DNA of 63,789 bases from Candidatus Oscillochloris fontis (GTDB taxonomy: Bacteria > Chloroflexota > Chloroflexia > Chloroflexales > Chloroflexaceae), in assembly GCF_004138135.1 (NCBI RefSeq), contig NZ_RYFD01000026.1, positions 1-63,789 of the forward strand, given 5' to 3'. Shown in pieces: positions 1 to 63,789 of this stretch. A model generated the notes under the pieces. It made no database searches. It was not told the DNA's origin and was given only the letters and a program-made list of their open reading frames with translations. Position 1 is the first letter of the stretch, and every line of letters starts with the position of its first letter. A program made the translations under genes and the position numbers.

Positions 1-90
1 CGACGCAATATCACGACGCAATATCACGACGCAATATCACGACGCAATATCACGACGCAATATCACGACGCAATATCACGACGCAATATC
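1..90. repeat. 13-bp tandem repeat array
   Basis: Seven head-to-tail copies of cgacgcaatatca, the last lacking its final base, begin at the first base of the window, so the array may continue outside it. It lies just beyond the stop codon of the minus-strand polyprenyl synthase gene. Copies are identical, with no spacers, so this is a simple tandem repeat and not a CRISPR. No function is evident. Confidence 0.95.
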
Positions 91-103
91 TTGCGTCTCT
101 ACT

Positions 104-1204
104 TTATGCCTCGCGTTCCAACACAAATTGGGCTAGGGTGATCAGGGTGCGGCGGGCCGGGGTATCGGGGAAGATGTTCAGGTGGTTGATCGCCTGATCT
201 ACATAGCGCCGCGCCTCGTCTATCGCCGCAGTCGCCCCGCCGGCGGCCAAGACCTCGCCGATGGCGGCTTCAATCGTGGCATCATCGCTGAGGTTTTGCT
301 CGACCACCGCTCGCAGACGTGGGCTACCCGTGGCCTGAAGTGCGTAGATGAGTGGTAGTGTGATTGTTCCCTGGCGCAGATCGTTGCCCGCCGGTTTACC
401 CAGCGTGGCTTCGTTGCCGATGAAGTCGAGTACATCATCAACGATCTGGAAGGCAACGCCCACATCGAAGCCATACCCCGCGAGCGCCGCAATCTGGGCC
501 TCATCGCCGCCGCCCGCCGCCATCCCAGCCTTACAGGCCGCCTCGAAGAGTACCGCTGTCTTCGCCCCGGTCTTGTAGAAATATTGGCGCAGTGCCGTTT
601 CGGTAGGTTCCGCCACCATCACCGGGCTGAGTTCGCCCTCGACGATCACCTGCACCGCTTGGGCGTAGAAGGTGATGATGCGCGGATCGGGGCTGAGCGA
701 CATCTCCGCCGAAGCGAGGGCGAAGAAGTAGTCGCCGACCATCAGCGCCACGTCGTTATCCCAGCGTGCATGCACTGTCACCCGCCCGCGACGGCGCGCT
801 GCCTGATCAACCAGATCGTCATGAACGAGCGAGGCCGCATGGATCAACTCCGCCGACGCCGCAGCATGAATGACGTGGCTGAGTTGATAGGTGCCGAGTT
901 GGGCGGCCAGTAGCGCCATGGCGGCGCGTAGGCGCTTACCACCAGAGCGAACGGTATGCACCCCGGCTTCAGTGATCAGGCTCGAACGCGACTGGGAACG
1001 AGCGATTAGTAACTCCTCCACCGCCCGCAGATCGGTAGTCAGGTTGGCGCGCTCAAAGAGTTCTAGCAGATCCATACTGCGCCCATTGCGCTGCGATCCA
1101 TGGCGATCCTCGCTCTCACTCGCTCTGGTCATTGGTGTCATTGTGTTGGTTAGAGTGCCATTGAATTGGTACGCAGCCATGCGGCTGTTCCTTCCTAGTG
1201 CCAT
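104..1204 (-). CDS. Polyprenyl diphosphate synthase (trans-isoprenyl transferase)
   Basis: This 366-aa protein should elongate allylic diphosphates with isopentenyl diphosphate to give the polyprenyl chain of quinones or related lipids, in the cytoplasm or at the membrane. Both aspartate-rich metal-binding motifs are visible: DDLVD at residues 129-133 and DDVLD at 256-260. GGKRLR at about 88-93 is the substrate-binding motif. The start at 1204 has an agagg Shine-Dalgarno-like sequence. Homology seems to begin only near Met44 (1075), so the first 43 residues may be a non-conserved extension or the start may be internal. Chain length, and hence an exact symbol, cannot be read from sequence alone. 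Confidence 0.92.
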   Translation of the reverse strand: MALGRNSRMAAYQFNGTLTNTMTPMTRASESEDRHGSQRNGRSMDLLELFERANLTTDLRAVEELLIARSQSRSSLITEAGVHTVRSGGKRLRAAMALLAAQLGTYQLSHVIHAAASAELIHAASLVHDDLVDQAARRRGRVTVHARWDNDVALMVGDYFFALASAEMSLSPDPRIITFYAQAVQVIVEGELSPVMVAEPTETALRQYFYKTGAKTAVLFEAACKAGMAAGGGDEAQIAALAGYGFDVGVAFQIVDDVLDFIGNEATLGKPAGNDLRQGTITLPLIYALQATGSPRLRAVVEQNLSDDATIEAAIGEVLAAGGATAAIDEARRYVDQAINHLNIFPDTPARRTLITLAQFVLEREA

Positions 1205-1507
1205 ACAACCTCTGATAGGCAGCGGTACGTCGCTGGGGGAACGCCCAGCATGCTACGCATGTGTCTGCGCGGGTTGGTGGGGCGTCGTGTAATTTCTTGT
1301 GATATTAACTACAAAATAACTATAACACAGCACGCCCGCTCGTCAACCTAGACGGTACGGCATTCAATCATACGGCTTGTCGGTCATTTGCACAAGGTGG
1401 GCATACGGGGCTTCTCAGCCACCTCTCATCTCGCTATGCAACACGTCTCAGCCGATAGGACGTATAATAACCAGAAATAGGTATCATATCTTTATGAGGG
1501 CGGTACT
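1205..1507. other. Intergenic region, no gene seen
   Basis: This space separates the divergent polyprenyl synthase and PGPGW-like genes and must hold promoters for both. I see no convincing sigma-70 pair, RNA gene or repeat. It includes an A+T-rich stretch around 1290-1330. Confidence 0.5.
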
Positions 1508-1834
1508 ATGAATCAGCAGAACTTTACGACCCTCCATCCGGCCCACGTGGTGCGCCGGACTCTGGGTTTTCTCTTTTTAGGCGTTGGGATTGTCGGATCA
1601 CTCCTGCCTATTCTTCCTGGGTGGCCGGGGTTGTTCGTGGCGATTCTGCTCTTAGGCCGCCGCGATCCGACTCTGCGCCGTTTGCACCTCTTTGGGCGGC
1701 GTAGGTTGCGTAGCCTGCGTACCTCGCGGGTGCCGCATATGCGCCGGGTGGGGCGTTGGCTTTCGGATCAGTATGTGGGGATGCGGCGTCTTATTACGCC
1801 TAAGTTGATCTGGGCGGAGAAGTTTTTTGTGTAG
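1508..1834 (+). CDS. Small membrane protein, PGPGW-like
   Basis: The 108-aa product has one hydrophobic hairpin at about residues 18-50 with the turn LPILPGWPGL, resembling the PGPGW family of putative transmembrane proteins. A very basic C-terminal half follows, probably cytoplasmic. The ATG follows gagggcggt with proper spacing. The next gene starts at or just after this stop codon, suggesting translational coupling. Function is unknown; the family assignment rests on the Pro-Gly-Trp turn only. Confidence 0.7.
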   Translation: MNQQNFTTLHPAHVVRRTLGFLFLGVGIVGSLLPILPGWPGLFVAILLLGRRDPTLRRLHLFGRRRLRSLRTSRVPHMRRVGRWLSDQYVGMRRLITPKLIWAEKFFV

Positions 1835-1843
1835 TTGGTGCTG

Positions 1844-4009
1844 ATGGTGCTACGACGTTTTCGGCCTCGCTTAGCCCTTTTGTTGGCCTTCTTGCTCATC
1901 GCTTGCGCGCCGTTGGCTCCTGCTGATCCGAGTGATCCGGTGGCCAATCCGCATGGCTTGGCAGAGCCGTTCTTTGGTACATGGCGCACCAGTGGTGGCG
2001 AGGCGGTGCTGGGTGCGCCGCTGGGTTCCCCGCGCTGGGTTGATGAGTATCAGGTGCAGTTCTTTGCCCAGGCCGCGATTACGGCGGTGGATGCTGGCCG
2101 TGCGGTGGTGGATCGCTATGCCCCGGAGTGGCAGGCGCGTTACCCTGCTGACCTGCTGAGTCTGCCGGTGGCTCCGCTACGCGCTTCGGTGAGCCTCGTG
2201 GATATCCACGAGGCGCTGGCGCAACCGTTGTTGCCGGTGCGCTTGGCGCTGCGTATCGAGGGCTATACTGGCCCTGCCGAGGTGCGCCTCTATGATGCCC
2301 AGTTGCACCCCACCGCAACCGTGAGTGCCGAGGTGGTTGATGGCCACGCCGAGGTGTCCGTTACTGCGCGGGGTGGCCTGGGGCCACAGTGGGCTATCGT
2401 GCTGGTTGATGGCCAACTGGCGGGGGCGCGGAGTCAGATCTTTGTGCTTGAGGCGACCACAGCCATCCAGACCGGCGATGCGGAACTGGATGCGCTCTAT
2501 CCCCGTCTGCACGGCTTCATGCAGCAGGACGTGGTTAGTTATGCACTGCACGGCCAGATGGTGCGTGGCTACCGTTCGCCGGATAACCCGCTGCTCTGGT
2601 TGCGCGATCATGTCTATCAGGGGCGCTCGTTCCGCTACTTCGAGACCGACATGACCAGTCTGCTTGATGCGTTTCGGCAGGCCCAGCGTGCGGATGGCAG
2701 TTTCCCGGATGTGCTCGACTACCCGGAGCGCTTTGTGCAGGCGACGCGCAAGGAGGTCGAGTCGGATCTGGAGTTTCTGTTTGTGCAGGGGGTGTATGAG
2801 GCGTGGCAGACGACCGGCGATGATGTGTGGTTAGCGAATCAGCTTGAGGCGATGCGGCGCGCCCTCGCGTATAGCACGAGTGATCCGCTGCGCTGGGATG
2901 CCGAGCGCGGGTTGGTGCGCCGCCCCTACACGATTGATATGTGGGATTTCGCCTATGGGCCGACGACGCTCAGCCCCGATGGTAAGCCCGCGCCGCGCCA
3001 CTGGATCACACCGGATACGATCTGGGGCACCTTCCACGGGGATAATACCGGGTTGGCGCAGGCGCTCAAGCTCATGGCGTTGATGGAAGCGCGGGTCGGT
3101 GATGCGATGCGCGGTGAGGCGTATGCGCAGCAGGCGCAGCAGATTATGGAGCGGCTGAACCAGTTGGCCTGGAATGGCAACTTCTACACCCATTTTGTAC
3201 CCGAAGCAGCACCCGATCTGGTATTGAGTCCTCAGTTGAGTCTCTCGAATGCCTATGCACTGAATCGGGGCGTGCTGAGCAGTAGCCAGGCGCGGGCGAT
3301 TATCGAGAGCTACTACCAGCGCCGCGATTTTGGGCGCGCCTTTGCCGAGTGGTACAGTATTGATCCGCCCTTCCCGGCGGGCACGTATGGGATGGCGGGC
3401 GGTAAGGGCGAGAACCCCGGCGAGTATGTGAATGGCGGCATTATGCCGCTGGTGGGTGGTGAGTTGGCGCGGGGAGCCTTCCGCTATGGCTATGAGGCGT
3501 ATGGCTTCGATATTCTGCGCCGCTATGCGGCCTTAACCCGGCTCACCGATGCGACCTACCTCTGGTACTACCCCGATGGGCGACCCGGTATCTCCGGGCC
3601 GGATACGCTCGACACTGATGGTTGGGGCGCAGGGGCGATGTTGGCGGCGCTGATCGAGGGCGCGGCGGGGGTGCGCGATGCCCAGAGCCGCATGCGCGAT
3701 GTCATCCTTAGCCCGCGCTGGGCGGCTGACCCGACCTTGAGCCAGGTGCGCGTCGTGGCGCGCTATCCGGCCTCGGATGGCTATATTGCCTACCTCTGGC
3801 AGCGTGAAGCCAACGCGCTGCGGCTCAGCCTGAGCGGCAGCGCGGATGTTCTCTACATCAACCTGCTGCTCCCCGCTGACGCCCCCGGTGCTGTGCAGTT
3901 GCAGATTGATGGACTGGCGGTCGAGGCCGGGATCGCCCGGAGTGGGCCGAGCCGCTATCTCTCCTTCAGTGCGCCCGCCGATGCGCGGGAGATACTGGTA
4001 GTATACTGA
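1844..4009 (+). CDS. Lipoprotein with six-hairpin glycosidase-like domain
   Basis: A signal peptide with lipobox LLIAC predicts a lipid-anchored protein of about 721 aa outside the cytoplasmic membrane. Residues about 45-110 resemble an LGFP-type segment (GTWRTSGGEAVLGAPLG). The large C-terminal part is rich in Trp/Tyr/Asp and contains helical motifs such as WLRDHVYQGRSF, DADGSFPDV-like segments and NGGIMPLVGGELARGAF, typical of (alpha/alpha)6 glycosidases and glucoamylase-like proteins. The frame is open from a TTG at 1835 directly after the upstream stop; ATG 1844 is used here, and GTG 1838 or 1847 are alternatives. The substrate is not predictable, but a role in extracellular polysaccharide turnover is plausible. 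Confidence 0.7.
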   Translation: MVLRRFRPRLALLLAFLLIACAPLAPADPSDPVANPHGLAEPFFGTWRTSGGEAVLGAPLGSPRWVDEYQVQFFAQAAITAVDAGRAVVDRYAPEWQARYPADLLSLPVAPLRASVSLVDIHEALAQPLLPVRLALRIEGYTGPAEVRLYDAQLHPTATVSAEVVDGHAEVSVTARGGLGPQWAIVLVDGQLAGARSQIFVLEATTAIQTGDAELDALYPRLHGFMQQDVVSYALHGQMVRGYRSPDNPLLWLRDHVYQGRSFRYFETDMTSLLDAFRQAQRADGSFPDVLDYPERFVQATRKEVESDLEFLFVQGVYEAWQTTGDDVWLANQLEAMRRALAYSTSDPLRWDAERGLVRRPYTIDMWDFAYGPTTLSPDGKPAPRHWITPDTIWGTFHGDNTGLAQALKLMALMEARVGDAMRGEAYAQQAQQIMERLNQLAWNGNFYTHFVPEAAPDLVLSPQLSLSNAYALNRGVLSSSQARAIIESYYQRRDFGRAFAEWYSIDPPFPAGTYGMAGGKGENPGEYVNGGIMPLVGGELARGAFRYGYEAYGFDILRRYAALTRLTDATYLWYYPDGRPGISGPDTLDTDGWGAGAMLAALIEGAAGVRDAQSRMRDVILSPRWAADPTLSQVRVVARYPASDGYIAYLWQREANALRLSLSGSADVLYINLLLPADAPGAVQLQIDGLAVEAGIARSGPSRYLSFSAPADAREILVVY

Positions 4010-4045
4010 AGCGTATGATGACCCCTATGCAAAGGAGAGCGTCTC

Positions 4046-4825
4046 ATGTCGCGCACTGACTTCAAACCTGAGGTAAACGGTTTCGCCTTCGTGAATTCAT
4101 GGAAACTCGACGCATTTGAGAAGAAACAGATGCAGCAGATCCTCTCCGGCTCGATCAACGAGGCGAGCCAATCGGCGGCGGGGGGCTTTGGGGCGATGCT
4201 GAGTGGGCGGATCGGCCCGCAGATCGAGCGCTGGATTGATGCGGCCCTGCCCGATTATTATGGCATGTGTGGTGGCATGGCCTTTGTGGCTGCCGACTAC
4301 TATGCGGCCAACCAGCCCTTGCCTCGCGGTAACGACTACCACGATATTCCGCTGAATGATACACCGCGTGGGCGGGCGCTGCGGGCGCATCTCTGGACGC
4401 GCCAGGTGCAGAGCCTGCAACTGAATGCGGCGCAACTGCTGGCCTGGATGATCATGCTGCACATGCCGTTGCCCTTTGCTGGCCCTGGCTGGTTGCTCCA
4501 GCGCACCCGCGAGGAGTGGGAGCAACTCAAAATAACGCTCGATCAAGGCCACCCATGGCCGCTCTGCCTGATCGGCAGTTCGATCTCGCCCTTCAACAAC
4601 CATCAGGTGTTGGCGACGGGCTACGAAGATCATGGTGATGGCACCGGGATTATCTATCTGTACGACATGAATGATCCGGGGAAAGAGCAGACGATCCGGC
4701 TCGATATGCGTGGTGCGGCGCTGGCGGCTGAGGAGAGTGTGCCTAACGCGGAGCGCGGATCCTTGCGCGGCTTCTTCTGTGAGCAGTACCAGCCGGGGGA
4801 CGTACCGGATCTGCCAGAGGATTAG
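4046..4825 (+). CDS. Papain-like-fold (C39-like) protein of unknown function
   Basis: This 259-aa protein has no signal peptide. It shows an ordered Cys-His-Asp set typical of papain-fold hydrolases: GMCGGMAF with C75, NNHQVLATGY with H186, and IYLYDMNDP with D207/D210. The order Cys, then His, then Asp with this spacing matches peptidase C39-like domains, but I do not recognise a named family. A strong aaaggaga ribosome binding site precedes the ATG. The gene follows the lipoprotein by 36 bp and may share its transcript. Peptidase, amidase or transferase activity is all possible. Confidence 0.65.
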   Translation: MSRTDFKPEVNGFAFVNSWKLDAFEKKQMQQILSGSINEASQSAAGGFGAMLSGRIGPQIERWIDAALPDYYGMCGGMAFVAADYYAANQPLPRGNDYHDIPLNDTPRGRALRAHLWTRQVQSLQLNAAQLLAWMIMLHMPLPFAGPGWLLQRTREEWEQLKITLDQGHPWPLCLIGSSISPFNNHQVLATGYEDHGDGTGIIYLYDMNDPGKEQTIRLDMRGAALAAEESVPNAERGSLRGFFCEQYQPGDVPDLPED

Positions 4826-4862
4826 ACTGGGGTAGGCAGGTTTCCCACTCCTACGCGAAGCC

Positions 4863-4998
4863 GTAACTGTTCACACTTCTCCTAGCTTCCAGTTTTTGAC
4901 GCAAAGACGCAGAGGCGCAAAGCCTGCAACAAAACCTTTGCGTCCTTGCGCCTTTGCGTCAATACAAGATTTCTTTTACCCCAAGTGTGAACAGTTAC
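4863..4998. mobile_element. MITE family A, copy 1
   Basis: Terminal inverted repeats gtaactgttcacactt and aagtgtgaacagttac bound an element with a long internal palindrome (ttgacgcaaagacgc ... gcctttgcgtcaa). Flanks are gcgaagcc on the left and gtgaagcc on the right, a 7/8 match consistent with an aged 8-bp target duplication. It has no coding capacity. Confidence 0.85.
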
Positions 4999-5034
4999 GT
5001 GAAGCCTCTTTATTGAGGCAACGGCGCGATGGTA

Positions 5035-5108
5035 GTAGAGGCGAAACATCGCCCGCCAACGTCGTTCGGGTTCCCCTGCTCTTATGGCGGGCGATGCTTT
5101 GTCCCTAC
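5035..5108. repeat. Short inverted-repeat element, family F
   Basis: The ends gtagaggcgaaacatcgcc and ggcgatgctttgtccctac form a 19-bp imperfect inverted repeat around a short unique middle. The same element type recurs at 9161-9234 and 57042-57184. It lies just downstream of the ribokinase stop codon and could act as a stem-loop for that gene. Confidence 0.75.
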
Positions 5109-5114
5109 GTGATC

Positions 5115-6080
5115 TCATTCTCTGCGGAATCGTGCTTGCGGCCTTGCAATGGGCTTAAGAAGTGGCCCCTCGCCGCGCAAGAGTGCCAGCACTTCATCGC
5201 GGCGGGGTAACGAGGCTTGTGCACCGAGACGGGTCGCCGCGAGCGCACCCGCCGCACAGCCCCAGCGCAGCGCCTTGGTGGGAGCAAGCCCCTCGGAGAG
5301 CGCGACCGCAAACCCGGCCACAAAGGCATCCCCAGCAGCGGTCGAGTCCACGGCATGCACGCGGAAGGCAGGTTGATGGATCGCCCCACTGGGTGAGGCC
5401 ATCACCGCCCCGGCTTCGCCAAGGGTGATGATCGCATTGGGCACCCCGGTGACGGCGGCCAGTGCGCGTGCCAAGCCCTTGGGCGGGGCTGAGCTTGGTT
5501 CATCGAGAAAGGCACTCGCCTCACTCTCGTTGGGCACCAGATAATCTACCATCGAGAGCAGCTTAGTCGGTAAGCGCCCAGGAGGAGCCGGAGCCGGATT
5601 CAGGATGACCGTCGCTCCCGCTGCACGTGCCAACTCGGCGGCGCGGATGACCACCGGCAACGGTACTTCGAGTTGGAGCAACACCACCCGCGCCGAGGCG
5701 ATCAGATCGGCGGCCACCTCGACATCTTCGGGGGTGAGCGTGGCATTCGCACCGGGGGAGATCACTATCGTGTTCTGACCGCCATCCTCCACGGTAATCA
5801 GCGAAACCCCGGTTGCCATGGTCGGGGTATCAAGCACCTGATCCACATTTACGCCATCAACCTCAGCCGCGATGCGCAACATCTGGCCAAAACCATCAGC
5901 GCCAACCCGGCCAATAATGGCCGTCTTAGCCCCCATACGCGCCGCAGCCACCGCCTGATTCGCGCCCTTCCCACCAGGGTAGGTCGCAAACGGCCCACCA
6001 CGCAGCGTCTCGCCCGGTTTGGGCAATCGCGGTGAGCGTACCACCAGATCCATATTGAGTGAGCCAACCACGACAATCAT
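5115..6080 (-). CDS. rbsK: Ribokinase (PfkB family)
   Basis: The protein (321 aa) phosphorylates ribose, or a related sugar, at O5 using ATP in the cytoplasm. It begins MIVVVGSLNMDLVV and carries the two PfkB signatures: GGKGANQ at residues 36-42 and DSTAAGD near residue 260, whose last Asp is the catalytic base. The frame is open further upstream to 6194, but that extension is translated from repeat family D and is rejected. No ribose transporter or D-ribose pyranase lies nearby, so the substrate is inferred from family resemblance only. Confidence 0.9.
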   Translation of the reverse strand: MIVVVGSLNMDLVVRSPRLPKPGETLRGGPFATYPGGKGANQAVAAARMGAKTAIIGRVGADGFGQMLRIAAEVDGVNVDQVLDTPTMATGVSLITVEDGGQNTIVISPGANATLTPEDVEVAADLIASARVVLLQLEVPLPVVIRAAELARAAGATVILNPAPAPPGRLPTKLLSMVDYLVPNESEASAFLDEPSSAPPKGLARALAAVTGVPNAIITLGEAGAVMASPSGAIHQPAFRVHAVDSTAAGDAFVAGFAVALSEGLAPTKALRWGCAAGALAATRLGAQASLPRRDEVLALLRGEGPLLKPIARPQARFRRE

Positions 6081-6113
6081 AGGTGCTGTTCCAATAGGGT
6101 GTCTACAAAGCTG

Positions 6114-6230
6114 CTTCCGGTGGGGGTGCGGGGCTGCCCCCGCAGATCTTTTTTTGGTTCTGTTTTGGCGGCGAAGCCGCCAAAACAGAACCAAAACTAG
6201 GGTTTGGGGCGCAGCCCCAAGAATCCCAGA
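6114..6230. repeat. Hairpin repeat family D, copy 1
   Basis: A G-rich head (ggtgggggtgcggggctg) is followed by a perfect 21-bp stem (6152-6172 with 6176-6196, loop gaa) and the tail gggtttggggcgcagccccaag. It separates ribokinase from the PAP2-like gene and may end transcription of the latter. Related copies at 43492, 47799 and 49648 have different but equally perfect stems. Confidence 0.85.
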
Positions 6231-6872
6231 TTAGAGCAACCCAAACAATAAATACGATCCCAGCACACAGGCACACGAGAGTACCAAACCGGCAATCACC
6301 TGCATGAGCGTATGGTTGCGGGTGCGCAGCCGCGCCCAACCCAAGCTGATCGCCCCGATCCAGAGCAGCAACCCCAACGGCTCGGAGTAGAGTGCGGCGA
6401 TGGTCGCACTCGATCCAATCCCTGCCGCATGGATACTGATCTTCCAAAAGAGGTTGATCACCCACGAAGTACCATTCAGCAAGGCCGCACTTGAGAGTAG
6501 CGCAATGAAGGGCAGCGGGGCTTTGAGTAGCATCAAGATACCCACGCCCACCAGCACCGTGACCATCCCAAAGAGATAGAGTTCGTTGCGTTGGGTGCGA
6601 TCCGAGACATCATCGTCGGTGTAGGCACCCTGGCGCAGCCGAATCATAAAAAAGATGGTCGGCGGTAAGACCTGAAGAACGGTACACAAGGTAGCCCAAG
6701 CCAACCCCCGCAGAAGCGGCTGAACCCCCATGATGCCCACAATAAAGACGCTCAATACACTAAGTATCACCGGGTGGAAGATCTGTGAAATGGTACGGGC
6801 CACCGCATAGCCACGACCAGGAATGGCCCCACGGCGCAACGCCTCAGCGGTCAGATCATGCTGTTGTGTCAT
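6231..6872 (-). CDS. PAP2-like membrane phosphatase
   Basis: The 213-aa protein has about five to six hydrophobic segments. Its catalytic-type motifs resemble type 2 phosphatidic acid phosphatases: DVSDRTQRN at about 90, KISIHAAG near 145 and RNHTLMQVIAG near 185. Such enzymes dephosphorylate lipid phosphates or polyprenyl diphosphates at the membrane. Lying 12 bp after a glycosyltransferase at the end of an exopolysaccharide cluster, it may recycle the carrier lipid. The middle motif has IHAAG instead of the usual SGH, as in divergent PAP2-like proteins, so activity is uncertain. Confidence 0.7.
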   Translation of the reverse strand: MTQQHDLTAEALRRGAIPGRGYAVARTISQIFHPVILSVLSVFIVGIMGVQPLLRGLAWATLCTVLQVLPPTIFFMIRLRQGAYTDDDVSDRTQRNELYLFGMVTVLVGVGILMLLKAPLPFIALLSSAALLNGTSWVINLFWKISIHAAGIGSSATIAALYSEPLGLLLWIGAISLGWARLRTRNHTLMQVIAGLVLSCACVLGSYLLFGLL

Positions 6873-6884
6873 ATTTTCAGTCCG

Positions 6885-8039
6885 TCATAGGCGCGGCTTG
6901 GCCAGCGCATGATAGATGTCAATCACATGCTCAGCGGCAGTCTCCCAGCGAAAGGAGGCTGCCTGAGGAGGGCCGGCAGTGCGCAGTTCTGAACTGTGCG
7001 CTAGGGCTTGCTGAACCCCAGCCGCAATTGCCTGGGGATCGTGCGAATCAACCAGGATCGCTGCTGTCCCGACAACTTCGGGTAAACTGGAGGTATTGGC
7101 CGTCACCACCGGCGTACCACACGCCAGAGCTTCAAGAACCGGCAGGCCGAAGCCCTCGTAGAGTGATGGATAGATAAAGGCTCTGGCCAGATTATACACT
7201 GCTGGCAAGTGTGCGTCGTCTACAAAATCGAGGAAGCGTATCCGTTCGTGCAGACTCAGGCGCGTCACGGTAGCAAAGATCTCCTTATAGAGCCAACCCC
7301 GCCGTCCGGCAATAACAAGATGGAGGTCGGGATACGCACCCGCAGCACCGAGCGCCCCAAAGGCTTCGATCAGGCGCACCAGGTTTTTGCGCGGCTCTAG
7401 GGTGCCCACAAAGAGTAAGAACGACGCGGGCAAGCCCAACTGGGCACGAATCGGTTCGACTGCTTCCGGCGGCATGGGGTGGAAACGTGGGTTGACCCCT
7501 GGATAGAGCACGCGCACCCGATCAGGGCTGACACCGAGTAGGCGCTGGAGATCGGCGCGGGTAGCCTGCGAGTCGGCCAGTACAAGATCGGCGCGGCGGA
7601 GCGAGCGTGGCACCGCGACCTCAAGGTAGCGCCGCAACCCAGCATCGGCGGTTTCTGGGCGCACCATAAAGGTGAGGTCGTGGACAGTGAGCAGGGCGCG
7701 GGCGCGGGTAGGCGGCAGAACAAAGTCGGGTGCGTGCAGAATATCGAGCTTGCCGACCCAATGTTCAACCGGCAAGGGCAGGCGTAGGCGCTGCCAAAGA
7801 ATGGTGAGCAGGCGCGGGCTGATCGGGATGGGGCGCACTTGGACATTCGGGTTGGCCGCACAGAGATCGGCGAGGGCGCGTAGGTAGGGGCTGTGGGCGG
7901 GCAAGCCGCGTGCCGCGTAAAAGAGCACATAGCGCAGCGAGTGATCACGCGGGATCGTCGCGGCGAACAATTCGCGGGTATAGCGGCCAATCCCGGCACC
8001 CTGCCAGGCAGCGGCGGTGTAGTCAACTCCAATAATCAT
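6885..8039 (-). CDS. Glycosyltransferase family 4
   Basis: A 384-aa GT-B enzyme transferring a sugar from an NDP donor to a growing glycan on the cytoplasmic side of the membrane. The start MIIGVDYTAAAWQGAGIGRY has the glycine-rich N-terminal acceptor-domain loop. The C-terminal donor domain has FVGTLEPRKNLVRLIEAF and the EX7E motif in SLYEGFGLPVLEALACGTPVV. An upstream in-frame extension to 8096 overlaps the flippase gene and is discarded. The gene starts 10 bp after the flippase stop codon, so the two are probably co-transcribed. Confidence 0.9.
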   Translation of the reverse strand: MIIGVDYTAAAWQGAGIGRYTRELFAATIPRDHSLRYVLFYAARGLPAHSPYLRALADLCAANPNVQVRPIPISPRLLTILWQRLRLPLPVEHWVGKLDILHAPDFVLPPTRARALLTVHDLTFMVRPETADAGLRRYLEVAVPRSLRRADLVLADSQATRADLQRLLGVSPDRVRVLYPGVNPRFHPMPPEAVEPIRAQLGLPASFLLFVGTLEPRKNLVRLIEAFGALGAAGAYPDLHLVIAGRRGWLYKEIFATVTRLSLHERIRFLDFVDDAHLPAVYNLARAFIYPSLYEGFGLPVLEALACGTPVVTANTSSLPEVVGTAAILVDSHDPQAIAAGVQQALAHSSELRTAGPPQAASFRWETAAEHVIDIYHALAKPRL

Positions 8040-8049
8040 TGTGATGATG

Positions 8050-9123
8050 CTATTTGCGTTTACTGAAGAGGTAGAGGATAAACCCGCCGACCACAATACT
8101 CCAGAAATTGATTAGGCGATCCAGCAGCGTGACAGCGACCCCTAGGTGGCGATCCACGCCGAAGAAGGTCAGCACCACCGTGACCGTCCCCTCAACCACA
8201 CCCAAACCGGCGGGAGTAATCGGCAGTGCGGTGAGCAGTGAAGAGGCCAGGGCGACAAAAATCACCGCCGACAGCCCCAGACTGAGACCTTCGTGGCCAA
8301 GCGCGAGAATGACGAAGTAGAGCCGTGTACCTTCGAGGAGCCAGATCACCCCGGTGAGCAGCACGAGGCGCGGCAGAATCGCCGGGCTAAACGAGCGCAG
8401 CGCGGCATACTCAAAGCGCGCATAGAAATCGTGGAGGCGGGTGGGAATAAAGCGGCGGATGAGCGGACTGAGCCAGCGCATCCCGGCCAAGCCGGTGAGA
8501 ATGAGCACCACTAAGAGTGCTCCAAACCCAAAGACGATCTGGGTACCTTCGGGCATGTGGGCACCAAAGGTGAGCCAACCGGAGACGAGGAGCATCGCAA
8601 AGAGGCCGATCATATCGAGCAGGCGCTCGGCAAAGATCGTGCCAAAGGCGGAAGAGAAAGAGACCTTACCGTTATGCTTGAGGAGGTAGGCGCGGTAGGC
8701 ATCGCCCAATTTGGCGGGCACAATACAGTTGGCAAACCAGGAGAGGTACAGGTACTCCATCAGTGCAGGGAACGAGGCCCAACTGCCACGCCCCTGATGA
8801 ATCGGCACATCGGCATTGTGCAACAACATACGCCAACGTAGCGCCCGCATGGGGAAGGTGGTATAGAAGACCGCCAAGCCAAGCAGCATGAGCCACGGAT
8901 TCGCCGCTCGCATGTAGGTCCAGGTCTGATCGAGATCAATATTCAGCCCACGAAAGGCGAAGATGATCAGAGCGAGGGCGATCCCAAATGAGATCAGGGT
9001 ACGCGGGCTACGCAGGCGCTTCCAGAGCGAAAAACCTTCGCGCTCAACCTCAATATCATCCGCCGAACCCATCGGCTCATCTGTCGCATTCGCTCGCTGG
9101 CCCTCGGTCTCTTCCATCAGCAT
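8050..9123 (-). CDS. Flippase-like integral membrane protein (UPF0104/AglD-like)
   Basis: This protein of about 357 aa has a short acidic cytoplasmic head and roughly eight membrane segments. It matches the lysylphosphatidylglycerol synthase transmembrane-region/AglD-like family: FPMRALRWRMLL near the start, PAKLGDAYRAYLL in the middle and PITPAGLGVVEGTVT near the end. Relatives accompany polysaccharide and lipid-linked sugar clusters, where lipid or glycan translocation is proposed. ATG 9123 (alternative 9117) is chosen because the longer frame runs back through repeat family F into the epimerase gene. Confidence 0.82.
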   Translation of the reverse strand: MLMEETEGQRANATDEPMGSADDIEVEREGFSLWKRLRSPRTLISFGIALALIIFAFRGLNIDLDQTWTYMRAANPWLMLLGLAVFYTTFPMRALRWRMLLHNADVPIHQGRGSWASFPALMEYLYLSWFANCIVPAKLGDAYRAYLLKHNGKVSFSSAFGTIFAERLLDMIGLFAMLLVSGWLTFGAHMPEGTQIVFGFGALLVVLILTGLAGMRWLSPLIRRFIPTRLHDFYARFEYAALRSFSPAILPRLVLLTGVIWLLEGTRLYFVILALGHEGLSLGLSAVIFVALASSLLTALPITPAGLGVVEGTVTVVLTFFGVDRHLGVAVTLLDRLINFWSIVVGGFILYLFSKRK

Positions 9124-9160
9124 CCTCGTTACTTCCTCTCTGGTCGAATGGGGGCATTCC

Positions 9161-9234
9161 GTAGGGGCGAAGCATCGCCCACCAACGCAGTTCGTCTTCT
9201 CCAGGCCACATGGTCGGCGATGCTTCGCCCCTAC
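9161..9234. repeat. Inverted-repeat element, family F, copy 2
   Basis: A perfect 19-bp inverted repeat (gtaggggcgaagcatcgcc with its complement at 9216-9234) encloses about 36 bp. The right end, read on the minus strand, supplies the TAG stop codon of the epimerase gene (9231-9233), so the insertion probably trimmed or replaced the original C-terminus. Confidence 0.85.
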
Positions 9235-10187
9235 TTCATAATCGTCGCCCGATACCATGCCCAGAAGCGCTCCAACCCCACCTCCACCGGTGTGGCCGGG
9301 GCAAACCCAAGCATCTGCTGGGCCTTCGCTGTGCTGGCAAAGGTGATCGGTGGCTCGGTGGCGGGCAGCGGGCGATCTTCGATCTGAGCGGGGTAGCCAG
9401 TAATCTGCTCCAACAAACCTACAAAACGACACATCTCGACGGGTTGCGAGTTGCCCAAATTGAAGATCGCATAGCCATTTGGGCGATCCAGCGCCGCCAC
9501 GACCCCAGCCACAATATCATCAACATAGGTGTAGTCGCGGAAGAGATCAACCCCACGGTTAAAGAGCACAAACGGCTCGTTGCGCACCATTTTATCCACA
9601 AATAGGTGTGGTGTCATATCGGGGCGGCCACGCGGGCCATAGACGGTAAAGAAGCGTACTACACTGATCGGCATGGCATACAGGCTGTAGAAGGTGTAGG
9701 CCAGCACCTCGGCGGCCTTCTTACTGGCCGCATAGGGCGAGAGCGGTTTATCTGTGCGGTCATCTTCCTCAAAGGGTACCTTCTCGGCCTTCCCATAGAC
9801 CGAAGAGGTTGAGGCGAGCACAACATTCTCAACCCCATGCTGGCGGGCACATTCGAGCAGGCGCACGGTTCCGCCCACATTCACCGCCTCGTAGAGCGCG
9901 GGGTCGGCAATCGAAGGCCGGGGACCGGGCATTGCAGCGAGGTGGGCCACGTGGGTCGGGCGGTAGGTGGCAAAGAGCGCCGCCAGCGCCGCAGCATCGC
10001 GCAGGTCGGCTTCAACCAGCGTATAGCCCGGTTGTTCCATCGCCCAGGTGATGTTGTGCCGCTTACGCAGCGGATCATAGTAGGGGGTGAAGTTATCCAA
10101 GCAGACCACCCGCTCTCCCCGCCGCAACAGGGTATCAACGAGGTGGCTGCCGATAAAACCAGCCCCGCCGGTGACGAGGTAGGTCAT
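9231..10187 (-). CDS. NAD-dependent nucleotide-sugar epimerase (SDR, UDP-glucuronate 4-epimerase-like)
   Basis: A 318-aa extended short-chain dehydrogenase. It has the Rossmann motif TGGAGFIGSHL at residues 6-16, LDNFTPYYDPLRKRHN typical of UDP-glucuronate/GDP-mannose-type epimerases, the catalytic YAASKKAAE (YxxxK), and VRFFTVYGPRGRPDM. It probably supplies an epimerised NDP-sugar to the surrounding glycan cluster. The start codon overlaps the stop of the upstream ligase-like gene by 4 bp, so they form an operon. The final residues ATIMK and the stop codon come at the edge of a repeat. Confidence 0.92.
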   Translation of the reverse strand: MTYLVTGGAGFIGSHLVDTLLRRGERVVCLDNFTPYYDPLRKRHNITWAMEQPGYTLVEADLRDAAALAALFATYRPTHVAHLAAMPGPRPSIADPALYEAVNVGGTVRLLECARQHGVENVVLASTSSVYGKAEKVPFEEDDRTDKPLSPYAASKKAAEVLAYTFYSLYAMPISVVRFFTVYGPRGRPDMTPHLFVDKMVRNEPFVLFNRGVDLFRDYTYVDDIVAGVVAALDRPNGYAIFNLGNSQPVEMCRFVGLLEQITGYPAQIEDRPLPATEPPITFASTAKAQQMLGFAPATPVEVGLERFWAWYRATIMK

Positions 10188-11698
10188 ATGTGCATCTCCT
10201 TGTGTTGGCCTTCTGCGAGCACCAACAAGGCCCAGGTGGTACCCAACTGAAGCCCCATATTGAGGACGTGCAGGTTTTCAAAGAGGTTATGCACGACCAC
10301 AGCGGCACTGATGCCCGTACAACCTATCGCCACACTGAGCCAGAGTAGGTTGGGGGCATGGCGGATGGCGCGCAACGCCTGATAGGCGACGCTCGCTAAC
10401 AGTAGCAGGTAGGCTGCCAGCCCCAAACCGCCCGCTTCGGCGGCGATATGCAGGTAGTAGTTATGGGCATGTCCACGCGAAGTGTACCATGGACGGGTGG
10501 TGATGGGAGTCATGCCCGAATCGGGGAGTGACTCGAAGGCGAGGCTGTAGTTGCCTGGCCCCACCCCGGTGATTGGGTGGCGCTGGAACATGTTCCAGGC
10601 GGCTTGAATATGGGCCATACGCTCCACCACCGCGAAGTTCTCCGGGGTGACGACCGCGCCGCGCACATCAAAGAGGCGCATGCTGGCGGTAATGCTGCCT
10701 AGACGCCCGGCCAGCGAACTGGGCAGCCACCCACCACCGCCAAGCACGAGGAGGAGCAGCATGCCGGCACCGGCAACAATAAGCCCCCGCTGCGCCCAGC
10801 GCCGTAACTCCGGCGGCAGTGCGATCATGGTTGCCAGCCCTAGCACCAACATGCCCCCCAAAGCCCCCACCCAGCCTCCGCGTGAGAAACTGGTGAGCAG
10901 GCCCGCCAGGAGCACACCGCTGATGCCGCCGAGGAGCGCGAGGAGCAGAAACCGGGTATGGTGTTGTTGGTGCGCACGCGCAGCGTGCGCACCAACAACA
11001 GTTTGAACAACCCCCACCAACATCCCACCCGTCAAACTGAGCGCCAGCGGCCATGCCTGGTTCATATACCCGGCGAAGGAATTAGGCTGTCCAATCGTGC
11101 CATAGGCGCGGGTACGCCCGCCCCCGGCTCCGAAGCTCTCCGGGCCGATCCCAAACCAGAATTGCACTAACCCCAATGCTGCATTTAAGGCCGGAGCCAG
11201 CAGCAGACAGGCGAGTAGGCCATACAGACGCCAATTGGCCAGCCCCGCTCGCCCGCCCAGCGCCCGCAGTGTCAGCAGATAGACCAGCGGCACGGTGATC
11301 CAGCGCAGCAGTTCGCGGGTAGCCTCGCTACGGCTGAAGGGGGTGAAGATCAGCGCGGTAAAGAGGGCCAGGAGAAACAGCGCCAGTGGCCCAAAGAGCC
11401 GCCCCAAGCGTAGTGGACGTTCGGGGGCGGCAAGCGTGTGTAAGCCCAAACTACCTAGCATCAGCAAGAGGGTAGCCTGGGTGACACTGAGGCCACCGGG
11501 GAGTTGGATGAGTTCCTGCACCGGTACCGAGAGGATCGCCGCATAGAGCGCCCAGACCGGATCGATCAGGGTCAGGATGAGCAGCGCCAGCCCCAGACTG
11601 ATCGCGGTTGCCCATTGCAAGGGCATGAACGCCAGCGGCAGTGCCAGCAACAGCAGCAACCAGAGTGGTGAAGGGACGCGACGGGAGAGATTCAGCAT
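10184..11698 (-). CDS. O-antigen ligase/polymerase-like membrane protein
   Basis: A 504-aa protein with about a dozen hydrophobic segments and a large periplasmic-type loop containing HPITGVGPGNYSLAF and RGHAHNYYLHIAAEAGGLGL, the hallmarks of Wzy_C/WaaL O-antigen ligase-like proteins. These polymerise or transfer lipid-linked glycans at the outer face of the membrane. It follows the initiating transferase by 21 bp and overlaps the epimerase by 4 bp. A perfect palindrome at 10962-11000 is translated as an odd Ala/His-rich stretch (about residues 233-245) between membrane segments. Confidence 0.85.
   Translation of the reverse strand: MLNLSRRVPSPLWLLLLLALPLAFMPLQWATAISLGLALLILTLIDPVWALYAAILSVPVQELIQLPGGLSVTQATLLLMLGSLGLHTLAAPERPLRLGRLFGPLALFLLALFTALIFTPFSRSEATRELLRWITVPLVYLLTLRALGGRAGLANWRLYGLLACLLLAPALNAALGLVQFWFGIGPESFGAGGGRTRAYGTIGQPNSFAGYMNQAWPLALSLTGGMLVGVVQTVVGAHAARAHQQHHTRFLLLALLGGISGVLLAGLLTSFSRGGWVGALGGMLVLGLATMIALPPELRRWAQRGLIVAGAGMLLLLVLGGGGWLPSSLAGRLGSITASMRLFDVRGAVVTPENFAVVERMAHIQAAWNMFQRHPITGVGPGNYSLAFESLPDSGMTPITTRPWYTSRGHAHNYYLHIAAEAGGLGLAAYLLLLASVAYQALRAIRHAPNLLWLSVAIGCTGISAAVVVHNLFENLHVLNMGLQLGTTWALLVLAEGQHKEMHI
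10962..11000. repeat. Intragenic perfect palindrome
   Basis: tgttgttggtgcgcac at 10962-10977 pairs perfectly with 10985-11000 across a 7-nt loop. It lies inside the ligase-like reading frame without breaking it and resembles the stems of repeat family D, so it is probably an inserted repeat rather than conserved protein sequence. Confidence 0.85.
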
Positions 11699-11719
11699 GG
11701 TACAGACAACCCTGAACGA

Positions 11720-13231
11720 CTAATAGGCACCATGCCCACCGATAATGGCCGGGATGATCATGATCAGGATGCGCAGATCCATCCCTACCGACCAGTTCTC
11801 GGCGTAGTAGAGATCGAGGCGCACCTGTTCATCGAACGAGACATCACTGCGCCCCAGGGCTTGGCTGAGGCCCGCGCAGCCGGGTAGCACCTCAAGGCGG
11901 CGCATCTGCCAATGCTCATAGCGCGCTACTTCATCGGGCAGGGCCGGGCGCGGGCCGATTAGGCTCATATCGCCGCGCAGCACATTCCAAAGTTGGGGTA
12001 ACTCATCGAGGCTGCGGCGGCGCAAAAAGCGACCCACTCGCGTCACTCGTGGGTCGTCGCGCATCTTAAAGAGCGGGCCATCGGCCTCGTTTAGCGCGTG
12101 GAGTTCGGCTTTGCGCGCCTCGGCATCGGGCACCATGGTGCGGAACTTGTAGCAGGTGAAGTGCTGTCCGCCCTTACCCACCCGGCGTTGGCCGAAGATG
12201 ACCGGGCCGGACGAGTCGAGCTTGATCGCCAGCGCGATCAGCAGGGTGATCGGGATGACCACGATCAGGCTGGCCAGCACGAGCGTCACATCGAGGATGC
12301 GCTTGAGGACGAGGTTGGTACCCTCCAGCAAGATCTCCTTGGGACGCAACAGCGGGACACCGCTCAATTGCAAGACATCCACGCGGTCAAAACTGAGTTG
12401 GTAGAAGTCGGGGGCCACCTGATAGCCCACCCCCAGATCGCGGCATGTCTGTACCAGATCGGGCATACGTCCCTGCTCCCAGAAGGGCAACGCGATGATC
12501 ACCTGTTGCACATTCTGTGCGCCTACCACCTGCTCCAGATCCTCGATCTGGCCAAGGTGCCGATAGACGCGAGGGGTGCGATCACTCGCCACAATCGGGC
12601 GATCATCCAAGTAGCCCACCAGCGCATAGCCTAAGCCGGGCGAGGCGGCAATTCCATTCATCACCTGCTGACCCAAGCCGGTACCGCCGATGACCAGAAC
12701 GCGATCCTGGGCTTGCCCGCGTGTCCAGCGCCAGTGATGGTAGCCCCAGAGAACCAGACGCCACGAACCTAGCAGAAAGGTGATCGTCGCTCCAGCAAAG
12801 AAGAAGATCAGCCGTGAATAGAAAAAGGGCTTGTAGAGAAAGACAAAGACGATCAGCAGCGCAATACCGATCAGGGTCGTACTCACGATACTACCCATCT
12901 GATCGAGCAGATTGATACGCGGAGATCCCCGATAGAGCCCACGGGTTGCAAAACGCAGCCCCAAGAAGAACATCAGGGGGAGGACAATCGGCAGGAAAGC
13001 GACCAAATCAACCTGATTGCGCGTTGCGACCTCAACCACAATCCGGTTGAGTGGTTCGGGCCATGCCGCACTATAGCGCATCCAGTAGGCGATCACGAAG
13101 CCAATGAAGATCAGCACCTGATCCGCCACCATCAGACCGATTGCCGATAAACGCCGCGCCCGCCGATTGGCCAGACGTGTCGCATCGCCGTTGAGTGCCG
13201 GCCCGACGGGGGGGGGCAGGCTCCTATCCAT
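11720..13231 (-). CDS. Exopolysaccharide polyprenyl glycosylphosphotransferase
   Basis: A 503-aa initiating enzyme that transfers a sugar-1-phosphate to undecaprenyl phosphate at the cytoplasmic membrane. An N-terminal region with about five membrane segments and a CoA-binding-like domain ([12 protein letters not shown]) precedes the catalytic bacterial sugar transferase domain from about residue 310. Its motifs include [53 protein letters not shown] and [11 protein letters not shown]. As the first gene of the minus-strand cluster it begins glycan assembly; later genes elongate, epimerise, export and polymerise. Confidence 0.93.
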
Positions 13232-13479
13232 ACCAACTCCATGTGCCTGAATGGCAGCATACCAAGCGTGGCAGCAACTTCAGCCCCGCATGGGCCACCG
13301 GTGTGGATTGTACCACACTGCACACAGCCTACCGCCAGCCTTCAAGTGCGCTGCTGACAGGTTTTCGGGATCGAAACGTGGCTTGACCGAGAAGCACATG
13401 CCTACAAAGCACCCAGTTTGGAGCCGCACCAGCAGCGTCACGTGCAAGGCAATATTGGGCGGTGGAGTTGCCGTAGCAA

Positions 13480-13830
13480 GTAAGCTACCCAAGCCTAAAG
13501 GACTTGGGCTTTACTCTGGCGCTACCAGTCGATGAGCGACTGGCATCCGAGTAGTATGGCCTGCTTACCGAGGCCCTGCCGGGCGAACCCGGCAGCGATT
13601 GCCCGTCGAAGGAACGTCACCTTCAACCTTTTACCCATCGGAGGTTTCCCCGATGGAACCGCCAAGGTTCAGTTGTGTATGTACCAACCGTTTGCCCTGC
13701 AATCCTTCGCGACAGGGTGCCTCGTACAGAACAATTCTACGACACATCGAACGCCCGTGCAACTCTGGGCTAAAGCCGCTCAAGCGGGGCGCTCCTCCCA
13801 CGGCTAAAGCTCGTGGGTTTCCGCGCCTAA
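13480..13830 (+). mobile_element. Decayed IS200/IS605-type element, possible IscB omega-RNA remnant
   Basis: No intact gene fills this stretch. A run of strong hairpins (aagcctaaaggacttgggctt, ccagtcgatgagcgactgg, ccgggcgaacccgg, catcggaggtttccccgatg) fits a folded RNA at about 13490-13660. About 140 bp later the hairpin cccacggctaaagctcgtggg followed by tttccgcgcc resembles the right end of IS200/IS605 elements. In IscB loci the omega RNA (HEARO) lies upstream of iscB, so this could be such an element whose gene was deleted. The identification is by pattern only; no IscB motif survives. Confidence 0.42.
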
Positions 13831-13850
13831 AGGCAGGGTATATCTATGAG

Positions 13851-14138
13851 CTAGGTCTCTGATAAAGGAAGGGATGATTGCGTGGCAAGTTCTGTGTCCA
13901 CTTCGTGCGCCACCTCCGCGAGGGTGCGTCGAGGGCGATGTTGAGCGCGCCGCGCATCCAGAAATGCCTGAAACGCGACACTTGCTCGCAATTGCTCCAC
14001 TTCCTGCTCAAAATCATCCGCCTCTGCCACGAGGTATTCTTTTCCATCCGGTGCGACGAGTACCACTGGACCTGTTTGCACAAGCGTAAGGAGTTCCGTC
14101 ATATCAACCGGATGTTCCATCAGGTTAACGCGCTTCAT
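13851..14138 (-). CDS. Antitoxin-like small protein
   Basis: A 95-aa protein beginning with the pattern MEHPVDMTELLTLVQTGPVVLVAPDGKEYLVAEADDFE, also seen in short chromosomal proteins annotated as antitoxins or prevent-host-death-like proteins. The rest is helical and charged. No RelE, VapC or other toxin gene lies next to it, so if it is an antitoxin it is an orphan. It ends close to the decayed IS200/IS605-type element, which may have removed a partner. Function is inferred from resemblance only. Confidence 0.6.
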   Translation of the reverse strand: MKRVNLMEHPVDMTELLTLVQTGPVVLVAPDGKEYLVAEADDFEQEVEQLRASVAFQAFLDARRAQHRPRRTLAEVAHEVDTELATQSSLPLSET

Positions 14139-14173
14139 AGTTTGATGATCTTTTCACGCTCATATGAGCGTTA

Positions 14174-14317
14174 TTAGCGTTTAGCTACCGGATCAATACT
14201 GGCTGAACGGCTCATCTCCATCTGGCCGCTGGCCCCATTGCGGTGTTCGACGTAGATTGAGATGCCGGGGGCTGAAGCAACTAGGATCATCAGGACAAGC
14301 AAGCTGAGCCAAAACAT
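14174..14317 (-). CDS. Unannotated 47-aa single-pass membrane peptide
   Basis: A complete small frame, ATG to TAA. It begins MFWLSLLVLMILVASAPG, a clear membrane segment, followed by a hydrophilic tail containing EHRNGASGQMEMSRSA. A weak agagag ribosome binding site lies upstream. It is divergent from the DUF1992 gene and upstream of the antitoxin-like gene on the same strand. Base composition is gene-like and there is no repeat here. It may be a small membrane regulator, but no family is recognised. Confidence 0.5.
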   Translation of the reverse strand: MFWLSLLVLMILVASAPGISIYVEHRNGASGQMEMSRSASIDPVAKR

Positions 14318-14462
14318 AGGTTGTCTCTCTCGTAACTAGTGCGATGTGTCTCTACATGACACGACAAGGGGTGGCGTGCTATCCTACCATGGATTATGCT
14401 CCCACACGTTACATACGGGGCCAATAGTAGCTGATAGCTAACTGATATGAAGGTGATAGCTC

Positions 14463-14936
14463 ATGAACACATCAGCATCTTCAAGCAATGATCCCGAAGA
14501 GACGAACGAATCTGTGCCCCATCGCTATATTCCATTCCGCAACTTCGAGAGCCTGATTGATCAGCAGATGCGTACCGCTGAAGCGGCCGGAGCCTTTGAG
14601 CAACTGCCCGGTGCGGGGAAGCCGCTTGACCTCCACGATGATGACTATGTTCCCGAAGAGATGCGGGTTGGCTTTCGTTTGCTCAAGGGGAATGGCTATA
14701 CCCCCTCGTGGATTGATATGCAAAAGCAGGTACGCGCCAGCCGCGAGCAGTTCAGCCACTGGCTGGCCCAATTGCGCCAGCGCTGGCCGCACCTCAAGCC
14801 CCACGAGCGTGCGGCATGGCAGCAGGAGTATGAACAGCGGCTGCGCGATCTCAACCGCGAGATTACCAACTATAATCTGACTGCGCCGCCGGTGGTGGGG
14901 CAGATGGCGTTGCTGCAAGCCGAGGATTTTGAGTAA
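14463..14936 (+). CDS. DUF1992 (DnaJ-homologue-like) protein
   Basis: A 157-aa cytoplasmic protein with the DUF1992 signature: IDQQMRTAEAAGAFEQLPGAGKPL, then DDDYVPEEMRVGFRLLKGNGYTPSWI. The C-terminal half is helical and basic with a coiled-coil tendency (about residues 85-140). Family members are linked by name to DnaJ-like proteins, but their biochemical role is unknown. The ATG follows gatagctc and stands alone upstream of a family A repeat core. Confidence 0.85.
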   Translation: MNTSASSSNDPEETNESVPHRYIPFRNFESLIDQQMRTAEAAGAFEQLPGAGKPLDLHDDDYVPEEMRVGFRLLKGNGYTPSWIDMQKQVRASREQFSHWLAQLRQRWPHLKPHERAAWQQEYEQRLRDLNREITNYNLTAPPVVGQMALLQAEDFE

Positions 14937-14943
14937 GTGTATG

Positions 14944-15023
14944 TTGACGCCAAGGCGCAAGGACGCAAAGATTTTGCGATGGGTCTAGCCTAAAGACTTT
15001 GCGCCTTGGCGTCTTTGCGTCAA
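14944..15023. repeat. MITE family A core, without terminal repeats
   Basis: The internal palindrome (ttgacgccaaggcgcaa ... ttgcgccttggcgtctttgcgtcaa type) is present without the outer gtaactgttcacactt ends. It separates DUF1992 from nadE and could act as a bidirectional stem-loop. The longer frame start of nadE at 15006 lies inside it and is therefore not trusted. Confidence 0.75.
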
Positions 15024-15044
15024 AACTGGGATGCCAACAAAATC

Positions 15045-17117
15045 ATGAATTTTTTTTCTCTCTATACCCACGGTTTTGCTCGCGTCGCCGTTTGTGTACC
15101 CGCGCTGCGCGTCGCCGAACCGGCCTTCAATGCTGAACGCACCATCGCCTTGGCCCAACAGTCGTCGGCGGCGCACGCGGCACTTGCGCTCTTTCCAGAA
15201 CTGGGGCTTTCCGCCTATAGCAATGAGGATCTCTTCCACCAGGATGCGCTGCTCGATGCCAGCCTCGCGGCGCTGCAACGGGTGGTGGCGGCCAGCACCG
15301 ATCTGACCCCGCTGCTGCTGGTGGGGGTGCCGTTGCGCCACGAGGGGCGGCTCTTTAACTGTGCGGTGGCGATCTATCGCGGCCAGATTGTGGGCGTGAC
15401 GCCGAAGAGTTACCTGCCCAACTACCGCGAGTTCTATGAGAAGCGCCAGTTTGCGGCTGCCCGCGATGCCCTCAGCGGTGCGATCCGGGTGCTGGGGCAG
15501 ACGGTGCCCTTCGGGAACGACCTGATCTATGTGGCTGAGGATCTGCCGGGGCTGCGCATCCATAGCGAGATCTGCGAGGATGTCTGGACGCCCGTGCCGC
15601 CCAGTACAATGGCGGCGCTGGCCGGGGCGACGGTGCTGTGTAACCTTTCGGCCTCGAACATTACGATTGGTAAGGCCGATTATCGCCGCGATCTGTGTGC
15701 CGCCCAGTCGGGGACGTGTGTGGCCGCCTATCTCTATTCGGCGGCGGGGCCGGGCGAGAGTACTACCGATCTGGCCTGGGATGGCCATGCGCTGATCTAT
15801 GAGAACCATGAGTGTCTGGCCGAGTCGCAGCGCTTCTGCGATAGCGAGCAGGTGATTCTGGCCGATATTGATCTGGATCGCTTGCTGCAAGATCGTATGC
15901 GCTTGGGCAGTTTTGGTGATAGTGTCGCCGACCAGCGCGAACGGTTGCGCCAGATGCGCCAGATCCCGTTTGCCTTCCAGGTGCCCCAGGGGGAGATCCG
16001 GCTACTGCGCCATGTCGAGCGGTTCCCCTATGTGCCCGATAATCCCGCCACCCGCGACGAGCGCTGTTATGAAGCCTACAACATCCAGGTACACGGCTTG
16101 CTGCAACGCCTGCGCTCGACCAAGATCGAGAAGTTGGTGATCGGCGTGTCGGGTGGCTTGGATAGCACCCAGGCATTGATCGTCGCTGCGCGCACGATGG
16201 ATCGCCTGGGCTTGCCACGGCGTAATATTCTGGCCTACACTATGCCGGGCTTCGCCACTAGTGAGCGCACCCACCAGAATGCCCATGCGCTCATGGCGGC
16301 GCTGGGGGTGACAGCAGCCGAGATTGACATCCGGCCTTCGGCCCTACAGATGCTGCGCGATCTGGGGCACCCGTTTGTTGAAGGTGCCGCTCAGTATGAC
16401 ATTACCTTCGAGAATGTGCAGGCCGGGGAGCGGACTTCGCACCTCTTCCGGCTGGCCAACTACCACAACGCGCTGGTGCTGGGTACGGGCGATCTGAGCG
16501 AGTTGGCCTTGGGTTGGGCCACCTACGGGGTGGGCGATCATATGTCACACTACAATGTGAATGCCTCGGTGCCTAAGACGCTGATTCAGCATCTCATCCG
16601 CTGGGTGGTGCGTCATGGCGAGTTCGGGGCGGCGGCAAATACGATCCTCCAGTCCATCCTCGACACCGAGATCTCGCCCGAACTGGTACCGGCCACAGCG
16701 GGCAACCAGGACGAACCGGCGCAGAGTACCGAGGCCAAGATCGGCCCCTACGCGCTGCAAGATTTCAACCTCTACTACACCACGCGCTACGGATTCCGCC
16801 CCAGCAAGATCGCCTTCCTCAGCGAACATGCCTGGGCCGATGCCAGCCGAGGCCACTGGCCAGAGGGCTTGCCGCAGGAGAAGCGGGTCGCCTACGATTT
16901 CCCCACCATTCTGCACTGGCTAGAGGTCTTTCTGTTCCGTTTCTTCCAGATCAGCCAGTTTAAGCGCTCGGCTGTCCCGAATGGCCCCAAGGTCGGATCG
17001 GGTGGCTCGCTCTCGCCGCGTGGCGACTGGCGCGCCCCTAGTGATGCGAGCGCGACGGTGTGGCTGGAGGAGTTGCGGCGGGTGCGCGAGACAACTGTTC
17101 ATACTTGGGGAAAGTAG
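15045..17117 (+). CDS. nadE: Glutamine-dependent NAD+ synthetase
   Basis: About 690 aa. The enzyme makes NAD from nicotinic acid adenine dinucleotide, using glutamine hydrolysed by its N-terminal nitrilase-type domain (about 1-300; Glu in [10 protein letters not shown], Lys in PKSYLPNY, Cys in SEICEDVW). The C-terminal synthetase domain has the PP-loop [10 protein letters not shown] and [16 protein letters not shown] 15045 is chosen because upstream codons are repeat sequence. The last residues (TTVHTWGK) and the stop codon are encoded by MITE family A copy 2, so the natural C-terminus was replaced. Confidence 0.95.
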
Positions 17118-17226
17118 AAATCTCGTGTTGACGCAAAGACGCAAAGACGCAAAGGGTTGTTGCAGGCTTTGCGCCTCTGCGTCTTTGCGTCAAAACCTGG
17201 AGGCTAGGAGAAGTGTGAACAGTTAC
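17093..17226. mobile_element. MITE family A, copy 2 (inverted)
   Basis: Same element as at 4863 in opposite orientation: aactgttcatacttgggg on the left, aagtgtgaacagttac on the right, with the large internal palindrome between. Its left end lies inside the nadE frame and provides the terminal codons and TAG. The first bases of the left end are degraded and no clear target duplication is seen. Confidence 0.85.
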
Positions 17227-17273
17227 GGGATAACTGTTACTGTGCGAGGAATAAGAATTGTAAGGACTACACA

Positions 17274-17642
17274 ATGCGACGCTCCCTCATCTTCATTCTA
17301 GCCCTGCTCGGCCTAACTGCCTGCGGCATGACCGCCACTGCCACGGCTGACCCGGTAGCAACCGGGCGGAGTGCCTATACCATCCACTGCGCTGCATGCC
17401 ACTCCGTCTCGGATGTCGGGAACACGTCGTTTGGGCCAAACCTGACCGCCCTCTATGAGCGTGCGCAGACCGAACCCGATCCCGAAACATGGCTGCGCGC
17501 GGCGATCATCTACCCCAACACCGAACTCGCCCCCGGCTATCAGGCGGGGATCATGCCCATGAGCTACGCGACGGATCTCAGCGCGGAGAAATTGGATGGT
17601 TTGGTGGCCTACATCCTGAAGGTGGGGGCACCCCAGCCATGA
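17274..17642 (+). CDS. Monohaem cytochrome c lipoprotein
   Basis: A 122-aa electron carrier with a signal peptide ending in the lipobox LTAC (Cys near residue 17), so it is probably anchored outside the cytoplasmic membrane. One haem-binding CAACH motif lies at about residues 40-44 within YTIHCAACHSVS. The likely axial Met is in GIMPMSYATDLS, typical of class I cytochrome c. The stop overlaps the ATG of the following hydrolase, so the two are translationally coupled. The redox partner is not evident from neighbours. Confidence 0.9.
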   Translation: MRRSLIFILALLGLTACGMTATATADPVATGRSAYTIHCAACHSVSDVGNTSFGPNLTALYERAQTEPDPETWLRAAIIYPNTELAPGYQAGIMPMSYATDLSAEKLDGLVAYILKVGAPQP

Positions 17643-18457
17643 GGATGCTGCCGGCTGCGATTACCACTGCGTACCATACCGAACTGGGCCTGAGCTACCT
17701 GTGCGCCGGTGATACTGGCCCGGTGCTGCTCTTTTTGCACGGCTGGGGGGCGTTCAAGGAGTTGTGGTGGATGACGCTGCGCGATCTGGGGCAGGATTAC
17801 CGCTGCTTCGCGCTCGACATGCCGGGGCATGGTGACTCGCGGCTGGGGCGGGCGGCGACGATCCCCGCTCTCGCTGAGGTGGTGATTGCCTTTTGCGAGC
17901 AGATGGGGCTGCGCGAGGTGATCCTGTTTGGCCACTCGATGGGCGGGAGTGTGGCGGCGGAGATCGCCCTCCAGCGCCCCGATCTGTTGCGCATGCTCTT
18001 CTTGGTAGATGCGGCGGTGGAGTCGCAGCGCATGCCGCTCTTCACGCGTATCTACCTGTTGCCGCATGTGGGCTGGCCCGCGCTGCGCCTGAGCCAGATG
18101 TTGGGGCGACTCTTCAGCCCGTTGGGGATGCGTGTCCCCCACGAGCATGGCGGGGGGGTGTTGCGGCCCTGGGCGCGCCGGGCGGCCTACCTGGCGCGCT
18201 TCGACCCCGAAGGACTCTATCGCCTCTTGCGCTCGCTCTTCACCCACCGCGAACCAGCGCGGCTGCGGGGCATCAGCACGCCAACCGTGGTGGTGAGCGG
18301 GCTGTTTGATCTGCTGGTGCCGATCTACCTCTCCTACCGCTTGGCGCGGCATATCCATGGAGCCAAGCTGTCCATCATCCCGGCTGCCGTCCACAACCCG
18401 ATGGATGAACGGCCAGGCGATTTTTGTCGGGTGGTGCGTAGGTTGCTTGGGGAGTAA
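17639..18457 (+). CDS. Alpha/beta hydrolase
   Basis: A 272-aa alpha/beta-fold hydrolase. The oxyanion-hole motif HGWG lies at about 38-41, the nucleophile elbow GHSMGGS near 105, and the catalytic His in AAVHNPMDERP near the C-terminus. ATG 17639 overlaps the cytochrome stop (atga), and the frame upstream of it is only a shadow of the cytochrome gene. The substrate is unknown; related enzymes include esterases and lactonases. The CHAT-WD40 gene begins 3 bp after its stop, forming a three-gene operon. Confidence 0.9.
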   Translation: MRMLPAAITTAYHTELGLSYLCAGDTGPVLLFLHGWGAFKELWWMTLRDLGQDYRCFALDMPGHGDSRLGRAATIPALAEVVIAFCEQMGLREVILFGHSMGGSVAAEIALQRPDLLRMLFLVDAAVESQRMPLFTRIYLLPHVGWPALRLSQMLGRLFSPLGMRVPHEHGGGVLRPWARRAAYLARFDPEGLYRLLRSLFTHREPARLRGISTPTVVVSGLFDLLVPIYLSYRLARHIHGAKLSIIPAAVHNPMDERPGDFCRVVRRLLGE

Positions 18458-18460
18458 GCC

Positions 18461-21400
18461 GTGGACACCTTCGAGATCACGATTCAGCGCCGCGATGGGA
18501 CGGGTTGGCCGGTTATTGTCGAGCAGAGTCATCCGCAGAGCCTGACCCCGGAACGTAGCGAGGGGCGGCTGCACTTCAACCTAGAGGAGTTGCGCGGGCT
18601 GGAGGTGCAGCCGTTGGCCTACGGGCGCTTCTTGGGCGAGGCGCTCTTTCACGGATCGATCCATGATGCCTTTCGGCGCGCCCTCGCCCGCAGCGAGGAT
18701 CGGCTGCGGGTGCTGCTCTTCATTGAAGATGCCGAACTGCGCGGGCTGCGCTGGGAGCGTCTGTGCGCCCCGATTGATGCCGATTGGCCGATTCTGGCAC
18801 TCAGTCAGCGTGCACCCTTTTCGCGCTACTTGCCCAGCCTGACCGACCGGCGCTTCCCGCAGATTGGCCGCCAGGATCTGCGTATGCTGATCGTGGCCGC
18901 TAGTCCGGCCAATATGTCCCGCTTTCGGCTCGAACCCTTCGATGTGGCGGCGGCGGTGAGCGGGGTGCAACGCGCCTTGGAGGGGCTGCCCACGAGCTTG
19001 CTGAGCGATCTGCCCGACTCGGCTGGCCCACCCAGCCTGGATGCGATCTGCGCCCAGATCAGCGCCGAACCCTTCACCATGCTGCATATTGTCTGCCATG
19101 GGCGGGTCATGCCCGATGGCGAGAGCGTGATCTTCCTGGCCCGCGACGATAATCCGGCTGAGGTTGATCCGGTTCCAGCGGCGCGTCTGATCGAGCGCCT
19201 AGGCAACCTGCAAGGAGCGCGGGGCTTGCCGCGCTTCACCTTCCTCTCGACCTGCGAGAGCGCTAGCCCCGGTGCTGATGTGGCGCTGGGCGGCTTAGCG
19301 CAACGCCTCGTGCGCGATCTGGGCATGCCCGCTGTGGTTGCGATGACCGACAAGGTGCAGATTAGTACCGCCAACGCGCTGGCTGCCGCCTTCTACCCGC
19401 GCCTGCGCGAGCATGGCGAGGTGGATCGCGCCCTGGTTGAAGCGAGTGCGGGACTCGCCGAACGCGGAACGATCCTGGTGCCGGTGCTCTTTAGTCGCCT
19501 GGGGGGCCAGCCACTCTTCAGCGACTCGCTGGATCGTCCGCTCTCCGCCGACGACATCGCCGCCGGGTTGGGTCTGCTGGGGCCACTGGTGGGTGAACGG
19601 GCGCCGATTCTGCGGGCTGAGCTTGATAGCGCCGCCGCGACCATCCGGCGCACGCTGCGTGCCGATCCGGGTGGCCTGACCCGCGAGGCGCGCCAGGAGC
19701 GCGATGCGGCAATGGCAGCCATCGAGACCATCTGTGCCGAGGCGAGCGACCTGAGTTTCCGCGCTCTGGCGCTGGGGCAACCCGTACCACCCTACGATGA
19801 GCGCTGCCCCTTCCCCGGTCTGCGCTCCTTCCGCGCCGATGGGCGCGACTTCTTCTTTGGCCGCGAACCGCTGGTGCAGCGTTTGATCCAGCGCCTCGCC
19901 CAACAGCCCTTCCTGGCTGTGCTGGGCGCAAGTGGCAGCGGCAAATCTTCGCTCGTCTTTGCCGGTGTGCTCCCGGCACTCCAAGCCAGTAGCCCCACCC
20001 TCCAAGTGATCACCTTCACCCCCGGCGAACGCCCGCAACTAGCCCTGGAATCCGCACTCGCCAGCACTGCCACGGGCGAGCGGATCGTGGTGGTGGATCA
20101 GTTTGAAGAGGCATTCACGATTTGCCAGGATCTGCAAGAGCGCAGCACCTTCTTCCAAACCCTGCTCGACCTCCATCCACAGACCCCGGTCATTATCACC
20201 ATGCGCGCCGATTTTCTGGGTGAAGTGGCCCCCTACGCTGCCCTGCGCGACCGCGTGCAGTCGGCGCAGGAACTGGTGGCCCCGATGACCCCCGAAGAGT
20301 TGCGCCGCGCCATGGAGTTGCAGGCGGCGGCGGTCGGGTTGCGCTTCGAGGCCGATCTGAGTGGCCAGATCTTGGATGATGTGCGTGGCGAGCCGGGGGC
20401 GATGCCGCTGCTGCAACACGCGCTGCAAGAACTGTGGCAGCGCCGACGCGGGCGTTGGCTACGGGCGATTGAGTACCGCAATGTGGGCGGCATTCATCAG
20501 GCGATTGCGCATACCGCCGACCAGATCTATACGGCGTGCCGCCCAGCCGATCAGGAGCGGCTACGCGACATCTTCGTGCGGCTGACGCGCCTGGATCGTG
20601 ATGCGCTGGCCGGTGAGGAGCGCCGCGATACCCGCCAGCGCGTGACGCTGCACGACCTGACACCCGCTGGGGCTGATCCGGCTCCGTTACGCGAACTGCT
20701 GCGGCAACTGGCCGATGCGCGCCTGATTGTGACGGGTGTGGATGCCAGTGGCGCAGAGACGGTGGAGGTGGCGCATGAGGCGCTGATCCGTTCGTGGCCG
20801 CGCCTACGCGGCTGGCTGGAGCAGGATCGCGCCGGGTTGCTCCTGCGCGACAGCATCCGCCAGGCGGCGCTGGAGTGGCAGCGCGAGGCGCACGATCCAG
20901 CGCTGCTCTTCCGGGGTGGCCGCCTCGATGAAGCCCTGGCGCTCGCGCTGCTGGCGCGTTTCGCCCCGAATGAACTAGAACGCCATTTCCTGGATGCCTC
21001 AGCCGCACAGCGGGAACAAGAAGCCGCCGAAAAAGAGGCCGTGCGCCAGCGCGAACTTGAACAGGCCCGCGCCCTCGCCGCCGAGCAGCAGCAACGTGCC
21101 GAAGAGCAGGCCACCGCCGCAAGCCAACTGCGGCGCCGAGCGATCTTCCTGGCGGGCGTCGCCGTCGTCGCCGTGGTCGCCATGGTCGCGGCGGTCATCT
21201 TCGGGGCGCAGGCGCAACGCAGCGAGCAAGCCGCCAAGCTCAGTGCCGCCGAGGCCAACCAACGCGCCCTGATCGCCAACGCCCAAACCTTTGCTGGCCA
21301 GGGTCAAACCGACTTGGCCATGGCGCTCAGTTTTCAGGCTGCGAGTAGTGACAGCCCCTTGCGGGCGGCGAATAGCGTGCTGGCCAGCATTGCCGAGAAC

Positions 21401-23320
21401 GCCGCGCGCTGGCGCATCAAGCCGGAGAGCAGCACCCCGATCTATGGCATGACCGTTAGCCCACAGGGCGATCAACTCTTTCTTGCCGCCGACAGCGGGG
21501 TTGAAGTGTGGGGAATGGAACAGGGAACACTGCTGCGCAGCCTGAGTCTGAGCGCGATCAGCAACCTCGCAGTAGCGCCGCAAAACAGCGAGCCGATGAT
21601 GATCATGGACGCCAATGGCCAACTTGTCCCCGTGGAGAGCGCTCCACAGACACTTGGTGTTGGGCAACTCATCATCAGCCCCGATGGCAGCCAGGTGGTG
21701 GCCACATCTAGCTACTCGCTGCTCAGTTGGGGCGTGGCGGGCGGGCGATCCTACCGCGAAGCCCTCGGCGAGATGCAGCCGGGGCTAATAGACTTTTTGC
21801 CCGACAGCCACACCCTGGCGCTCGCAAGCAGCAGTGAAGGCCCGCTGCTCTTCGATCTGGCCACGCAGCGCATCACGCGCCGCTTCAGCCCGCCCGCCGA
21901 CACCTTCAGCCTGATCAGCCTGGATGTGAACCAGCAAGGCAGCCTCATCGCCGCAGTCTACGAGTCCCCTGCAATGGTGGTGATCTGGGATCTGCGGTCG
22001 AGCAACCCCAACCCCATCCACACGATCACCAACGAAGGCGGCTACTATGGGCCAGCCATGTTCAGTGCCGATGGCAGCCGCTTGGCCGTGATCGTGAACG
22101 GGCTAACCGTTGAGGTGTGGGAGACCAACAGCTACAGCCTGCTCTTCAGCATTAAGCACGACACCCTGGTGACGGCGCTGGCGCTGCACCCCGACAACCA
22201 CATGGTCGCTACCGGCACCACCGACGGCCTGGTTCACCTGTGGAGCGACATGAACGCCGAGCGGTCGGGCGAAGCCGAAGAGCTACGCCGTTACAGCGGG
22301 CACACCCAGGGCATCAGCATCAACACCCCCATAGACAGCCTCATCTTCAGCCCCGACGGCAGCCGGATCATCTCGGCAGCGCGTGACATGTCGGTACGGG
22401 TATGGGACAGCGCCGGGTACACCACACCCAATGATGCGTGGCCCAGTGAAGAAGCCGCGAGCTACCCAGATGTAGGCGGGCAGATCGTGGCGGTGAGCGC
22501 CGACCAGCAGCAGATCGCCATCTTCCGCAGCCCGGACGGATCTGCGCCAGAGTATGGTTCCACCGGCGACATTGGGATCTGGAATATGGCACAGGGAAGC
22601 GCCCAGATGTTAGGCAGCGGCGCACTCTTACCCTTGGCCCACTTCAGCCCCGATGGTAGCACCTTCTTGGTGCAGGACAGCAGCGGCATGCTCCAGATCT
22701 ACACCACCGCGAACCTCAGCCTCGTGCGCGAGCTAGGGCCGATCAACGGCATCTACCGCATCAGCCCCAACGGACAACAGATCGCCGCACAGAGCAAGGC
22801 CGAAAATGGCACACAGACCATTGCGCTGTGGGATCTGACGAGCGGCAGCATCAGCGCCACACTCAATGGCGAGCAGTCTGAAATTTACAGCAGCGCCTAC
22901 ACCAAGGATGGGAGGCTGTTAGCGGTGGGGTATGAGAACGGGCGGATCGAAATCTGGGATGTGGGCAGCGCCAGCCTCCGCCACAGCATCATTGCGCACC
23001 GCCAACTGGTGATGAGCCTGGATTTCAGCCACGATCAGCACTACCTACTGAGTGGCGGGGGTGACAAACTGGTGCGCTTGTGGGATGTTGCGAGTGGAGA
23101 GCTTGAGCGCGACTTCAGCAGCCTGCTGGACGTGATCGCCAGCGTTGCGCTCAGTGCTAACGGAGATCTGGTACATGCCACCGACCAACTCGGCAACAGC
23201 GTGACATGGAGCAACCTCACCGGCAAGGCACTCGTCGAGTGGGTACGAGCCAACCGCTACCTCCCCGAACTCAGTTGTGCTGAGCGAGCGCGCTACCTGG
23301 TGGAGCCAATTTGTCCATAA
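18461..23320 (+). CDS. CHAT protease-like / STAND NTPase / transmembrane / WD40 fusion protein
   Basis: This 1619-aa protein joins four modules. An N-terminal CHAT (caspase-like) domain, about 1-350, has its catalytic pair visible: H213 in LHIVCHGR and C265 in FLSTCESA. A STAND-type NTPase, about 450-880, has Walker A GASGSGKSS with K495 and Walker B-like RIVVVDQFEEAF. A charged coiled coil and one membrane segment follow (about 895-915, IFLAGVAVVAVVAMVAAVIF). The remainder is WD40-type repeats (DGSRIISAARDMSVRVWDS, SGGGDKLVRLWDV). CHAT-STAND-repeat proteins are thought to act as regulated proteases in signalling or defence. Start is GTG with a ggggag ribosome binding site. Confidence 0.9.
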   Translation: MDTFEITIQRRDGTGWPVIVEQSHPQSLTPERSEGRLHFNLEELRGLEVQPLAYGRFLGEALFHGSIHDAFRRALARSEDRLRVLLFIEDAELRGLRWERLCAPIDADWPILALSQRAPFSRYLPSLTDRRFPQIGRQDLRMLIVAASPANMSRFRLEPFDVAAAVSGVQRALEGLPTSLLSDLPDSAGPPSLDAICAQISAEPFTMLHIVCHGRVMPDGESVIFLARDDNPAEVDPVPAARLIERLGNLQGARGLPRFTFLSTCESASPGADVALGGLAQRLVRDLGMPAVVAMTDKVQISTANALAAAFYPRLREHGEVDRALVEASAGLAERGTILVPVLFSRLGGQPLFSDSLDRPLSADDIAAGLGLLGPLVGERAPILRAELDSAAATIRRTLRADPGGLTREARQERDAAMAAIETICAEASDLSFRALALGQPVPPYDERCPFPGLRSFRADGRDFFFGREPLVQRLIQRLAQQPFLAVLGASGSGKSSLVFAGVLPALQASSPTLQVITFTPGERPQLALESALASTATGERIVVVDQFEEAFTICQDLQERSTFFQTLLDLHPQTPVIITMRADFLGEVAPYAALRDRVQSAQELVAPMTPEELRRAMELQAAAVGLRFEADLSGQILDDVRGEPGAMPLLQHALQELWQRRRGRWLRAIEYRNVGGIHQAIAHTADQIYTACRPADQERLRDIFVRLTRLDRDALAGEERRDTRQRVTLHDLTPAGADPAPLRELLRQLADARLIVTGVDASGAETVEVAHEALIRSWPRLRGWLEQDRAGLLLRDSIRQAALEWQREAHDPALLFRGGRLDEALALALLARFAPNELERHFLDASAAQREQEAAEKEAVRQRELEQARALAAEQQQRAEEQATAASQLRRRAIFLAGVAVVAVVAMVAAVIFGAQAQRSEQAAKLSAAEANQRALIANAQTFAGQGQTDLAMALSFQAASSDSPLRAANSVLASIAENAARWRIKPESSTPIYGMTVSPQGDQLFLAADSGVEVWGMEQGTLLRSLSLSAISNLAVAPQNSEPMMIMDANGQLVPVESAPQTLGVGQLIISPDGSQVVATSSYSLLSWGVAGGRSYREALGEMQPGLIDFLPDSHTLALASSSEGPLLFDLATQRITRRFSPPADTFSLISLDVNQQGSLIAAVYESPAMVVIWDLRSSNPNPIHTITNEGGYYGPAMFSADGSRLAVIVNGLTVEVWETNSYSLLFSIKHDTLVTALALHPDNHMVATGTTDGLVHLWSDMNAERSGEAEELRRYSGHTQGISINTPIDSLIFSPDGSRIISAARDMSVRVWDSAGYTTPNDAWPSEEAASYPDVGGQIVAVSADQQQIAIFRSPDGSAPEYGSTGDIGIWNMAQGSAQMLGSGALLPLAHFSPDGSTFLVQDSSGMLQIYTTANLSLVRELGPINGIYRISPNGQQIAAQSKAENGTQTIALWDLTSGSISATLNGEQSEIYSSAYTKDGRLLAVGYENGRIEIWDVGSASLRHSIIAHRQLVMSLDFSHDQHYLLSGGGDKLVRLWDVASGELERDFSSLLDVIASVALSANGDLVHATDQLGNSVTWSNLTGKALVEWVRANRYLPELSCAERARYLVEPICP

Positions 23321-23341
23321 CATGAAGGGGTGTAGCGGTTC

Positions 23342-23777
23342 TGCACAGAGCGCTATACCCCCGATTCTGTTCTCTGCCGCCATCTCTCTCTCCGCCAACG
23401 GCGAAGGCCGCTCCTAGCGCACCGGGGATTACCCGATTTACCGTCGCGGCGGCGATACGAGCGAGCGGGGTGGTACAAACGCCGTGCGGCTCCCACCGAT
23501 AAGCCCGCCCCACATACCTTGCTCCCCATCAGCCGGCGCAGTCGCCTGGCCGCCGACATCACTGCCGACGCCGGTGGGCTCTTACCCACACCCTTTCACC
23601 CCTCACCGGGCGCACCCGGCGGGTCTGCTCTCTGTTGCCGTCTTGCGTCGCGCTGGCGTTACCACCAACGTGCCCCCACTTGCGGTTTCGTGGGGCGACC
23701 TTCCACCCCGATGGGGTGGGCGAGGAGTCGGGAAGTTCCTCTGGAGAAGACTCCAGCGGCGGCACACGCTCTGTGCA
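23342..23777 (-). ncRNA. rnpB: RNase P RNA (bacterial class A)
   Basis: The catalytic RNA of tRNA 5' processing, about 436 nt. On the minus strand I see the terminal helix P1 (tgcacagagcg pairing with cgctctgtgca) and the conserved cores gaggaacttccc, acagagagcagacccgcc, a gggtgaaagggtg/gtaagagccc segment, and the 3' core agaacagaatcggggg. These occur in the correct order for RNase P RNA. A -10 box tatact sits just upstream (23786-23791). Several open frames across this stretch are shadows. Exact ends are estimated from P1. Confidence 0.88.
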
Positions 23778-23785
23778 TTCGGGCT

Positions 23786-23791
23786 AGTATA
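23786..23791 (-). promoter_or_regulatory. -10 element for RNase P RNA
   Basis: On the minus strand tatact lies 8 nt before the predicted 5' end of the RNase P RNA. A good -35 box at 16-18 nt is not obvious (tagtgt at 17 nt). Confidence 0.5.
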
Positions 23792-23871
23792 CCACGGCAT
23801 AAGGTCATACACTATGTTGGTTATCGTGCAGGTCAACTTACCGCAGGGGCTAACGCCCCACGGCTTGTACC

Positions 23872-24261
23872 TCACTCCTGACGCCTAGGCGTCGGGACGG
23901 ATACGATTGGCTGGTTGACAGGCAGCCCGCCCGCAGGAGATGTACCCCCACGGGCATGGTACGTGGCCGCACTATTCCGCGCCGCGTTGAGGTCGGCATG
24001 CAGCTCGAAGCCACACACCCGACACACAAACCGACCACGGGAACGGCGGTTGTTGCGGGCGATATGCCCACAGCAGCTACAGGTCTGCGAGGTATGCCGG
24101 GGATCGACCCCAGCCACCGTACACCCCCGTCCCTCGGCTTTGTACTCGACAAATCCCTTGATCTGCGCAAACGACCAGCGATGCACCCGGCGGCTGGTTT
24201 CCGTAAGGGATACCACCTGTGCGGAAGCGGGAATTAATCGGATTCGGATGGTTCGCTGCAT
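23872..24261 (-). pseudogene. tnpB: Internally deleted TnpB (IS200/IS605 accessory nuclease)
   Basis: The 129-aa frame joins the first 26 or so residues of a TnpB-like protein (MQRTIRIRLIPASAQ) to the last 100. The C-terminal part has RWSFAQIKGFVEYKA, the four-Cys zinc finger (CSCCG ... CRVCG) and the final RuvC motif HADLNAARN. The whole middle, including the first catalytic Asp and the RuvC-II Glu, is missing, so it cannot be an active RNA-guided nuclease; a full TnpB is about 370-400 aa. The frame is intact across the junction. It lies directly upstream of RNase P RNA. Confidence 0.85.
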
Positions 24262-24442
24262 GCGTGTAGTATAACACAAATGTGCGCTTTTAGCAAATCG
24301 CAAGCCGTTGTTCGCGGCGCACGTATCCGAGGACTTCGGCGAGCTCAGTCGAGCCGTGCGTGCCTTCCATGCGCCGCGTCCGCGTTTCCTTTGCCGGGGT
24401 TAAAACCCCGCAACTACCACGCGGGTTCGGATGGTGTACGAT

Positions 24443-24488
24443 CAATTGCAGGAGATCATCTCTGGCAATTGCAGGAGATCATCTCCGG
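24443..24488. repeat. 23-bp tandem direct repeat
   Basis: Two adjacent copies of caattgcaggagatcatctc plus 3 bp (tgg/cgg), differing at one base, lie 62 bp before the pilin-like start codon. They could be operator sites or a simple duplication. The upstream stretch 24304-24440 contains the hairpin ccggggttaaaaccccg, perhaps an end of the TnpB element. Confidence 0.8.
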
Positions 24489-24549
24489 GTACGTTCATGA
24501 TCTTGACCGAACTTTAACTTTTGCGCGGCCCCTACGAAGGACGGTTGGT

Positions 24550-25245
24550 ATGCAGCACCTACAACAACACAAACAGCATGGTCAATCGGCAGTTGAAATT
24601 GGTCTCCTCCTTGCGCTGATGGCTGGTATAGTCATCGCCACGATGAGCATCACCGGCACTAGCACCGAAGATGTCTATTGCCAAGTGAGCAGCGCCTTTG
24701 GTGGCGGGAGTTGCGGGGCAGACACACCACTCATGCAAGAGGATTTCAACGACATGAGTGACTGGAAGGTGGTATCGGGGTCGTGGAAAAATAGTGGCGG
24801 GGTGCTGCACGGCAACTCCGGGGAGGGACGGATCTTCGCTCCGCCGATCAACGCCAGCGACTATACAGTAGATGTGGGCATGGGGCGGCTGACCGCCGGA
24901 AACGGCTATGGAATCTTCTTCCGCGCCGACAACATCACCAAAGTGAACGGCTACACCTTCCAATACGATCCCGGCTTAGGCGGCTTCGCCTTCCGCAAAT
25001 GGGTCAACGGCAACGAGATTGATAAACCCATCGCCTTCGTCAAGGCTCCTGCGGGCTACAACTGGCACAACACCGATCGTCAAGTGCAAGTGCAAGTGAA
25101 GGGCGCTACCTTTACCGCCGTCATTGACGGCAAACCCGTACTCTCAGTCACCGACGCGACCTATAGCCAGGGCGGCATCGGATTGCGCACCTGGTACGGC
25201 ACCCAAGCCGACTTTGACAACATCACGGTACGTCCGACCCGTTAA
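24550..25245 (+). CDS. Pilin-like protein with C-terminal LamG/DUF1080-like domain
   Basis: The 231-aa product begins with a short basic leader followed by GQSAVEIGLLLALMAGIVIAT, very like Flp/TadE-type prepilin N-termini (G, then hydrophobic helix with Glu at +5). After a Cys-containing linker (about 35-60), residues about 60-230 form a beta-rich jelly-roll-like domain (DWKVVSGSWKNSGGVLHG ... FDNITVRPT) similar to DUF1080/concanavalin-like lectin domains. It may be a surface-displayed glycan-binding minor pilin. ATG 24550 has a gaagga site; the longer frame from 24280 is non-coding upstream DNA. Confidence 0.7.
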   Translation: MQHLQQHKQHGQSAVEIGLLLALMAGIVIATMSITGTSTEDVYCQVSSAFGGGSCGADTPLMQEDFNDMSDWKVVSGSWKNSGGVLHGNSGEGRIFAPPINASDYTVDVGMGRLTAGNGYGIFFRADNITKVNGYTFQYDPGLGGFAFRKWVNGNEIDKPIAFVKAPAGYNWHNTDRQVQVQVKGATFTAVIDGKPVLSVTDATYSQGGIGLRTWYGTQADFDNITVRPTR

Positions 25246-25261
25246 TACGATGAGGTGTCCT

Positions 25262-25699
25262 ATGTTCTTCCAACAACTCATCCCCCCCAAACCACACCCG
25301 CGCCAATTCCCGCCACCCCGCCCGTATGAATGGGAGATTCGGGTAGGAGTACGGATTGGAACCCTGATCTTAGCGTTGGTTCTTGTCATCCTCGTCATCA
25401 TCAAGATCGCCCAGAGTCCCGTGATGGGCAACATCGGCGGCTATGGCAGCATCAGTGGCGTCGTGATCGACTCGGCTGGACGCCCTACCAGCGCCGAGAT
25501 CATTATTGAGCAGACCAACCTCATCATCCAGACCGATGCCAACGGGCGCTTTACGCTTGAGAAGGTGCCAGCCGGAGCGCACCTCATGGTTGTCGCACGC
25601 GGCAATTTGGGTGTCGAGTACCCAATCGTGGCCGTCGCAGGCAACAGCGTGGATATTGGCCAAGTGGAGGTGGTAACCACGGCGGTGCCGGAGCGGTAG
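25262..25699 (+). CDS. Membrane-anchored protein with carboxypeptidase-regulatory-like domain
   Basis: About 145 aa: a proline-rich N-terminus, one membrane segment (TLILALVLVILVIIKIA, about 33-49), and a beta-sandwich CarboxypepD_reg-like domain outside (GSISGVVIDSAGRPTSAEIII ... DANGRFTLEKVPAGAH). Such domains are structural or adhesive. The gene starts 16 bp after the pilin-like gene (gaggtg site) and is probably co-transcribed, suggesting a shared surface role. ATG 25250 is an alternative start giving four more residues. Confidence 0.7.
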   Translation: MFFQQLIPPKPHPRQFPPPRPYEWEIRVGVRIGTLILALVLVILVIIKIAQSPVMGNIGGYGSISGVVIDSAGRPTSAEIIIEQTNLIIQTDANGRFTLEKVPAGAHLMVVARGNLGVEYPIVAVAGNSVDIGQVEVVTTAVPER

Positions 25700-25777
25700 C
25701 GAGTGGGGAATAAATACTCCTACGTGGAGCGTGGGCGTTGCGCGTAGGAGTGTAAACAATAACCCGAAAGAACCCTC

Positions 25778-25811
25778 TTGCAAAACTTCAAAGCTGTGCT
25801 ATGATTAGCAC
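25778..25811 (+). promoter_or_regulatory. Promoter with overlapping dyad, restriction-modification genes
   Basis: TTGCAA (25778-25783), a 16-bp spacer and TATGAT (25800-25805) form a good sigma-70 promoter. A perfect dyad, gtgcta-tgat-tagcac (25796-25811), overlaps the -10 box and is placed to serve as an operator. The first gene begins 46 bp downstream of the dyad. Confidence 0.6.
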
Positions 25812-25856
25812 AGACGTATTCAACACGTTTTCGTTTAGATACAAAGGAAGAGAAAT

Positions 25857-26819
25857 ATGAGTTCTATACATGCACTATCGGCATTTGAAGATGTTCTCAC
25901 AGTTTCAGTAGAAGACATTGAGTTTAGATTACAGGGTCATACTTCCATTGAATGGTCGGATTTTATTTTAAATCCACGAACATTACGTGGTAGTGATTTT
26001 CTTATGCGTTGGTCTCAGGGTGTTTGGAGCGAAGAACGTATAGTACAAGCTGTCAATGCAACGAACCTTTACTACGCAGTCCCCTATGGGCCTAGCGGAA
26101 CTGCACCTGATCATGATGTTCGTGAATTTGAACTGTATTTTGAACGATTAGATGCGGCAGGACTAGGGAAAATTAAGCGACCAGATCTTCTTGTCTTTAG
26201 AAAAAACGATCAATCTGTAGTTGATATGATAATAGACGAACTTGGTGGGCTTACAGAACTTCCATTCATCTCAGAAGACAACATGAAAGAGCTACTTAAA
26301 AAAGCTATCGTAGCAATTGAGTGTGAAAATAGTTTATGGAGAGCAGAGCAAATGCCAGATTACAATACACCTATGCGAAGTCAAAAGCGTTTAGGTGGAA
26401 AGTTGGGATTAAAGAAAGCGGCTGTACTTCCAACAATCATCATCAAGGAACAAGATCTACAACCCCTCCAAGACTGGCAAGACTATGCTGGAGTGCCAAT
26501 TCACATTTGGCACGTATTTTATGACAAAGCTTACGGAATTGCGCTTGATGAAGCACAGAAACTCATTAGAGAAGGGCTTATTGAACCAACGAAACACGTT
26601 TTTCAAGCTCCTAATGGTGCCACTTCACAGAAAGTAATCTATAAATTTTACTATCATTATGCGTATAAACTTGGTCATTCACAAGAAGAACCTTCTCTGG
26701 TTGCTAAATCCATCACTGATAAAAATGGGCATATTTTGCCATACGTTGCCTTCAGTGGTGGCATGTTATCACTAGACAATGATGTATTTGAAGTTTTGGA
26801 TGAGCTTACGAATAGGTGA
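25857..26819 (+). CDS. AccI-like type II restriction endonuclease
   Basis: The 320-aa protein has an EC-N-type nuclease segment (KRPDLLVF, then AIVAIECENSLWRAEQ about residues 155-170), consistent with a PD-(D/E)xK core. It resembles AccI-type restriction enzymes, which cut GTMKAC, by overall pattern, and it is followed 13 bp later by an adenine methyltransferase. G+C is clearly lower than in neighbours (A/T-ending codons dominate), indicating horizontal transfer. The ribosome site aaggaag precedes ATG. The family name is a recollection of pattern and needs a database search. Confidence 0.7.
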   Translation: MSSIHALSAFEDVLTVSVEDIEFRLQGHTSIEWSDFILNPRTLRGSDFLMRWSQGVWSEERIVQAVNATNLYYAVPYGPSGTAPDHDVREFELYFERLDAAGLGKIKRPDLLVFRKNDQSVVDMIIDELGGLTELPFISEDNMKELLKKAIVAIECENSLWRAEQMPDYNTPMRSQKRLGGKLGLKKAAVLPTIIIKEQDLQPLQDWQDYAGVPIHIWHVFYDKAYGIALDEAQKLIREGLIEPTKHVFQAPNGATSQKVIYKFYYHYAYKLGHSQEEPSLVAKSITDKNGHILPYVAFSGGMLSLDNDVFEVLDELTNR

Positions 26820-26832
26820 AAAGGCAACCCTA

Positions 26833-28350
26833 ATGTCATTGCAACAAAAACTACCAACAAACTGGGAAGAGCGCGAAAATCTTCGCATCAAGGGCCAATT
26901 CTGGACACCTGCTTGGGTCGCTGATGCGATGGTGAGCTACGCCATTGCAGGTGGTTTTAGAAAACTCTTTGACCCTGCGGTTGGTGCTGGAGCCTTCTTT
27001 CTCGCAGCCAAGCGAGTCTCACTTCAGACAGGCATACCGTTAACACTATCAGGAACTGAAGTTGATCCTGAAGCATTATACGAGGCAAAGAGATGGGGAC
27101 TAACAGATGTAGATCTTTCAGCAGTCCAATTGCGCGATTTCGTGCTCAATCCGCCCCAAATATCTCTTACTGCCACGGTAGCGAACCCTCCATATATTCG
27201 ACATCACCGCTTAGATAGTATTGTCAAATCCAAGCTCAAATTACTCTGTCAAAAAATTACAGGTTTTACTATTGATGGACGTGCGGGTTTACATGTCTAT
27301 TTTCTTCTTAATGCACTTTCGATGCTCCATCAAGATGGACGACTCGCCTTTATTATGCCTGCTGACACTGTAGAAGGTGTCTTTGCAAAGAAACTCTGGA
27401 CATGGATTACACAGCATTACTGCCTTGATGCGGTGGTAACATTTGCTCCTGAGGCTACACCCTTTCCTGGAGTAGATACCAATGCCCTGATTTTTTTTAT
27501 CAGGAAGGCTGAACCCAAGCAGCATTTCTTTTGGGTTCGCTGTCGTTCGCAACATCCGAGTGACCTCAAAGAGTGGGTATTATCGGATTTCCTGTGCCTA
27601 ACGAACACAACCCTCGATATTCACAACCGAACCTTAGAAGAGGCGATGAAGACAGGATTATCGCGCCCTCCAAGCATTGTTTCAGATGCTACCTACCGTC
27701 TTGGCATGTATGCAAGAATCATGCGCGGGGTTGCTACTGGTTCAAACGAGTTCTTCTTTCTTACCCGTCAGCAGGCCCGTGATTTGGCAATTCCTTCCTC
27801 ATTTTTACGTCCGGCACTTGGTCGAACCAGAGACATACCCGAAGATGTAGTCACTGACAAAACCGTTGAGGATGCCGAACAGTCAGGTCGTCCAACCTTA
27901 CTTCTCAATTTAGATGGCCGTCCTATCGAATCGTTCCCATCGCCAATACAAGAGTATTTAGCAAAGGGTATTGAACAAGGGCTTCCCTCGCTTGCACTGA
28001 TTAAGCAACGTAAACCGTGGTATAAGATGGAGACCCGCACAGTACCACCATTCCTTTTCGCCTATCTAGGTAGGCGGAATGCACGATTTATTCGTAATGA
28101 AGCGAAGATTATTCCGCTCACAAGCTTTCTCTGTGTCTATCCACGCCACCAAGACAAACACACTATGAATGCGTTATGGTCTGTCTTATCGCACCCAGAG
28201 ACTGTCCGTAATCTAGTACTTGTCGGTAAATCCTATGGTGCAGGTGCGATCAAAGTTGAACCAAGGGCACTTGAAAAATTACCCCTACCTGATGCGGTAG
28301 TAGAAGCATCAGGGTTGAGTCGTTGCAATCAATACACATTAGGTTTGTAA
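26833..28350 (+). CDS. N6-adenine DNA methyltransferase (partner of AccI-like nuclease)
   Basis: A protein of about 505 aa that should methylate adenine in the nuclease's recognition site to protect host DNA. It has SAM-binding motif I (FDPAVGAGAFFLAA) and catalytic motif IV NPPY at about 118-121 (ANPPYIRHH), the order seen in gamma-class type II enzymes; the C-terminal half would hold the target-recognition region. ATG 26833 follows aaaagg; an in-frame start at 26779 inside the nuclease gene is less likely. It shares the low G+C of the nuclease gene, so both arrived together. Confidence 0.88.
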   Translation: MSLQQKLPTNWEERENLRIKGQFWTPAWVADAMVSYAIAGGFRKLFDPAVGAGAFFLAAKRVSLQTGIPLTLSGTEVDPEALYEAKRWGLTDVDLSAVQLRDFVLNPPQISLTATVANPPYIRHHRLDSIVKSKLKLLCQKITGFTIDGRAGLHVYFLLNALSMLHQDGRLAFIMPADTVEGVFAKKLWTWITQHYCLDAVVTFAPEATPFPGVDTNALIFFIRKAEPKQHFFWVRCRSQHPSDLKEWVLSDFLCLTNTTLDIHNRTLEEAMKTGLSRPPSIVSDATYRLGMYARIMRGVATGSNEFFFLTRQQARDLAIPSSFLRPALGRTRDIPEDVVTDKTVEDAEQSGRPTLLLNLDGRPIESFPSPIQEYLAKGIEQGLPSLALIKQRKPWYKMETRTVPPFLFAYLGRRNARFIRNEAKIIPLTSFLCVYPRHQDKHTMNALWSVLSHPETVRNLVLVGKSYGAGAIKVEPRALEKLPLPDAVVEASGLSRCNQYTLGL

Positions 28351-28390
28351 CACCTCCACCACCCCCACGGATGCTGGTATCATACATGTT

Positions 28391-29734
28391 ATGAAGTACC
28401 TCGCCTGCATCCTGCTGCTGCTCATACTCCCCGCATGCAGCCTCACCCTACCCGGTGTGGCCGAGGCTCCTGCGCTGACTCCGCCACCCAGCGAGCGCCC
28501 CTCACTCCCCCGACCGCCGCGCCCCCCCACGCCCACCCCACCCCAGCCGACGCTCGCGCCTACCCCCACCCTCGCCCCGCTCAGCCTCGCTGAACGCCGC
28601 CGGATCTTCGTGCAGGTCTGGGAGACGGTGCGCGATCACTATCTCTATGCCGATTATAACGGTGCGGATTGGCAGGCGGTCTATACCGAATTTTCGCCCC
28701 AGGTTGAGGCGAGTACCAACCCCGAAACCTTCTACCTCCTCATGGAGTTGATGATCGAGCGGCTTGATGATGACCACTCGCGCTACGAGTCACCCCAGGA
28801 GGTCGCTGCGCAACAGGCCGAGTTCTCCGGGACGCTGCGCTATGGCGGGATTGGGGCCGAGATCCGCGATGTGGATGAGGGCGGCTTGGTAACGTCGGTG
28901 GTGCCGGGTGGCCCGGCGGATCGCGCTGGGATTATGCCCCACGATCTGATTATCGCGGTTGATGGGGTGGATTACCAGGATAGCGCCGCCTTTGGCCCCG
29001 GTGGCCCGATCAGCCAGGTGCGCGGCGAACCCGGTACGCCGGTACGCCTCGGTATCCGCTCGCCCAATCAGCCGCTCCGCGAGGTGCTGGTGGTACGCGA
29101 GGTGATAGACCTCGATGCCTTTAATCGGGTGAGTGCCCGCCGCCTCGCGGGTAGTTCGGTCGGCCTGTTGAGCATTCCTAGCTTCTATGTGGAAGGGGTG
29201 GATCATCAGGTGCGCCACGCAGTTGCGGATCTGCTTCAGGATGGCCCGCTGAGTGGCTTGATCATTGATGTGCGCACCAATGGCGGCGGCTATGTTCACC
29301 TGATGCGCAATACCATCGCCCTCTTCCATGATGGTGGGCTGATCGGCAGTACCAGCGGGCGTACCAGTAGCGAGGAGCAGCGTATCCCCAGCGGCAAGCT
29401 GATCCCCGATCTGCAAGCGATACCGATTATCGTGTTGGTGAGTGAGGAGACCAATAGCGCCGCCGAGATGTTCGCCGCTGGAATGCAGGTGCTTGGCCGC
29501 GCCCAGGTTGTCGGTACCCCCAGCGCGGGCAATACCGAGAACCTCTATAGCTACGACTTCGCCGATGGTTCTCGGTTACTGCTGGCCGAGGTCGCCTATT
29601 ACCTCCCCGATGGTACCCCGATTGAGGGCCAGGGTGTGCAACCCGACCGCATGGTTGTTGCTGAGTGGTGGCGTTATTTGCCCGAAGATGACCCCCAGAT
29701 TCAGGCTGCGCTCGAACAACTCCAACATCCGTAG
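28391..29734 (+). CDS. S41-family (CtpA-like) lipoprotein protease with PDZ domain
   Basis: 447 aa. A lipobox signal (LILPAC, Cys near 16) and a long proline-rich linker (about 25-65) place it outside the membrane. A PDZ domain (about 150-230; GGLVTSVVPGGPADRAGIMPHDL) precedes the peptidase S41 core, with IDVRTNGGGYV and the nucleophile region EETNSAAEMFAAGM. The general-base Lys follows in the family, but I cannot place it with certainty. C-terminal processing peptidases degrade or trim envelope proteins. Composition returns to the high G+C norm here after the restriction genes. Confidence 0.87.
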   Translation: MKYLACILLLLILPACSLTLPGVAEAPALTPPPSERPSLPRPPRPPTPTPPQPTLAPTPTLAPLSLAERRRIFVQVWETVRDHYLYADYNGADWQAVYTEFSPQVEASTNPETFYLLMELMIERLDDDHSRYESPQEVAAQQAEFSGTLRYGGIGAEIRDVDEGGLVTSVVPGGPADRAGIMPHDLIIAVDGVDYQDSAAFGPGGPISQVRGEPGTPVRLGIRSPNQPLREVLVVREVIDLDAFNRVSARRLAGSSVGLLSIPSFYVEGVDHQVRHAVADLLQDGPLSGLIIDVRTNGGGYVHLMRNTIALFHDGGLIGSTSGRTSSEEQRIPSGKLIPDLQAIPIIVLVSEETNSAAEMFAAGMQVLGRAQVVGTPSAGNTENLYSYDFADGSRLLLAEVAYYLPDGTPIEGQGVQPDRMVVAEWWRYLPEDDPQIQAALEQLQHP

Positions 29735-29804
29735 TAAGTCAAACGTGCTATACTTGGAGCAGCGTGTCGTAGACACTCCCAATCTCCATATATAGGAAAA
29801 GACT

Positions 29805-30362
29805 ATGAGTACCCGACGTATCTTTCGCATAGACAACAGTGAAGATAAAAAGACTCTCAAAATGCAGTGCCGCCCAGTCAAATTGCCCGACCCCAATTTG
29901 AAGCAGTTGGTGGCCGACATGTTTGAGACCATGCGCAAGGCTCATGGGGTTGGTCTGGCGGCACCCCAAGTGGGCTTGCCCATTCAACTCTGCATTGTTG
30001 AGATCCCCGCCGAGATCGAGCAACTTGATGATGGTACCGAAGTTGAGGTTGCTCCCGCCGAACAGTATGTGCTGATTAACCCGCGCATCGTCAAGACCAG
30101 TGGCGATGAGATCATGCGCGACGAGGGGTGCCTCAGTTTACCCGGTTGGTACGGGATGGTTCCGCGCCACAGTTGGGTCACCGTTGAGTACCAGGAGCCT
30201 AACGGCAAGGTGCGCCGCTTGCGCAAGGCCGATGGTTTGCTGGGTTGGGCGATCCAGCACGAGGTTGATCACCTCCACGGTGTCCTCTTTACCGAGCGTA
30301 TCCGCGATCTTTCCACCCTGCGTGATGTGAGTAAGCAGCCCGATGAGTTGGTGGCGGCGTAG
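29805..30362 (+). CDS. def: Peptide deformylase
   Basis: A 185-aa cytoplasmic metalloenzyme that removes formyl from the N-terminal Met of nascent proteins. All three signature motifs are present: GVGLAAPQVG (about 46-55), EGCLSLPG (about 107-114, metal-binding Cys) and QHEVDHLHG (about 149-157, the HExxH metal site). The upstream region has a tatact at 29749-29754 that could be a -10 box. It is followed by a hairpin of family D type that probably ends transcription. Confidence 0.96.
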   Translation: MSTRRIFRIDNSEDKKTLKMQCRPVKLPDPNLKQLVADMFETMRKAHGVGLAAPQVGLPIQLCIVEIPAEIEQLDDGTEVEVAPAEQYVLINPRIVKTSGDEIMRDEGCLSLPGWYGMVPRHSWVTVEYQEPNGKVRRLRKADGLLGWAIQHEVDHLHGVLFTERIRDLSTLRDVSKQPDELVAA

Positions 30363-30375
30363 GATAGGTGGATCT

Positions 30376-30441
30376 TTGTGTGGTGGCGTTTGCTGGCTGC
30401 ACCGCCAAATGCCACCACACATTGGGGTTTGGGGCTGCGCC
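30376..30441. terminator. Hairpin repeat family D (variant) after def
   Basis: gtgtggtggcgtttg pairs with caaatgccaccacac (one G-T pair) around a 13-nt loop, followed by the family tail attggggtttggggctgcgcccc. It lies between the convergent def and histidine kinase genes and may terminate both. There is no strong T-run. Confidence 0.6.
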
Positions 30442-30449
30442 CCAAGGAA

Positions 30450-31826
30450 TCATCCCGGCAGGTACAACGTAAAGATACTCCCCTCACCATAGCGACTCTG
30501 CACCTGAATTATGCCCCCTAACATCTCGGCGAGGCGTTGCGAGAGGTGTAACCCAAGCCCCGTGCCCTCACGTTGGCGCACCTCGGCAGAGTTGACTCGC
30601 CCAAACTCCACAAAGAGCAACGGCAGATCGGCTTCGCGAATCCCAATTCCCGTATCTACCACGCTGATCGCCACCTGATGATTCGTATTGGGGAGGGATA
30701 ACTCGATCCGTACCGCACCGTGATCGGTAAACTTGATCGCATTACTCACCAGATTGAGCATGATCTGATTCAAGGCGCGCCGGTCGGTGTGGAGGATCTG
30801 CGCCGCTTGCGGTGCGATCAGACCCAACTCCAATCCCTTTTGTTCGGCCATCGGGCGTAAATGCTCGATCACCTCGTTCAGTACCTCTTGACAATTGACC
30901 GACTCCGAATGTATTTCAAGGCGTCCAGATTCGATCTTGGCCATATCCAAAATATCATTGATCATACTGAGCAAATGGCGCGAACTACGCTGAATGGTGT
31001 TTAATTGGCGCTCCTGATCAAATGTGAGCGGGCCAGGCAGTTTCATCAGCAGCGTACCAGTAAAGCCCATGATGGCATTCAGCGGCGTGCGCAGTTCGTG
31101 GCTCATATTGGCCAGAAACATATCCTTTGCCTGATTGGCCCGCTCCAACTCGGCAGTGCGCACGGCTACTCGTTGCTCCAACTCACTATTCAGCAATGCC
31201 AGATCGCGCTCAACTTGGCAGCGCGCCTGTTCAGATACTGCCTGCGCATGGCCAAAGCGTAACAATACCACAGCAAAGATCATCAACAAGATTGCTGCGA
31301 GACTCAAAAAGAACGTAAATACCTGATCAATCCGGATTGAAAAATCACGAAATTTACCCCGTACATCTTCATCTAAGCCATTAGCTTCCAATTCCAATTC
31401 GTGAAAACTGAGCAAAAGTGCGATTGTTTCACGTGGCGAGGGCTGCTCAGCCATATTCCATCGTTCAAGAGAGCGATAAAAACGTTCTTCTTTCATCTCA
31501 TACGCAGCCAGAGCTTCTCCACTTGCATCAAGATTGATTGCATGGGTTCGGATCTGGGTGAGTGCCTGGGCGATCAACACATAGCCCTGCTCACGATTAA
31601 AGGGTAGCATCGGATCGCCCGCCATGGTGAACTGCACAAAACCTTCGGAGAGATCAATCCGTGCCTGCCGCAGGGTGTCAAGCTCACGCACGATGTCATA
31701 AAAAGAGCGCCGCTGTTCAAGATGCAACGCAACAATCACCCCGCAGATCATGATCGCGAGGAGTACTGTCATCCACGCCATTGGTTGGTTGCGCAAAGCG
31801 GCTAGTGGAGGTGTTGCGGGTGTCAT
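30450..31826 (-). CDS. Membrane sensor histidine kinase
   Basis: 458 aa. Two membrane segments (about 16-33 and 175-192) enclose a helical sensor region of about 140 residues. HisKA follows with the phospho-acceptor in MSHELRTPLNAIMGF (about 240), and then HATPase with the N box NLVSNAIKF, G1 VVDTGIGI and G2 GTGLGLHL. There is no receiver domain and no response regulator gene nearby. Its start overlaps the end of the solute-binding gene by 4 bp, so the binding protein may present ligand to this kinase. Confidence 0.92.
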   Translation of the reverse strand: MTPATPPLAALRNQPMAWMTVLLAIMICGVIVALHLEQRRSFYDIVRELDTLRQARIDLSEGFVQFTMAGDPMLPFNREQGYVLIAQALTQIRTHAINLDASGEALAAYEMKEERFYRSLERWNMAEQPSPRETIALLLSFHELELEANGLDEDVRGKFRDFSIRIDQVFTFFLSLAAILLMIFAVVLLRFGHAQAVSEQARCQVERDLALLNSELEQRVAVRTAELERANQAKDMFLANMSHELRTPLNAIMGFTGTLLMKLPGPLTFDQERQLNTIQRSSRHLLSMINDILDMAKIESGRLEIHSESVNCQEVLNEVIEHLRPMAEQKGLELGLIAPQAAQILHTDRRALNQIMLNLVSNAIKFTDHGAVRIELSLPNTNHQVAISVVDTGIGIREADLPLLFVEFGRVNSAEVRQREGTGLGLHLSQRLAEMLGGIIQVQSRYGEGSIFTLYLPG

Positions 31827-32698
31827 TGTGTAAGAACCTCCTGGGTGGTGATTGCACCAGGCAGCTCAGCCTCTGTAAAACCAAATGGAGCAATGATCTG
31901 AAGATGATCACGGCTATTGATCAACGTATCCATGGCCCGATTCCACGCCGTTCGTAAGGCGCGATCTTCTTGGCGGAAGGCAAAACCACCATAACCTAAG
32001 CCATCCGTATGTGCTGGATCGGGTTGCACAAAGGGCGTCGCTACCTCAAGTTGGGGGACATACTCATACTTGACGAGCCAGCGGAGTGTGGGGGCTGAGA
32101 TTGCAAAAGCGTCGGCCAGATCGCTCTCCACCGCCACCCGCGCAGTCGGAATATCGGGCGCACGGATTAGGCGCTCCGGTGCCAACCCGATCTGTTGCAA
32201 CATGCGCTGTTCAATCGAGCTATCAAGCACAGCCACCCGAATCCCTGCCGTCTGCACCACCTGTTCATACGTATGCAGGTTGTGGGGATTGCCAATACGC
32301 ACCAACAAACCCTGTTGGACATGAAAGGTGGGTTCGGAGAAGGCGACCCACCTGGCCCGTTCCGGCGTGATAAACATCCCCGCTGCGATCACATCAAAGC
32401 GCCCGTTGCGCAGATCGGGGATGAGTTGATCAAACTCGGTCTGTATCCAGGTGATCTGGCTAATCCCCATGCGCTCCACCACCGCACGGGCCACCTCCGG
32501 TGACTCGCCCGTGACGCGACGATTCTCACGGGTAAAGGCAAACGGAGCCTCAACTGCATAGCCAATGCGAATGCGATCTGCACGCTGGATGTTCTCAAAT
32601 GACCGATCACGCGCCACAAAGAGGCCAACTAGGATGGCCAAAAGAGCCAAGCCTAGCCAAAAAGTGATTCTATTACGACGTTGTTGGTGTGTGATCAT
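31823..32698 (-). CDS. Membrane-anchored solute-binding protein (SBP_bac_3-like)
   Basis: About 291 aa: a single N-terminal membrane anchor (ITFWLGLALLAILVGLFVA) followed by a family 3 extracellular solute-binding fold (RIGYAVEAPFAFTRENRRVTGESPEVARAVVERMGI, then FDVIAAGMFITPERARWVAFSEP). Such domains bind amino acids or similar small molecules. No transporter genes adjoin; the partner is the histidine kinase with which it overlaps by 4 bp, suggesting a sensory rather than transport role. GTG 32707 is an alternative start three codons upstream. Confidence 0.85.
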   Translation of the reverse strand: MITHQQRRNRITFWLGLALLAILVGLFVARDRSFENIQRADRIRIGYAVEAPFAFTRENRRVTGESPEVARAVVERMGISQITWIQTEFDQLIPDLRNGRFDVIAAGMFITPERARWVAFSEPTFHVQQGLLVRIGNPHNLHTYEQVVQTAGIRVAVLDSSIEQRMLQQIGLAPERLIRAPDIPTARVAVESDLADAFAISAPTLRWLVKYEYVPQLEVATPFVQPDPAHTDGLGYGGFAFRQEDRALRTAWNRAMDTLINSRDHLQIIAPFGFTEAELPGAITTQEVLTQ

Positions 32699-32809
32699 GC
32701 TTGCCACGACTCGTTATATCTAACTAGATACGATCTATTGTACTACCCCTATAGGCACACCATACAGGCGAACCAACCGTACCGCGCCCCTCGCCACACC
32801 CCATGCACA

Positions 32810-32926
32810 GGGTGTCACGTAACGTTTTGCAGCAACGCATTACTCAGTAAGGAACATGGAGGGGCGCGTCGCGACGCGCCCCTACGCACGCATGGACGGT
32901 TCCGTGCAAAACGTTACGTGACACCC
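32810..32926. mobile_element. 117-bp MITE with 22-bp TIRs and 9-bp target duplication
   Basis: Perfect 22-bp terminal inverted repeats (beginning gggtgtcacgtaacg, ending cgttacgtgacaccc) bound a non-coding element. It is flanked on both sides by the identical 9-mer ccatgcaca (32801-32809 and 32927-32935), a clear target-site duplication. Inside it a palindrome (32860-32883, aggggcgcgtcg and complement) may be another small repeat. It is unrelated to MITE family A and lies upstream of clpC. Confidence 0.92.
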
Positions 32927-33125
32927 CCATGCACAACTCTTATACTTCATGCCAAAGCCAGTGTGCTATACTAGATTTGGCGACATGATCAAGTTGTGCA
33001 TCATCACGTCAATTCCGCTCCATCCAACCATCCGCTGTGATCGGGATTGAATGAACCAATGGCAAGCTATCGCGTCCCGGCTTCCCTGGGAATACATGTC
33101 GGCTTGCCTCACGAGGGAACTGATT

Positions 33126-35606
33126 ATGAGACTTGAGCGCTTCACCGAGAAGGCGCAGGATGCGTTCCAGGCCGCCCAGGAGATCATGCAGGAGCAGCAC
33201 CATACCCAACTCGATGTTGAGCATGTCTTCCTCGCTATGCTCCGCCAACGCGATGGCCTTACCATCCGTACAATGCAGCGTCTGAACCTTGATCCTGAGG
33301 TGGTGGCTTCACGGGTCGAGCGTGAGTTGGAGAAGTCGCCCAAGGTCTATGGGCAATATGGCTTCGGCAATCAGGTCTATGTCACGCCCCGTACCCAACG
33401 CCTTGTCAAACGTGCCGAAGAAGAGGCCAACCGACTAGGCGATCAGTATGTGGGGATTGATCATCTCTTGATCGCCTTGGCCGGTGAGCGCGAGGGCGCT
33501 TCGGCGCGCATCCTCAATACCTTCAATGTGGATCAAGAACGCATCTACCAGATGCTTATGGAGATCCGTGGCTCGCAACGTTCGGATGATCCCGGTGCTG
33601 AAGGGCGCTATGAGATTCTCGAAAAGTATAGTACCGACCTGACCGAAATGGCCAAGCAGGGCCAGCTCGATCCGGTGATTGGGCGCGAGCCGGAGATTAG
33701 CCGCGTGATCCGTATTCTCTCGCGGCGTAGTAAGAATAATCCGGTGCTCGTCGGCGAGACTGGCGTGGGTAAAACGGCAATTGCCGAGGGTTTGGCGCAG
33801 CGCATGAGTACCGGTGATGTGCCGCCAACTCTGCGCGACCGTAAACTACTGGCGCTCGATCTGGCCGGGATGGTCGCAGGCTCCAAGTTTCGGGGCGAGT
33901 TTGAAGAACGCCTCAAGGCGGTGATGGACGAGGTGCGCAGCGCGAAGGGCAAGGTCATCCTCTTTATTGATGAGTTGCATACGGTGGTCGGCGCGGGCGC
34001 AGCCGCTGGTAGTATTGATGCCTCGAATATGCTCAAACCGGCGCTCTCACGCGGCGATATTCAGGTGGTCGGGGCCACGACGATTGATGAGTACCGCAAA
34101 CATATCGAGAAGGACGCTGCTCTCGAACGCCGCTTCAGTCCGGTCTTTGTGGAAGAGCCGGATGTCGAGATGACGATTGAGATGCTCAAGGGGTTGCGCC
34201 GCCGCTATGAGGAACATCACCAACTCACGATCAGCGATGATGCTCTGCACGCGGCTGCTCATCTCTCTAGCCGCTATATCAACGACCGCTTCCTCCCCGA
34301 TAAGGCGATTGACCTGATTGATGAGGCCAGCGCTAAGCTGCGCATCGAGATCTTCGCCATGCCCAAGGATCTCAAGGAACAGGAGATCGCGCTCAAGAAG
34401 CTCCAGCAGGAAGAGGAAGAGGCCGGTGCGCGCCGCGATTATGAGCATGCAGCAGTTCTGCGCGCCCGCTTCTTGACTATGAACCAGCAGTTTGAGCACG
34501 AACGTGAGGCATGGCTCAAGTCGGCCAATCTCGATGAGGTGGTTGATGATGAGGATGTGGCCCAGATCGTTGCGAGTTGGACGGGTGTGCCGGTGAGCCG
34601 GATGCTCGAAACTGAGCGCGAGAAACTGATTGATATGGAGACGCGCCTCCACGAGCGTGTCATCGGCCAGCACGAGGCGATTGTGTCGCTCTCCGATGCG
34701 ATCCGCCGCGCTCGGAGTGGCCTGCGTGACCCGCGTCGCCCGATTGGCAGCTTCATCTTTGTTGGCCCCACCGGGGTCGGTAAGACCGAGTTGGCCAAGG
34801 CGCTCGCTGAGTTCATGTTCGACAGCGAAGACGCGATGACTCGCGTGGATATGAGCGAGTTCCAGGAGCGCCACACGGTCAGCCGCCTGATCGGTGCGCC
34901 CCCCGGCTATGTCGGTTATGACGAGGGTGGCCAGATCACCGAGCAGATCCGTCGCCGCCCCTACCAGGTGGTGCTCTTCGATGAGATCGAAAAGGCCCAC
35001 CCCGATGTCTTCAATGCCCTGCTTCAGGTGCTTGATGATGGCCGCCTGACTGATGGCCAGGGTCGCACGGTTGATTTCCGTAATACCGTCATCATCATGA
35101 CCAGCAATGCCGGTACTGAACACCTGCGCAGTTCGGGTATCGGCTTCTCTACCATCAACCGCGACCACAAGGCGGTTGATATCAAAGAAGCGCGCCGTAA
35201 GGTGGACGAGGCGTTGCGCCAGGTCTTCCGCCCGGAGTTCCTCAATCGCGTGGATGAGATTGTTCTGTTCCATGAACTCGGCTTTGAGGATCTGACCCGG
35301 ATTGTTGATCTCCAAGTGAATGATCTGGCTAACCGGCTGCGTGATCAAAAGATCGCGCTCACCCTCACCCAAGCCGCCCGTGAGTATCTGGTCAGCGAGG
35401 GCTATAACCCGATCTATGGTGCGCGACCATTGCGTCGCACAGTACAGCGGCTTTTGGAGACCCCGATCTCGCACGAGTTACTACGCGGCATCTTCAAAGA
35501 GGGCGATACAATCCATGTCGATCTGGAGAATGGCCAACTTGCATTCCTACGGGGAGGGGTGTTGGCGATTGAGAGCAAACATCCAGCCGAACCGTTAGGT
35601 GCATGA
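33126..35606 (+). CDS. clpC: ClpC-type AAA+ unfoldase
   Basis: About 826 aa, the hexameric ATPase that unfolds substrates for ClpP. Order: ClpN repeats (about 1-145), AAA-1 with [15 protein letters not shown] and Walker [10 protein letters not shown], a short linker with a UVR-type helix pair ([14 protein letters not shown]) and not the long ClpB coiled coil, then AAA-2 with [16 protein letters not shown] and [11 protein letters not shown], and the D2-small domain. ATG 33126 has a gaggga site; an open frame from 33051 is judged leader. No ClpP gene is in the window. Confidence 0.95.
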
Positions 35607-35657
35607 GCTTGGATCAGGGGTCACAATGCCCGATGAGTCCAGTAGAATGTGACACCT

Positions 35658-36719
35658 ATGCCCACGCCGCTGAATACCATGCCGTTTGCATCGTCCAACC
35701 ACCCGAACCGCCGCCTCCGCGAAGCCCTGGTGGGTTGTGGAGATTTCTTCGCCGCCGCACGGCGTCAGGCTGACCCACTCCCCACGCTGCGCGATCTGGC
35801 GGCGGATTGGTTACACGCCGAACAGCTTGAGATCATTGTTCCTGCCGGGACAGGCAGCCTACATACCGGCGAGCCAGGGGTGTTGTCTGGTCCCATCCTG
35901 ATTGGGCGGCGCGTCATCGGGCGGATCGAGGTGCGCCGCTCACTCCCTTATACCGAGGATGACCAGGCACTTCTCGTCGCACTGGGCCAGATCATCGGGG
36001 CCGCCCTCGAATTTTCTGCCCAACAGGGGCAACTCGATCAGTACTACCACCAGTCGCAGGCCCATGCCGATACGCTCGACCGCTTGCTCGGTTTTGGCCG
36101 TTTAGTGGTGAGCGCCACCAGCAACCCCCGTCAACTGGCCCTCGAACTGGTGGTTCAGGTGCCCCACATGGTCACCGGCGAGCGTGCCGGGTTGTTGTTG
36201 CTGCCCGTGGATGACCCGGATGGCCCGATCCTGGCGTTGAGTAACGGTACCTTTAGCAGCACCGAGCGTGCGCGTGATGTGCGGGACCACGGGTTGGCCG
36301 GGTTGGTGTTGGGGTCGCGGGTACCCATGATTATTGACGAGACTGACACCGATGCGCGCTGGTTGGCCATCCGCGACCGTGAACAGGACGCGCCGACCCG
36401 TTGTGCCATGGCTGTCCCGCTGGTGTGGGGCCAGCGCCTGCTGGGCGCACTCACCGTCACTACCACCCAATCGCGCCTCTTCGGCCCACCGCAACTCAAT
36501 CTGCTCGAACTGGCCGCCTGCCATATTTCGCTGGCCGTCCATGCCGCCAATAGCGATGCCTATTTGGCCCAGGCAATGTGCACCATGAGCGATCTGTTGC
36601 ACGAGCTTGATCTGGCGATGGCCGAGGTGAGTAGCGCCGATCCCGCCGCCCTCAGTCGCCTTCAGGCCATCCAGCAGCGGCTGGCGTTGCAGCAACGTAC
36701 CATCCACGAGGCGATTTAG
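35658..36719 (+). CDS. GAF-domain protein
   Basis: About 353 aa, without membrane segments. Residues about 25-120 form a partial GAF-like fold (LIGRRVIGRIEVRRSLPYTEDDQALLVALGQIIGAAL). Residues about 140-310 form a second, better GAF domain (ELVVQVPHMVTGERAGLLLLPVD ... AVPLVWGQRLLGALTV ... FGPPQLNLLELAACHISLAV). It ends in a short coiled coil. No output domain is attached, so it is probably a ligand or redox sensor acting on a partner. GTG 35649 is an alternative start. It lies 51 bp after clpC. Confidence 0.82.
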   Translation: MPTPLNTMPFASSNHPNRRLREALVGCGDFFAAARRQADPLPTLRDLAADWLHAEQLEIIVPAGTGSLHTGEPGVLSGPILIGRRVIGRIEVRRSLPYTEDDQALLVALGQIIGAALEFSAQQGQLDQYYHQSQAHADTLDRLLGFGRLVVSATSNPRQLALELVVQVPHMVTGERAGLLLLPVDDPDGPILALSNGTFSSTERARDVRDHGLAGLVLGSRVPMIIDETDTDARWLAIRDREQDAPTRCAMAVPLVWGQRLLGALTVTTTQSRLFGPPQLNLLELAACHISLAVHAANSDAYLAQAMCTMSDLLHELDLAMAEVSSADPAALSRLQAIQQRLALQQRTIHEAI

Positions 36720-36729
36720 GGGAAATCCC

Positions 36730-36852
36730 GGTTTTGACGCCAAGACGCAAAGGCGCAAAGTCTTCAAGGATATGCCCCCATCAAAACCTTTGCGTCCTTG
36801 CGCCTTTGCGTCAACATGAGGTTGCTGTTTCCTCCAAGTTTGAACGGTTGCG
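36730..36852. repeat. MITE family A, partial copy (left end missing)
   Basis: The core palindrome and a degraded right end (ccaagtttgaacggttgcg) are present, but the left inverted repeat is absent. It separates the GAF gene from the next operon. Confidence 0.75.
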
Positions 36853-36901
36853 ATTTGGGGTACAATACCGGGCATAGCAGCAGGGGAGTGGCTAATCAAC
36901 C

Positions 36902-37303
36902 ATGAACAACACACCAAACAGCCCCGATGTGGCCGAGGTCTTAGAGGCGTTGCGCGCCGAGGTGCGTGCCGCACATGCCAACACGCAGAAGAGCGATCAT
37001 CACAGTGGCATTGAGCGCGAACTGGCCCATTGCGCCGAGGAGATCGAGATCGCCCGCGTGGTGAGCGCCCATTGGCCACTCGAAGGCCGCAATGCCTACG
37101 AGCGCGGCTGGGCGATGATCAACAAGGTGGTGCGACGCTACCTGCGCTGGTACATCAACCCGATTGTCGAGCAGCAGAACTCCTTCAACGATGCCAGTGC
37201 GCGCGCTATTCGCCAGTTGATCGCCGCCAACAGCGAATTACGTGCCCAGGTCGCCGAACTGCGCAGCCAACTCGCCCCCACCAAGCAAACTGAGGAATCA
37301 TGA
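36902..37303 (+). CDS. Hypothetical helical protein upstream of glycosyltransferase
   Basis: A 133-aa, highly charged helical protein. The middle (HWPLEGRNAYERGWAMINKVVRRYLRWYINPIVEQQNSFN) is amphipathic and Trp/Tyr-rich, and the C-terminus (ASARAIRQLIAANSELRAQVAELRSQL) is a clear coiled coil. I do not recognise a named family. Its stop overlaps the ATG of the GT4 gene by 4 bp, so it probably works with that enzyme, perhaps as a membrane-peripheral partner. Confidence 0.75.
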   Translation: MNNTPNSPDVAEVLEALRAEVRAAHANTQKSDHHSGIERELAHCAEEIEIARVVSAHWPLEGRNAYERGWAMINKVVRRYLRWYINPIVEQQNSFNDASARAIRQLIAANSELRAQVAELRSQLAPTKQTEES

Positions 37304-38346
37304 CTGCCAAGCGCATCCTGATTGCCGCCACCCAGGTGCCGTTTGTGCGCGGTGGGGCGGAGTATTTGGTCGAAGGGCTGCGTGATGCCCTGCGTGAACG
37401 TGGCCATACGGTTGATGTGGTTGCTCTGCCCTTCCAGTGGAACCCGGTCGAGCGCATCCCCGAACATGCGCTGGCATGGCGCATGCTCGACATCAGCCAT
37501 GTGAACGGCGAGCCGGTGGATCTGGTGATTGCCACCAAGTTTCCCTCCTACATGATCCGCCACCCGCACAAGGTGGCATGGCTGGTGCATCAGCACCGCC
37601 AAGCCTACGACTGGTACGGGACGGCGCTGAGCGACTTCAGCAACACCCCCGCCCACCGCCAAGTGCGCGAGGCGATCTTCCAGATGGACCGACGTGGCCT
37701 GGGGGAATGTCGGGAACGCTACACGATCTCGCGCAATGTCAGCGGGCGGTTGCGGCGCTTTAATGGCCTAGAGAGTACGCCCCTCTACCCACCCAGCCGC
37801 TACGCCCAGAGCCTGCGTGTGGGGCCATATGGCGACTACATCCTCTCCTCGGCGCGCCTCGACCGCGCCAAGCGTCTCGATCTGCTCCTGCATGCCCTGG
37901 CTCACACCGACGCTCCACTGCGTGCCATCTTCGCCGGTACTGGCCCCGACCGTACACGGCTTGAGGCCATCGCCGCCGATCTGGGGCTGGGCGAGCGGGT
38001 ACGTTTTCTCGGCTTCGTGAGCGATGCCGAACTGATCGATCTCTATGCCAACGCCCGTGCCGTCTTCTACGCCCCGCTGGACGAGGACTACGGCTTTGCC
38101 ACCGTCGAAGCCTTCGGCGCGGCACGCCCGGTCATCACCGCCGATGACTCCGGTGGGGTCTTGGAGTTTGTGGTTGATGGTGAAAACGGCCTCGTCACCC
38201 GCCCAGAGCCAGCCGCCCTCGCCGCCAGCATCGCCGCGCTCGCCCACGATCCGGCGCGAGCCGAGGCACTGGGCCGGGCGGGGCAACCCTTGGTGGCCGC
38301 GATTACCTGGGAGAAGGTTGTGCATGCATTGGTGCGGGATCGCTGA
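37300..38346 (+). CDS. Glycosyltransferase family 4
   Basis: A 348-aa GT-B transferase. The N-terminal domain begins KRILIAATQVPFVRGGAEYLVEGL (glycine-rich loop). The donor domain has ILSSARLDRAKRLDLLLHAL, GERVRFLGFVSDAELIDLYANA and the EX7E motif in DEDYGFATVEAFGAARPVI. The acceptor is unknown. It overlaps the coiled-coil gene by 4 bp and is separated from the exopolysaccharide cluster at 6-13 kb, so it may serve another glycan. It ends just before a nested pair of family A elements. Confidence 0.92.
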   Translation: MTAKRILIAATQVPFVRGGAEYLVEGLRDALRERGHTVDVVALPFQWNPVERIPEHALAWRMLDISHVNGEPVDLVIATKFPSYMIRHPHKVAWLVHQHRQAYDWYGTALSDFSNTPAHRQVREAIFQMDRRGLGECRERYTISRNVSGRLRRFNGLESTPLYPPSRYAQSLRVGPYGDYILSSARLDRAKRLDLLLHALAHTDAPLRAIFAGTGPDRTRLEAIAADLGLGERVRFLGFVSDAELIDLYANARAVFYAPLDEDYGFATVEAFGAARPVITADDSGGVLEFVVDGENGLVTRPEPAALAASIAALAHDPARAEALGRAGQPLVAAITWEKVVHALVRDR

Positions 38347-38359
38347 TCCCGTTCTACAT

Positions 38360-38653
38360 GTAACTGTTCACACTTGGCGTAACCAGAAGCCTTGTGTTGA
38401 CGCAAAGGCGCAATGACACAAAGGTTGTGATTGGAGCCTATCTTGAAGGCTTTGCGCCTTGGTGTCTTTGCGTCAAAACCAGGATGTTAGGTAACTGTTC
38501 ACACTTGGGGTAAAGGAAGCTTCTGATTGACGCAAAGGCGCAAAGACGCAAAGATTTTGTTGAAGGCTTTGCGCCTTTGCGTCTTTGCGTCAAAACCGGA
38601 ATGCTAGGAGAACTGTGAACAGTTACGATGTTAGCAGAACTGTGAATAGTTGT
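38360..38653. mobile_element. MITE family A copy 4, interrupted by copy 5
   Basis: The outer element runs 38360-38490 and resumes at 38635-38653. Its ends gtaactgttcacactt and gtgaatagttgt are imperfect, and it is flanked by ttctacat/atctacat (7/8), an old 8-bp target duplication. It has been split by a second copy of the same family, showing at least two rounds of transposition. Confidence 0.85.
38491..38626. mobile_element. MITE family A copy 5, nested in copy 4
   Basis: A 136-bp element starting gtaactgttcacacttgggg and ending aactgtgaacagttac. It is flanked by perfect 8-bp direct repeats gatgttag (38483-38490 and 38627-38634) that belong to copy 4. This fixes the element boundaries and shows transposition rather than tandem slippage. 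Confidence 0.93.
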
Positions 38654-38672
38654 ATCTACATAAGGAACCCCT

Positions 38673-39698
38673 ATGTCTATCGTGATTGTCGGCGGCGGTG
38701 CGATTGGCCTGCTCGTCGCTGGGCGCCTGAGCCACGCCGGAGTGCAGCCCACAACCCTGTTGGCACGTCCGAGTAGTATGGCCGCACTGGCCACCCAATC
38801 ACTCAGCATCACCCAGCAGGGCCAGACCACCCGCCTCCCAGGGTTGCGCGTCGTCGCCGACCCCGCCGCGTGTGCCCAGCCCGATCTGGCCATTCTGTGC
38901 GTCAAGGGCTACGACACCCCCGGCGCAGTGGCTACGCTCCAGGCGCTTAACCCCAGCCAAATCCTCACCCTCCAGAACGGCATCGGCAACGAAGAGATCC
39001 TCATTGACGCCTTCGGTGCTGCGCGGGTGATCTCCGGGGCCATCACCACCTCAGTTGATCTGCTCAACCCGACCACGATCAGCGTCACCAAAGCGGGCGG
39101 CATCGGTTTAGCCCCGACCGCACCGGGTGGGAGCGTGCAACTCTGGGCCAAAGCGCTGGCAGGCGCGGGGTTTCGGATCGCCACCTACCCCAACCATCGC
39201 TCACTCAAGTGGTCCAAGGCACTCCTCAACATGCTCGGCAACGCCAGCGCCGCCATCCTCGGCATGAGCGTCGCCGAGGTCTACGCCGACTCTCGCCTGA
39301 TTGCGTTGGAGCGCCGCGCCTACCGCGAAGCTCTCGCGGTGATGCAGCGCATTGGGGCCAGCCCGATCAACCTGCCGAGCTACCCGGCGGCCTCCCTCTC
39401 ATTCGCCATGACCTGGCTGCCCCGTCCATTACTCTTCCCCATCCTGCGCAAAGTCGTCGCGGGGGGGCGCGGCGGCAAAGCCCCCTCGCTGCTCCGCGAT
39501 CTGCGCGCCGGGCGCTCGCGCTCAGAGGGCGAGTTCCTCTACGGAGCCATCGCCGCCACCGCCGCTCAGCAGGGCATCGCCGCGCCGGTGAATGCCGGAT
39601 TGTGGCGGGTATTGGGCGGCATCGCAGCCGGCATGATCCCCTGGGAAGAATACCGAGGCCGCCCGGAGAAGTTGTTGATGGCGGTGGAACGATCTTAG
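38673..39698 (+). CDS. panE: 2-dehydropantoate 2-reductase (ketopantoate reductase)
   Basis: 341 aa. The enzyme reduces ketopantoate to pantoate with NADPH for pantothenate/CoA synthesis. The N-terminal Rossmann motif is GGGAIGLLVAGRL (residues about 7-19), LCVKGYDT lies near 75, and the helical C-terminal catalytic domain contains HRSLKWSKALLNMLGNASAAI with the conserved Lys and Asn. No other pan genes are nearby. Members of this family also include reductases of other 2-oxo acids, so substrate specificity is probable rather than certain. Confidence 0.87.
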   Translation: MSIVIVGGGAIGLLVAGRLSHAGVQPTTLLARPSSMAALATQSLSITQQGQTTRLPGLRVVADPAACAQPDLAILCVKGYDTPGAVATLQALNPSQILTLQNGIGNEEILIDAFGAARVISGAITTSVDLLNPTTISVTKAGGIGLAPTAPGGSVQLWAKALAGAGFRIATYPNHRSLKWSKALLNMLGNASAAILGMSVAEVYADSRLIALERRAYREALAVMQRIGASPINLPSYPAASLSFAMTWLPRPLLFPILRKVVAGGRGGKAPSLLRDLRAGRSRSEGEFLYGAIAATAAQQGIAAPVNAGLWRVLGGIAAGMIPWEEYRGRPEKLLMAVERS

Positions 39699-39736
39699 AC
39701 AGGGTGCGTAGCAATGGGTCACATTGCCGCCGGATG

Positions 39737-39853
39737 CCCTCACCCCCAGCCCCTCTCCCGCGAGCGGGAGAGGGGAGATTCTGCACAGAGATGTGTTCGA
39801 TTCCCCCTCTCCTGTGGGCGAAGCCCACGGGAGAGGGGGCTAGGGGGTGAGGG
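39737..39853. repeat. Long inverted repeat, family E
   Basis: ccctcacccccagcccctct at the left end is the near-complement of the right end (agagggggctagggggtgaggg). Two internal hairpins (ctcccgcgagcgggag and gtgggcgaagcccac) lie between. It falls between the convergent panE and Nudix genes and could act as a terminator. No target duplication is obvious. Confidence 0.8.
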
Positions 39854-39929
39854 CCATGCGGCGGCGAACTGCCACGTGGCTACGAACCATGTCTAAAAAA
39901 GTGACACCCTTTGAGGGGGTGAGGGCCAA

Positions 39930-40574
39930 TCATCCCGGCACGCGCCGCAACCGCGCCACCAACTCACTCAACGCAATCGCGGTGGCCCCCCACACCTTCT
40001 GGCCCGCGAGTGCAAAATAGGGTACCCGCACCGGGACACCCTGCATCTGCCACTCCTCGACCACCACTGTGGCGGGGTCGAGCAACTGATCGAGCGCCAC
40101 CGTAAACGCCAGTTCCACCTCACCGGGATGCGGCTGGAGGGTGGGGGCTTGGGCACACAACCCCACCACCGGGGTGAGCATAAAGTTGCTGGGGGGAATA
40201 TAGAAACTGCTCAAACACCCCAGCACCTCCACCATCCCCGGATCAATCCCCAACTCCTCGTGCGCCTCGCGCAGCGCCGCCGCCTCGGCACTCGCATCGC
40301 CGGGATCAATCGCCCCACCGGGGAGCGAAACCTGACCCCGATGGGTCGGCAAGTGGCTGGTGCGCAGCGTCAGCGGCAGGTGCAGGTGGTCATCCTGGGG
40401 AAAGAGGAGGATCAACGCCGCCGCCCGACGCGGCACGACATGGGGCGGAGCCGCCATCTGCCGCGCAATCTGGCCATCCACGTCACGCGGCAACAGCAAA
40501 TCAGCGAGCGTCACCGCCGCCTGCGCGGCCATCGCCCGCCGCAGCCAAGCGGCTTGAATCTGCCAAGACATCAT
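39930..40574 (-). CDS. Nudix hydrolase (CoA pyrophosphatase-like)
   Basis: 214 aa. It hydrolyses a nucleoside diphosphate linked to another group, probably CoA or a related metabolite. The Nudix box is GGAIDPGDASAEAAALREAHEELG (about residues 85-108), with the catalytic REAHEELG helix. Upstream LTLRTSHLPTHRGQVSLPGG matches the UPF0035-type motif of CoA pyrophosphatases (for example the SLPGG context). Its start overlaps the stop of the metallophosphoesterase by 4 bp (atga), so both are in one operon. Confidence 0.9.
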   Translation of the reverse strand: MMSWQIQAAWLRRAMAAQAAVTLADLLLPRDVDGQIARQMAAPPHVVPRRAAALILLFPQDDHLHLPLTLRTSHLPTHRGQVSLPGGAIDPGDASAEAAALREAHEELGIDPGMVEVLGCLSSFYIPPSNFMLTPVVGLCAQAPTLQPHPGEVELAFTVALDQLLDPATVVVEEWQMQGVPVRVPYFALAGQKVWGATAIALSELVARLRRVPG

Positions 40575-41377
40575 GGGCGCGGAAAGGTATGCTCGGCAGC
40601 AGGCACAAACTCCGCCGCAGCATCCTCGTAAATCATATGGGTAATCCGCACCTGCTGATCATCAATCGCGATCAGATTGCAGGAATTCTTGCCATGCTCA
40701 CTACCATGGCCACGCTGCGAGGTACTGGTACCACTCTGACAGAGCAGCGTCCCCCGGCGCAGGGCAGGGTTGATATCGCGAGTATGGTTGAGCGCAAAGA
40801 AATGCAGATGGCCACTGAGCAGCAGATCCACCCCACATGCATCGAGCAACTGCATCGCCGCATCCGCCCCCTGCATTGTGCGATCACGCTTGCTCCCCGG
40901 CGGTGTCACCAGCGGATGGTGCCAGACCACCACCTTATAGGTCTCCGCGCCATAGCCAGCGAGAATATGCCGCAGCGTGTGCGCCTGTGCGCGACTGAGG
41001 CGCCCGCCATCAAACGTGAGGCCGTGGGCCGTATTGGCCCCCACCACCACCACCCCCGGCAACTCACACACCGGGTTCAGATCGCGGCTAATATGGCGCC
41101 GGTAGCGCCCCATCGGGTTGAACAGGCGCAGGTGCAGGTTGAAGAGCGGCACATCATGGTTGCCCGCCACCACCAACTGGGGCGTCGGCAGCGCCGCACG
41201 CAACTCCTTCGCCGCCCGCCACTGGCTGGCAAAATCGGCGCGCTGCACAAAATCGCCCGAAATCACTACCAGATCCGGCTTTAGGCGTTGGGCCTGCGCC
41301 GCCAGATGCTGCGCGACCTGCGGGAGGAAGGGTGGCCCGGTATGAAGATCGGAGATGTGCAGAATCCGCTGGGCCAC
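40571..41377 (-). CDS. Calcineurin-like metallophosphoesterase
   Basis: 268 aa with the complete dimetal phosphoesterase motif series: DLH in ILHISDLHTG (about 8-13), GDFVQ near 41, GNHDVP near 71, VVWHHPLV near 149 and SGHLHFF near 185. Substrates in this family range from cyclic nucleotides to nucleotide-lipids. It is the second gene of a three-gene unit: small membrane peptide (ending 6 bp upstream), this enzyme, then Nudix hydrolase (4-bp overlap). Confidence 0.92.
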   Translation of the reverse strand: MAQRILHISDLHTGPPFLPQVAQHLAAQAQRLKPDLVVISGDFVQRADFASQWRAAKELRAALPTPQLVVAGNHDVPLFNLHLRLFNPMGRYRRHISRDLNPVCELPGVVVVGANTAHGLTFDGGRLSRAQAHTLRHILAGYGAETYKVVVWHHPLVTPPGSKRDRTMQGADAAMQLLDACGVDLLLSGHLHFFALNHTRDINPALRRGTLLCQSGTSTSQRGHGSEHGKNSCNLIAIDDQQVRITHMIYEDAAAEFVPAAEHTFPRP

Positions 41378-41383
41378 AGAGCT

Positions 41384-41527
41384 TTACTCCTCGGTTGTGG
41401 CAGCCACCACTGCGGGCGACTTGGCCTTCTCAACCGCTAACGTCACAAGGGCACGCCCAATCAGCACAACCTCCACCACAGCGGCGGTGACAAGGCCGTA
41501 GCGTAGGATGGCAAGCATGATCTCCAT
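41384..41527 (-). CDS. Unannotated 47-aa membrane peptide upstream of phosphoesterase
   Basis: A complete small frame with a good ribosome site (ggag, 8 nt before ATG). It begins MEIMLAILRYGLVTAAVVEV and continues with VLIGRALVTLAVEKAK, giving one amphipathic-to-hydrophobic helix and an Ala/Thr-rich charged tail. Its stop lies 6 bp before the phosphoesterase start, so it is probably co-translated with it. No family is recognised. It could anchor or regulate the phosphoesterase/Nudix pair. Confidence 0.6.
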   Translation of the reverse strand: MEIMLAILRYGLVTAAVVEVVLIGRALVTLAVEKAKSPAVVAATTEE

Positions 41528-41599
41528 AGATAATCTCCGTTAAACAGGTCGTTCGATGCCTCGCATTGTAGCACAGTAGGGGCGAAGCTTCGCCTCTCC

Positions 41600-41748
41600 G
41601 TAACTGTTCACACTTGGGGTAAACAAAGCCTCTGGTTGACGCAAAGGCGCTAAGACGCAAAGGTTGTGATTGGAGCCTCACTTGAAATCTTTGCGCCTTG
41701 GCGTCTTTGCGTCAAAATCGGGATGCCAGGAGAAGTGTGAACACTTAC
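41600..41748. mobile_element. MITE family A, copy 6
   Basis: A full element starting gtaactgttcacacttgggg and ending aagtgtgaacacttac. It is flanked by perfect 8-bp direct repeats gcctctcc (41592-41599 and 41749-41756). Just left of it is a short palindrome, aggggcgaagcttcgcctct. It lies between two minus-strand genes. Confidence 0.93.
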
Positions 41749-41762
41749 GCCTCTCCAACGGA

Positions 41763-43013
41763 TCACCGCCGCTTATGCCGCAGCGCATACATAATCCCGG
41801 CTTGAAGCGTCCCTGGTGTGCGCAACCCACTCAGGTCGGCCCCGATCCCGATCAGCGTCTGGGCCACTTCGGGGCCAATACCAGTGAGCAGCACTTCAGC
41901 GCCGAGCAACTTAACTGCTTGGGCAGCTTGGAGCAGCGCATTGGCAACCTGCGAATCAACCACCGGCAGGCCGGTAATATCGAGGATCGCCAACTGGGCT
42001 TGGTGTCTACTCACCCCATCGAGGAGTGTCTCCATAACCTGAGTAGCGCGGGCGCTATCAATCGAGCCGATCAGCGGCATAATCACGATATCGTCATCGA
42101 GCGGGATGAGCGGCGTATTCAACTCACGCAGGGCCGCCTGCTGCGCGGCGATGATCTCCTGCTGGAGGTTCTCACGGTCGCGCTCGGCACGCTTCAGATC
42201 GGTCACATCGGTTGAGAGACCACAGATCGCGTATGGTTGGTGATCACCATCATAGAGTGGAAACTGCACACTAATGAACTCGCGTGCCTCACCATTGATA
42301 GAGAAGGTGTTGGGAAAGTGCATCGGCTGACCGCTAGCAAAGAGCTGTCGGTCACTCTCGCGCCAACTCGCAACCAGATCAGCGGGGAAGAGTTCGTCTT
42401 CTGTACGCCCAATCAGATCCTCGACCGTGCGCCCCATCACCGCTGCGTAGGTCGTATTGACCAGAATCAGACGATTATTGGGATCTTTGACATAGATGAC
42501 CGTCGGTGAATTGTTGACGATCCCTTCCAGAATCCGCCGCGTCTCGGCATAGCTCGCCTCGGCCTGCACCCGGTCGGTGATGTCGGTCGCCACACCGCCG
42601 AGGGCAATAGGCGTTCCCGTGATGTCATAGAGCGGGAAACGCATATTATCGTAGTGACGGGCCGCGTCACCTTCGCCAAGGATCTCCTGATTGGCAACCA
42701 GAACGCCGCCCTGGATGGTGTCATGGACATTCTGTTGCCACATAGCGGCGATCTCGGCTGGGAAGAGATCGCTCAATGCACAGCCTTCAAAGTCGCTGGG
42801 AACCTTGCCCCAATTAGCGGCAAAGCTGGTGTTGGTAAAGGCGATGTGCCCATCTGCGCGGGTAATATAGATCGCCGCAGGTAGGTTGTTGAGTACCTGG
42901 CGTAGCATATGCCCGTACTCTTCACTCGTGTTCAAGCGTTGTTGTAACTCAGCGACATGATGCCGTAGAAGATCGAGTTCGCTCTGGTCTTCCGGTTGTT
43001 GATGATCAGACAC
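41763..43013 (-). CDS. PAS-PAS-STAS regulator (RsbR-like)
   Basis: 416 aa, cytoplasmic. Two PAS domains (about 25-150 and 155-280; ITRADGHIAFTNTSFA and VKDPNNRLILVNTTYAAVMGRTVEDLIGRTEDELFP) are followed by a short coiled coil. A C-terminal STAS domain (about 290-416) contains IVMPLIGSIDSARATQVMETLL and LAILDITGLPVVDSQVANALL. This is the architecture of RsbR/stressosome-type sensors, which act through protein phosphorylation. No RsbS, RsbT or sigma factor gene adjoins it. The phosphorylatable position in the STAS loop (ITGLPVVDS) has Thr and Ser candidates. Confidence 0.88.
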   Translation of the reverse strand: MSDHQQPEDQSELDLLRHHVAELQQRLNTSEEYGHMLRQVLNNLPAAIYITRADGHIAFTNTSFAANWGKVPSDFEGCALSDLFPAEIAAMWQQNVHDTIQGGVLVANQEILGEGDAARHYDNMRFPLYDITGTPIALGGVATDITDRVQAEASYAETRRILEGIVNNSPTVIYVKDPNNRLILVNTTYAAVMGRTVEDLIGRTEDELFPADLVASWRESDRQLFASGQPMHFPNTFSINGEAREFISVQFPLYDGDHQPYAICGLSTDVTDLKRAERDRENLQQEIIAAQQAALRELNTPLIPLDDDIVIMPLIGSIDSARATQVMETLLDGVSRHQAQLAILDITGLPVVDSQVANALLQAAQAVKLLGAEVLLTGIGPEVAQTLIGIGADLSGLRTPGTLQAGIMYALRHKRR

Positions 43014-43136
43014 GGGCTTCTCCCCTCATCATGAGCTATCGTTTGCCCATTCTCGACCATATCAACTCTATTGTAAATGAGATTTGCAACCACAACAAGA
43101 CTGGCCGCACCTGTTATGGTACGGCCAGTCTTATGG

Positions 43137-43226
43137 TGGCGGGGAGGGAGGGATTCGAACCCTCGGTAGGATTGCTCCTACAGCGGTTTAGCAAACCGCC
43201 GCACTAGGCCACTATGCGACCTCCCC
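43137..43226 (-). tRNA. tRNA-Ser (anticodon GCT)
   Basis: Read on the minus strand: 5' ggggagg pairs with 3' cctcccc, then discriminator G and encoded CCA. The anticodon loop in cggtttgctaaaccg gives GCT. A long variable arm (tgtaggagcaatcctac) identifies a class II serine tRNA. It is the third member of a tRNA cluster. Confidence 0.95.
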
Positions 43227-43252
43227 ATAGATTGTAGACCGACAGATGTTGG

Positions 43253-43343
43253 TGGCGGAGGAGGTGGGATTCGAACCCACGGGCCTTGTTGAAGGGCCAG
43301 TCGTTTTCAAGACGACCGCATTCGACCGCTCTGCCACCCCTCC
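43253..43343 (-). tRNA. tRNA-Ser (anticodon TGA)
   Basis: On the minus strand the acceptor ggagggg pairs with ctcctcc (one G-U), with CCA encoded. The anticodon stem-loop gtcgtcttgaaaacgac gives TGA. A long variable arm (ggcccttcaacaaggcc) confirms a serine tRNA. The TTCGAATC T-loop is intact. Confidence 0.95.
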
Positions 43344-43364
43344 AACGATTGCCCTGAGAACTGT

Positions 43365-43441
43365 TGGCAGGCGGGACAGGAATCGAACCTGCAACCTGCG
43401 GATTTGGAGGCCGCTGCTCTGCCTAATTGAGCTACCCGCCT
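43365..43441 (-). tRNA. tRNA-Trp (anticodon CCA)
   Basis: On the minus strand the acceptor aggcggg pairs with cccgcct, then G and encoded CCA. The loop ctccaaa gives anticodon CCA. D-stem gctc/gagc and T-loop GTTCGATTC are intact. The last anticodon-stem pair is a C-U mismatch. First gene of the Trp-Ser-Ser cluster. Confidence 0.93.
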
Positions 43442-43454
43442 TCACACGCGGGAT

Positions 43455-43483
43455 ATAATACCATAGACTAGAATACTTTGCAA
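43455..43483 (-). promoter_or_regulatory. Promoter of the tRNA cluster
   Basis: On the minus strand TTGCAA (43478-43483), a 17-bp spacer and TATTAT (43455-43460) form a good sigma-70 promoter. The tRNA-Trp 5' end lies 14 nt downstream. Confidence 0.75.
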
Positions 43484-43491
43484 CCGTGATC

Positions 43492-43606
43492 TCCGGTGGG
43501 GGTTCGGGGGCGGCGCATCCGCCCCGAAGATCTTCTTTTGTTGTGTATTGGCGGCTTCGCCGCCAATACACAACAAAAATCAGGGTTTGAGGCGCAACCC
43601 CAAGGA
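43492..43606. repeat. Hairpin repeat family D, copy 2
   Basis: A G-rich head (ccggtgggggttcgggggcg), a perfect 20-bp stem (43536-43555 with 43559-43578, loop ttc) and the tail cagggtttgaggcgcaacccc. The stem arms differ in sequence from those of copies 1, 3 and 4 yet remain perfectly complementary. Confidence 0.87.
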
Positions 43607-43731
43607 CTTTGCACATGCGCTGAAAGTGGTACACTACAAGCTACGCAAAAGAAGATTCCATCGCCAGAGCATGCCACAAACTTCGTTCATACCGATCAAA
43701 GGCGGCTGACTCCTTCTACCCGACAGATGCG

Positions 43732-46700
43732 ATGAAAGAACTCCTAGCCCATTTACCCTATCAGATCGCTGTCGATCTCCTACACCACGCTGAGGCCATG
43801 GTTGGGCGCACCCACCATGATGATGCAATCACGCTCTTTGCCGATGTCTCCGGCTTCACCCCGATGAGCGAGGCGCTCAGCCGTTTTGGCCAGGATGGTA
43901 CCGAGGATCTTACCGCACTGCTTAACGACTACTTCGCGGTGATGATCGATCTGATTGCGGCCTATGGCGGGGTGGTGGTCTCGTTCGGTGGTGATGCGCT
44001 CACGGCGCTCTTTATCATTCCCAGTGGGCAACCAGCCACCAGCTATGTGCAGCGGGCGATTCGTTGTGCGCTCGATATGCAGATGCTGGTTGAACCGTAC
44101 CATAACATCGAGACCCGTGCTGGTCAGTTTAGCCTCGAGATCAAGATCGGCTTGGCACTTGGCCCAATCCTCTCCACGGTGGTTGGCGATCCCGACGTGC
44201 GTTTGCAGAGTATCACCGCCGGCTTCGCGTTAGAACAGGCAGCACAGGCTGAACACCTCGCACAGCGTGGTGATGTGATGATCCATCGTGATCTGCTGGC
44301 CTGCGTGCCTGAGCTTGAGGTCGCTCACGACTACGGCGACTATCTCCAGATTGCCGTGATGCCATACCAGCCCGCGTATGCGCCGCTCGCCGCGCTGCCT
44401 GAGGTTGCCCCCACCCTGCTCCCAACCCTGAGCACGTTCCTGCATCCCTCACTGGCACGTCGTCTGCTGGATGGCAAGACGGGGTTTATCAATGAACATC
44501 GCAGCATTACCGTACTCTTTGTGGGCTTTAGTGGTTTCGACTATGACCACGACCCGGAGGTGGGGAGTAAGCTCCAAAACTATATTGCCCAAGTTGCCCG
44601 GATTGTCGAACGCTATGATGGCGATCTGAACAAGATTGATATGGGTGATAAGGGTAGCAAGATGGTGGTGATTTTTGGTGCCCCGGTGGCTCATGAGAAT
44701 GACACCGAACGCGCCATGCGCTGTGCCTTGGCCCTACGCGATCTGCGGGTAGAACATTTGGGGATCGGGATTGATCCCCATACGCCCCCGCCGACTGGCT
44801 TCTCCATCCGCATCGGAATCGCCTCAGGGCTGGTCTATTGCGGGTTGGTTGGATCAGAAGAGCGCCGTGAATATACGGTGATGGGCGACACCGTCAATCT
44901 TGCGGTGCGTCTCATGCAGGCCGCCGCTGCTGGTGAGGTGATCGCCGCGAGTGGTAGCCATCGCCCCGTCGCCGACCAATTCCTCTGGACGGCGTTGGAT
45001 GCGATACCGGTCAAGGGGCGTTCACGCCCGGTGCCGGTCTTCCGCTTGGAACAAGAACAACAACGCGCCAGCCGCCACCAAGAACCAGCCTATAGATTGC
45101 CCATGGTGGGGCGCGAGGCCGAGATGCAGGTGGTGGAGAAGAAGATCGATCTGACACGCCGCAACCTTGGGCAGGTGGTTGGTATTTGTGCCGAGGCTGG
45201 TATGGGCAAATCCCGCCTCTTGGCCGAGGCCATTCGGATGGCCGCTCGGCGCGGGATGGTGGTGCATAGTGGTGAATGTCTCTCCCATGGTGGCACTATG
45301 AGCTACTTGCCCTGGCAGAGCCTCTTGCTCGGCATCTTTGAGATTGACCCCAACTGGTCTAAAGAGGTACAGATTAACCACCTGCGTACCAGGGTGAGTC
45401 AGTTTTGCCCCACCATCCTACGCCGCTTGCCGGTCTTGGCGGGGGCGATGAACTTGAGTGTGGAGGAGAGTGAACAGACGCGGGGCTTGGATGTACGGGT
45501 GCGCAAGGATGTCCTTGAAACGACGGTCATGGAGTGTCTGCGGGCCATGTCTGCCGATGGGCCGGCCATCCTCCTTGTGATCGAGGATTGTCACTGGATC
45601 GATCCGCTCTCCCACGATCTGCTTGAGGTGGTGGCGCGGGGCATTCGTAATCTGCCGATCATGATCCTGCTGGCCTATCGTCCCCCAGATCATGAACATC
45701 ACCGCCTGCGTGTTGCTCAGTTGCCCCACTTCCATGAGTTGGCGCTGCATGAGTTCAGCCTGCGCGAGACCGAGTGGCTGATTGGGCTGAAGTTCGGCTA
45801 CCTCTTTGGGGCACGCGGCGTGCTGCCCACGAGTTTTGTCGAGCGTATCACGACCCGCTCGCAGGGCAACCCCTTCTACATTGACCAGATGATCAACTAC
45901 ATCCAGGATCAGGGTATTAGCCCCTTCGATGTCCATGCGCTCTCGATGGTGCGCCTGCCCGATAGCCTGCGCTCACTGATCATTAGCCGTATTGACCGTC
46001 TGAGTGAGCAGGAACAGATCACTCTCAAGGTGGCGAGTGTGATCGGGCGCGTCTTTCGCGCCAGTTGGATCTGGGGTATCTACCCGCAGATCGGCCACCC
46101 GGTACAGGTGCAGGCTAATCTGGATCGCCTGAGTCGGCTCGATCTGACCCCCATGGAGAAGGCTGAGCCAGAGATGGAATACCTCTTCAAACACATGATC
46201 ACGCAGGAGGTGGCCTACGAGAGTCTGGCCCATGCCACCCGCACCATGCTCCATGAACAGGTGGGCGACTATATCGAGCGCGAGTTTGCCGATGATGTCG
46301 AGCATTATCTCGACATGCTCGCCTACCACTATGGGCGTAGCGAGAATTTGCAACGCCAGCGCCACTACTTCCGCCAAGCCGGGCAGGCGGCCCAGGCTAC
46401 CTATGCAAATGAGAGCGCCCTCGAATACTATCGTCGGCTGCTCCCGCTCTTGGAGGGTGCCGAACAGGTGCCGATCCTGACCCGGATTGGTGAGGTACTC
46501 AAGCTGATCGGGCGCTGGGACGAGGCGATGGTGGCCTTCCAACAGGCTACCGCGATTGCTACTACCACCAACAACCATACCGGGGCGTTGCACTGCCAGA
46601 ACGCCGCAGCGCAACTGCTGGCAGCACGCGGTGAGTATCAGTCCGCTTTGGTGTTGCTCGAACAGATTATTCCGGCCTGGGAAGAACTGGGTGATCTGGA

Positions 46701-47799
46701 GGGTCGCTACCACGCCCTACGCATCCTTGGCTCAATCTTGATTGCCAGAGGTGCCTATACCCGTGGGTTGCGCTCCGTCGAACACGCCCACGAACTGGCC
46801 GTTCAACTCAACGACGAGACCCTCATCGCCCGCTCCATCAGCGCGATGGGGGTGGTCTATCTCGATATTAGCGACTATGAGATGGCGCTCTACTGTCTCG
46901 AACGTAGTACCCAAATGGCCACCCGGCTCGGCGATTGGGATCTCCTGGCCTTCTCGCGTGAGCATATGGCGTCAATCTACCTCAACCAGAGTCAGTTGCT
47001 CGAAGCACTCGACATCTTTCAAGAATTGTTGTTGCGGGCAGTTGAAATCGGGGATCGCTGGGCAATGGCGCGGCTGAGCCGGGAGATTGGGCGTGCGCAT
47101 ACGTTGTATGGCGAGATCCATGTCGGGATTGAGTGTTACGCCCGCCAGTTGGTGATCGCACTTGACCTGGGTGAACGGCGTGAATTGGCAATTGGGCTAG
47201 GCTACATTGCCCATGCCTACACCCAATTAGATGAATGTCGGCTGGCCGAGCGGGTGAGTGATCTCGCAATCACGCTGTGTGACACGATGAATCTTGTCTA
47301 TTGGGGTTGCCAGTTCCGCCACGACTACGCCCAACTGCTGATGAGCCAGGGCCGTTTTGCTGAAGCTGAGGCCATGAATAGCGCTGCCTTCGATGAGGCG
47401 CGGCGTTTGGGGAGTAATCGGGCGATGCAATTGCAAGCCACGTTGTTGGCCGCCCGCTTGGATGTGCAATTGGGGCAGGTCACTGCACCCAATGTAATTC
47501 AAGACCTACGCATGTTGAACGAGGATTGGTATGGGCCATGCGAAGAGGCGGCGATCCACTACACGATCTGGCAGATTGATCCTAGCCAAGTAGTCGATCA
47601 GGAAGCTGCCGGGGGCATCTACCAAGCTCTTGCCATCACCCAACCCAGCGCCAGACACCGAGCACGCGCACTAGAATTGGGCAACCCTGTTCTGCCTCCA
47701 CTCACAGCACTTGCTCCACCACCCAGCCTGATCAGTAACAGCGCCAGCCCGAATCTGAGCAGCCTGATTGATCAGGTGGAACAGATGGAGGGGGAGTAG
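43732..47799 (+). CDS. Tandem class III cyclase-like / AAA ATPase / TPR protein
   Basis: 1355 aa. The first cyclase-homology domain (about 20-190) keeps FADVSGFTPMSEAL and SFGGDALTALF, with both metal-site Asp. The second (about 255-430) has LFVGFSGFDYDHD, where the first metal Asp is Gly, followed by GDKGSKMVVIFGAP, SGLVYCGLVGSEERREYTVMGD and TVNLAVRLM. Then comes an ATPase with Walker A EAGMGKSRL (K493) and LLVIEDCHWIDP, and from about 870 a long TPR superhelix. This is the class III cyclase/ATPase regulator layout; cyclase catalysis is doubtful because the two halves are complementary but degenerate. A hairpin follows the stop. Confidence 0.9.
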   Translation: MKELLAHLPYQIAVDLLHHAEAMVGRTHHDDAITLFADVSGFTPMSEALSRFGQDGTEDLTALLNDYFAVMIDLIAAYGGVVVSFGGDALTALFIIPSGQPATSYVQRAIRCALDMQMLVEPYHNIETRAGQFSLEIKIGLALGPILSTVVGDPDVRLQSITAGFALEQAAQAEHLAQRGDVMIHRDLLACVPELEVAHDYGDYLQIAVMPYQPAYAPLAALPEVAPTLLPTLSTFLHPSLARRLLDGKTGFINEHRSITVLFVGFSGFDYDHDPEVGSKLQNYIAQVARIVERYDGDLNKIDMGDKGSKMVVIFGAPVAHENDTERAMRCALALRDLRVEHLGIGIDPHTPPPTGFSIRIGIASGLVYCGLVGSEERREYTVMGDTVNLAVRLMQAAAAGEVIAASGSHRPVADQFLWTALDAIPVKGRSRPVPVFRLEQEQQRASRHQEPAYRLPMVGREAEMQVVEKKIDLTRRNLGQVVGICAEAGMGKSRLLAEAIRMAARRGMVVHSGECLSHGGTMSYLPWQSLLLGIFEIDPNWSKEVQINHLRTRVSQFCPTILRRLPVLAGAMNLSVEESEQTRGLDVRVRKDVLETTVMECLRAMSADGPAILLVIEDCHWIDPLSHDLLEVVARGIRNLPIMILLAYRPPDHEHHRLRVAQLPHFHELALHEFSLRETEWLIGLKFGYLFGARGVLPTSFVERITTRSQGNPFYIDQMINYIQDQGISPFDVHALSMVRLPDSLRSLIISRIDRLSEQEQITLKVASVIGRVFRASWIWGIYPQIGHPVQVQANLDRLSRLDLTPMEKAEPEMEYLFKHMITQEVAYESLAHATRTMLHEQVGDYIEREFADDVEHYLDMLAYHYGRSENLQRQRHYFRQAGQAAQATYANESALEYYRRLLPLLEGAEQVPILTRIGEVLKLIGRWDEAMVAFQQATAIATTTNNHTGALHCQNAAAQLLAARGEYQSALVLLEQIIPAWEELGDLEGRYHALRILGSILIARGAYTRGLRSVEHAHELAVQLNDETLIARSISAMGVVYLDISDYEMALYCLERSTQMATRLGDWDLLAFSREHMASIYLNQSQLLEALDIFQELLLRAVEIGDRWAMARLSREIGRAHTLYGEIHVGIECYARQLVIALDLGERRELAIGLGYIAHAYTQLDECRLAERVSDLAITLCDTMNLVYWGCQFRHDYAQLLMSQGRFAEAEAMNSAAFDEARRLGSNRAMQLQATLLAARLDVQLGQVTAPNVIQDLRMLNEDWYGPCEEAAIHYTIWQIDPSQVVDQEAAGGIYQALAITQPSARHRARALELGNPVLPPLTALAPPPSLISNSASPNLSSLIDQVEQMEGE

Positions 47800-47853
47800 T
47801 TGGGTGTTGTTTGGCGGCGTAGCCGCCAAACAACACCCAACATTGGGGTTTGG
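47799..47853. terminator. Hairpin repeat family D, copy 4
   Basis: A perfect 20-bp stem (47799-47818 with 47822-47841, loop gta), then attggggtttggg. It starts on the last base of the cyclase stop codon, so it probably forms the transcript end, and it faces the convergent ComEA-like gene. A gcgcgtcgcg palindrome follows at about 47857. Confidence 0.75.
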
Positions 47854-47897
47854 GTAGGGGCGCGTCGCGTCGCGCTCCTACGCGATGTTCTGTAACT

Positions 47898-48671
47898 TTA
47901 TACGGTGATCAGGTCGCGGAAGATGTTGATGTTTTTGTGGCCAATGCCAGAAATATCAGTGAGCTGATCAACCGAGGCAAATGGCCCCTTCTCTTCGCGG
48001 TGGGCGATGATGCGCCGCGCCAGCGACTCGTTGATGCCGGGGAGGTCAATCAGGGTCTGGAGATCGGCGGTGTTGATGTTCACCAGCGCTACCGGCTCGC
48101 TCGCCTCGGCCACTGCCTCCTCGACCGCCTCGACGACCGGGGCCGCTGCCTCCTCGACCGCCGCGACGACCGGGGCCGCTGCCTCCTCGACCGCCGCGAC
48201 GACCGGGGCCGCTGCCTCCTCGACCGCCTCGACAACCGGGGCCGCTGCCTCCTCGACCGCCGCGACGACCGGGGCCGCTGCCTCCTCGACCGCCGCGACG
48301 ACCGGGGCCGCTGCCTCCTCGACCGCCGCGACGACCGGGGCCGCTGCCTCCTCGACCGCCGCGACGACCGGGGCCGCAGTCGCTGCATTCACGGGGAGGA
48401 TCTCATCAGCGGGCTTCGGCGGCTCAGGCGGGGCACCCCGATGCACACGGGTCGCAATCCGGCGCGCCGCGCCATTGTTCGCACCACCCGTGGCTGATGT
48501 GGTCGTTACCACCGTGGTGTTACGGGTTGGCGGTGGCGGAACGTGGGCATGGGTCGGGCCGGAAGCGGAACTCTGCTCCGCGACCTGGCTCTGCCGCCAG
48601 CGCCAAACCGCAAACCCCACGCCCACCGACAAACTAATCCAGAAGATCTTACGTGGCTGCAACATACACAA
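47898..48671 (-). CDS. ComEA-like helix-hairpin-helix protein with 11-aa repeat array
   Basis: 257 aa. One N-terminal membrane anchor (FWISLSVGVGFAVW) is followed by a low-complexity stalk of eight units of AAPVVAAVEEA or AAPVVEAVEEA (about residues 95-185), then a C-terminal double helix-hairpin-helix DNA-binding domain. That domain has VNINTADLQTLIDLPGINESLARRIIAHREEKGPF and TDISGIGHKNI, as in ComEA competence proteins that bind incoming DNA outside the membrane. The DNA unit is 33 bp. No comEC lies in the window. Confidence 0.87.
   Translation of the reverse strand: MCMLQPRKIFWISLSVGVGFAVWRWRQSQVAEQSSASGPTHAHVPPPPTRNTTVVTTTSATGGANNGAARRIATRVHRGAPPEPPKPADEILPVNAATAAPVVAAVEEAAAPVVAAVEEAAAPVVAAVEEAAAPVVAAVEEAAAPVVEAVEEAAAPVVAAVEEAAAPVVAAVEEAAAPVVEAVEEAVAEASEPVALVNINTADLQTLIDLPGINESLARRIIAHREEKGPFASVDQLTDISGIGHKNINIFRDLITV
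48110..48376. repeat. 33-bp tandem coding repeat
   Basis: Eight near-identical 33-bp units (core gccgctgcctcctcgaccgc) encode the Ala/Val/Glu stalk of the ComEA-like protein. Units differ mainly at one codon (gcc/gag giving A or E). Length is probably variable among strains through slippage or recombination. Two other reading frames stay open across the array only because of its composition. Confidence 0.93.
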
Positions 48672-48701
48672 TCCCTCCAGGGTGCAGCGGGTCGTCCGCT
48701 G

Positions 48702-49565
48702 CTAGGCAGTTGTACTCGCCTTCCCAACCAGCGAGCGCAAGAGCGACAAATTCTCTCTATCCTCGTCCATCGCGTCACCTTTGGGCGTCTCGATAATCAT
48801 CGGGATGCCGGTGAAACGCGGATCGTTGACCAACAGACGGAACGCTTCCAGCCCAATGCAGCCCTGACCAATATGGCTATGGCGGTCTACCCGGCTGCCC
48901 AGACCCTTTTGCGAGTCATTCAAGTGGAAACATTTGATACGTTCAATCCCCACGAGGCGATCAAACTCGGCAAAGGTGGCGGTGTAGCTCTCCGCATCGC
49001 GGATATCGTACCCAGCGGCGAAGATGTGGCAGGTATCAACACAGACCGCCATACGATCATGGTGGGGCACCAACGCGAAGAGCCGTGCGAGGTGCTCGAA
49101 GCGGCAGCCCAACGCACTCCCCTGGCCAGCGGTTGTCTCCAACAAGACCACCGTTTGGCCCCCGATACCCGACTCAAAGATGCGGTTGAGTGCAACCGCC
49201 TCGCGTTCCAAACCCACGTCCTCGCCACTACCAGTATGGGCACCGGGGTGCGTCACCAAATAGGGGATACCCAACAGATCACAACGCTCAAGTTCGTGGC
49301 TGAAGGCGGCAATGGACTTCTCCCACAGTTCATCGGCGGGGGCAGCCAGATTGATCAGGTAGGAGTCGTGGACAATCACCGGGCCGATCCCGGTACGGGC
49401 TTGTTCTGCCTTGAAGGCGGCGACCTCCTCTGGTGGAATGGGCTTCGCATTCCACTGGCGCTCATTCTTACTAAAGATTTGCATGGCCTCACAGGCAACC
49501 TGTGTACCACGGGCAAACGCCTTTGAGACGCCGCCAGAGATTGACATATGAGCACCAAAGGGCAT
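48702..49565 (-). CDS. nfo: Deoxyribonuclease IV (endonuclease IV)
   Basis: 287 aa, AP endonuclease/3'-repair enzyme with a TIM barrel binding three Zn ions, acting in base excision repair. It starts MPFGAHMSISGGVSKAF, with the first metal-site His. Later motifs include VIVHDSYLINLAAP, THPGAHTGSG, ETTAGQGSALG, VCVDTCHIFAAGYD, CFHLNDSQKGLGSRVDRHSHIGQG and IIETPKGD. It is transcribed toward the ComEA-like gene with 30 bp between them, so co-transcription is likely. Confidence 0.96.
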   Translation of the reverse strand: MPFGAHMSISGGVSKAFARGTQVACEAMQIFSKNERQWNAKPIPPEEVAAFKAEQARTGIGPVIVHDSYLINLAAPADELWEKSIAAFSHELERCDLLGIPYLVTHPGAHTGSGEDVGLEREAVALNRIFESGIGGQTVVLLETTAGQGSALGCRFEHLARLFALVPHHDRMAVCVDTCHIFAAGYDIRDAESYTATFAEFDRLVGIERIKCFHLNDSQKGLGSRVDRHSHIGQGCIGLEAFRLLVNDPRFTGIPMIIETPKGDAMDEDRENLSLLRSLVGKASTTA

Positions 49566-49647
49566 ACCGCACTCCAGAATAGATGATATCTCATATTATA
49601 GCAGATGTAGCGCTGCTACCTATGCGCAGGGTGTGTGCAAACTCACC

Positions 49648-49762
49648 TCCGGTGGGGGTTCGGGGGCGGTGAAGCCGCCCCCGAAAATCCTTTTTGGTGT
49701 TTTTTGGCGGCGAAGCCGCCAAAAAACACCAAAAAGGTAAATTTGAGGCTACGCCCCAAACC
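49648..49762. repeat. Hairpin repeat family D, copy 3
   Basis: G-rich head (ccggtgggggttcgggggcg), perfect 23-bp stem (49689-49711 with 49715-49737, loop gaa), then a degenerate tail (aaatttgaggctacgcccca). It sits between moxR and nfo, both on the minus strand, and may terminate the moxR transcript. Confidence 0.87.
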
Positions 49763-49802
49763 CCTACCGGATGTAGCGCCACAATATCTTGATCTTGTGG
49801 CG

Positions 49803-50774
49803 CTACATCCCCGCCCGATCATAACGTCGCCCGGCGCGAGCACCTGGAACTGCTACCGCTGCCAGCACATCGGTGATTACCGCCGCCGGGGTGACACTGC
49901 GGATGCGGGCGGCGGGGCTGATGATCATGCGGTGGCCCAGCACCGGCAAGGCCAGGGTCTTCACGTCATCCGGGGTGACATAATCGCGCCCGTGGATGGC
50001 CGCCCACGCCTGCGCGGTGCGGTAGAGCGCCAACGAGCCACGCGCACTTGCGCCGAGGTAGACATCCTCGTGGTGGCGCGTGGCTCCCGCGAGGGTGACA
50101 ATATACTCGCTGATCAGGTCATCCACATAGATCTCTTTGATCGCTGCTTGGAATTGAAGCAGGTCTTCGATCTGGGTGACGGGGTGCAGGTGTTCGAGCG
50201 GATGCGCTTGGCGTTGGCGCTTGAGGATGGCGATCTCGTCAATCCGATCCGGGTAGCCCATGTGCAACCGCAGCAAGAAGCGGTCGAGTTGGGCTTCGGG
50301 CAGCGGGAAGGTACCCTCATACTCGATGGGGTTCTGCGTAGCCAGCACAATAAAGGGCGCGGGCAAGCCATAGGTCGTCCCATCAACCGTAATCTGGCGC
50401 TCCTCCATCGCCTCCAGCATGGCACTCTGGGTCTTGGGGGTCGCACGGTTGATCTCATCGGCGAGCACGATCTGGGCGAAGATCGGGCCGGGGCGAAATT
50501 CAAACTCGTGGTTCTGCTGGTTAAAGATCGAGATCCCGGTCACGTCCGAGGGCAAGAGATCGGGCGTGAACTGGATGCGCTTGAAGCTACTTCCAATCGA
50601 ACGGGCAATACTCTTGGCCAGTACCGTCTTACCGGTACCGGGAACATCCTCAATCAGCAGGTGGCCCCGGCAGAGCAGCGCCACCAGCACCAACTCAACG
50701 GCGCTGCGCTTCCCCACCATCACCTGCTCGACGTTCTGGAAGATGCGTTCGGCAAACTCTTTGACGGTATTCAA
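49803..50774 (-). CDS. MoxR-family AAA+ ATPase
   Basis: 323 aa. Walker A lies in [17 protein letters not shown] (about 40-56), Walker B and sensor in [26 protein letters not shown], and [22 protein letters not shown] is the MoxR signature. MoxR proteins act as chaperones for assembly of metal-dependent or von Willebrand-domain complexes. The usual DUF58 and VWA partners are absent here, so its client is unknown. Confidence 0.94.
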
Positions 50775-50818
50775 GCGGTAGCCTCAGTACTAGCGTATGT
50801 ATCACCCAGAATCACTGC

Positions 50819-50897
50819 TTGACGCAAAGGCGCGAAGGCGCAAAGATGACGATGATTTCCTCTAAATCCTTTGCGTCTTGGCGTCTCTGCGTCAAAA
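50819..50897. repeat. MITE family A core, without terminal repeats
   Basis: The internal palindrome only (ttgacgcaaaggcgcgaagg ... gcgtctctgcgtcaa), between moxR and aroB. No gtaactgttcacactt ends remain. Confidence 0.72.
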
Positions 50898-50902
50898 TCA
50901 TG

Positions 50903-52021
50903 CTACGAAGCCAGAATCTGGCGCACCAACGCCTCCGGCACATCATCACGCACCTGCACCTGGCCAATCGCACACGGCAAGACCCAGCGGATCTTCTTGG
51001 CATGCACCTTCTTATCGCGCATCGTCAGGGCGATGACCGCATCGGAATCATGATTGGGCAGCGCCGTCTTCAGGCCATAAGCGTGAATAAGCGCAGCTTG
51101 ACGTGCAACCAGATCGGGGTCACACATCCCCAACGCCTGAGCCAGACGCGCCTCAGCGTGCATTCCCACCGCCACCGCCTCACCGTGGAGCATGGCGTAG
51201 CGCGAAAGTTGCTCAACTGCATGGCCGATGGTGTGGCCATAATTGAGCGTGATCCGTTCACCCTGCTCGTGCTCATCAATACCCACCACCTCGACCTTGA
51301 CCGCCACAGCGCGGCGGATAATCGCGGTGAGCCGGGCGGTCAGTTCCGCATCGTGGGCATCCCAGAGGCCACCGGGCTGATCGGCATTCCAGCCGCGTTG
51401 CGCCGCCAGCGCTTCGAGATCCGCAAACAGACCCGCATCGCGGATCACCCCATGCTTAATCACCTCGGCCCAACCCTCACGCAGCGAGTGGGGCGGCAAG
51501 GTGGCGAGCGTATCGGTATCGGCCAACACCATACGCGGCTGGTGGAACGCGCCGATCATGTTCTTGCCGAGCGGATGGTTAATGCCGGTCTTGCCGCCCA
51601 CCGCCGCATCCACCATCGCCAGCAGCGTGGTTGGCAACTGCACCACCGCAACCCCGCGCAGAATAGACGCAGCCGCAAACCCGGCCAGATCGCCCACCAC
51701 ACCACCACCGAGCGCCAACACCGTATCACGGCGCTCAACACCACCGGCGATCATCCAGGTATGCAACTCGGAGAGCTGAGCAACATTCTTACTCGCATCA
51801 CCCGGTGGAACAGGCATCATCTGCACAACAAAACCCGCATCCCGCAAACGCGCCGCGAGGGGCGCAGCATACCAATCCGCCACCGCGCCATCACACACCA
51901 ACCAGAGCGTCCCGCCCAGGCCCAACGTGCGCAACCGCGCAGGCAGATCGGCCAGGGCACCCGCCGCGACAACGACCGGATAGGAGGTGGTGGAGGTGGT
52001 GAGAGTGAGATCAGAGTGCAT
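50903..52021 (-). CDS. aroB: 3-dehydroquinate synthase
   Basis: 372 aa. The enzyme converts DAHP to 3-dehydroquinate, second step of the shikimate pathway, using NAD and a divalent metal. Clear family core: ALGGGVVGDLAGFAAASILRG, QLPTTLLAMVDAAVGGKTGINHPLGKNMIGAFHQP (substrate and NAD contacts), and metal-binding His in NYGHTIGHAVE and LHGEAVAVGM. It follows the toxin gene by one base, probably by chance of packing. No other aro genes lie in the window. Confidence 0.96.
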   Translation of the reverse strand: MHSDLTLTTSTTSYPVVVAAGALADLPARLRTLGLGGTLWLVCDGAVADWYAAPLAARLRDAGFVVQMMPVPPGDASKNVAQLSELHTWMIAGGVERRDTVLALGGGVVGDLAGFAAASILRGVAVVQLPTTLLAMVDAAVGGKTGINHPLGKNMIGAFHQPRMVLADTDTLATLPPHSLREGWAEVIKHGVIRDAGLFADLEALAAQRGWNADQPGGLWDAHDAELTARLTAIIRRAVAVKVEVVGIDEHEQGERITLNYGHTIGHAVEQLSRYAMLHGEAVAVGMHAEARLAQALGMCDPDLVARQAALIHAYGLKTALPNHDSDAVIALTMRDKKVHAKKIRWVLPCAIGQVQVRDDVPEALVRQILAS

Positions 52022-52022
52022 A

Positions 52023-52313
52023 TTATGATTGTTGACGCCCCAGCCCTAACCGATCATAGAGATCGGGTGGCTTTGGCCCAATATAGAGAAGATCAACCAC
52101 AGATTCTTCATCGAGAACTTGATACACCAAACGATGCTGACGGGGCAACCAGATACGAAAATAGGTCGGATGCATATCAAGTTCCTTGGCTTTGGTTGGG
52201 CGTGGTGTATCGGCCAAGGAACGAATGAGGTGACGTGCAACACTCCGCAAGTCGCCAGGAAGCGACTCGAGTTGGCGCATGAAGCTCCGATCAAATCGCA
52301 GACGATAGCTCAT
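52023..52313 (-). CDS. RelE/ParE-family toxin
   Basis: 96 aa with the compact RelE-like fold: MSYRLRFDRSFMRQLESLP, helix with LRSVARHLIRSLADTP, then FRIWLPRQHRLVYQVLDEESVVDLLYIG and a Lys/Pro-rich tail. RelE toxins cleave mRNA on the ribosome, whereas ParE relatives target gyrase; which applies cannot be told. The gene overlaps its antitoxin by 4 bp (atga), the normal order antitoxin then toxin. Confidence 0.85.
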   Translation of the reverse strand: MSYRLRFDRSFMRQLESLPGDLRSVARHLIRSLADTPRPTKAKELDMHPTYFRIWLPRQHRLVYQVLDEESVVDLLYIGPKPPDLYDRLGLGRQQS

Positions 52314-52552
52314 GACTCTTGCTCATCCAGATGTGCGGTAAGCAGATCCCATGTTGCGACATCAACCGTTTGCACAGCGCCTGGATCGGCTTGGCGACGG
52401 TGTTGCACCTCCTCTACCTGCTGCCAGAGGAAGGCTTCTTCAGCTCGGCGCGCCTTGATAAAGAGCAGAAAGTCGAGTACCTCTTGGGCATCGGATTCAT
52501 TGAGATCATCAATTTCTTGTTTGAGCATTGTATGTGTGCGTGGTAGTGCCAT
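52310..52552 (-). CDS. Antitoxin partner of the RelE/ParE toxin
   Basis: 80 aa, helical and acidic, starting MALPRTHTMLKQEIDDLNESD with a gaggagg site 6 nt upstream; ATG 52528 is an alternative. The middle, AQEVLDFLLFIKARRAEEAFLWQ, is typical of small chromosomal antitoxins of the DUF2281/YefM-like size range; I do not name a family. The longer frame back to 52831 crosses a promoter region and is rejected. It overlaps the toxin start by 4 bp. Confidence 0.75.
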   Translation of the reverse strand: MALPRTHTMLKQEIDDLNESDAQEVLDFLLFIKARRAEEAFLWQQVEEVQHRRQADPGAVQTVDVATWDLLTAHLDEQES

Positions 52553-52650
52553 ACATGCCTCCTCATCCCCTTGCCAAGTATCGCCCACCCACATCATACC
52601 ATGTTGCTTGGTTGTGGGTGGTAGGTAGCGTGCTTCCCAGAAGTTCCCCC

Positions 52651-52706
52651 TTGACAACCCTCTAGAATAGTGTATACTAGACACCAAGTAAGGGTCAATG
52701 ACCCTT
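52651..52706 (+). promoter_or_regulatory. Promoter and adjacent perfect palindrome
   Basis: TTGACA (52651-52656), 16-bp spacer and TATACT (52673-52678) give a near-consensus promoter. A perfect 17-nt palindrome, aagggtcaatgaccctt (52690-52706), lies at the expected transcript start and could be an operator or a 5' stem-loop. The small membrane protein gene follows 57 bp later. Confidence 0.72.
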
Positions 52707-52763
52707 CTTCTCTCAACATTAAATAGTGTCCTAACAACAATAACTACCAAGAAGGAGCCTCCG

Positions 52764-52970
52764 ATGGAACTCTTCATCATCATCGCCATCAGCAGCCTCT
52801 TCGCCCTCGCCATCTTCAGCAGCTTCAACAAGCAGCCGAGCGCCCCGCCGCCCCAGGTGATCTACCTGCGCGCTGACCAGATCGAGGCGTTGTCGGCCCC
52901 GCAGCCGCAGAGTGGCTTCGCGTTCTTCATCTTCTGTGCGGTGGTGGTAGCGGCGATCTGGATGTTTTAG
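52764..52970 (+). CDS. Small two-segment membrane protein
   Basis: 68 aa. The first hydrophobic helix is LFIIIAISSLFALAIFSSF (about 3-21) and the second FAFFIFCAVVVAAIWMF (about 52-68), joined by a polar loop with VIYLRADQIEAL. ATG 52764 has an ideal aaggag site and a near-consensus promoter with a palindromic operator-like site upstream, indicating strong and possibly regulated expression. No family is recognised. The downstream 250 bp hold only repeats. Confidence 0.75.
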   Translation: MELFIIIAISSLFALAIFSSFNKQPSAPPPQVIYLRADQIEALSAPQPQSGFAFFIFCAVVVAAIWMF

Positions 52971-53032
52971 AGGGGTTGGATGTGCGCCCCATGCGTCTCC
53001 AAGTCTTATGAAGGCTCCGATCATCGCGCCAG

Positions 53033-53126
53033 AGGGCGCGTCACGACGCGCCCCTACGCATGCCCGAAGGCAGCACCTGCTTCTCGCCGGTCACGATGCA
53101 CTACCGACGGGCGAGAAGCAGGTGCT
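53033..53126. repeat. Two palindromes: GC-rich inverted repeat and 17-bp stem hairpin
   Basis: agggcgcgtcacgacgcgccc at 53033-53053 is one of several GC-rich palindromes in the window. A separate 17-bp perfect stem (53072-53088, agcacctgcttctcgcc, with 53110-53126) follows. The region between the small membrane gene and accA has no coding potential. Confidence 0.8.
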
Positions 53127-53220
53127 ACTTTTGGGCGTAACCGAATGCCTATGCGTTGATGACGCAACGGTCAAGCTGATTCGGCCATTCTGAAACCGCG
53201 CCTCTACGTCAAAACTAACG

Positions 53221-54060
53221 CTATGCTTCGAGGTAGGTGCCGATGGTGCGGTATTTCTGGTAGCGCTGTTTGAGCAGTGTACCGATCTCGATCTGGGAGA
53301 TGATCTCTAGGTGAGATCGAATGCGCTCGCCAAGCATGCGGATCGCCTCTTGAGAGGCTTGGTGTGCGCCACCTTCTGGCTCCGCTACTACCTCGTCAAT
53401 GATGCGCAGATCGTAGAGATCCTGGGCGGTCAGTTTGAGTGCCCGCGCTGCATCGGCGGCCTTGGCTGAGTCGCGCCAGAGGATTGAGGCGGTTGCTTCG
53501 GGTGAGGCCACCGAGTAGATGGTGTTCTCCTGCATGATCAGGCGGTCGGCGACGCTCAGTGCGAGTGCGCCACCACTGCCACCTTCGCCAATCACCGCTG
53601 AGATGATCGGTACGCGCAGGTTGGTCATCACCAGGATGCTCTCGGCAATCGCGTTGGCTTGGCCGCGCTCCTCCGACTCCTTCTTGGGGTCGGCGGCGGG
53701 GGTGTCCACAAAGCAGATCACCGGGATGGCGAACTTCTCGGCCTGCCGCATGAGGCGTTGGGCCTTGCGGTAGCCCTCTGGGTGGGGCATGCCGAAGTTG
53801 CGCTTCACATTCTCGCGGGTGTCGCTGCCCTTCTGGTGGCCAATCACCATCACGGTGCGGGCAGCAAAGGTGGCGAGGCCACCCACAATCGCCGCGTCGT
53901 CGCCAAAGCGGCGATCACCGTGCAATTCGGTAAAATCCTCACATAGCGCACCGATATAATCGAGCGTGTGCGGGCGCTGGGGGTGGCGGGCAAGCTGCAC
54001 GCGATCCCAGGGCGTCAGTTCGTGGGGCTGGGTTTCAGCGTGTTTGGTCGTCTCGTCCAT
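53221..54060 (-). CDS. accA: Acetyl-CoA carboxylase carboxyltransferase, alpha subunit
   Basis: 279 aa, subunit of the enzyme making malonyl-CoA, first step of fatty-acid synthesis. Characteristic stretches are RPHTLDYIGALCEDFTELHGDRRFGDDAAIVGG, MVIGHQKGSDTRENVKRNFGMPHPEGYRKAQRLM and the glycine-rich GEGGSGGALALSVADRL. It is shorter at the N-terminus than the usual 315-320 aa form. It follows accD on the same strand but a repeat-filled 240-bp gap separates them. Confidence 0.95.
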   Translation of the reverse strand: MDETTKHAETQPHELTPWDRVQLARHPQRPHTLDYIGALCEDFTELHGDRRFGDDAAIVGGLATFAARTVMVIGHQKGSDTRENVKRNFGMPHPEGYRKAQRLMRQAEKFAIPVICFVDTPAADPKKESEERGQANAIAESILVMTNLRVPIISAVIGEGGSGGALALSVADRLIMQENTIYSVASPEATASILWRDSAKAADAARALKLTAQDLYDLRIIDEVVAEPEGGAHQASQEAIRMLGERIRSHLEIISQIEIGTLLKQRYQKYRTIGTYLEA

Positions 54061-54116
54061 ATACTTTCAACGTGATTTGGGGCGGGAACGCTCCGCCCAT
54101 TGATATGAAGTTACGC

Positions 54117-54298
54117 CTCCAGGCGGGGGTTCGGGGGAGGCTTCGCCGCATAGGTATTCGGTTAAGCATCCTCTTGCGCCCCGATTGTTGACCGCAGAGG
54201 ATGCAGAGGAGCGCAGAGGAAAAACTAGATGTCGTACCCACAGGGAGCGTGAAACCCATCCCTTTGCGTACCTCTGTGTCCTCTGCGATTGTTATGCC
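54117..54298. repeat. Composite repeats between accD and accA (families D-partial and B)
   Basis: 54117-54151 carries the G-rich head of family D. From about 54152 comes family B: ccgcataggtattcggtt, then gttgaccgcagaggatgcag and its inverted partner cctctgtgtcctctgcgatt. The same family B unit lies inside the membrane-protein gene at about 61990-62140. No gene is present. Confidence 0.8.
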
Positions 54299-54300
54299 TG

Positions 54301-55212
54301 TTATGTACGTCCGTTGACATAGATCTCGGATGATACCATGAATTGCGCTACTGGCTCACGCCGCCCGGCGTAGAGCCGTAAGAGACGCCCTAGGGTGGCG
54401 CGCAGTTGGTTGCGTTCGACCACCATATCCACCATGCCATGCTCAAGCATGAACTCGGCGGTCTGGAAGCCTGCTGGTAGCTTTTGGCGCATGATCTGTT
54501 CGATCAGCCGCTTGCCCGCAAAGCCGATGTTGGCTCCTGGTTCGGCGATGATCACATCGGCCACCGACGGGTAGGAGGCTGTCACCCCACCATAGCACGG
54601 GTCAACCAGCAGCGCAATATGTGGCTGGCCAACCTCGGCTAAGCGGGTGAGCGCCATGGTCACTTTGGCCATCTGCATCAGGGCGATGACGCCTTCTTGT
54701 TGGCGTGCGCCGCCTGAGGTGTTGATGGTGAGGAAGGGGATGCCGAGGTCGGCGGCGCGCTCCGCCGCCCGCGACATCTTCTCGCCATAGACGCTGCCCA
54801 TGGAGGCACCCATGAAGGCAAAGTCGCCTACCGCCAACGCCAAGCGCTGGCCGCCAATCATCCCCATGCCAGAGATGACCGCATCGGGCATGCCGGTACG
54901 CTGCTGGGATTTGACCAACTTGTCGGCGTAGCTCTCATCGAGCGACACAAAGCCAAGCGGATCGGTGGGCCGCAGATGGGCGTCCGTCTCGCTGAAGGAG
55001 TCGGCATCCAGTAGGTCGAGCCACTCCTGCGCACTCATGCGCATGTGATGGCCACACTTGGGACACACCTTGAGGTTGTCGTTCAGTTCCTTTTTGTAGA
55101 CGAGATCGCGGCATGCTGCGCACTTCACCCACATATCGTCGGGAACCGGGCTACCCTCAGGTTGCTCGCCCGTGGTGAAGCTGGTCTTTCGTCGCCGGAA
55201 AAACTCTTTCAC
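54301..55212 (-). CDS. accD: Acetyl-CoA carboxylase carboxyltransferase, beta subunit
   Basis: 303 aa, partner of accA in malonyl-CoA formation. An N-terminal zinc ribbon has the four Cys in VKCAACRD and VCPKCGHH (about residues 31-54), followed by the crotonase-type carboxyltransferase core (GMGMIGGQRLALAVGDFAFMGASMGSVYGEK, INTSGGARQQEGVIALMQM, GFAGKRLIEQI). Full length. The accD-accA order with both on the minus strand suggests one transcript despite the repeat insertion between them. Confidence 0.96.
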   Translation of the reverse strand: MKEFFRRRKTSFTTGEQPEGSPVPDDMWVKCAACRDLVYKKELNDNLKVCPKCGHHMRMSAQEWLDLLDADSFSETDAHLRPTDPLGFVSLDESYADKLVKSQQRTGMPDAVISGMGMIGGQRLALAVGDFAFMGASMGSVYGEKMSRAAERAADLGIPFLTINTSGGARQQEGVIALMQMAKVTMALTRLAEVGQPHIALLVDPCYGGVTASYPSVADVIIAEPGANIGFAGKRLIEQIMRQKLPAGFQTAEFMLEHGMVDMVVERNQLRATLGRLLRLYAGRREPVAQFMVSSEIYVNGRT

Positions 55213-55300
55213 CGTGCCTCGCTTTTTCGATAGACCGCTAGCACGCTAGGGCTATACGGTATCATTGTTGTTTTTATCACGAAGTAGGGGTATCGCCACA

Positions 55301-56770
55301 TTATAGCACTTCTGGCGCTGCGGCTGCGCAATCCACCTGGGCATGCTCGGCCACCCCATCCAGCAGATAGGCGATCACATCAGCGACGCGATACTGGCTA
55401 CGTCCATTAAGGAAGGCCGCAATCTGGCGCAGGTCATCGCCACTAGTGATCAGGGGCGGTTCCACTAGCCCGTTGGCTTGCAGTTGCGCCAGCCCGACAT
55501 TGGCCATGAGGGCGTTGCACAGGCACTTGCGGCCTGCGGTCTCTTCTACTTTACCGCCCTTAGATACATACCCATCCACAGGTGCAGCCGGGCAGCGGAA
55601 GCGAACCTGACCATCCGCATAGTAGGCACTGCGCAGATAGCCTAGGTCGCAGATGCGGGCGCGTTGCTCCCAATCGGCGGGGTTGGCGTCCCAATCCACC
55701 ACCTTAAAAGGGAACCCGGTGGGCGAGGCACGCGGATCGGTCTTGACATCCACCGCATCGCGTATGGCGGCGGCCAGGATGGAGGACTTGAAATCGGGCG
55801 CATGACCGGCCTCATCGCAGAAGGCGAAGAGCGTACCGACCTGAATCCCCGCCGCACCGGCTTCGAGCGCTTGGCGCAGTCCTTCGGGGCTACCCATACC
55901 GCCCGCCAACCAGAACGGCAAGCCCAACTCGGCAATCTTGGCCAGATCAACCGCATCACGCGGGCCATAGATCGGCTCACCACGCGCATTGAGTTGGGTC
56001 GCGCCACGCGGTGGGGCGTTGTGGCCACCAGCGGTCGGCCCTTCAATAATGAAGCCATCAATCCGCCCGCTCGACTTCCGCGCCATCATCGTGGCCAGCG
56101 AGTTACTCGCAATGATCGGCAGGAACAAGGGGCGGCCTAGTGGCGCGGGAAGATTGGCCCAGTGCTGGGTTGGATCAAAAGCGATCTGGCAGATCTCAGG
56201 GTTAGGCGCACCCTCGACATCAAAGGCGGCCACTGCCGGGCGATGTTCAGCCAAGGCGTCCAGTGCTGCCGGGAACTCACGCGGGATGCCCGCACCCATC
56301 AGTACCGCATCCACACCGGCCAGCATTGCGCCATAGAGCGTGGCCAAGTTGGGAAGCTGGATCTTGGTCAGCAGGTTCATTCCCACCAACCCACGATGGC
56401 CCTCACGCGCCAAATAGACCTCAACAAAACCGGCCAGCATCAACAACTGCTCACGTTCCAGCCCCAATTGGGCGTGGTAGAGCGGCAGAAGTGTATAGGG
56501 TGTGCCAGCAGCGCGGCCTGCGGGCTTGTAGTAGCGATCAAGAATCCGCTCAGCCACTTCAGGCAGCGGGAAACGCGCCATCGCCCGCCGCATATGCCCA
56601 TCGGGGTCACCATCCTGAAGGCGACGCACCAGAATCGTATCGAGTGCCGTCCCCGACACCACACCGAGTTGGCCCTGCTGCGCGACGGCATTCGCCAAAC
56701 GCCAATCGGAGACACCGGCCCCCATGCCGCCCTGGATAATCATGGGAAGAATGACAGACTGCACAGGCAT
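55301..56770 (-). CDS. Nitronate monooxygenase-like FMN protein
   Basis: 489 aa. It begins LPMIIQGGMGAGVSDWRLANAVAQQGQLGVVSG, the FMN/TIM-barrel start of 2-nitropropane dioxygenase-like enzymes. GLPFWLAGGMGSPEGLRQALEAGAAGIQVGTLFAF is the phosphate-binding region. It is longer than classic nitronate monooxygenases (about 330-370 aa) owing to a Cys-containing C-terminal extension (RCPAAPVDGYVSKGGKVEETAGRKCLCNALM). Similar long forms exist, and PfaD-like enoyl reductases share the fold; given the neighbouring accA/accD, a role near fatty-acid metabolism is possible but unproven. Confidence 0.85.
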   Translation of the reverse strand: MPVQSVILPMIIQGGMGAGVSDWRLANAVAQQGQLGVVSGTALDTILVRRLQDGDPDGHMRRAMARFPLPEVAERILDRYYKPAGRAAGTPYTLLPLYHAQLGLEREQLLMLAGFVEVYLAREGHRGLVGMNLLTKIQLPNLATLYGAMLAGVDAVLMGAGIPREFPAALDALAEHRPAVAAFDVEGAPNPEICQIAFDPTQHWANLPAPLGRPLFLPIIASNSLATMMARKSSGRIDGFIIEGPTAGGHNAPPRGATQLNARGEPIYGPRDAVDLAKIAELGLPFWLAGGMGSPEGLRQALEAGAAGIQVGTLFAFCDEAGHAPDFKSSILAAAIRDAVDVKTDPRASPTGFPFKVVDWDANPADWEQRARICDLGYLRSAYYADGQVRFRCPAAPVDGYVSKGGKVEETAGRKCLCNALMANVGLAQLQANGLVEPPLITSGDDLRQIAAFLNGRSQYRVADVIAYLLDGVAEHAQVDCAAAAPEVL

Positions 56771-57041
56771 GCTGCTACTTTCTAGGTAGGAGTATGGGAG
56801 AGAGACGTGTTGAAAACCAAGGGAAACGGATCACACGCCAGGTAGTGCGGGTGTCAGCATGGGACACCGCAGCAGGGAGCGGGGCAAACTGCCGGGGAGG
56901 TATGCGCAACAACGAACAGCTCCTCAAGCGTACAGACGTGGTATCGCGTGTATAGCCTACCGATTCTGCGCATTGCTCGCAAGTGTCGCAAGACACATTA
57001 GAGGGGGATGTCGCGAGTCACAGATAATTCCGGAAGCGCAG
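56771..57041. other. Intergenic region, no gene seen
   Basis: Upstream of the nitronate monooxygenase-like gene. I find no convincing small frame, RNA fold or known repeat in this stretch; it must contain that gene's promoter. Confidence 0.5.
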
Positions 57042-57184
57042 TAGGGGCGAAGCATCGCCCGCCATGAATCCTCTACCTGGGTGGGTTGCCCGCAGGCGAT
57101 GCTTCGCCCCGGCGGGTTCCATCGCCCGCCATGAATCCTCTACCTGGGTGGGTTGCCCGCAGGCGATGCTTCGCCCCGGCGGGC
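57042..57184. repeat. Family F repeat with tandem duplication
   Basis: gtaggggcgaagcatcgccc starts a family F element whose interior and right half are present twice. A unit of about 67 bp (tcgcccgccatgaatcctct onward, through gcttcgccccggcggg) is repeated directly at 57053-57119 and from 57120. The second copy is essentially identical, so the duplication is recent. Confidence 0.85.
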
Positions 57185-57275
57185 GCGTCGCGGGATGGCG
57201 GTGGCTGACCCATGGGCCATTGGGTACTCAGGGTGGCGAGGCTCTTTACCCCACGGATGAACAATTACCGCTACA

Positions 57276-57671
57276 CGTAACTGTTCACAGTTCTCCTAGC
57301 CTCGTAACTGTTCACACTTCTCCTAGCCTTCAGGTTTTGACGCAAAGACGCCAAGGCGCAAAGCCTGCAACAACCCTTTGCGTCTTCGCGCCTTTGCGTC
57401 AATCAGAAGCTTCCTTTACCCCAAGTGTGAATAGTTACCTAGCCTTCAGGTTTTGACGCAAAGACGCCAAGGCGCAAAGCCTGCAACAACCCTTTGCGTC
57501 TTCGCGCCTTTGCGTCAATCAGAAGCTTCCTTTACCCCAAGTGTGAATAGTTACCTAGCCTCCAGGTTTTGACGCAAAGACGCAGAGGCGCAAAGCCTGC
57601 AACAAAACCTTCGCGCCTTCGCGCCTTTGCGTCAATACGAGATTTCTTTTACCCCAAGTGTGAACAGTTAC
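57276..57671. mobile_element. Tandem array of MITE family A (partial end plus three copies)
   Basis: A partial left end (57276-57301) is followed by a complete copy (57304-57438), a second unit (57439-57554) identical to the last 116 bp of the first, and a diverged third unit (57555-57671) ending aagtgtgaacagttac. Units two and three lack their own left inverted repeat, so the array arose by tandem duplication after insertion. It ends 15 bp before the promoter of a structured RNA. Confidence 0.9.
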
Positions 57672-57685
57672 CGCCACATTCCAAC

Positions 57686-57714
57686 TTGCCAAGCATGGCA
57701 GTGGGTGGTATCAT
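57686..57714 (+). promoter_or_regulatory. Sigma-70 promoter of structured RNA/holA leader
   Basis: TTGCCA (57686-57691), exactly 17 bp, then TATCAT (57709-57714). A transcript would begin at about 57721, precisely where the closing stem of the candidate RNA starts. Confidence 0.72.
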
Positions 57715-57721
57715 CCGCTCT

Positions 57722-57887
57722 GCCCTGTCTGTCCGTGCGGCGGGTGCGTGTTTTGAGCCAACACGGTTTCGATGGGAGCTTTGCTCTTATGAGTTGAGCC
57801 AATGCGGCGGGCCGCAGAAGCTCACAGGCAGGCACCCCCCTGCACCAGCAGGTTCGAAACTGGCTCGTCCACGACAGATCAGGGCAC
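57722..57887 (+). ncRNA. Candidate structured RNA (6S-like or holA leader)
   Basis: Between the promoter and holA lies a ~166-nt sequence whose ends pair: gccctgtctgtccgtg at the 5' side with cacgacagatcagggc at the 3' side (small bulges). Inner helices gagcca/tggctc (57755, 57861), gtttcga/tcgaaac (57766, 57854) and gagctt/aagctc follow. The length and closing-stem-plus-asymmetric-bubble layout recall 6S RNA. SRP, tmRNA and RNase P signatures are absent. It could equally be a structured 5' leader, because holA starts 6 nt after it with no clear Shine-Dalgarno sequence. Confidence 0.5.
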
Positions 57888-57892
57888 CTCAC

Positions 57893-58840
57893 ATGATCTA
57901 CCTCCTCCATGGCCCCGATGAATATCAGCGTAGCCAGGCGTTGCTACGCATGCGCGCTGCAATTCCGGCAGATGTGGCCGATCTCAATATTACCTACCTT
58001 GATGGGCGTAAACTAAAGCTGGATACGCTGGCGGCGGCCTGCGAAGCCTTCCCATTTCTGGCCGATATGCGGCTGGTGATTGTGAGTGATGCGCTCAAAC
58101 AGACGAAGGCCGGCAAGGAGCGCGAGGATCTGCGTGCCTACTTGGATCGCGTACCCGCAACCTCCGATCTGGTCTTTGTGGAGAATGATGAGGTAGACCG
58201 GCGCAGTATTCTCTTCACTTACATCAAGAAGGTGGGCAGTGTCCTTGAGTTTACCCCCCTGCAAGGGAGCGACTTGAACCGCTGGGTACACGAGCAGGCT
58301 AAGGTGTTCGACGTGACGCTTGAGCCTGCGGCGGCGCAGCGCTTGATCGAGTTTGTGGGCGGGGAGAGCCGGGCGATTATTAATGAGTTGGGCAAACTGG
58401 CCAGTTATGTGGGGCGCGGCGGGCGGATTAGGCCAGCCGAGATCGATCTGTTGGTGGCTGATGGCCAGGAGCAGAATCTCTTCAGCTTTATTGACGACCT
58501 GAGCGCTCGCCGCTTGGGGGCGGCGCTGCGTGGGGCGCGTATGCTGCTCGAAGATGGCCAAGCTCCGACCTACATTCTGTTTATGTTGGCGCGCCAGATC
58601 CGTATTCTGCTGGGGGTGCGCGAGTTGGTCGCCCGCCGTATGCGTGCTGATGAGATCGCCGCTGAGTTGGGGCAACGCCCGTTTGTGGTTAAGAAGGCAA
58701 TCGAGCAGGTGCGCAGTTTTGAGGCCGCGACGTTGGATCGTCTGCATGATCGGCTCTTGGAATTGGATCTGGCCACTAAGACCGGGCGTATTCAGGCGGA
58801 TGTGGCGCTGGAGCTTTTTGTGAGTGAAGCGTGTCGGTGA
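57893..58840 (+). CDS. holA: DNA polymerase III delta subunit
   Basis: 315 aa. Delta opens the sliding clamp within the clamp-loader complex. It starts MIYLLHGPDEYQRSQALLRMR, followed by FPFLADMRLVIVSDALKQTKAGKEREDLRAYL, TSDLVFVENDEVDRR, RAIINELGKLASYVG and a C-terminal helical collar domain (SFIDDLSARRLGAALRGARMLLEDGQ, ILFMLARQIRILLGVREL). The length fits the family. An in-frame extension to 57569 runs through a repeat array and is rejected. A strong terminator follows. Confidence 0.92.
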   Translation: MIYLLHGPDEYQRSQALLRMRAAIPADVADLNITYLDGRKLKLDTLAAACEAFPFLADMRLVIVSDALKQTKAGKEREDLRAYLDRVPATSDLVFVENDEVDRRSILFTYIKKVGSVLEFTPLQGSDLNRWVHEQAKVFDVTLEPAAAQRLIEFVGGESRAIINELGKLASYVGRGGRIRPAEIDLLVADGQEQNLFSFIDDLSARRLGAALRGARMLLEDGQAPTYILFMLARQIRILLGVRELVARRMRADEIAAELGQRPFVVKKAIEQVRSFEAATLDRLHDRLLELDLATKTGRIQADVALELFVSEACR

Positions 58841-58940
58841 CGTTCAAAGCAATGGGCTTTGATGTGCTGCTCCCAGATTTTTCAACGCTACCTTGTCAAG
58901 CACCTGAGTGCGTCACATCCTTCACCTAAAGGGTCGCTAC

Positions 58941-58983
58941 ACCACCGCTGCTCTGCTATAACCAGAGCAGCGGTGGTTTTCTT
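58941..58983 (+). terminator. Rho-independent terminator after holA
   Basis: accaccgctgctctg (58941-58955) pairs perfectly with cagagcagcggtggt (58963-58977) around a 7-nt loop, followed by ttttctt. A 15-bp stem with a T-run is the clearest intrinsic terminator in the window. Confidence 0.9.
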
Positions 58984-59004
58984 GTAGCCTTTGGGGGTGG
59001 TGCG

Positions 59005-60606
59005 ATGTTGACGCTTCGACGCCCGTTGCTTATGCTCACGCTGGCCCTCGGATTGGGCTTGGTGGCGGATATGTTTTTCTATGCGCGGCGCTTGGATGGT
59101 GTGGCGACCCCGATCTTCGCCATGCTGGTGCTGCTCGCCCTTGCGGGGATGAGTTGGCTTGAACAACGCCCCGCTGGCCCCAATCGCTGGCTGATCCTGC
59201 TGGTGTTCAATTTCTCCCTCTGGCCTATGCTGCGTACCGAGCCGCTGTTGGTCTTTCTCGATCTGCTCGCCTTAGCCGGGGTCTGGGTGGTGCTGGCGGC
59301 GAGTTTTCGGAGTGATGCGCTCTATCTCTTGCCGTTGCAGCGGGTGGTACAGCGGGTGGTGGCGACGCTCTTTGATCTGATTTTGGCTCCGCTCTCGCTT
59401 GTGGCGCACCATGTGGCCCAGATCTCCTGGCCGGGCCTGCGTTTGCAGCGCATCTTCGCGCTGCTGCGCGGCTTGTTGTTTGCGCTGCCGGTGTTGCTTG
59501 TCTTTGCGGCGCTGTTGAGTTCTGCCGATCAGATCTTTGCGACCTATCTCACCCAGATCCTGACTCTCCAATTGCCCTTTCCGCCGGAGGTGTTCTTCAA
59601 GCATACCTTCTTGCTGCTCTTGGTTGCCTGTCTGGTGGCTGGTCTCATCATTACCGCGCTTGCTGATGGTATGCTGGCAACGCCAACCCTCCCGGCTGAG
59701 GGCGATACCGAGCGCCTTGATCGCGCTGGCCTGATGCAGTTGCGCTTTTTGGGCAGTACCGAGGCACTGACGATGCTCTTTCTGGTCAATCTGCTCTTTG
59801 CGGTCTTTATGCTGGTGCAGGCGGCCTATCTGTTTGGGGGCCTGGATACGCTGGCGCAGAGTGGCCTGACCTATGCTGAATATGCGCGGCGCGGTTTCTT
59901 TGAGTTGTTGCTGGTTGCCTTCCTGACCTTGGGTATGCTCTGTCTCTTGGCTGTCATTACCCGTGATGAGTCGCCTTTACGCCGCACGCTCTTCCGCTTG
60001 GCGAATGTGCTGCTGGTGCTGCTGGTGTTGGGCATTCTGGCTTCGGCCTTCCAGCGTATGTGGCTCTATGAGTTGGCGTATGGGTTTACCCGCCTGCGTC
60101 TCTACACCCACAGCTTCATGATCTTGTTGGCGGTGATCTTTCTGCTCTTTAGTGTTGCGCTGGTGCTGATCCGCCCGCGTATCTTTGTCCTCGGTACGGT
60201 TGCGGTGATGCTGCTCTACCTGACGATGCTCAATGTGGTTAGCCCCGATGCCATGATTGTGCGCGAGAATGTCGCCCGCTACCGTTCCTCGCCGTATATG
60301 CAGACGACGTGTGGGTATTGTTCGCCCTTGCCGATGGAGACGACGTGTGGGGGGTGTTCGTTGGCTCCGCACCCTTCGCCGATGTTGGATCTGGACTACT
60401 TGCTCTCGCTCTCGCCCGATGCGATACCGGCATTGGTGCAGGCGTCGTCAACCTTTCCTGCCTATGAACAGGAGCAGTTGGCCCAAGAACTGGCGGAGTA
60501 TGAGCAGCGTTTGGAGGTGGAGTATCGTGTGGCGGGTTGGCAGGGCTGGAATATTGGTCGTCTGCGGGCGTTGATGGCGCTTCAGGCGCTCGATCTTGCG
60601 CCCTAG
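59005..60606 (+). CDS. DUF4173-like polytopic membrane protein
   Basis: 533 aa with about eleven to twelve membrane segments and the pattern of DUF4153/DUF4173 proteins (LLVNLLFAVFMLVQAAYLFGG, LTYAEYARRGFFELLLVAFLTLGMLC, YELAYGFTRLRLYTHSFMILLAV). Function unknown; relatives occur near transport and regulatory genes. The late loop holds an imperfect repeat, MQTTCGYCSPLP then METTCGGCSLAP (about residues 432-455), with four Cys not expected in this family, encoded by a short duplicated DNA segment. The gene sits after the holA terminator. Confidence 0.8.
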   Translation: MLTLRRPLLMLTLALGLGLVADMFFYARRLDGVATPIFAMLVLLALAGMSWLEQRPAGPNRWLILLVFNFSLWPMLRTEPLLVFLDLLALAGVWVVLAASFRSDALYLLPLQRVVQRVVATLFDLILAPLSLVAHHVAQISWPGLRLQRIFALLRGLLFALPVLLVFAALLSSADQIFATYLTQILTLQLPFPPEVFFKHTFLLLLVACLVAGLIITALADGMLATPTLPAEGDTERLDRAGLMQLRFLGSTEALTMLFLVNLLFAVFMLVQAAYLFGGLDTLAQSGLTYAEYARRGFFELLLVAFLTLGMLCLLAVITRDESPLRRTLFRLANVLLVLLVLGILASAFQRMWLYELAYGFTRLRLYTHSFMILLAVIFLLFSVALVLIRPRIFVLGTVAVMLLYLTMLNVVSPDAMIVRENVARYRSSPYMQTTCGYCSPLPMETTCGGCSLAPHPSPMLDLDYLLSLSPDAIPALVQASSTFPAYEQEQLAQELAEYEQRLEVEYRVAGWQGWNIGRLRALMALQALDLAP

Positions 60607-60648
60607 GTGGGTGTAGCGCATAATAGCCGCGCTGCTCTTCTGCCAATG

Positions 60649-60784
60649 GTAATTGTTCTCAGTTTCTCTAGCATCTCGATTTGACGCCAAGACGCCAAGG
60701 CGCAAAGCCTTCAATAAAACCTTTGCGTCTTTGCATCTTTGCGTCAACATGAGCTTTCTGCTTACCCCAAGTGTGAACAGTTAC
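60649..60784. mobile_element. MITE family A, copy 10
   Basis: Left end gtaattgttctcagtttct is degraded; right end aagtgtgaacagttac is intact, with the core palindrome between. Flanks tgccaatg and taccatca match only weakly. It lies 20 bp before the start codon of the 934-aa gene. Confidence 0.82.
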
Positions 60785-60803
60785 TACCATCATAGGATCG
60801 CCT

Positions 60804-63608
60804 ATGCGCACCGCTCTGCGCGGCCTCCAGATCATCCTGGCGCTGCTCTTGCTGGCCTACCTGCTCTATTTCGCCGATCATGCTCGGCTCTTGTTCGGCT
60901 TCGCCTTCCCGCTTGATTATGGCGAGGGGCCGCTGTTGGCTCAGGTGGAACGTCTGCGCACGGGGGTGCCGATCTGGCACCTCTATGCCGATCCGAGTCT
61001 CCCACCCTTCCTCATTATTAACTATCCGCCGCTCTACCTCTTGCTGGCGACGGCGCTCTCCTACCTCACCGGCTCGGTGTTGCTGGCGGGGCGGCTGATC
61101 TCGCTCTTCGCCGCGCTGGCGGCGGTGCTGGCGCTGGCGCGGCTGGCCCGCCCGACGCCCGCCTCCACCCAACGTGAGGCAGCGCTGCTGGCGCTGGGCC
61201 TGAGTCTGCTGTTGCTGTGTGTGCCGGTGATCCGTGAGTGGGCCGCGCTGATGCGTGTGGATATGCTCGGCCTCGCATTGGGGCTGTGGGCGGTGGTGGC
61301 GCTCGGTTCGCCCGCTGCCCCGCGTCGCCCATTGCTGGCGGGGTTCTTGCTGCTGGCCAGCCTCTTCACCAAGCCCTCGTTGCTGGCCGCGCCCGTGGCG
61401 GTGCTGGGCTGGCTGCTCTGGGATCTTCTGCGTAGACGTGGGCAGTCTTGGCGCTCGTTACTCGTAACTGTTCACACTTCTCCTAGCCTCCAGGTCTTGA
61501 CGCCAAGACGCAAAGGCGCAAAGTCTGCAACAAAACCTTTGCGTCTTGGCGCCTTTGCGTCAATCAGAAGCTTTCTTTCCTCCAAGTGTGAACAGTTACC
61601 GTTACTCCTCGTTCTGGCTCCGCTGCTGCTCGGCGGGAGCCTGCTCTTTGGGCTGTTGCAGTGGGCCAGTGGCGGTTGGTTCGCGCTGCATGTGGTGGCC
61701 GCGAATGCCAATCAGTGGCAACCCGATCTTGCCTGGGGGTTCTGGCAACAGCAGATGCGCCTGCGCTGGCCGTTGGGGCTGGCGGCGCTTGTGCTGCTGC
61801 TCTTTTCCCCGGCGCTGCGCACCTCGCCCGCGCCGCTGCTCTACTGCCTGGGGGCGTTGGTGAGCGCGGTGGGGGTGGGTAAGGTCGGCGCGTATAGTAA
61901 CTACTTCTTCGAGCTGTATGCCGGGCTGATCTGGATCGTTGCCCGTGGCCTAGTTGCGGCGCACCTCGTATCTGGGAGTGAGGGCGTCCCGCATAGGCAT
62001 TCGGTTGCTCCCTGGTTGTTGACCGCAGAGGACGCAGAGGAACGCAGAGGAAGAACCAGAGGTATATTGTGCTTTGTACCCACAGGTATCGCGAAACTCA
62101 TACCTCTGCGTACCTCTGTGTCCTCTGCGGTTGATATGCTTTACCACCAACGAGGTGGAGGGGCTTCATCACGACGAAGCCCCTCCTTACCCGAACGCCA
62201 ATGGGGCGTCCCGCCACGAGGGCACGATGCCCTCGCTCCCAGGCGCTTTTTGGCCCCGGCCACCTACCTGTTGCTCATCCTCGCCTTGCTCTACTACCCC
62301 CCGCTCTGGGACCCGCTCCTGCCGCGTCCGGCGGGGCTACTCAACCCTAGCCCGCCGCGTCTGATTGTGGGGCGCTACGGGTTGTGGGACGATGCGCGCC
62401 GCGAGGCCGATCTGCTGGCCGCGTTTGCGCGGGTGGATGCGGCCTTGGGGGTCGAGGTGCGCCTAGCAGGCCAGATCTTTACCGATATGCCGGGCATGGC
62501 GGCAGCCTTCGGGGTCGAATCGCGGATGCAGGTCTTTGAGACGCGCCAGTTGCTCGATCAGGGCTTGGCCGACCAGTCGCCGCTCCTCGCCGAACTGGCC
62601 GCTGGCCGCCCGCCACTGGCGCTGATAGACTACTTGGGGAACTGGCTCACCCCGCAGATCGTGGATCTGTTGCGCCACCGCTACGCCCAGGATGGTTCGC
62701 GGGGCACCTTCGATCTCTACCGCCCGGTGGATGCCGGGCCGCTCCAAGCGCTCGATCCGCCCGTTCTGCTGGCCGATCTGCGCTTGCTACGCTATGCGCT
62801 GGCTGCGCCACTGAGTGCCGCCTATGAGCCGGGCGAGTTGCTGGTGCTCAATCTGGCCTGGGAACGCGGGGCAGCAACACCCTCCGCCGATCTGCCGGTG
62901 CGGCTCATTCTCACCACGCCCGACGGAACGCCGCTGCTAGAGAGTAGTTTGCCGCTGCTCTACGCGGCCTTCCCGCCCGCGCAGTGGCCCTCCGGCGTGG
63001 AGGTGCAGCACCTTCAGACGCTCGCGCTGCCCCCCGAACTGCCGCCGGGGCGTTACGGGTTGGCGCTGGCGCTGGGGAACGATCCGCCGCTGGCGCTGAC
63101 CACGTTGGAGGTGCAGTCGGCGGGCGGGCACTACTTCGAGGCCACCGACTATTTTGTGCCTGCGCCGATGATGCAGGCGTGGGCCGAGTTGGGCGCGTTG
63201 GAGCGGCTGGGCTTGCCGCTCACTCCGGCGGTGCCGTTTGCCTGGGGGCGTTTGCAGTGTTTCGAGTTGGGCTGTTTAGAGTGGCGAGCAGGCACGATCA
63301 GCCTGCGCCCATTGGGGCAGCAGCTCTACCTCGGCGAGACGATGCGCGCCACGGGCTGCCCCGCCGCCAGTATGGATGACGGGATCTGCACGGGGTTTGC
63401 CGGGTTGGTCGAGCAGCACGGGGCCAGCCTGGGGGCGGGGGTCAGTGGGGAGTTCGAGCGCTACGGTTGGACGGTGCAGTGGAGTGAGTATGCGCGCCTG
63501 GAACGCTGGGAGGCGCGCAACGCCCAGGGGTTAGGCCGCTTAGGCGAGGAGAGCCTGCGCCTCGCGCCGGGGATTCGCTATCGCTGGCCAGTGGGTGGGG
63601 AGGAGTAG
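60804..63608 (+). CDS. Polytopic membrane protein, glycosyltransferase (GT39/RgtA-like) with repeat-derived insertions
   Basis: 934 aa. The N-terminal half has about ten membrane segments and FPLDYGEGPLLAQVERLRTGVPIWHLYADPS, resembling the acidic first loop of lipid-linked-sugar glycosyltransferases. The C-terminal third is soluble and contains an LGFP-like segment (AWAELGALERLGLPLTPAVPFAWG ... FELGCLEWRAGTISL) also suggested in the 1844-4009 lipoprotein. Residues 221-268 are translated from a MITE and about 386-480 from a composite repeat, both open in frame. Whether the protein is still active is unknown. Confidence 0.75.
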   Translation: MRTALRGLQIILALLLLAYLLYFADHARLLFGFAFPLDYGEGPLLAQVERLRTGVPIWHLYADPSLPPFLIINYPPLYLLLATALSYLTGSVLLAGRLISLFAALAAVLALARLARPTPASTQREAALLALGLSLLLLCVPVIREWAALMRVDMLGLALGLWAVVALGSPAAPRRPLLAGFLLLASLFTKPSLLAAPVAVLGWLLWDLLRRRGQSWRSLLVTVHTSPSLQVLTPRRKGAKSATKPLRLGAFASIRSFLSSKCEQLPLLLVLAPLLLGGSLLFGLLQWASGGWFALHVVAANANQWQPDLAWGFWQQQMRLRWPLGLAALVLLLFSPALRTSPAPLLYCLGALVSAVGVGKVGAYSNYFFELYAGLIWIVARGLVAAHLVSGSEGVPHRHSVAPWLLTAEDAEERRGRTRGILCFVPTGIAKLIPLRTSVSSAVDMLYHQRGGGASSRRSPSLPERQWGVPPRGHDALAPRRFLAPATYLLLILALLYYPPLWDPLLPRPAGLLNPSPPRLIVGRYGLWDDARREADLLAAFARVDAALGVEVRLAGQIFTDMPGMAAAFGVESRMQVFETRQLLDQGLADQSPLLAELAAGRPPLALIDYLGNWLTPQIVDLLRHRYAQDGSRGTFDLYRPVDAGPLQALDPPVLLADLRLLRYALAAPLSAAYEPGELLVLNLAWERGAATPSADLPVRLILTTPDGTPLLESSLPLLYAAFPPAQWPSGVEVQHLQTLALPPELPPGRYGLALALGNDPPLALTTLEVQSAGGHYFEATDYFVPAPMMQAWAELGALERLGLPLTPAVPFAWGRLQCFELGCLEWRAGTISLRPLGQQLYLGETMRATGCPAASMDDGICTGFAGLVEQHGASLGAGVSGEFERYGWTVQWSEYARLERWEARNAQGLGRLGEESLRLAPGIRYRWPVGGEE
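61464..61599. mobile_element. MITE family A copy 11, in-frame inside a coding gene
   Basis: A 136-bp element starting gtaactgttcacacttctcc and ending aagtgtgaacagttac, flanked by perfect 8-bp duplications cgttactc (61456-61463 and 61600-61607). Element plus duplication is 144 bp, exactly 48 codons. Removing it restores WRSLLLVLAPLLLGG, a continuous hydrophobic segment. The element carries no stop in this frame. Confidence 0.95.
61966..62245. repeat. Composite repeat insertion in the same gene (family B plus others)
   Basis: Within the reading frame lie ctgggagtgagggcgtcccg (left) and an inverted relative on the right (ggggcgtcccgccacgaggg ... cgctcccag). Between them are a family B unit (ttgaccgcagaggacgcaga ... 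cctctgtgtcctctgcggtt, also at 54117-54298) and a hairpin, aggggcttcatcacgacgaagcccct. The translated segment is hydrophilic and unlike the flanking membrane helices. Confidence 0.85.
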
Positions 63609-63789
63609 ATCCACGGGATGGCCCGATTTTTCACCGCCGAGGACGCCGAGGGGCGCGTCGCGACGCGCCCACGGGGGAGCGATAATCGCGGGGGGCGCAG
63701 AAGAAAAAGAGTGTTGAAGGCTATGCTTATGCATGATTATTTGGATTATCCGTAAGCAAACCCTCGGCATGAGCCGCCGTTAGCAAATC
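63609..63789. other. Downstream region, palindrome only
   Basis: No gene is visible before the window ends. It holds a GC-rich palindrome (ggggcgcgtcgcgacgcgccc, 63650-63670) like those at 32860 and 53033, within a family B-like accgccgaggacgccgagg context. Confidence 0.6.

Follow-up and report, generated by a model that had tools for sequence, protein, structure and literature searches.

Why does a short noncoding element insert into copies of itself, and why at the same internal place? The question is raised by positions 38352-38661 of the DNA stretch from Candidatus Oscillochloris fontis analyzed here (63,789 nucleotides, hereafter the window), in which one MITE copy interrupts another. 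A preliminary description, made from the sequence alone, had read this locus as two nested insertions with target duplications, and direct reading finds all of its nested coordinates correct to the base (Table 1): the 8-bp duplication around the inner copy is exact, and that around the outer copy agrees at seven of eight positions. The two insertions had also been ordered in time, and the inner copy is indeed necessarily the younger. It shares 97-98% identity with several other copies of this genome, its DNA fold reaches -40.9 kcal/mol (z -8.2), and between its left end and the -35-like TTGACG of the outer copy's hairpin lie 6 bp plus the 8-bp duplication. To regard such nesting as a single accident is incomplete: it recurs at one internal site and in one orientation, apparently because insertion aims at promoters and the element itself bears a -35-like box.

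Table 1. Features of the MITE family and its neighborhood in the window; "fixed place" is the -35 position relative to the left end, as described in the text.
Feature	Start	End	Strand	Remarks
MITE copy	4863	4998	-	duplication GCGAAGCC/GTGAAGCC (7/8); TTGAGG at -35 place, -10 not clear
Older MITE copy	17091	17226	+	left end decayed; duplication not seen
Outer-copy target duplication, left	38352	38359	.	TTCTACAT; read from sequence
Outer MITE copy, interrupted by inner copy	38360	38653	+	ends GTAACTGTTCACA / GAATAGTTGT; target duplication 7/8 bp
-35-like box TTGACG in the outer copy's hairpin	38471	38476	-	CGTCAA on the + strand
Inner-copy target duplication, left	38483	38490	.	GATGTTAG; read from sequence
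Inner MITE copy, 136 bp	38491	38626	+	GTAACTGTTCACA...TGTGAACAGTTAC; left (GGGG) end at 38491
Inner-copy target duplication, right	38627	38634	.	GATGTTAG, exact; read from sequence
Outer-copy target duplication, right	38654	38661	.	ATCTACAT (7/8); read from sequence
MITE copy, 149 bp	41600	41748	+	duplication GCCTCTCC, exact; fixed place without promoter
MITE array, nested and tandem	57277	57671	-	duplication CGCTACAC/CGCCACAT (6/8)
Inner copy of the array	57304	57438	-	same internal insertion site (CTAGCCTC/CTAGCCTT)
Promoter-like boxes beside the array	57686	57714	+	TTGCCA - 17 bp - TATCAT at fixed place; predicted start 57721
6S RNA gene	57719	57889	+	Rfam RF00013, 53.6 bits (gathering 46.4)
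MITE copy	60649	60784	-	no clear duplication (4 mismatches)
MITE copy	61464	61599	-	duplication CGTTACTC, exact; fixed place without promoter

The draft genome (4.46 Mb in 139 contigs) contains 151 left and 131 right ends with at most two mismatches, and the reversed-pattern controls gave no match in it. In 125 stretches of this genome, which include the window and three stretches chosen without ends, at least 104 adjacent left-end/right-end pairs were found, representing part of these ends. The elements show the features of MITEs in being short, with inverted ends, a hairpin and no transposase; their length is 136 bp in 45 of the 104 listed pairs, which is the mode, and ranges from 44 to 175 bp. 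Together with the strong fold, the 8-bp duplications and ends in common with an IS66-type insertion sequence, this bears out both the original MITE call and the element ends assigned with it. A check of the flanks across the genome, set beforehand, gave 52 exact duplications of 8 bp and 18 at 7/8 in the 104 pairs listed, compared with 0.62 and 0.38 per run when the same pairs were shuffled; the duplications are therefore not due to chance. Exact duplications of 5, 6, 7, 9 and 10 bp numbered 1, 0, 1, 2 and 0, respectively. The earlier claim of transposition thus has the support of duplications with at most one mismatch in 70 of the 104 pairs.

Nested and tandem copies could also be the work of recombination or replication slippage. 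Such an origin would suit arrays L050, L057, L061 and L081, which are without one set of ends, as well as the array in the window, two 116-bp units of which are identical. However, full nests keep both inner ends as well as an 8-bp duplication, with at most one mismatch, of the outer sequence, and such junctions are present at 38483-38490 / 38627-38634 and in 14 further events. As an account of the nests in place of transposition, we consider this very improbable.

The window holds further repeats outside this family. Hairpins with GACGCAAAG and without full IS66 ends occur at 14936-15023, 36726-36849 and 50811-50895, of which two look like decayed MITEs and the one at 50811 looks free-standing. 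A second repeat family has units of about 113 nt, in which a GGTGGGGGTTCGGGG-type lead precedes a TTGGCGGC...GCCGCCAA-type hairpin, and is found at 6108-6220, 43491-43603 and 49647-49759, and a third repeat, with arms CGCAGAGGACGCAGAGG / CCTCTGTGTCCTCTGCG, has two copies at 54163-54297 and 61994-62139. In addition, a tandem array with a 33-nt period, possibly in a coding repeat, occupies 48058-48420, and the contig starts with an array of the 13-nt unit CGACGCAATATCA (1-104).

Beyond this genome, none of five other genomes of the genus bears these ends (at most one mismatch). Relatives carry elements of 112-113 bp with the same ends and a quite different palindrome (TGGGAGCGAGGGCG...); L142, L148, L164, L230 and others in sister genera are such MITEs. 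Conversely, the GACGCAAAG palindrome of this genome is present in relatives within stretches that read without these ends. Since the same ends occur with another core and the same palindrome without the ends, ends and hairpin are separable modules; one copy of 65 bp (L209) is entirely without hairpin. The combination of the same IS66 ends with another hairpin in sister genera suggests that the ends may pick up abundant host palindromes. An IS66-type right end also stands beside another palindrome (GTAGGGGCGAAGCATCGCCC...) at L074:266-450, possibly a third core. A literature search with four spellings of the MITE core sequence found no match; the core hairpin may be a companion of GxxExxY-type or 23S intervening-sequence-type genes.

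What the insertions aim at becomes apparent when the 58 non-nested sites are aligned by element orientation. For this set, pairs with two or more duplication mismatches and 12 nested starts were dropped; the nested site L048 was kept, and it was removed from a cleaned set of 53, which also omits three other sites with a hairpin in the promoter flank and one of a pair of sites with similar flanks (L062). No strong consensus is present within the duplicated 8 bp of the 58 sites. Beyond the duplication at the left (GGGG) end, positions -8 to -6 from it read C in 48, A in 46 and A in 48 of the 58 sites, and a second block follows at a further distance of about 20 bp. When read outward from the element, the pattern is that of a sigma70 promoter, TTG(A/C)C, 17 bp, TANANT, which lies outside the duplication and on one side, with its -35 box 14 bp off the element's left end. 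The left end usually faces the promoter, and the duplication spans -49 to -42, counted from the predicted transcription start.

The flanks were scored with the E. coli sigma70 consensus at 17-bp spacing over 558 combinations of place and strand. In the 58 sites this place and strand rank first of the 558, with a mean score of 6.31 of 12 and a z of 11.8, as against 5.1 for the next best. TTG occupies the -35 place in 38 of the 58 sites, as against a mean of 0.91 and a maximum of 3 at other left-hand places. It is missing in 20 of the 58 and stands on the mirror side in 6, and targeting and orientation are for this reason strong preferences rather than rules. Within the window, 5 of 9 rows have no -35 at this place. 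In the cleaned set, TTG is found in 33 of 53 sites, of which 23 have a -10 box (at least four of six matches to TATAAT, at 16-18 bp) versus a background of 8.5%; 6 of the 20 cleaned sites without TTG have such a box. Moreover, among positions -41 to -4, a chi-square of 16.3 is passed only by -35 to -32, -12, -11, -9 and -7.

The same register is found in relatives, for which 71 pairs (duplicates included) were tested; in 34 distinct sites the two halves of the duplication differed at no more than one position. In the 33 of these with long enough flanks, mostly carrying the other core, the same place comes first (z 6.6; next best 2.9). TTG stands there in 12/34 (elsewhere mean 0.43, maximum 3; mirror side 2/34), divided by genome into 5/6 in G016, 4/10 in G005, 1/3 in G015, 2/11 in G026 and 0/4 in the others. 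Insertion aimed at predicted sigma70-type promoters is thus shown statistically from the alignment of sites.

Selection might be thought to produce a similar picture, if the survivors were simply those insertions that fell in harmless intergenic places upstream of genes; the left-end flank indeed scores as noncoding at most TTG sites, with a score above 3 in 4 of 38. Nevertheless, selection cannot fix a register to one base pair, as the 38 TTG at this place against a maximum of 3 elsewhere would demand, and it predicts neither the orientation nor the hot spot for self-insertion described below. We find it barely credible as a substitute for targeting.

The preference for promoters leads back to the nested pair. 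In 15 distinct nestings of the same genome, joining of the flanks restores an uninterrupted element, and nine of these, the inner copy at 38491-38626 among them, lie at one site and all in one orientation. This hot spot consists of CGTCAA (or GTCAA), 6 bp and the 8-bp duplication (GAGGCTAG and variants); its nine events were assigned by reading, and nesting coordinates are not gap-corrected. With 129 possible sites, the chance of such clustering is <1e-11, even if L028 and L049, which may be one nesting moved as a unit, are taken as one event. The core hairpin ends in GCGTCAA, and the CGTCAA at its foot is a reversed TTGACG, that is, a -35 box; under the promoter-register rule, an insert at the hairpin foot is therefore expected. 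The hot spot explains a nesting pattern that otherwise looks random.

Among the nested inserts in the pair list, TTG is at its place in 10 of 12. In 14 of the 15 nestings the inner copy points the same way as the outer one, L077 being the exception; beyond the hot spot, this is not predicted by the promoter rule alone. The outer copy of L021 has GGGG-type sequence at both ends, and L205 is a nest of three levels. The mirror TTGACG on the left arm of the hairpin is used in none of the 15 nestings, perhaps through its closeness to the left end of the outer element. At L049:627-801, the right ends of the inner and the outer copy both finish with the unusual bases GTTCC, a hint of gene conversion among nested copies.

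The hairpin sites combine a good -35 box with a poor -10 (AAAGCC, CAAGGC), so a full promoter is not strictly needed and a -35 box alone can suffice. This bears on a further reading, namely that the transposase itself recognizes the -35 sequence (TTGAC) as DNA, with RNA polymerase uninvolved and the promoter incidental. The use of the hairpin TTGACG in 9/15 nestings accords with it, as do the sites L014, L041 (527) and L048 with AAAGCC or CAAGGC at the -10 place. Yet a reader of the -35 sequence needs no conservation at -12, -11, -9 and -7, which are conserved as in promoters, nor would it account for the excess of -10 boxes over background at the TTG sites outside the hairpin (23/33). Direct recognition of the DNA is, in our estimate, rather unlikely.

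The transposase that mobilized the MITE is apparently of the IS66 family and of the single-ORF (ISBst12) type, as judged from other genomes. A relative of the same family (G017) has a 1439-bp element, most of which is taken up by one frame for an IS66 transposase of 461 aa (PF03050, 8.4e-48); the protein matches PF03050 and PF13005 only, with zf-IS66 (PF13005) just under the cut-off. The left end of this element equals the first 28 bp of the MITE, and its right end matches in 21 of 23 bp. The two ends, GTAACTGTTCACACTT / GTAAGTGTTCACACTT, begin with GTAA, a start given as a trait of IS66-family ends (GTAAGCG) in the available part of PMC11946415. Ends of the same kind enclose a 45%-identical enzyme elsewhere in the class, and an 85%-identical enzyme with a stop, from another family of the order, also has them. 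In the genome's own assembly, a draft of 139 contigs, there is no match to PF03050 or to the query protein P0001, and the source of the transposase has presumably either disappeared from this genome or is missing from the assembly. Among the stretches analyzed, the longer end pairs C57 (about 1.2 kb) and L041 (2.4 kb) were considered as a longer autonomous element, but each consists of two small elements.

Whether the autonomous elements share the habit was assessed with ten IS66 copies of this subgroup that have one or two recognized ends each (15 ends). In 5 of the 10, one end has a TTG next to it at 14 or 15 bp. The boxes are TTGGCG-18-TATAAT in the G017 element, TTGCCA-17-GACAAT in the 85% relative and TTGCAT without a -10 in L179, while two copies with 51% and 49% identity, which come from a different family in the phylum, have TTGACT-17-TACACT and TTGACA-17-TATACT at 15 bp. 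The other five (L178, L180, L182, L184 and L293) have no -35 box at 14-15 bp. Target duplications are found in 0/5 copies of this subgroup with both ends identified. In contrast, IS66 copies of relatives that belong to other subgroups, with other ends and exact duplications (L109, L110, L130, L133 and L135), have TTG at the -35 place on 0/10 sides. The habit was examined within Chloroflexota. Among plasmids, 29 records hold IS66 relatives with 25-30% identity, the recognizable ones being haloarchaeal, and no IS66 relatives were found in viral contigs.

The missing duplications of the two-ended IS66 copies could be taken in favor of a driver other than IS66, namely a Mutator-type transposase (ISLre2 or ISKra4), for which the same insertion habit is described in the available part of PMC3942029, and the genome itself has one weak Transposase_mut match. 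Against it, this Transposase_mut locus (L294) is without such ends, whereas IS66 transposases lie between matching ends in three genomes, and in L289 and L290, two IS66 copies that are more distantly related, GTAAYTGTTCAGACTT ends stand next to promoter boxes. The genome also has no UPF0236 match, but the control matched nowhere, so this is uninformative. A Mutator-type driver appears improbable to us.

If the promoter boxes are real, a transcription start is expected at a distance of 49-50 nt from the left end. What follows there was examined with Rfam in 76 loci as well as in the window, which together comprise every one of the 58 sites and, for the relatives, 17 of 34. The starts of eleven structured RNAs lie between -2 and +14 nt of the predicted one (with the best spacer of 16-18): the 6S RNA, which lies directly downstream of the MITE array in the window, at -2, a T-box leader at 0, tmRNA at +6 and eight tRNAs at 0 to +14, of which three are in relatives and one is on the mirror side. 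A tRNA at L059 is on the wrong strand and counts against the predicted starts, so that 11 of 12 loci fit. This count leaves out additional tRNAs that follow a first one (L042, L253, L281), as well as three at other places of the window. In L265, an element of G005 lies upstream of a CRISPR direct-repeat match, at about 140 nt as counted from the predicted start; its promoter place reads TTGACA.

From the 38 TTG sites, 17 downstream ORFs (17 of 20 listed) were compared with Pfam; seven are above the cut-off (SSB, ABC_tran, NTP_transferase, Glycos_transf_2, Toprim, ADH_N, YaeQ), one is below it and nine have no match. A crude scan of coding potential at the same 38 sites gave 14 flanks reading away, 8 reading toward and 16 noncoding, with no clear excess of genes reading away; some of the 16 noncoding flanks hold tRNA, tmRNA or leader RNAs. 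The elements also serve as natural markers of transcription starts in photosynthetic Chloroflexales, to within about 15 nt at 11 of 12 RNA loci.

Taken together, we consider it very probable that the nested pair belongs to a 136-bp MITE that is mobilized by an IS66 transposase, aimed at promoters and self-targeting through the -35 box of its hairpin. The IS66 (ISBst12-type) transposase would move the MITE with duplication of 8 bp on insertion. At the promoter's upstream edge, its transposition complex may dock on the holoenzyme of RNA polymerase, probably around sigma domain 4 and the C-terminal domains of alpha; we infer this docking because the duplication covers -49 to -42 and both the -35 and the -10 are conserved. 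The stretch from -49 to -42 is bound by these alpha domains. On their inner sides the two ends are unequal, with CTTGGGG in one and CTTCTCC in the other, and this difference could set the orientation; the reversed -35 box of the hairpin would create the hot spot for self-insertion, giving nests up to three deep, from which tandem arrays may have formed by later recombination. A broader proposition, which we hold tentatively and at slightly less than even weight, is that the IS66 complexes of this lineage are guided by the holoenzyme, a habit that would have evolved independently of the Mutator-type elements, and that their MITEs carry a -35 decoy in a captured host hairpin, which makes them their own target and results in nested arrays, one of which sits at the 6S RNA promoter.

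The Correia elements of Neisseria are not known to derive from IS66. Like the MITEs described here, they are repeats located immediately upstream of genes, and the available part of PMC10969869 describes no fixed promoter register for them. MITEAba12 and other bacterial MITEs are similarly short and noncoding, with insertion-sequence ends and flanking duplications, but according to the available parts of PMC6382973 and PMC10969869 they bear outward promoters inside, whereas here the promoter is in the target. The closest counterpart on the IS66 side is ISDge4 of Deinococcus geothermalis (ISBst12 group), which resembles the G017 element in its single transposase ORF (449 aa versus 461) and the MITEs in its 8-bp repeat, with ends GTAACTGCTCAGCA / GTGACTACTCAGCA compared with GTAACTGTTCACA of the MITE (PMC12898284, in its available part). 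It differs in that the one insertion described lies inside a gene, and the word "promoter" is absent from the main text of that source. Among the literature matches listed, there is no report of promoter targeting by IS66 or by MITEs.

The habit itself has been described for TnGBS and ISLre2 (p-MULT 3) and some ISKra4 (p-MULT 4), which insert on the upstream side of the -35 in sigmaA promoters at a distance of 15-17 bp and mostly in one orientation, with the orientation ascribed to unequal ends (PMC3942029, as far as available). For TnGBS, a contact between transposase and RNA polymerase has been proposed, and promoter targeting is called atypical among prokaryotic elements, with two Mutator-type lineages showing it; the term IS66 is absent from this source, and its available part describes neither MITEs nor self-nesting. 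The elements studied here resemble these systems in their fixed distance from the -35 and in their orientation. They differ in belonging to IS66 and not to the Mutator superfamily, and in a distance of 14 bp (15 in two distant IS66 copies); they work like TnGBS but are not members of that family. With IS66 at a comparable distance and in a comparable orientation, convergence would become likely, and this raises the question of which surface of RNA polymerase is the common dock.
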